Origin: Candidatus Tectimicrobiota bacterium
Lineage (GTDB): Bacteria > JACPSX01
DNA: 5,660 nucleotides
Direction of reading: 5' to 3'
NCBI GenBank assembly: GCA_016193065.1
Contig: JACPSX010000272.1
Coordinates: 1 to 5,660, forward strand
Part shown: positions 1 to 5,660 of the stretch, in pieces
Position numbering within the stretch: position 1 is the stretch's first letter
Layout: each line of letters opens with the position of its first letter
Notes under the pieces: model-generated
Database searches by the model: none
What the model was told of the DNA's origin: nothing
What the model saw: the letters and a program-made list of their open reading frames with translations, nothing else
Made by a program: the position numbers and the translations under genes

Positions 1-740
1 CGCTTCTGCCGGGCCACGAAGGCAAACCCGGCGCCGAGCTCGAGCAGAAAGGATTCCATTTCCCGCAGGATGCCGGCTTCGAGGTCTTTCTCGCTGTAGG
101 TGTCCTTCAGCCCGAGAAAGTCGAGGAAGTAGGGATCGCGGAAGACAAGGTCGGGGGAGAGGCGATCCTCATCACGCAGGGTCTGAAGTTCCTGCTTGAT
201 GAGCTTCTCCGGCTTTTTCGAGAGGGCGGTGCGCTCGTAGAGCATCGAACCAATCTGTCTGCGCAGCATGCGGACGCTCCAACGTTCGATGCGGCACATC
301 TCGGCGTAGAAGTCGCGCTGGAGCGGGTCTTTGATCGGGAGCAAGGCAATGAAATGGCTCCAGCTCAATTGTCGTAACAGTGTCACGACAATTTGTTCAT
401 CCGGGATCGCTTCGGTAAATTGCACCATCCGGCGGAGGTTCTTCTCCGAGAAGCCACGGCCAAACTCCTGCTCCAATTGTCGTGACAGCGATACGACAAT
501 TTCTTCGCCGTATTCCGCCCGCTTCTCCTTCAAAATCTCCCGCCGGACGCGGTCGCCCACCTGCCAATAGAGCCTGGTTAGTCCGGCATTGACCGCCTGC
601 GCCACCTGATTGCGGGCAGATAGGATCAACTCCCGGATTTCGGTATGCAGGGATGGCGGCGGATGTATGAGCGATGCAGCGCGCTGGAGAGATCCCCGTT
701 TGCTGCTTCGGGTATGCTTCTTCTCTGCTCTCTCAGGCAT
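1..740 (-). CDS. DUF1016/YhcG-family putative nuclease, partial (3' end off the window)
   Basis: The frame reads 246 codons from ATG at 740 and leaves the window open. Family features seen: an N-terminal helical segment with RLYWQVGDRV near residue 57, EIVVSLSRQL near 80, GFSEKNLRRMVQF near 94, QIVVTLLRQLSWSHF near 116, then FYAEMCRIERWSVR, LRRQIGSMLYERT and the DPYFLDFLGL motif near 205. This matches the DUF1016 N-terminal domain and the beginning of the PDDEXK-like C-terminal domain. Known members run to about 340-375 residues, so the catalytic core lies outside the window and activity cannot be judged. DUF1016 proteins are predicted PDDEXK nucleases often carried in accessory or defence regions; their reaction is not established. 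The start is supported by AAGGA at 748-752, seven bases upstream, and by a promoter at 805-833. Its position beside a recombinase remnant at the tmRNA end suggests an accessory gene. Confidence 0.9.
   Translation of the reverse strand, partial: MPERAEKKHTRSSKRGSLQRAASLIHPPPSLHTEIRELILSARNQVAQAVNAGLTRLYWQVGDRVRREILKEKRAEYGEEIVVSLSRQLEQEFGRGFSEKNLRRMVQFTEAIPDEQIVVTLLRQLSWSHFIALLPIKDPLQRDFYAEMCRIERWSVRMLRRQIGSMLYERTALSKKPEKLIKQELQTLRDEDRLSPDLVFRDPYFLDFLGLKDTYSEKDLEAGILREMESFLLELGAGFAFVARQK
366..394. repeat. Intragenic near-perfect palindrome, copy 1
   Basis: Bases 367-379 and 381-393 are reverse complements with a single mismatch around centre 380; the outer nine bases (AATTGTCGT / ACGACAATT) pair perfectly. 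On the minus strand it encodes QIVVTLLRQL of the DUF1016 protein. It matches the second copy at 474-502 at 25 of 29 positions. The protein motif explains part of the symmetry, but the codons used (TTA, CGA, CAA, TTG) are unusual for a GC-rich gene. Confidence 0.75.
474..502. repeat. Intragenic palindrome, copy 2
   Basis: The same nine-base arms as copy 1 occur at 475-483 and 493-501, with a nine-base less symmetric centre. It encodes EIVVSLSRQL of the DUF1016 protein. The two copies are in the same frame and 108 bp (36 codons) apart, so they correspond to an internal repeat of the protein motif as well as a DNA repeat. Confidence 0.7.
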
Positions 741-804
741 GGATTATTCCTTTTTGGTGAGCAGCAAGTATCGGTCGTTTCGCGCCATGGAGTTTATGCG
801 GGCC

Positions 805-833
805 ATTATCCAATACCCCGACCTTTACTTCAA
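805..833 (-). promoter_or_regulatory. Sigma-70-type promoter for the DUF1016 gene
   Basis: Read on the minus strand, TTGAAG (828-833) is followed by exactly 17 bases and GATAAT (805-810). These match TTGACA at four of six and TATAAT at five of six positions. Transcription would start near 798 and give a leader of about 58 bases to the ATG at 740. The rest of the stretch from 741 to 870 shows nothing else supportable. Confidence 0.6.
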
Positions 834-870
834 TTCCTTTAGGCTGGCAGCAACGGAACGGCTGGTGTAA

Positions 871-1011
871 GACCTGAAAGCCGAACTCGATTCCCTTCGG
901 CAATCCAGGGAGCAGGTCTTCAAGGCCCCGCCCCGGGAGTGGATCCAGGAGAGAGTCGCGAACATCCAGTCGGTGCTGGAACGGCGGGTCGCCAAGTCGG
1001 CGGAGTTTTTA
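871..1011 (+). pseudogene. Remnant of a serine recombinase C-terminal tail
   Basis: The frame from 871 to 1011 reads a charged, helical peptide: DLKAELDSLRQSREQ, then REWIQERVANIQSVLERR and VAKSAEFL. This resembles the coiled region and tail of large serine recombinases, where a segment of the form W-I-x-E-R-[LV] followed by L-L-E-R and K-S-A is common. There is no start: the same frame has a stop at 868-870. No resolvase catalytic domain or zinc ribbon is present, and the frame beyond 1011 runs into terminator hairpins and antisense tmRNA sequence. I infer a decayed 3' fragment of an integrase that once used the adjacent tmRNA 3' end as its attachment site. The resemblance is from memory of the family and has not been checked by alignment; a chance open frame is the alternative. 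Confidence 0.4.
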
Positions 1012-1016
1012 ATGAA

Positions 1017-1044
1017 GCCCGACCCCGAGAACTCGGGGCCGGGC
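1017..1044 (-). terminator. Strong hairpin, probable ssrA terminator
   Basis: Thirteen-base arms at 1017-1029 and 1032-1044 pair around a two-base centre. The only non-Watson-Crick position (1022 with 1039) is a U-G wobble in minus-strand RNA but an A-C mismatch in plus-strand RNA, which favours function on the minus strand. On that strand it is followed by UUCAUU, a weak U-rich tail, and lies 54 bases beyond the tmRNA 3' end. Confidence 0.6.
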
Positions 1045-1052
1045 TCAAAGGC

Positions 1053-1086
1053 CGAACCCCGCCCGGAGGATATGGAGCGGGGTTCG
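1053..1086 (-). other. Hairpin immediately downstream of tmRNA (processing or tandem terminator)
   Basis: Perfect ten-base arms (CGAACCCCGC at 1053-1062, its complement at 1077-1086) enclose a 14-base loop. On the minus strand the stem begins 12 bases after the CCA end of ssrA. It lacks a U tract, so it is more likely a barrier or processing structure on the tmRNA precursor, working with the hairpin at 1017-1044, than a stand-alone terminator. Confidence 0.45.
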
Positions 1087-1098
1087 AATTCTTTCCGA

Positions 1099-1457
1099 TG
1101 GTGGAGGCGGGGGGAATCGAACCCCCGTCCGGAAATACTAGTCAGAAGCCTCTACATGCTTAGTCTGCGCTTTGATTTTCGCCTTTCCCGTCTCCCGCAA
1201 ACTGGATCCGGAATCGGCTAGCTCGGTGAGTTTTCGCCTTGGCAGCCCCTGAGCACAGCCGCCGTGGCTAGCCTGCTAATCTGACGCCCTTATCCGCCCT
1301 GTAGGCGCCGGACGGTAAGAACGCTAGCGGGTCTTAAGCCGCTAGAGCGACTTGATAATCGTTGGCGATTATCGTTTCCCATGTGTTTTACGAGCCCATG
1401 GGACCTCGGCATGCCACCCCTGCCTTTCCGCATCCCCGTCGAAGCCATGTCGCCCCC
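1099..1457 (-). ncRNA. ssrA: Transfer-messenger RNA (tmRNA, one-piece)
   Basis: tmRNA rescues ribosomes stalled on broken mRNA: alanylated tmRNA enters the A site with SmpB, then acts as template for a degradation tag. Seen here on the minus strand: the 5' end GGGGGCGACATGGCTTCGAC at 1457, and the 3' end with T arm GGGGG-TTCGATT-CCCCC, acceptor strand CGCCTCC and encoded ACCA ending at 1099. The two ends form a seven-pair acceptor stem whose third pair is G-U, the alanine identity element. The tag frame is at 1334-1366. Helix H5, pairing 1324-1330 with 1339-1345, places the tag stop codon in its loop. The length of 359 nt is normal and the gene is not of the permuted two-piece type. smpB lies 98 bp upstream on the same strand. 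The open frame that crosses this RNA on the plus strand (the peptide motif RRGESNPRP) is an antisense artefact. Confidence 0.97.
1334..1366 (-). other. tmRNA tag-encoding frame, peptide ANDYQVALAA
   Basis: Reading from GCC at 1366 gives Ala-Asn-Asp-Tyr-Gln-Val-Ala-Leu-Ala-Ala and then TAA at 1334-1336. An alanine-coding resume codon, an AND start and an ALAA end are the hallmarks of proteobacterial-type tags; the C-terminal LAA is the ClpXP recognition signal. The bases just before the resume codon (AUAAUC) resemble the conserved upstream element that sets the frame. Confidence 0.93.
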
Positions 1458-1488
1458 AACGGTTTCGGCAGTCCGGTTGGACAACCTT

Positions 1489-1517
1489 ATTGTATCCTTC
1501 GGAAACCGGGTACGCAA
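1489..1517 (-). promoter_or_regulatory. Sigma-70-type promoter for ssrA
   Basis: On the minus strand TTGCGT (1512-1517), 17 bases and TACAAT (1489-1494) form a near-consensus promoter. The predicted start is near 1482, leaving about 25 bases of leader to be trimmed, presumably by RNase P, before the mature 5' end at 1457. It sits in the 98-bp gap after smpB, so ssrA can be transcribed independently of smpB. Confidence 0.7.
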
Positions 1518-1555
1518 CAGAACCTGCGCCTGAAGATCCGCACAAACTGGTGGAT

Positions 1556-2020
1556 TTACTCCCGTTTCTTGCGGTCCCGGAACGCCCGTTCCACTTCCCG
1601 GTCCGCCTCCCGGCGCTTAACGTCTTCCCGGCGGTCGTATTGCTTCTTCCCACGGGCCAGGGCAATCTCCACCTTCGCCCTGCCCCGCACGAAAAAGAGG
1701 CGAAGGGGGATCAGCGTGTACCCCTTCAGGGTCGCCCCCCCGTACAGTTTCTTGATCTCGCGCTTGTGCAGGAGGAGCTTGCGGGAGCGCAGCGGTTCGT
1801 GGTTAAACTGGTTGCCGGCCGAGTAGGGGCTGATGTGGCAATGCTGGAGATAGACTTCCCCATCCACGACCTCGGCGTAGCTGTCCTTGAGGTTTGCCTT
1901 CCCCTCGCGCAGGGATTTGACCTCGGTCCCCTTCAGAGCGAGCCCCGCCTCAAAGACCTCTTCAATGAAGTAGTCATGGTGCGCTCTGCGGTTCGTGCAG
2001 ATGATCTTTTCGCCGGCCAT
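1556..2020 (-). CDS. smpB: SsrA-binding protein SmpB
   Basis: SmpB binds the tRNA-like domain of tmRNA and delivers it to stalled ribosomes, its tail occupying the empty mRNA channel. The 154-residue product has the usual length. Motifs seen: [10 protein letters not shown] at 10-19, [19 protein letters not shown] at 26-44, [11 protein letters not shown] at 60-70, the HKREI segment at 85-89, and RGKKQYDRR at 123-131 followed by a highly basic tail (to 154) that in this family becomes helical on the ribosome. The ATG at 2020 directly precedes the conserved beta-barrel start; its ribosome binding site is weak (GGGG at 2030-2033, nine bases away). It lies 161 bp downstream of rlmN and upstream of ssrA on one strand, the classic smpB-ssrA pairing. 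A TATGAT at 2051-2056 could be a -10 element but has no good -35 partner. Confidence 0.97.
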
Positions 2021-2077
2021 GAATCGTATCCCCTGTACTCATCTACCTCTATCATATCGGTTTCCGGCCGGTCCGGG

Positions 2078-2172
2078 GCGAATTTTTCGCTTTGCAGGTG
2101 TTCCTGCCACCTGAATCCTCCCCCACAAAGGTGGGAGGAGATGCGGAAGGGGAAAGGTTGGGATGGGGGGGG
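2078..2172. repeat. Intergenic hairpin and G-run element between rlmN and smpB
   Basis: This 161-bp gap contains three adjacent stems: 2078-2082 with 2086-2090 (5 bp), 2095-2100 with 2108-2113 (6 bp), and 2116-2126 with 2131-2139 (9 bp with a two-base bulge, loop AAAG). They are followed on the plus strand by G runs at 2149-2152, 2160-2162 and 2165-2172 that fit a four-tract quadruplex pattern. The mix of C-rich pyrimidine sequence and a G/C stem resembles dispersed intergenic palindromic repeats, but only one copy is in view. On the minus strand none of the stems has a proper U tract, so read-through from rlmN into smpB is possible. Confidence 0.4.
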
Positions 2173-2181
2173 ACTCCTGGG

Positions 2182-3249
2182 TCAGCCGACGGAGGCGGAA
2201 ACGGCAAGCTCGTTCAAGATCTGAGGATTGGTGACCAGTTGCCCGCAGGCGGCCAGGATGTCGGCCCCCCGGCTTTCGCGGATCGTGGCCGTCAGATGGC
2301 TGCTCTGCAGGATATCTTGAAAAGCCGCCAGCTTCTGGGGAGACGGACGGTGAAACAAAGCACCCGGAAAGGGATTAAAGGGGATCAGGTTGATCTTACA
2401 GGGGATGCCACGCAGCAGGCGAGCCAGTTCTGCAGCCTGTTCGGGGGAATCATTGACGCCTTCCAGCAAAACATACTCAAAGGTGATGCGCCGGCGCGGG
2501 GCGAGCGGGAACTGGCGGCAGGCCTCCAGGAGAACCGGCAGGGGGTATTTCTTGTTGATGGGCATGATCCGGGTGCGGACCGGATCAGAAGACGCATTTA
2601 AGGACACCGCTAAGTTGACCTTCAGGTCCTCCTGCCCGAGCTTCTTGATGGCCGGAGCCAAGCCGCTTGTGGACAGGGTGATGCGCCGGGGGGAGATGGA
2701 CATCCCTTTGGGGTCAGTCATCAGGCGGATGGCCTTGACCACCTCCCGGTAGTTGTCCAGTGGTTCCCCCATTCCCATGAAGACATAGTTCGTGAGCTTT
2801 TCTTCGGGAGAGAGTTCCCGGGCCACCGACAGAACCTGATCGACGATTTCCCAGGCCCGCAAATTGCGTGTAAAGCCGCCCACCCCCGTCAGGCAGAACT
2901 TGCAGTCGAGCTTGCAGCCCACCTGGGTGGAGATGCACAGCGTGCGGCGGTCTTCGTCCGGGATCAGGACGCTTTCGATCCGGAGGCCGTCTTCCAGCCC
3001 GAAGAGAAATTTCCGTGTCCCATCAGCGGCGGTATGCGCGCGGACCAACTCCAGCGTTCCAATCCCCGCCACTTCCCCGAGGCGGCTGCGAAACTCCTTG
3101 GAAAGGTTGGTCATGTCATCAATCTGTGTCACCCCCTTCGCAAAGACCCAGTCGTAAATCTGGCGGGCGTTATAGGCCTTGCCCTCCAAATCCCCGACCA
3201 TCTCCTCCATTTCCGGAAGAGTGAGATCTTTCAGATTGACAGACGACAT
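2182..3249 (-). CDS. rlmN: Dual-specificity RNA C2-methyladenosine methyltransferase RlmN
   Basis: RlmN is a radical-SAM enzyme that methylates C2 of A2503 in 23S rRNA and of A37 in some tRNAs. The 355-residue product has the normal length. Seen: the IESVLIP strand at 91-97, the iron-sulfur motif C112-x3-C116-x2-C119 (GCKLDCKFC), the SAM-binding GMGEP at 159-163, and the two family cysteines C105 (RRTLCIS) and C335 (ILAACGQL), which in E. coli are C118 and C355 (methyl carrier and its partner). The FEYVLLEGVND block (257-267) and NLIPFNPFPG (287-296) confirm the family; the two cysteines and the RNA-type N terminus separate it from other radical-SAM proteins. The ATG at 3249 has GAGGA at 3254-3258, four bases away. 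All catalytic residues are present. It diverges from the cyclase gene across a 317-bp control region. Confidence 0.97.
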   Translation of the reverse strand: MSSVNLKDLTLPEMEEMVGDLEGKAYNARQIYDWVFAKGVTQIDDMTNLSKEFRSRLGEVAGIGTLELVRAHTAADGTRKFLFGLEDGLRIESVLIPDEDRRTLCISTQVGCKLDCKFCLTGVGGFTRNLRAWEIVDQVLSVARELSPEEKLTNYVFMGMGEPLDNYREVVKAIRLMTDPKGMSISPRRITLSTSGLAPAIKKLGQEDLKVNLAVSLNASSDPVRTRIMPINKKYPLPVLLEACRQFPLAPRRRITFEYVLLEGVNDSPEQAAELARLLRGIPCKINLIPFNPFPGALFHRPSPQKLAAFQDILQSSHLTATIRESRGADILAACGQLVTNPQILNELAVSASVG

Positions 3250-3291
3250 GGAATCCTCGCAGTCTTCAGAGTCTTCTCCGGACCCACCCGC

Positions 3292-3320
3292 ACGTTACCA
3301 CAGCCCCCGAACCCGGACAA
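3292..3320 (-). promoter_or_regulatory. Possible promoter for rlmN
   Basis: On the minus strand TTGTCC (3315-3320), 17 bases and TAACGT (3292-3297) form a weak sigma-70-like pair, matching consensus at four and three of six positions. It would give a leader of roughly 36 bases to the rlmN ATG. Other spacings in this region look worse, but the match is poor enough to be chance. Confidence 0.25.
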
Positions 3321-3325
3321 GGCGA

Positions 3326-3364
3326 TGCACCGAGAACTGTGCAATTTGCACATGGATTTGTGCA
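3326..3364. promoter_or_regulatory. Two tandem operator-like palindromes, 21 bp apart
   Basis: The pattern TGCAC-N8-GTGCA occurs twice: 3326-3343 and 3347-3364. All four half sites are exact, and corresponding half sites are 21 bp apart, about two helical turns, so two dimers would bind the same face of the DNA. The inner half sites also form the perfect 15-bp palindrome TGTGCAATTTGCACA (3338-3352). The pair lies about 120-160 bp upstream of the predicted cyclase start, the usual place for a sigma-54 enhancer site. The half sites resemble those of NtrC (TGCAC-N7-GTGCA), but the spacing is one base longer, so I do not assign a regulator. It could also act on rlmN. Confidence 0.6.
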
Positions 3365-3462
3365 ACGCTTTCGTCGCGGCCGGACACGGGAAAAAATTAC
3401 CTGCAACCCATTATCTTCCATGAGGTACCCGGGGACACTTTTCTCTGCGGGCGCCGTGTCGC

Positions 3463-3477
3463 GGCACCATTCTTGCT
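3463..3477 (+). promoter_or_regulatory. Sigma-54 (-24/-12) promoter for the cyclase gene
   Basis: GGCAC at 3463-3467, five bases, then TTGCT at 3473-3477 match the sigma-54 consensus GGCAC-N5-TTGCW exactly, with the invariant GG and GC ten bases apart. The base before GG is C rather than T. Transcription would begin near 3488, about 79 bases before the ATG at 3567. Tandem palindromes upstream (3326-3364) supply a plausible activator site. No convincing sigma-70 promoter was seen for this gene. Confidence 0.6.
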
Positions 3478-3555
3478 TTCGAAATTGGTATCTATCTTTC
3501 CCACGGCAACAGAGACGCAACCCACGGAAATGGCCACTGAAACTCCTGCCTCCAG

Positions 3556-3561
3556 AAGGAG
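3556..3561 (+). promoter_or_regulatory. Ribosome binding site fixing the cyclase start
   Basis: AAGGAG is followed by five bases and ATG at 3567. It decides the start: the same frame is open back to an ATG at 3339, but that extension overlaps the sigma-54 promoter and operator region and encodes a basic, non-domain-like peptide. Confidence 0.85.
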
Positions 3562-3566
3562 CCGCC

Positions 3567-4661
3567 ATGGACACCACGAATGACCTCCACGAGAACATCA
3601 TCGAAAGCCTCACCTCCGGCCTCATGGTCATCGATTCCCGCACGTTTCAGATCCTGAGCTTCAACAAGGCGCTGGAGCGGATCACGGGTCTTTCCCGAAC
3701 CCAGGTCCTCAACAGGTCCGTCGAGGAAGTTTTCTCTTACGTCCAGGGACTCTCCTGCGCGGACCTGGCCCGGGAGATGTGGGAAAAAGGGGTGGTCACC
3801 CGCCCCCGCATGCGCGTCACCCGTCCCACGGGGGAGGACGTGTACCGGGGACTCAAGGCCGAGCCCCTTTATTCCCGCCAGGGGGAGGCGATGGGGATCG
3901 TCGTGCACATTGAAGACGTGACCGAGCGGGAGATCCTGCGGGAGAGCTTCAGCCGCTACGTGGCCCACCAGGTCGTGGAGGCGATCCTCTCCGAGAAGCA
4001 AAAACTCAACCTCTCCGGGTGCCGGCAGGAAGTGACGATCCTCTTCGCCGACATTCGCGGGTTCACGGAGCTCGCCGAGAGCCAGGAGCCGGAAGCGGTG
4101 GTCTCTCTCCTGAACGGATACTTCTCCCGCATGGTCGACGTGGTCCTCAAATACGAGGGGACGCTGGACAAGTTCGTGGGAGATACCGTGATGGCCGTCT
4201 TTGGCGCCCCCATGAGCCGGGAGGATGACACCGAGCGGGCCCTGCGCGCCGCCATTGAAATGCAATCCGAGATGGTGCGCTTCAACGCCGAGCGGGAGGA
4301 GGCAGGCGAAGAGCCCATCCACATCGGCATCGGCATCAATACGGGGATCGCCATCGTGGGCAACGTGGGCTCCGAGAAGCGCATGGACTACACGGTGATC
4401 GGCGACGCCGTCAACGTGGCCGACCGCATCCAGAACCTCTCCCGCGGCGGCGAGATCCTGGTGAGCGAGCACACCTACCGCAAGGCGAGCCAGGTGATCC
4501 GGGGAAGACCTCTATCCTCGGGACGAGTGCGGGGGAGGGTGAACCCCGTGAAGATTTACCTGATTGAAGGGCTCAAGGAAGAGGGTGCTCCGGAAGACTC
4601 GCAGGCATTGGAAAAGAACGCGGCCACCTCGGATTTCACCTCCGCGAGCCTCTCAATCTGA
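3567..4661 (+). CDS. PAS-domain class III adenylate cyclase, soluble
   Basis: Predicted to convert ATP to cyclic AMP in the cytoplasm. The 364-residue product has a PAS sensor domain (about 8-120: GLMVIDSRTFQILSFNKALERITG, ending HIEDVTERE), a short linker helix with FSRYVAHQVVEAIL (128-141), and a class III catalytic domain (about 150-336). Catalytic residues seen: metal ligands D162 (FADIRGF) and D206 (DKFVGD), purine-recognition K202 and T276, and transition-state N283 and R287 (VIGDAVNVADR). Lys plus Thr at the specificity positions is the class IIIb pattern for adenylate, not guanylate, cyclases; some IIIb enzymes respond to bicarbonate. No membrane segment or signal peptide is evident. 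The active set is complete; as a lone catalytic domain it should work as a homodimer. The ligand of the PAS domain cannot be told. A sigma-54 promoter lies upstream, and the last 35 codons overlap dusB tail-to-tail. Confidence 0.93.
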   Translation: MDTTNDLHENIIESLTSGLMVIDSRTFQILSFNKALERITGLSRTQVLNRSVEEVFSYVQGLSCADLAREMWEKGVVTRPRMRVTRPTGEDVYRGLKAEPLYSRQGEAMGIVVHIEDVTEREILRESFSRYVAHQVVEAILSEKQKLNLSGCRQEVTILFADIRGFTELAESQEPEAVVSLLNGYFSRMVDVVLKYEGTLDKFVGDTVMAVFGAPMSREDDTERALRAAIEMQSEMVRFNAEREEAGEEPIHIGIGINTGIAIVGNVGSEKRMDYTVIGDAVNVADRIQNLSRGGEILVSEHTYRKASQVIRGRPLSSGRVRGRVNPVKIYLIEGLKEEGAPEDSQALEKNAATSDFTSASLSI

Positions 4662-5578
4662 TTGATCCGGTCGCGGAAGACTGCGGCCCCGGGCAGGCCT
4701 CGGGTGTAGTGGGGGAGATGCTTCCGCATGTGAAACACGGCTTCCCGCTCCTCCAGGTAAGTCTCCAGGAGCTCGATGTGCCGGTTCACCAGGGAAAGCT
4801 TTTCGGCAGTGGACGGAGGAGGGGGGATTTCCCCGCTCTGCATGTAATGGGCGATCTGGCGGAAGATCCAGGGGGAGCCCACGGCGCCGCGGCCGATCAT
4901 GACTCCGTCGCACCCCGTTTGCTCCAGCATCCGCCGGGCGTCTTCCGGAGACTTCACGTCTCCGTTGCCGAACACGGGAATGGAGACGGCCTCCCTGAAC
5001 GCGGTGATGAGGCTCCAGTCCGCCTCGCCGGAGAACTGCTGGGAGCGGGTGCGGGCGTGGATGGCAATGGCCTGGACCCCGCACCCCTCGGCAATGCGGG
5101 CGATCTCGGGACCGTTGATCGAGCGGTCATCCCAGCCGGCCCGGGTCTTCACCGTGACCGGGACAGAGACCGCTTTCACCGTGGCCGTGAGGATCGCCTC
5201 CACCAGGGGAGGGTTGCGCAAGAGAGCCGCCCCTGCCGAGGCTTTGACGATCTTGGGCACCGGGCAGCCCATGTTGATGTCCACGATGTCGGCGCCGCTC
5301 TCCTCAACAATCGCCGCCGCCCGAGCCACCACTTCCGGGGAGGAGCCAAAGACCTGCACGCTCAGCGGCTTTTCCTTCGGATCGGAGGCGAACAGCCGGC
5401 GGGTCTTCTCGTTGTTGCGCACCAGGGCCTCGGTGCTCACCATTTCCGTGCACACCAGGCCGCAGCCGGCCTCCCGAGCCAGAAGGCGGAAGGGGAGGTT
5501 CGTCATCCCGGCCAGCGGAGCCATGACCAGATTGTTTTCAAGCTGAACAGTGCCGATCCGAACCGGTCTCAGCGTCAC
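4556..5578 (-). CDS. dusB: tRNA-dihydrouridine synthase, DusB type
   Basis: Flavoenzyme that reduces uridine to dihydrouridine in the tRNA D loop using FMN and NADPH. The 340-residue product is a TIM barrel plus helical C-terminal domain. Seen: FMN loop APLAGMTNLPFR at 20-31, EMVSTEAL at 45-52, the catalytic cysteine C105 in DINMGCPVPKIVK, K144 in VKTRAGWD, H174 in IAIHARTR, phosphate-binding GNGDV at 204-208 and MIGRGAVGSPWIF at 227-239, and the C-terminal RKHLPHYTRGLPGA at 285-298 typical of DusB. The start is GTG at 5578, with GGAG at 5584-5587 five bases away. It overlaps the stop of the upstream gene (GTGA), implying translational coupling. Its last 34 codons overlap the cyclase gene by 106 bp; homology-like sequence continues to about residue 322, so the tail beyond that is lineage-specific. 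Confidence 0.95.
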   Translation of the reverse strand: MTLRPVRIGTVQLENNLVMAPLAGMTNLPFRLLAREAGCGLVCTEMVSTEALVRNNEKTRRLFASDPKEKPLSVQVFGSSPEVVARAAAIVEESGADIVDINMGCPVPKIVKASAGAALLRNPPLVEAILTATVKAVSVPVTVKTRAGWDDRSINGPEIARIAEGCGVQAIAIHARTRSQQFSGEADWSLITAFREAVSIPVFGNGDVKSPEDARRMLEQTGCDGVMIGRGAVGSPWIFRQIAHYMQSGEIPPPPSTAEKLSLVNRHIELLETYLEEREAVFHMRKHLPHYTRGLPGAAVFRDRINQIERLAEVKSEVAAFFSNACESSGAPSSLSPSIR

Positions 5579-5660
5579 TCGTTCTCCGATCCTGCTGAAA
5601 CGACCCCATCGGGCCGTACCTCTTCAATGGGCCAGTCCGCCCGGGCATCCAGGGAAAGAA
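5575..5660 (-). CDS. Unidentified protein, C-terminal fragment (start off the window)
   Basis: One minus-strand frame is open from the right edge and ends in TGA at 5575-5577, giving the last 27 residues: LSLDARADWPIEEVRPDGVV, then SAGSENE. The stop shares bases with the GTG start of dusB, a four-base overlap typical of an operon, and dusB has its ribosome binding site inside this frame. The other two frames give less natural peptides or stop early. The fragment is too short to name; its acidic, small-residue tail suggests a real protein end. It is probably co-transcribed with dusB. Confidence 0.6.
   Translation of the reverse strand, partial: LSLDARADWPIEEVRPDGVVSAGSENE

Follow-up and report, generated by a model that had tools for sequence, protein, structure and literature searches.

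The nearest known counterpart of the DNA element described here is the enhancer of NtrC (NRI), with the consensus TGCACC(A/T)4TGGTGCA, examples of which are found at the Salmonella glnA and glnK-amtB genes (PMC4987338). Control of type IV pilus genes by a sigma-54 activator is represented by the PilS-PilR systems that act on pilA in Pseudomonas aeruginosa and Geobacter; in P. aeruginosa pilA is under PilR control, and cAMP falls when PilA is lost (PMC6058289). Few descriptions appear to exist of an adenylate cyclase gene, of comEA or of comM under sigma-54 control. A non-exhaustive search of the open-access literature yielded only two cases: (i) FleQ, a protein of the sigma-54 activator family and the nearest precedent that we found for an adenylate cyclase gene, which acts on cyaA in Pseudomonas putida without the need for RpoN binding or ATPase activity (PMC8125075), and (ii) Ralstonia, in which natural competence needs rpoN1 (PMC4371752). 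The same search gave no sigma-54 controlled set that joins comEA, comM, pilB and a cyclase gene, and nothing relevant was found in the open-access literature on TGCACA/TGTGCA operators. A class III cyclase is tied to pilus function in the CyaB-cAMP-Vfr system of P. aeruginosa. There the link runs as signalling, from the pilus system to the activity of the cyclase and to Vfr.

The window studied here is a stretch of 5,660 nucleotides, contig C259 of a 2.9-Mb, 294-contig and 86%-complete metagenome-assembled genome (MAG) of a Candidatus Tectimicrobiota bacterium. Its palindromes share with the NtrC enhancers the TGCAC/GTGCA half-sites, the A/T-rich centre and the position upstream of a -24/-12 promoter, but the half-sites are 8 and not 7 bp apart (a unit of 18 instead of 17 bp), the dimer sites follow each other at 21 bp, and none of the target genes can be recognised as a nitrogen gene. 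As in the PilS-PilR systems, a sigma-54 activator would act on type IV pilus genes, and a PilS is present here too, whereas the pilA gene of this genome has a TGACA-N5-TGTCA pair and the TGCACA arrays are probably those of another activator. The cyclase gene differs from the cyaA gene acted on by FleQ in that it has the classical layout of a sigma-54 enhancer and promoter, and in contrast to the CyaB-cAMP-Vfr system the link proposed here would consist of shared transcription of the cyclase gene.

The cyclase gene and its upstream region

The palindromes and the -24/-12 element are both located in the 317-bp gap between the divergently oriented rlmN and cyclase genes (Table 1). The original prediction, made from the sequence of the window, had placed two TGCAC-N8-GTGCA palindromes 21 bp apart in this gap, followed by a GGCAC-N5-TTGCT about 120 bp further on and by a strong ribosome binding site, and these elements were all confirmed. 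Both palindromes are exact, GGCAC-N5-TTGCT is an exact match at 3463-3477 that starts 119 bp after palindrome 1, and the ribosome binding site precedes the ATG of the cyclase gene. The distance from palindrome 2 to the -24/-12 element is 98 bp. On the basis of base composition 0.007 single TGCAC-N8-GTGCA sites would be expected per window by chance. With their 21-bp spacing the tandem dimer sites lie on the same face of the DNA, upstream of the promoter and in a layout that recurs at other putative promoters of the genome, as is characteristic of the enhancer (UAS) of an enhancer-binding protein (EBP).

The -24/-12 element has one mismatch to TGGCAC-N5-TTGCW, in that the -24 hexamer opens with C instead of T. 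It scores 7.8, out of a maximum of 8.6, with fixed weights that we chose ourselves after the published consensus, in keeping with a sigma-54 promoter sequence. Taken alone, such a match is no more than moderately unusual (empirical p ~0.002 within 60-180 bp); the enhancer-promoter layout is convincing because it is repeated at four other loci. A scan of positions 3230-3600 brought up neither a sigma-70-type promoter nor a terminator.

Table 1. Coordinates of the features in the window (C259), at the other array loci and upstream of pilA
Feature	Contig	Position	Strand	Description
rlmN, divergent neighbour	C259	2182..3249	-	RlmN_N and Radical_SAM domain matches
Palindrome 1	C259	3326..3343	.	TGCACCGAGAACTGTGCA; putative dimer site of an activator, forming the enhancer's upstream half; PWM 21.9
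Inner inverted repeat	C259	3338..3352	.	TGTGCA-ATT-TGCACA; made by the abutting half-sites of palindromes 1 and 2
Palindrome 2	C259	3347..3364	.	TGCACATGGATTTGTGCA; putative dimer site of an activator; spacing to palindrome 1 is 21 bp (two helical turns)
Sigma-54 -24/-12 element	C259	3462..3477	+	CGGCACCATTCTTGCT; GG at 3463-3464, GC at 3475-3476, GG-N10-GC intact
Ribosome binding site	C259	3554..3561	+	AGAAGGAG; read from the sequence; ATG at 3567
Gene behind the array: PAS domain and class III nucleotide cyclase, 364 aa	C259	3567..4661	+	PF00211 5.7e-31; PAS PF13426 1.4e-10
-24/-12 element	C55			AGGTACGGTTCTTGCT; 163 bp from array, outer side
Genes behind the array	C55	4106-4354 (82-aa ORF)	+	82-aa ORF straight after the putative promoter, then ComEA (HHH)
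-24/-12 element	C67			TGGCACTCCTCTTGCT; 122 bp from array, outer side
Gene behind the array	C67			Protein with RHS core domain and apparent signal peptide
-24/-12 element	C228			TGGTATTTCTTTTGCT; 98 bp from array, outer side
Gene behind the array	C228			ComM/YifB, above NCBIfam cut-off
-24/-12 element	C294			TGGCACCTCTTTTGCT; 117 bp from array, outer side
Genes behind the array	C294			GspH/FimU-type minor pilin, then PilB (T2SSE and MshEN)
pilA upstream palindromes	C161 (L197)	35-82
pilA upstream sigma-54 element	C161 (L197)	188-203		TGGCATGAGGGTTGCT

The gene downstream had been taken for an adenylate cyclase, and the features of the encoded protein agree with that assignment. Besides the PF00211 match, the metal, Lys and N/R motifs of class III cyclases are present (LDKFVGD and YTVIGDAVNVADR), and an adenylate cyclase is predicted on account of the Lys in LDKFVGD. 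The solved structures closest to the cyclase domain are a bacteriophytochrome-cyclase fusion, 2w01 and CyaB of P. aeruginosa, the last of which (3r5g) matches at an E-value of 1.8e-42. The protein is predicted to be a CyaB/CyaC-type adenylate cyclase, and cAMP would be its product. At its 3' end the reading frame overlaps that of the convergent dusB gene by 106 bp (4556-4661). Elsewhere in the window a tmRNA gene (RF00023) adjoins smpB (1099-1457 and 1556-2020, both on the minus strand).

Recurrence of the array and the genes behind it

The sites, their layout, their recurrence and the gene content of the loci were established by computation. The exact pattern TGCAC-N8-GTGCA occurs nine times in the whole genome, against two occurrences of the reversed control pattern. 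Nearly all of these nine sites extend to TGCACA-N6-TGTGCA, eight are accompanied by one or more additional in-register half-sites, and eight are located in six loci, in arrays of at least three half-sites. A genome-wide search for the extended array TGCACA-N6-TGTGCA-N2-T-TGCACA (TGCACANNNNNNTGTGCANNTTGCACA) returned six loci with zero or one mismatch, on contigs C55, C67, C228, C259 (the window), C279 and C294, and the third half-site is present in all of them. The next-best match in the genome was a single one with three mismatches; the control for the three-half-site pattern gave one match per strand at up to three mismatches. A weight matrix made from the array sites was scanned over about 260 kb of the genome's own contigs, where the array copies scored about 22-31 and the best other sequence 13.1, with the exception of C228:3167 (21.6). 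This isolated exact site, which has neither a third half-site nor a good sigma-54 element nearby, was regarded as a chance occurrence.

A search for other TGCAC-N8-GTGCA arrays near sigma-54 promoters had been proposed along with the original prediction, and such arrays were indeed found: a -24/-12 element accompanies the array at five of the six loci, including the window. The best scores within 60-180 bp of the six arrays are 7.4, 8.3, 7.0, 5.9, 8.3 and 7.8. A score of at least 7.0 at five of six arrays corresponds to p-values of 8e-8 (binomial) and 1.7e-8 (Fisher) against a background of 1.18 Mb of the same genome, sampled at 60,000 random positions with coding sequence included and not restricted to intergenic regions. 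Elements that score 7.8 or higher number 16 in this 1.18 Mb, and three of them are found at arrays. The five strong elements all end in TTGCT and lie 98-163 bp from the arrays.

Genes related to the pilus or to DNA uptake share the array, as a set of candidate sites, at three of the six loci (pilin-pilB, comEA and comM), and because of this the six loci may be read as a pilus/DNA-uptake regulon. The array on C279 (4478-4516) consists of the same 21-bp palindrome pair as in the window but is located between convergent genes, with no convincing ORF, tRNA or Rfam match nearby and no good sigma-54 element.

Several other features were observed around the arrays. On C279 a segment at 3998-4110, about 370 bp from the array and just past an SLC13 gene, reads IIGDAVNAAQRLLTMA and resembles a fragment of a class III cyclase. 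On C55 the 82-aa ORF has a good ribosome binding site, and a gene for a sensor kinase (1998-3842, plus strand; sCache, HAMP, PAS and HisKA domains) ends 35 bp before the array, without an adjacent response regulator gene. Another gene of C294, away from the array, encodes PilY1.

A close relative of the MAG was not found in the collections searched. When the cyclase was compared with 59 genomes across the domain, mainly catalytic-domain paralogues were retrieved (best 45-46%, over residues 117-337), and the palindromes are absent from all of the retrieved loci. The best matches of RlmN, with 56-59% identity, are found in MAGs of Nitrospirae and Nitrospinae; no cyclase gene was found beside rlmN in the retrieved loci of these relatives, and 35 of their genomes yielded no array, apart from one chance-level match, as was also the case for 77 Nitrospinota and 395 Nitrospirota genomes, with no match at all. 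In 386 genomes across the domain only scattered matches or repeats were obtained; most of those inspected are either intragenic or in intergenic DNA that lacks a sigma-54 element, and G039 has a repeat-like series. An unrelated genome has an imperfect array (G596:C10:62559, L168) 87 bp before TGGCCTGATATTTGCT and a response regulator gene, and this may be a similar enhancer. Elsewhere (G749:C28:10580, L179/L192) a close copy of the palindrome pair precedes a gene for a patatin-like phospholipase, without a sigma-54 element.

Sigma-54 and the candidate activators

The genome encodes 15 strong Sigma54_activat domains and one weaker one, and GAFTGA is present in most of the activators that were fully read. 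Although rpoN was not found by PF04552 or TIGR02395 in the 86%-complete assembly, the presence of GAFTGA activators implies that a sigma-54 should exist. Among the activators read, only a protein encoded on C105 has an NtrC-type recognition helix (GINRNTLRKK). Its gene comes after that of an NtrB-like kinase, and the protein matches TIGR01818 over its full length with 547.8 bits, which is slightly below the equivalog cut-off of 558.6. Judged by the likeness of its recognition helix it is the best candidate for the activator of the arrays, an identification that we make with considerable reserve; most likely the activator is either this protein or a product of the 14% of the genome that the assembly lacks.

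All array sites have the N8 spacing and thus differ from the 17-bp NtrC site TGCAC-N7-GTGCA. Three exact N7 sites occur in the genome, outside the array loci and without recognisable promoter context; they do not form a regulon, and a regulon with NtrC spacing was discarded. Genes for glutamine synthetase, PII or Amt were not recognised by motif within 1.18 Mb.

PilR is a poor candidate for the protein that binds the arrays, as pilA carries another palindrome pair. The pilA gene (C161, 347-898, plus strand), which encodes the major pilin, is preceded by two TGACA-N5-TGTCA palindromes 33 bp apart and then by a sigma-54 element, and no other TTGACA-extended palindromes of this type were found within 1.18 Mb. 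The genome has a PilS gene on C61 (6TM_PilS). None of the activators read contains a helix like that of Pseudomonas PilR. Since the pilA palindromes differ from the TGCACA arrays, a second activator is likely, and it appears that the pilus genes in this genome are under the control of two sigma-54 activators.

A proposed regulon for DNA uptake and its alternatives

The central claim of the original prediction, that an enhancer-binding protein and sigma-54 control the cyclase gene, finds good support in the sequence, with array and -24/-12 element co-occurring at five of six loci and 15-16 strong activators encoded in the genome. The region 3326-3477 very probably constitutes a sigma-54 enhancer-promoter, and it seems somewhat probable that the cyclase belongs to a small pilus/DNA-uptake regulon. 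We infer that an activator binds to the sites and that the genes are transcribed with sigma-54. A dimeric activator of the NtrC superfamily would bind the two neighbouring 18-bp sites, which share one face of the DNA, and oligomerise, the DNA would loop to allow contact with the sigma-54 RNA polymerase at 3462-3477, and the cyclase mRNA would be initiated near 3488, the predicted transcription start. The same activator would drive the minor pilin-pilB operon, comEA behind the small ORF, comM/yifB, the gene for the secreted Rhs-core protein and the cyclase gene. With one activator for the array promoters, the cyclase would be made along with the pilus/DNA-uptake machinery.

As a plausible but tentative reading, we propose that a new activator of the NtrC superfamily, other than that of pilA, reads the 18-bp TGCACA-N6-TGTGCA arrays and governs a sigma-54 regulon for DNA uptake; besides pilus assembly, ComEA and ComM, this regulon would have an adenylate cyclase of its own. 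In that case cAMP would be a product of the competence programme and not only its trigger.

The arrays might instead be the enhancers of a general NtrC-type regulon, e.g. for nitrogen or starvation, of which few members are left in the incomplete assembly and for which the pilus/DNA-uptake theme is accidental or too narrow. The half-site of the array is that of NtrC, TGCAC (PMC4987338), an NtrC-type protein and an NtrB-like partner are encoded, and the assembly is 86% complete. The members, moreover, include an Rhs-core protein, an array without a gene and the C55 promoter with a small ORF first. We nevertheless consider such a regulon rather unlikely, given that pilus and competence genes (pilin-PilB, ComEA, ComM) are found at three of the six loci and that no further array emerged from the pattern search of the whole assembly.

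Alternatively, the palindromes could bind a dimeric regulator that is not an EBP, for instance of the CRP/FNR family, with the cyclase autoregulated via cAMP and the -24/-12 match a coincidence. In Haemophilus the competence genes are driven by cAMP-CRP at TGCGA-N6-TCGCA, and both the CRP-like size of TGCACA-N6-TGTGCA and the genes behind the arrays would fit control of this type. It is quite improbable, however, with sites some 110-200 bp ahead of the predicted starts, which is far for ordinary CRP activation, with good -24/-12 elements at five of the six array loci and with no sigma-70-type promoter found in the gap; by the weak test of a motif search, no CRP-type HTH was recognised in 1.18 Mb either. 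That the array serves only rlmN, or is a repression operator, with the cyclase promoter unrelated, is highly improbable: of the two gene starts that of rlmN is the nearer to the array (76 bp from palindrome 1), and 3326-3364 could in principle act on rlmN as well, but in four further cases the array is directed towards the sigma-54 element of a neighbouring gene, and in the window such an element is present on the cyclase side only.

If the proposed sigma-54 regulon for DNA uptake is true, cAMP synthesis would be tied to the expression of pilus and DNA-uptake genes in an uncultured lineage, and the arrays would represent a clean motif with six target loci, open to in vitro testing.
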